Below are positions 1-6,752 of a DNA stretch of 6,752 nucleotides, in pieces. Made by a program: the position numbers and the translations under genes. The notes beneath the pieces were generated by a model, which saw nothing but the letters and a program-made list of their open reading frames with translations, did not search any database and was not told the DNA's origin. The stretch covers positions 1 through 6,752 of the forward strand of contig SLIC01000082.1 of the NCBI GenBank assembly GCA_007135845.1, written 5' to 3'. The first letter of the stretch is position 1. Each line of letters starts with the position of its first letter. This stretch comes from Candidatus Brevefilum sp. Its GTDB lineage: Bacteria; Chloroflexota; Anaerolineae; Anaerolineales; Anaerolineaceae.

Positions 1-481
1 GGATATAGGTCTTCTCGCGCATCCAATCCACCGCCAACCCGTAAATGGTATTCATATCGAAAATATACATCCCGCCAGGTTTTAGCGACTCAAAGGCACA
101 CCGAATTGCCTCCTGCAAATCCCTGATGGTCAGCAGGTAATTCATGCTGTCAAAAAAACAGGTGACGAGATCAAATTCACCTTTATAAGGGAGGCTGCGC
201 ATGTCTTCCACAAAGAATTCCACCGCTGCTTCTGCTGCGCTGGCCCGGGCGCATGCCAGGTCAATCATCGGCTGCGACTGATCCACACCAGTGACCTGCC
301 AGCCTTTTTGAGCCATTGCCACGGCAAAACTGCCCTCACCACAGGCAACATCCAACAGGCGAGTGGGATGAACCCCCAGCGACTCGAGATATTCCAGCAG
401 TACGGAATCAGCCAGGTTCTGTGTAAAGCGCACATACGGCCCGCGCTGGTAAATAGATGCAAACCGATCGTAAATTGGCAT
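1..481 (-). CDS. Class I SAM-dependent methyltransferase, 3' part cut off by window edge
   Basis: The frame from the ATG at 481 stays open for 160 codons to the left edge, so the C-terminus is missing. It shows the Rossmann methyltransferase order: motif I LLDVACGEGSF (residues 42-52), the acidic residue ending strand 2 (VTGVDQS, D67), motif III VEDMRSL (91-97), motif IV FDLVTCFFDSMNYL (103-116), and a post-motif SLKPGGMYIFDMNT (132-145). These predict a soluble SAM-binding enzyme. The substrate cannot be told; small-molecule, quinone-like or tRNA targets are all possible. The start is favoured by a TATAAT box only 11 bp upstream and by an N-terminus (MPIYDRFASIY) typical of the fold. No Shine-Dalgarno is present. 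It follows the DUF368 gene in the same direction after a 211-bp repeat-filled gap and probably has its own promoter. The fold is secure; the function is not. Confidence 0.9.
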   Translation of the reverse strand, partial: MPIYDRFASIYQRGPYVRFTQNLADSVLLEYLESLGVHPTRLLDVACGEGSFAVAMAQKGWQVTGVDQSQPMIDLACARASAAEAAVEFFVEDMRSLPYKGEFDLVTCFFDSMNYLLTIRDLQEAIRCAFESLKPGGMYIFDMNTIYGLAVDWMREKTYI

Positions 482-492
482 GGTTGTATTTG

Positions 493-521
493 ATTATAGA
501 TGTGATTTAATATGGTGAATA
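493..521 (-). promoter_or_regulatory. Promoter of the methyltransferase gene, near-leaderless
   Basis: A perfect TATAAT lies at 498-493 on the minus strand, 11 bp before the ATG at 481. Transcription starting about 7 nt downstream of the -10 box would leave a leader of only 4-5 nt. The leader sequence carries no Shine-Dalgarno. A weak -35 candidate, TATTCA (521-516, spacing 17, 3 of 6 matches), falls inside the heptad array. The -10 is clear by eye; the -35 is tentative. Confidence 0.55.
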
Positions 522-555
522 GGGAATAGTGAAACGTGAATGGTTATTGATGAAC
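514..555 (+). repeat. Degenerate heptanucleotide array, GGTGAAT type
   Basis: Six consecutive 7-bp units can be laid out: GGTGAAT, AGGGAAT, AGTGAAA, CGTGAAT, GGTTATT, GATGAAC. On the methyltransferase coding strand these read ATTCACC, ATTCCCT, TTTCACT and so on, and they end just upstream of its -10 box. Similar units (TGGGTAT twice) appear at 583-596. The period is exact although the units are degenerate, so it is not simple low-complexity DNA. Confidence 0.7.
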
Positions 556-582
556 CAGTCAGCGTATCCAAATTGCAGGTTT

Positions 583-596
583 TGGGTATTGGGTAT
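583..596 (+). repeat. Two perfect TGGGTAT heptads
   Basis: TGGGTAT occurs twice in direct tandem (583-589 and 590-596), preceded by CAGGTTT in the same phase. The reverse complement ATACCCA resembles the ACCCAAT and ACCTCAT units of the array before rnd. It is probably the middle of a decayed heptad tract that fills the whole 482-692 gap. Confidence 0.5.
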
Positions 597-630
597 AAGA
601 AATATTTGACCAGTCCAGTTTTTCAACCGT

Positions 631-686
631 ACTTCACAATTCCTGATCAATTACTCCCTACTCACAATTCACCCTTCACCATTCAC
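631..686 (+). repeat. Degenerate heptanucleotide array, NNTTCAC type, inverted relative to 514-555
   Basis: Eight 7-bp units run without a break: ACTTCAC, AATTCCT, GATCAAT, TACTCCC, TACTCAC, AATTCAC, CCTTCAC, CATTCAC. They end 6 bp from the stop codon of the DUF368 gene (stop at 693-695). The array is the reverse-complement type of the one at 514-555; ATGGTGAAT (512-520) and ATTCACCAT (681-689) form a perfect 9-bp inverted repeat. It shares the 12-mer TTCACCATTCAC (675-686) with the array before rnd (6388-6399). Confidence 0.75.
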
Positions 687-692
687 CATGCT

Positions 693-1553
693 TCAGGCAA
701 ACAAATCCTCACGCTCAAACTTTTCGTCCAGTTTTGATAAGCCAAAAGAGCACAGCGCGCCAAAGGCAAACAGCAAGATACTCAGAAAGATATCCCAGCC
801 GGTGACACCTTCGGGTATGATCGCCAGGGTGGAGCCCACCACAATGCCCAGGATGAAATGATACATGAGTGCATAGTATTTTCTAAACAAGAAGGCGACC
901 AGCTTGGCGAAGATCAAAACACACGCGATCCCGCCCAGCGCCAGTGGGATCACCACACCCAGGTCAAGCACACGCAGACCGGCGGCCATCGGCTGGTACA
1001 AGCCCAAATAAATCAAGAAATTGGAGGGGCTCATGCCGGGAACCACCACACCCAACCCGATCAGCGCACCGCTCATGACCCAATTAATGAAGTTCGATTC
1101 AAGCTGAATAACCCGGAATGTTTCCATCCACAACATCAAGGATAAAGTACCAACAGCGAAAACGGCCAGGATCACCCAATGCCACCAGTTCCTGCCTTGC
1201 TCACCTGAGGTTCTAAATAAGGAGGGGAATGTGCCGGCGATAAATCCAATAAACAGCCATGTGAACAGGGCTGGATTGTGGGTAAATGCAATATCAACAA
1301 CGGCAGCAAAGGCAACCATACCGATGATCCCGCCAATCCCCACCGGAATGAAATAGAGCACATTTTGAATGAATTTGTATTTGAAGTTCCCCAAGAAACG
1401 GATCAATGGCTCATAGATTCCAAACACCACGGCTAGTACCCCACCAGATAGCCCGGGTGTAATAAACCCGATTCCAACCATAATTCCTTTAAAGAACCGA
1501 AGAAACCAATCAACAGCAGGGGTGAGTTTCTTTGTGCTATTCATCGTCGTCAT
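693..1553 (-). CDS. DUF368 family integral membrane protein, PopT-like polyprenyl-phosphate translocase candidate
   Basis: This 286-residue, very hydrophobic protein carries the hallmark N-terminal DUF368 segment, GIGFITPGLSGG (27-38), followed by a hydrophobic stretch and GIYEPLI. A second related segment occurs in the C-terminal half: GLGVVVPGMSPSNF (166-179) followed by GLYQPMA. This duplicated PG(L/M)S element implies a two-repeat fold with several transmembrane helices throughout 23-270. Members of this family (PopT) have been reported to return undecaprenyl phosphate across the cytoplasmic membrane for envelope polymer synthesis; applying that role here is inference. The start is ATG at 1553, with AAGGAG at 1570-1565 and an 11-nt spacer, which is somewhat long; M4 is an alternative. 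A gap of 287 bp separates it from the upstream M20 gene, so it may have its own promoter. The charged C-terminal tail (KLDEKFERED) is probably cytoplasmic. Confidence 0.88.
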   Translation of the reverse strand: MTTMNSTKKLTPAVDWFLRFFKGIMVGIGFITPGLSGGVLAVVFGIYEPLIRFLGNFKYKFIQNVLYFIPVGIGGIIGMVAFAAVVDIAFTHNPALFTWLFIGFIAGTFPSLFRTSGEQGRNWWHWVILAVFAVGTLSLMLWMETFRVIQLESNFINWVMSGALIGLGVVVPGMSPSNFLIYLGLYQPMAAGLRVLDLGVVIPLALGGIACVLIFAKLVAFLFRKYYALMYHFILGIVVGSTLAIIPEGVTGWDIFLSILLFAFGALCSFGLSKLDEKFEREDLFA

Positions 1554-1780
1554 AAACCATCATACTCCTTATTGTTCAAAATACATTCCCCTCACCTGCA
1601 GCCGCGTCAATACTGAATCAAACTCAATCAACATCTCAATCCAGCAAATCAGGAATTCATGGAAATTTCACGGGCAGGTTAGATGAGCTCGTATTTTGAT
1701 AATTGCCCAAATGTAACCCCACTATATTACCCGTTCTTTTAAATTAGGGGAAGAAACATCCCTTCCACACCTTCCAGAGC

Positions 1781-1802
1781 GTTGAAAAGCGAGCGTTTCA
1801 AC
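1781..1802 (-). other. Perfect 7-bp stem hairpin downstream of the M20 gene
   Basis: GTTGAAA (1781-1787) and TTTCAAC (1796-1802) form a perfect stem around an 8-base loop. It begins about 38 nt beyond the M20 stop codon, directly after the first hairpin at 1803-1834. No T-run follows on either strand, so it is not a canonical intrinsic terminator by itself. It may be an mRNA 3'-end stabiliser or the second half of a tandem terminator. Confidence 0.35.
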
Positions 1803-1834
1803 AAAATGATCTTGCACCACGCAACCATGATCAT
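1803..1834 (-). terminator. Possible intrinsic terminator of the udk-VTT-M20 run
   Basis: On the minus strand, 6 nt after the M20 stop (1843-1841), ATGATC (1834-1829) pairs with GATCAT (1811-1806), and TTGC (1824-1821) pairs with GCAA (1815-1812). The loop is GTGGT and there is a 4-nt bulge. The stem is followed by TTTTG, giving a short U-tract. The stem is A+T-rich and bulged and the U-run is only four, so termination may be partial. Confidence 0.4.
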
Positions 1835-1840
1835 TACTCG

Positions 1841-3199
1841 TCAATAGTTCCCCATTTCGAGCAAAATACGGGCGAAATGTTTGGCAGCCTTCTCATACAA
1901 TTTAAGGTTGATCGACTCATTTGGGGCGTGCACCCGGCTGTTGGAATCACTCGCGCCAGAGGAGATGATTGGCAGACCCAGGTACTCCTGGAAGATATAG
2001 TTAGGTCCAGAACCACCGATCATCGGTATGATACGCGTTGGCTGGTCATAAACATCTTGGGCGGCATTAATGGCCAACTGCACCGCTGGATGATCAGGGT
2101 CGGTCTTGGCACCAGGATTTCCGCCAAGATCCTCAATTTCAACATCCCTAAACCCATGGTCGTCCAGGTGTTGCCTGAGCTGAGCCAGAACTTGTTTGGG
2201 CGTCTGATCTGGGACCAGGCGAAAGTCAACCTTGGCACTGGCTTCAGCAGGCAGCACGGTCTTTGAGCCTTCACCCTGATACCCTGCTGTGAGCCCGCAG
2301 ATGGTACAGGTCGGCTGATAGACAGACTCAATCGCCAGCTCAAGGGGATCTTCAATGCCCTTCAGGAACCCATCCAGTCCAAAATCCTCGCGGTAATAAT
2401 CCAACATACTCGGCAGTTGTGCCATCAACTCAATTTCTCGTTCTGTGGGTGGTACAACGGTGTCATAGAATCCGGGCAAGTTAATCTTCTCATGTTCGTC
2501 TTTCAAGCTGCTCAAAGCCCACACCAAACGCCAGGCGGCATTGGGGAAGATGGATCCCCCCACACCCGAATGGACATCCCGGTTGGCGGTACGCACCTTC
2601 AGCTCCACATAACAGATACCCCTCAAACCGATCATCTGGATCGGCACATTCTCATGGTCAACGCCGCCAATTTCCCACACGCACACATCGCCGGCCAGTA
2701 AGTCCTGGTTTTTCTTCACAAAGGGTTCCAGGTTAACACTACCAATCTCTTCCTCACCTTCCACCACGAACTTGACACGGCAGGGAAGCTCACCCTCTGC
2801 AGCCAGCACTGCGTCAATGGCGTGGAGGCGTGAGCAGAAATTACCCTTGTTATCCGCCACACCCCTGGCATACAACCTGCCATCACGTATGGTCGGCTCG
2901 AAAGCGGGGGAATCCCACAATTCTAGAGGTTCTGCCGGCTGCACATCGTAATGGTTATAAACAACCAGTGTTGCATCGCTGCGGCCGTCACGCTCGGCAA
3001 ACACCACCGGCGAGCCGCCGGTCGACATAATTTTGACTTCAAATCCCCGTGATTTTAAGGCATCGGCTACCAGTGCGGCACATTCATCAATCCCAAAATT
3101 TTGTGCTGCCACACTGGGCTGTGCACACAGCCGGGAAAGCTCCGCAACACTGCGATCAAGATGGGTTTTAATGTATCCATCAATAGCTTGTTTATCCAT
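1841..3199 (-). CDS. M20 family metallodipeptidase (CNDP-like)
   Basis: This complete 452-residue cytosolic di-zinc hydrolase is of usual length for dipeptidase-type M20 enzymes. Ligands and catalytic residues are in place: H83 and D85 (YNHYDVQP), bridging D116 (GVADNKG), the catalytic/ligand pair E150-E151 (EGEEEIGS), E176 (VWEIGG) at the fifth-ligand region, and H424 (SRVHAPNES). The lid/dimerisation domain (about 195-310) begins with RDVHSGVGGS, whose H210 typically completes the partner subunit's active site. It probably hydrolyses dipeptides or small peptides; ArgE/DapE-type deacylation is less likely given the HYDVQP and DVHSG signatures. The start is ATG at 3199 with AAAGGA at 3209-3204. 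The VTT gene ends 56 bp upstream in the same direction, so cotranscription is likely. A perfect TTGACA (3246-3241) lies in that gap, but its -10 (TTTTGC) is poor, so an internal promoter is only a possibility. Confidence 0.95.
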   Translation of the reverse strand: MDKQAIDGYIKTHLDRSVAELSRLCAQPSVAAQNFGIDECAALVADALKSRGFEVKIMSTGGSPVVFAERDGRSDATLVVYNHYDVQPAEPLELWDSPAFEPTIRDGRLYARGVADNKGNFCSRLHAIDAVLAAEGELPCRVKFVVEGEEEIGSVNLEPFVKKNQDLLAGDVCVWEIGGVDHENVPIQMIGLRGICYVELKVRTANRDVHSGVGGSIFPNAAWRLVWALSSLKDEHEKINLPGFYDTVVPPTEREIELMAQLPSMLDYYREDFGLDGFLKGIEDPLELAIESVYQPTCTICGLTAGYQGEGSKTVLPAEASAKVDFRLVPDQTPKQVLAQLRQHLDDHGFRDVEIEDLGGNPGAKTDPDHPAVQLAINAAQDVYDQPTRIIPMIGGSGPNYIFQEYLGLPIISSGASDSNSRVHAPNESINLKLYEKAAKHFARILLEMGNY

Positions 3200-3255
3200 G
3201 GCTTCCTTTCTGCTAAGGCAAAATGCTCACAACCCCTATCTGTCAAAACCGACGA

Positions 3256-3870
3256 TCAAAATAGTCCCCCCAAAGTCCTGACCAACCAGTCACCGGCAAA
3301 GGCAAACATCATCATTTTAATGATGTTCCCGATCGTACAATAGAGTAAAAATTTCCATATAGGCAATTTCAAGACGCCGGCCAGCATGCCAACCACATCA
3401 AACAGGGGATTGGGGATTGTGGCCAGCACCAGGATCGTGATGTCACCAAATTTTTGCATCCATTGCACCACACGCTCATATCGTGTGGAATTCTCAAAAA
3501 CCGCCTGCCCGCTGAATCCAACCAAATAACCGGAGAGTTCTCCGACGGCAGCACCTGTGCCAGCCGCGACGGCTACCCAAAAGGGATTGAACACAGCGCC
3601 CATAGCCGAGGTGAACATCACACCGGGCACAGGAAACAGGACGGTTGCATAGGATAATGCCGAAAGCAAAAAAATGCCTGGATACCCATAGGCTTGGAGA
3701 CCTTGAAGTCGATCGCGGTTGATCACCAAGATGACCGTCAGAGTGATGACTACAACCAGTGCGACAGCACGGATAATGTTCAGAGTCCGCTTTGATAGGC
3801 GTTCTGTCAGGGCAAGGGGGTCCTTTGGCTGGGCTTCTTCAGTCAGAGCTGGGTTTTCGTCTGGCTTCAA
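3256..3870 (-). CDS. VTT (SNARE-associated/DedA) domain membrane protein
   Basis: This 204-residue protein has a charged cytoplasmic N-terminus (1-30), a transmembrane helix at about 32-50, and a VTT-type domain. The domain includes a re-entrant-like hydrophobic segment with paired prolines (VLFPVPGVMFTSAMGAVF, 77-94), a glycine-rich GTGAAVGELSGYLVG helix (104-118), and ATIPNPLFDVVGMLAG (150-165), followed by two hydrophobic helices. Some DedA-family members (UptA) have been reported as undecaprenyl-phosphate translocases. The Arg normally preceding the Pro of the third motif (R-F-x-P type) is replaced here by A150/T151, so the same activity cannot be assumed. The start codon is TTG at 3870, chosen because GGAG lies at 3883-3880 with a 9-nt spacer and no ATG exists before the first helix. 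It overlaps the end of udk by 32 bp, implying translational coupling. Confidence 0.88.
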   Translation of the reverse strand: MKPDENPALTEEAQPKDPLALTERLSKRTLNIIRAVALVVVITLTVILVINRDRLQGLQAYGYPGIFLLSALSYATVLFPVPGVMFTSAMGAVFNPFWVAVAAGTGAAVGELSGYLVGFSGQAVFENSTRYERVVQWMQKFGDITILVLATIPNPLFDVVGMLAGVLKLPIWKFLLYCTIGNIIKMMMFAFAGDWLVRTLGGLF

Positions 3871-4516
3871 TGGGCAGTTCTCCGTTCAATAATGATTGCA
3901 AGCGGGCGATAACCATATCCAGAGCCACCACATTCAATCCCCCCTCTGGCACAATGATATCGGCATAACGTTTTGATGTTTCCACAAATTCCAAGTGCAT
4001 CGGACGCACCGTTTGCAAATATTGGTCAATCACCGATTTTACCGTTCGACCTCGTTCCTCAACATCCCGCGACAAACGGCGGATAAAGCGAATATCAGCA
4101 TCCGTATCGACGAAGATCTTCATATCAAATAAATCACGCAGGTTTTTTTCTGTGAAAATCAGGATGCCTTCCACCAAAATAACTGGTTTAGGTTCAATTT
4201 TGACCGTTTTTTCCTTGCGGCTGTGGGTTGAAAAATCATAAACTGGCACTTCGATGGTTTCATTTTCCAACAGCCGGCGGATGTGGTGGACCATCAAATC
4301 GGTTTCAAGGGAATCAGGGTGATCGTAATTAACCCTGGCACGTTCCTCGGTTGGCAGGTGTTTTTGATCTTTATAATAGGCATCATGGGAGAGATAGGCG
4401 ATCTTCTCATGCCCCATGCTTTTTAGAATCAGGTCAGCCAGGGTGGTTTTACCAGAGCCGGTACCACCTGCTATACCTACCACCATGAACTGGGTATCTG
4501 AATTTGCGGTCATCAT
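3839..4516 (-). CDS. udk: Uridine kinase
   Basis: The enzyme phosphorylates uridine (and cytidine) to UMP/CMP with ATP or GTP in pyrimidine salvage in the cytosol. From the ATG at 4516 it is 225 residues, close to the family norm of about 205-215. It has the P-loop GGTGSGKT (17-24), catalytic-base region SHDAYYKD with D45, NYDHPDSLETD (63-73) and VYDFSTHSRK (92-101) for nucleoside binding, the Walker B-like VILVEGILIF (112-121), and the lid RLSRDVEERGR (147-157). The same frame is open upstream to a TTG at 4594, but that extension would run through the promoter and the udk-folD spacer, so I reject it. M1 or M2 (4513) could be the true start. A TATAAT box lies 6 bp before the ATG and there is no Shine-Dalgarno, predicting a leaderless mRNA. 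The last 10 codons overlap the VTT gene. Confidence 0.95.
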   Translation of the reverse strand: MMTANSDTQFMVVGIAGGTGSGKTTLADLILKSMGHEKIAYLSHDAYYKDQKHLPTEERARVNYDHPDSLETDLMVHHIRRLLENETIEVPVYDFSTHSRKEKTVKIEPKPVILVEGILIFTEKNLRDLFDMKIFVDTDADIRFIRRLSRDVEERGRTVKSVIDQYLQTVRPMHLEFVETSKRYADIIVPEGGLNVVALDMVIARLQSLLNGELPIEARRKPSSD

Positions 4517-4522
4517 GATAAG

Positions 4523-4528
4523 ATTATA
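4523..4528 (-). promoter_or_regulatory. Leaderless promoter -10 box of udk
   Basis: A perfect TATAAT on the minus strand is followed by CTTATC and then the ATG at 4516. The expected initiation point, about 7 nt downstream of the box, is the A of the start codon. No -35 hexamer with more than about three matches is visible at 16-18 bp spacing, so an activator or relaxed -35 recognition may be involved. Confidence 0.55.
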
Positions 4529-4541
4529 ACCGTTGTTCAGG

Positions 4542-4547
4542 TATAAT
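4542..4547 (+). promoter_or_regulatory. Candidate -10 box for folD
   Basis: A perfect TATAAT on the plus strand lies 96 bp before the folD ATG and overlaps the region upstream of the divergent udk promoter. No good -35 is seen; TTGTTC at 4533-4538 is too close. If it is used, the folD mRNA would carry a leader of about 90 nt containing the hairpin at 4563-4614. Confidence 0.35.
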
Positions 4548-4562
4548 TTTATAAATTCGTTG

Positions 4563-4614
4563 CTACTCAGACATCCCTTCTGCTTAAGAGGCAATTCTCT
4601 TGCAGGCTGAGTAG
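4563..4614 (+). promoter_or_regulatory. Extended inverted repeat in the folD leader
   Basis: CTACTCAG (4563-4570) and CTGAGTAG (4607-4614) form a perfect 8-bp outer stem. Inside it, TGC-TT-AAGAG (4581-4590) can pair with CTCTT-GCA (4597-4604) across a GCAATT loop. The structure ends about 20 nt before the folD Shine-Dalgarno, GGAGG (4635-4639). It could be an RNA fold controlling folD or a DNA operator between two divergent genes. No U-tract follows, so it is not an obvious attenuator. Confidence 0.45.
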
Positions 4615-4643
4615 TTACAAAAATTCTTACTATTGGAGGTTAA

Positions 4644-5528
4644 ATGCGTGCAAAATTAATAGATGGAAAAGCCATCGCGGAATCACTGCGTGAAGAGGTC
4701 AAACATAAGGTCGCAGAACGAGTAGAAAAAGGACTTCCTGCCCCTGGCTTAGCAACCGTCATTGTTGGCGATAATCCTGCTTCAAAGGTTTATGTTCGAA
4801 TGAAACACAAAGCCTGCCAGGAAGCCAACATCCTCTCGATTGGACATGAGCTCCCGGCCGATGCCACCCAGGAAGAAGTCGAGGAACTGGTACAACAATT
4901 GAATGCGGACCCAAAAATTCACGGCATCCTGGTTCAACTCCCATTGCCGGCTGGTTTAGATGAGGAACGCGTCCTTAACACGATCAGCCTGCAAAAGGAT
5001 GTAGATGGCTTTCACCCGGTCAACATCGGGCGCCTGGCACAAAAGGGCCGCGAACCGCTCTTCATCCCCGCCACACCTGCCGGTGTGATGTACCTGCTGG
5101 AGCACAGCGGGGCTCAATTATCAGGTGCAAATGCGGTTGTGTTAGGCCGGTCGAACATCGTCGGCATGCCGGTCAGCCTGCTGTTGGTGAAAGAGAATGC
5201 CACCGTCACCATCTGCCACTCGCGCACCAAGGACATTCCAGCCCTGATTCGAGAAGCCGATGTGCTGGTTGCCGCGGTTGGCATCCCGGAGTATGTACGC
5301 GGTGACTGGATCAAACCCGGCGCGATCGTGATCGATGTGGGCGTTAACCGTATTGAGGATGAGACCCGCAAGAGCGGCTACCGCCTTGTCGGTGATGTCA
5401 ATTATGAGGAAGCTGGCGAGGTTGCTGGTGCGATCACCCCCGTGCCTGGCGGCGTTGGCCCCATGACCATCGCCATGCTGCTGCGCAATACCCTGCGCGC
5501 CGCCCGCTTGGCTGACGGCAACGGGTAA
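4644..5528 (+). CDS. folD: Bifunctional methylenetetrahydrofolate dehydrogenase / methenyltetrahydrofolate cyclohydrolase
   Basis: FolD interconverts 5,10-methylene-, 5,10-methenyl- and 10-formyl-tetrahydrofolate with NADP(H), supplying C1 units for purines and formyl-Met-tRNA. The 294-residue length is standard. The known catalytic residues align at the E. coli positions: Y50, K54 and K56 (VYVRMKHK), Q98 (ILVQLPLP) and D121 (KDVDGFHP). The nucleotide-binding domain follows with VVLGRSNIVGMPVS (165-178), ATVTICHSRT (186-195) and PGAIVIDVGVNR (225-236), then the family signature PGGVGPMT (268-275). The ATG at 4644 has a strong Shine-Dalgarno (GGAGG, 4-nt spacer). It is transcribed divergently from udk, from a 127-bp spacer with a structured leader, and ends in a convergent arrangement with dtd. 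Nothing is truncated or missing. Confidence 0.98.
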   Translation: MRAKLIDGKAIAESLREEVKHKVAERVEKGLPAPGLATVIVGDNPASKVYVRMKHKACQEANILSIGHELPADATQEEVEELVQQLNADPKIHGILVQLPLPAGLDEERVLNTISLQKDVDGFHPVNIGRLAQKGREPLFIPATPAGVMYLLEHSGAQLSGANAVVLGRSNIVGMPVSLLLVKENATVTICHSRTKDIPALIREADVLVAAVGIPEYVRGDWIKPGAIVIDVGVNRIEDETRKSGYRLVGDVNYEEAGEVAGAITPVPGGVGPMTIAMLLRNTLRAARLADGNG

Positions 5529-5560
5529 ATGCCCTGCGCTGCTTAAATTGATATCAAACT

Positions 5561-5599
5561 AAAAAGAAAACACCGGGCGCCTTTTCAGGTGACCCGGTG
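5561..5599 (-). terminator. Rho-independent terminator of dtd, possibly shared with folD
   Basis: CACCGGG (5571-5577) and CCCGGTG (5593-5599) make a perfect G+C-rich 7-bp stem, with an inner CCT/AGG pairing around TTTC. Read on the minus strand the hairpin is followed at once by TTTTCTTTTT (5570-5561), a good U-tract, so it should end dtd transcripts about 66 nt after their stop. On the plus strand, after folD, only ATGTATTT follows, so termination in that direction would be weaker. Confidence 0.8.
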
Positions 5600-5665
5600 A
5601 TGTATTTAAAGCGAGAGACCATTCCCGGCAAGCTCAGACACAAGCCAGTTTCACAAAAACCCTTA

Positions 5666-6103
5666 TTAAAATTCCATCAAAATGGTCACCGGACCGTCAT
5701 TGACCAGCCCCACCTGCATATGGGCGCCAAAAACACCGGTCTGTGTTGCCACACCGCGATCGGTGAGTGTTTCAGAAAAAGCAGTCACCAGGGGCTCAGC
5801 CAGGTCGGGCTTAGCCGCTCCAATAAAGGAAGGCCGTCGGCCGCGGCTGGTATCGGCATACAGTGTAAACTGTGACACCACAATTACCTCACCCCCCACA
5901 TCCAGCACAGACAGGTTCATCTTCTCATCTTTATCCTCAAAAATGCGCAGGTGAGCGATCTTTTCCGCCAACTGCTCGGCTGTCGCCATGGAATCACCTG
6001 GCGCCACACCCACCAGGATCACCAGACCCTGCCCGATCCTGGCCACAACCTCACTCTCCACTGTGACCTGTGCCTCTTTAACCCGTTGAATAACTGCTCG
6101 CAT
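5666..6103 (-). CDS. dtd: D-aminoacyl-tRNA deacylase
   Basis: Dtd removes D-amino acids (and Gly mischarged on tRNA-Ala) from tRNA in the cytosol, a chirality proofreading step outside the synthetases. The 145 residues from MRAVIQRV match the family length. Both active-site signatures are present: VSQFTLYAD with SQFT at 77-80, and NDGPVT at 135-140, whose G137-P138 forms the cross-subunit Gly-cisPro motif; the enzyme therefore should be a homodimer. The ATG at 6103 is chosen because GGAG lies at 6113-6110 with a 6-nt spacer. The frame is open further to a TTG at 6133, but that extension is encoded by heptad-repeat DNA and lacks family similarity. It diverges from rnd across a repeat-rich 318-bp gap, converges with folD, and ends at a clear terminator. 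Confidence 0.97.
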
Positions 6104-6119
6104 GATGATCTCCGTAAAT

Positions 6120-6189
6120 AGCTGAAAGCTCAAAGGTGAAAGCTGATAGCTGATAGCTGATAGCTGATAGCTGATAGCTGATAGCTTTA
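6120..6189 (+). repeat. Heptanucleotide tandem repeat (AGCTGAT), six perfect copies plus degenerate flanks
   Basis: Six identical AGCTGAT units occupy 6141-6182. Three degenerate units precede them (AGCTGAA 6120-6126, AGCTCAA 6127-6133, AGGTGAA 6134-6140) and AGCTTTA (6183-6189) follows, giving ten units in phase. The array ends 16 bp upstream of the dtd start codon, just beyond its Shine-Dalgarno. Copy number is likely to vary between strains because the central copies are identical. On the minus strand the units (ATCAGCT) contain no stop codon in any frame. Confidence 0.95.
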
Positions 6190-6237
6190 AGTATCAACAT
6201 AATTCATATTTCCGCAAAATTGTTCTTCTCATCGCCG

Positions 6238-6243
6238 ATTATA
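6238..6243 (-). promoter_or_regulatory. Candidate -10 box for dtd
   Basis: A perfect TATAAT followed by C, as at udk, rnd and the methyltransferase, lies on the minus strand 134 bp before the dtd ATG. No strong -35 is visible. If it is used, transcripts would start near 6231 and carry the whole AGCTGAT array in a leader of about 130 nt. Confidence 0.35.
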
Positions 6244-6403
6244 GCACCAAACATAATCGTTCTCACCATAGTCGCCTTACTCCTTATTGCCTAATAACTA
6301 ATCGCCTACTTCCTGATGACCTCATTCCTAATCGCCTCATACCCAATACCTCATACCTGATACCTGGTTCCTACTCACCATTCCCTTTTCACCATTCACT
6401 AAC
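6244..6403 (+). repeat. Degenerate heptad / 15-bp composite repeat array upstream of rnd
   Basis: The tract is built of 7-bp units of consensus NCCTNAT, such as GCCTAAT, TCCTGAT, ACCTCAT, TCCTAAT, GCCTCAT, ACCCAAT, ACCTCAT and ACCTGAT. Between 6274 and 6333 units alternate 7 and 8 bp, making four 15-bp blocks (starts 6274, 6289, 6304, 6319), three of which begin GCCT. Two fainter blocks (6244 and 6259, the first ending TAATC) may extend this. From 6334 the period is a plain 7, ending in CACCATT, CCCTTTT, CACCATT, CACTAAC (6376-6403). Together with the AGCTGAT array it fills most of the 318-bp dtd-rnd gap, in which I see no gene. Confidence 0.75.
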
Positions 6404-6415
6404 CTAAGCTATAAT
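6386..6415 (+). promoter_or_regulatory. Leaderless promoter of the rnd-like gene
   Basis: TATAAT (6410-6415) is perfect and lies 6 bp before the ATG at 6422, so the expected start point is the A of the start codon. TTTTCA (6386-6391; 4 of 6 matches, spacing 18) is a plausible -35 and is supplied by the last units of the heptad array. There is no Shine-Dalgarno between the box and the ATG. Confidence 0.6.
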
Positions 6416-6421
6416 CACCCT

Positions 6422-6752
6422 ATGCCGAAATCATTACAGCACACTGAACTAGTCTTTGTAAACCAACCCGCACAACTGCGCCTGGCCGCCAGGGAACTGG
6501 CTGCGCAGGATGTCCTCGCGGTTGACACCGAATCGAACAGCCTTTACGCCTACCGTGAACAGGTCTGCCTGATCCAGTTCTCATCGCGGGATAAAGACTA
6601 CCTGATCGATGCCTTGGTCTTGCCGGACCTCTCTCCACTGGAAGAAATCTTCAAGACGAACCGCATCCTGAAGGTGTTTCATGCCGCCGAATACGACCTG
6701 ATCTGCCTGTTCCGTGACTATGGTTTCCGCTTTAACTACCTGTTCGACACAA
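6422..6752 (+). CDS. rnd: Ribonuclease D-type DEDD 3'-5' exonuclease, N-terminal part
   Basis: The frame is open from the ATG at 6422 to the right edge (110 codons); the C-terminal half, including any HRDC domain, lies outside. The visible part is the start of a DEDD exonuclease fold: Exo I LAVDTESNSLY with metal ligands D35 and E37, the strand QVCLIQFSS (47-55), YLIDAL (60-65), and Exo II VFHAAEYDL (85-93) with D92. This order and spacing is that of RNase D, which trims tRNA and other stable RNA 3' ends in the cytosol using two metal ions. The fourth ligand and the Exo III Tyr/His that would confirm the DEDDy class are beyond the window. The gene appears to be leaderless. It starts 18 bp after the upstream heptad array. 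Confidence 0.88.
   Translation, partial: MPKSLQHTELVFVNQPAQLRLAARELAAQDVLAVDTESNSLYAYREQVCLIQFSSRDKDYLIDALVLPDLSPLEEIFKTNRILKVFHAAEYDLICLFRDYGFRFNYLFDT

Follow-up and report, generated by a model that had tools for sequence, protein, structure and literature searches.

A partly decayed array of 7- and 8-base repeats between the presumed promoters of dtd and rnd in a Chloroflexota bacterium, and the facing order of related intergenic arrays

The window, by which we mean the whole stretch of 6,752 nucleotides analysed here, comes from an uncultured Chloroflexota bacterium. Its dtd protein is nearest to those of Anaerolineaceae MAGs, with 79% (L001) and 75% (L002) identity, and the closest dtd relative found reaches 81% (G022); this last identity, together with the arrays that they share, suggests that the window probably belongs to the genus of genome G001. 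The gene order at the array is dtd on the minus strand, a gap at 6104-6421, and rnd on the plus strand, a gap being throughout a stretch between open frames of at least 100 codons, which may contain RNA genes. The dtd profile search was run on 5666-6100, the ATG start codon lying at 6103-6101, and the open reading frame list also offers a longer TTG start at 6133. The rnd fragment matches profile positions 2-99 of 363 in TIGR01388 and, as expected for a fragment, its 60.2 bits fall below the whole-protein cut-off of 298.95. No Rfam family was found at the gathering threshold. At the cuts used, the window holds four heptad arrays, all within the gaps 6104-6421 and 482-692 and all four mostly non-coding. 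The features are as follows.

5666-6103, minus strand: dtd, D-aminoacyl-tRNA deacylase, left border of the gap (NCBIfam TIGR00256, E 9.9e-55, above cut-off).
6422-6752, plus strand: rnd, ribonuclease D, right border of the gap, truncated by the window end (NCBIfam TIGR01388, E 2e-16).
6238-6243, minus strand: TATAAT box with an upstream TG (TGCTATAAT), presumed -10 element of dtd; exact box in 12 of 12 relatives.
6410-6415, plus strand: TATAAT box six bases before the rnd ATG, presumed -10 element of a leaderless rnd transcript; also in 12 of 12 relatives.
6266-6403, no strand assigned: repeat array, C-rich on the plus strand, the core of the finding, with NCCTNAT and TTCACCA anchors; lags 7 and 15 exceed shuffles over 6244-6403.
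6275-6342, no strand assigned: composite part of this array, 8+7 (15 bp); anchor steps 7, 8, 15, 7, 8, 7, 8, and Tandem Repeats Finder period 15 at 6289-6358.
6335-6403, no strand assigned: mainly heptad part of the array, ACCTNAT passing into TTCACCA units; lag-7 match 0.61-0.68 in 45-bp windows from 6324.
6114-6200, no strand assigned: opposed array of AGCTGAA/AGCTGAT units, weakly G-rich on the plus strand, in the presumed dtd leader (Tandem Repeats Finder).
510-553, no strand assigned: G-rich arm of a second opposed heptad pair, TGGTGAA units, gap 482-692 (array finder).
649-702, no strand assigned: C-rich arm of the second pair, TTCACCA units (array finder; Tandem Repeats Finder 662-689, TCACCAT).

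The sequence-only reading of this DNA had proposed periods of 7 and 15 at 6244-6403, and both stand out there from 5000 dinucleotide-preserving shuffles. At lag 7, 74 of 153 positions match (shuffle mean 44.8, z 5.36), and at lag 15, 68 of 145 (shuffle mean 42.5, z 4.84); lag 14 gives z 4.06 and lag 8 z 0.81, and the best z over lags 2-39 was equalled by none of 1000 shuffles. The 7-bp period that it called strict is in fact mixed. The CC anchors lie at 6275, 6282, 6290, 6305, 6312, 6320, 6327, 6335, 6342, 6349, 6356, 6363 and 6370 (a list that omits the overlapping anchor at 6343), in steps of 7, 8, 15, 7, 8, 7, 8, 7, 7, 7, 7 and 7, followed by steps of 8, 5, 1 and 8 at the end. These steps agree with its further description, a 7+8 alternation in the first half and heptads after it. 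In 45-bp windows lag 15 is ahead for starts at 6244-6308, the two tie at 6316, and lag 7 is ahead from 6324. Tandem Repeats Finder gives period 15 at 6289-6358 (4.7 copies, 71% match) and periods 14 and 7 at 6319-6365. No anchor at a step of 7 or 8 was found in 6244-6265, where the steps are 19 and 9. The array at 6266-6403 is real and decayed, and it carries the mark of a heptanucleotide simple sequence repeat, tandem seven-base units beyond chance, with 8-base units mixed in.

Contrary to the claim that this array fills the dtd-rnd gap, the gap also contains the opposed AGCTGAT array at 6114-6200, which is the cleaner of the two. Tandem Repeats Finder reports it with periods 14 and 21 at 6118-6186 and period 7 at 6120-6186, and over about 6114-6198 it has 21 G against 12 C.

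The C-rich array sits between the two TATAAT boxes. A promoter scan gave 3 matches where shuffles averaged 1.0 (sd 0.9), a weak signal by itself, and it is box conservation, rather than the scan score, that leads us to infer that the boxes are the promoters of dtd and rnd. Sixteen genomes of the genus have dtd, and the 12 with a divergent rnd on the fetched piece form the assessable set (rnd was not found on the piece in L261, L270, L272 and L275). Both exact boxes are present in all 12, and the plus-strand box lies 6-7 bases before the rnd start in each (L262-L269, L271, L273, L274 and L276, the start being extrapolated by 3-4 codons in L265 and L273), a position that makes rnd seem leaderless throughout the genus. 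Upstream of dtd in L017 and L026, inspection by eye showed a similar facing arrangement with a period of about 8, in which short repeats of the GTAAACAG kind are opposed to ones like CTGTTTAC.

In contrast to the boxes, the array turns over. It was detected between the boxes in 4 of the 12 assessable relatives (L262, L264, L265 and L274), in units and lengths that differ among them. The other eight have both boxes and no detected array, some with short heptad-like remnants below the cut (L271, by eye). All four arrays are C-rich on the rnd strand, as in the window, and L261, in which rnd was not found, also has a C-rich array of this kind; shared descent or constraint could account for this agreement. 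The distance between the boxes is 172 bp in the window and 42-176 bp over the 12 relatives, with values of 77, 101, 155 and 176 where an array is present and of 42, 57, 59, 68, 75, 95, 95 and 116 where none was detected, which lends no support to the earlier suggestion of selection for spacing. From these comparisons the dtd and rnd promoters appear to be fixed and the array optional. If the boxes are promoters, the array lies upstream of both transcripts and explanations at the level of RNA would not apply to it.

Arrays elsewhere in the source genome and enrichment between genes had been predicted, and both were found in the genomes of relatives. The two nearest relatives, G001 and G002, were sampled first. 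In 400 kb of G001 we counted 10 mostly non-coding periodic regions at lag 7 and 6 at lag 14, with 0-1 at lags 6, 8, 9, 13 and 15; three more lag-7 regions lie in open frames, one of them a large array that itself makes an open frame. In 161 kb of G002 there are 8 such non-coding regions at lag 7 (six small contigs, L142-L146 and L150, are wholly N, and N was excluded from the array finder). At the same cut, no lag-7 region was found in 400 kb of Anaerolinea thermolimosa (G005), and a looser cut yielded 1 array there, in coding sequence. The arrays are dispersed and lie mainly between genes, 36 of 46 being mostly non-coding in G001 and 9 of 11 in G002. Sites resembling (GGTGAAT)3 with at most 3 mismatches occur at 598 places in all 16 genus genomes (backwards control 10), and with at most 2 mismatches in 30 of 147 genomes of the family, namely the 16 of the genus and 14 of the other 131 (control 3 places). 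The array of the window thus appears, by its unit types and by the strand rule described below, to be one of an intergenic heptad population of the group.

The 15-bp superstructure is not confined to this gap. In searches for CCTNAT units with at most 2 mismatches, in which places overlap, the 7+7+7 spacing was found in 15 of the 16 genus genomes (344 places, control 33), 8+7+8 in 10 (133 places, backwards control 1) and 8+8+8 in 6 (49 places, 38 of them in G019, control 0); G001 and G002 have heptads and lack the 8+7 form. In 42-bp windows, a self-match of 62% or more at lag 15 turned up in 6 of 730 gaps, and at lag 7 in 44. Five of those six lie outside the window, and by eye four carry the CCT-type 8+7 form (L192, L198, L208 and L209; not L154). 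Based on this, the composite appears to be a common state of one unit that can take 7 or 8 bases and slip between them.

Three further observations concern these arrays. Read post hoc on the G strand and set in a common register, the units TGGTGAA, AGGTATT, AGCTGAT, AGTTATT and TGGTAGC all have G second and T fourth. Array gaps in three different genus genomes (L151 15204-15472, L247 1349-1714 and L250 1360-1621) have a common inverted repeat that resembles the CIRCE operator, so that they would represent one presumed groES gap that keeps its arrays. A hairpin-like piece beside or inside AGCTGAT-type arrays is 93.5% identical over 31 bp between L184 14791-15095 and L261 1936-2330, and similar pieces were noted by eye in L241, L264 and L268.

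The two pairs of opposed arrays in the window both have the G-rich member on the left and the C-rich member on the right, and opposed pairs elsewhere nearly always follow this order. Counted without gene calls, opposed pairs within 250 bp of each other run G-rich then C-rich in 44 cases and C-rich then G-rich in 1; the ratio is 39:1 within 150 bp and 45:1 within 400 bp. By source, the 44:1 is made up of 18 v 0 in the long stretches and contigs of G001, G002 and G022, 2 v 0 in the window, 10 v 1 at picked sites of the genus and 14 v 0 at picked sites outside it. The sole exception, L241, was kept in the count; its gap runs off the edge of the locus, and a short insert separates its two arms. 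The 560 kb of G019 held no opposed pair in the gene-free count and speak neither for nor against the rule; a looser gap cut gave two gaps there with both types, both G then C. A gene-calling artefact was considered as the source of the order, since C-rich strands often read as open frames and G-rich ones contain many stops, and was rejected when the order held on the recount without gene calls.

Counting by gaps gives the same picture. Among 63 unique array gaps in 1.77 Mb, including 22 short loci picked by unit or pattern, all 18 with both types have the G-rich array on the left, or 17 of 17 once L220 is dropped, which came from a search for the G-then-C order; L219 and L220, both from that search, are absent from the gene-free count and from the arm-likeness test below. 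An earlier, looser gap count found 22 of 24 in order and 2 against (13 of 14 in G001, 3 of 4 in G022, the rest in order), and its repetition with a stricter shift gave 15 of 15. A strict two-arm search with exact units found the order G then C in 2 of 16 genomes and the reverse in 0 of 16, too few to weigh. Genus sites picked by a single unit yielded 13 array gaps, of which 4 are G-then-C, 1 is C-G-C and 8 are of one type, and the 21 array gaps at sites picked by unit outside the genus comprise 12 G-then-C, none reversed and 9 of one type; all five array gaps at dtd loci are of one type. The trend is weaker in the 45 one-type gaps, where the expected side is the nearer one for 17 of 26 G segments and 17 of 24 C segments. 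By gene orientation, a hand count of 33 pairs, leaving out L220 and the C-G-C case, gave 14 convergent, 6 divergent, 12 tandem and 1 unknown.

Base composition and inverted repeats in the gaps were compared as well. In G001 the left half exceeds the right half in skew in 135 of 280 array-free gaps versus 25 of 31 array gaps, and in 2 of 2, 3 of 5, 4 of 5 and 1 of 2 array gaps of the other sets. Exact inverted repeats with a stem of 9 or more, given as G-C v C-G, number 27 v 24 in G001, 21 v 12 in G005, 11 v 5 in G022, 23 v 24 in G019 and 37 v 57 in mixed loci for array-free gaps; for array gaps the figures are 8 v 2 in G001, none in G005, 0 v 1 in G022, 1 v 0 in G019 and 1 v 0 in mixed loci. 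Copying of one arm from the other by fold-back was rejected, since arms from the same gap resemble each other just slightly more than arms taken from different gaps (mean likeness 15.5 of 21 against 14.7, permutation p 0.057, 17 gaps) and so are not simple copies.

Intergenic heptads are known from several bacteria. The STRR of heterocystous cyanobacteria are heptanucleotide intergenic repeats with a CCCCART-type unit, and the kinship with them that the sequence-only reading raised holds for the kind of repeat, heptanucleotide and intergenic, and fails for its sequence: the units differ, and the nearest dtd relatives are Anaerolineaceae rather than heterocystous hosts. The closest parallel is with the GGGAATC-type heptads of Xanthomonas and the GGGGA(C/T)T heptads of Nostoc (Rehm et al. 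2015, PMC4692102), which lie nearer the 5' ORF irrespective of ORF orientation, change in length while usually keeping their type between species, are tied to G4 formation, and occur as convergent pairs, 70 in one Xanthomonas genome, 75 in another and few in Nostoc. The arrays described here likewise are mostly intergenic, vary in length at orthologous gaps, lie near the 5' ORF (a tendency in one-type gaps, 44 of 45 in pairs) and form convergent pairs, and groES, among the marked repeat-associated genes of that report, is also presumed to border one of our array gaps. The facing order is the same rule in both. The systems differ in that the report describes one G3-4 unit able to form G4, preferred in four copies and under-represented between divergent ORFs (PMC4692102), whereas the arrays here have many units, several of them without GGG (AGCTGAT, AGTTATT and TGGTGAA), the 7/8 register, a Chloroflexota host and 6 facing pairs between divergent genes. 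The array of the window has no GGG in four successive units of its G strand, unlike the four consecutive tracts of at least 3 G that mark the G4-forming heptads.

Other systems are more distant. The TAACTGA repeats of Beggiatoaceae (MacGregor 2015, PMC4679880) are also intergenic heptads in short arrays, with one favoured unit placed mostly just upstream of start codons, unlike the array here, whose units vary and which lies upstream of presumed promoters. In the same phylum, Chloroflexus aurantiacus has likewise heptad-derived satellites, (GATAGRA)n, for which the portion of the report cited gives one unit and mentions neither pairing nor polarity (PMC6749651). Geobacter metallireducens has elements of four or five tandem heptads, some multicopy classes being described as paired sites; these differ from the arrays here in being putative global regulatory elements with conserved units that occur within genes as well as between them (PMC2700814). 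Among the matches listed, none dealt with heptad arrays in Anaerolineae or with a 7+8 composite, subscription literature being mostly outside their scope.

On balance, it seems likely that the array is a heptad microsatellite born by slippage, partly decayed and tolerated as a dispensable spacer between promoters. The array would have grown by replication slippage in seven-base steps; one base may have been gained early in one unit, giving it an 8-base neighbour, after which the 7+8 dimer may itself have been duplicated by slippage as a unit of 15 bases. Mrazek's idea that a length of 7 nt mirrors a polymerase contact and favours slippage (as told in PMC4679880 and PMC4692102) would suit this origin. 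The growth by slippage and subsequent decay first suggested for this array fit what is seen at the orthologous gap, where some relatives have arrays of other units and lengths and others have none detected. Since the array would sit between the divergent -10 boxes and ahead of both presumed transcript starts, in a place that tolerates changes in length, it most likely has no dedicated function beyond that of a variable spacer. Slippage is probably its source; against this reading stand the facing order of 44 in 45, which pure neutral slippage would not predict, and the constant C-rich character, on the rnd strand, of the arrays between the boxes.

The facing order could instead be set by translation signals, if the G-rich strand, with its stops and its Shine-Dalgarno-like and start-like triplets, were tolerated after genes and purged before starts. 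When read on the sense strand the rule does become G-rich after stops and C-rich before starts, a placement reported by Rehm et al. for the 50 bp next to ORFs (PMC4692102). We nevertheless hold this to be doubtful. The 14 convergent gaps, in which no start is involved, are all G then C; the order is kept for arms far from genes, such as the C arm of L236 at 515 bp from the right gene; it is independent of gene calls (44 of 45); and the C array of the window lies upstream of both presumed transcript starts.

The place of the array between two divergent boxes also invites the idea that its units are binding sites of a regulator acting on both promoters, with the spacings of 7, 8 and 15 bp putting them on recurring helix faces, and there is precedent in the post-transcriptional binding that MacGregor proposes for TAACTGA repeats upstream of starts (PMC4679880) and in the annotation of the Geobacter elements as putative global regulators (PMC2700814). 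Steps of 7 and 7+8, however, do not match the helical repeat of about 10.5 bp, arrays are present in many gaps, unit sequence varies among orthologues, and 8 of the 12 assessable relatives retain both boxes with no array detected, or with remnants as in L271. Regulation of this kind is improbable.

Growth at DNA ends would also account for the facing order. Heptads would be added, or would slip, at G-rich 3' ends at breaks or fold-backs, and joined ends would then face each other, as with telomeres. The order itself (44 of 45 pairs, in the genus of G001 and in further genomes of the family) and the 7/8 variation of an ATTAGG-like unit point this way, as does the placement of the arms in the 12 paired gaps outside the genus: in 7 of them no more than 15 bp separate the left ORF from the start of the G arm, and in 8 the end of the C arm from the right ORF. 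No enzyme, break map or intermediate was seen, though, the variety of units counts against a fixed RNA template, and the slight likeness of arms within a gap (p 0.057) speaks against simple fold-back copying, and we regard such growth as very unlikely. We give a similarly small chance to its broader form, in which the facing order would be the footprint of a directional DNA process and not of selection, G-rich 3' ends being extended by 7 or 8 bases in a self-templated, telomere-like manner and joined head to head in both Chloroflexota and Xanthomonas, with the dtd-rnd array as one scar.

Equally small is the chance that the opposed arrays form the arms of a functional stem-loop, be it a hairpin, a cruciform or a terminator. 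Their opposition, the stem-loop potential that Rehm et al. note for such pairs (PMC4692102) and the 8 to 2 excess of G-C over C-G inverted repeats in the array gaps of G001 are consistent with it; on the other side, the complementarity of the arms is weak, the gap at 6106-6405 folds no better than its shuffles (z -0.12), and no terminator-like site was found in 6080-6460. Finally, the view that a small inverted-repeat transposable element gave rise to each set of G-array, spacer and C-array, whose opposed arms do look like terminal inverted repeats, is close to refuted, since no spacer is common to the 130 array gaps (33,650 bp) compared with their arrays masked, defined shared ends of the MITE or REP kind are lacking, the 32 matching pairs are by eye overlapping or orthologous loci, leftover units, short generic hairpins or RNA genes, and the largest linked set, of 20 gaps, is chained by different matches. 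ARAGORN found tRNA-Lys in L107 and L209 and tmRNA in L173 and L258 among the array gaps, and none in L091 or L208.

In most bacterial genomes that are rich in repeats, heptanucleotides were reported to outnumber every other class of long simple repeat (Mrazek, as told in PMC4679880). The present analysis adds to them a third phylum, varied units and the 7/8 register, the polarity rule being already known from Xanthomonas, and at this locus it goes beyond the earlier reading by adding the opposed array, the place of the C-rich array between two boxes and the facing polarity. A polarity of 44:1 that holds with varied units and in every gene orientation, and that matches the report from Xanthomonas and Nostoc, suggests a cause tied neither to one unit nor to G-quadruplexes. 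The origin of the order thereby becomes testable, as selection at gene borders versus a strand-directed DNA process, and the dtd-rnd gap, where promoters appear fixed and arrays come and go, would be a clean site at which to measure the effect of an array. It is the polarity that we consider the part worth following.
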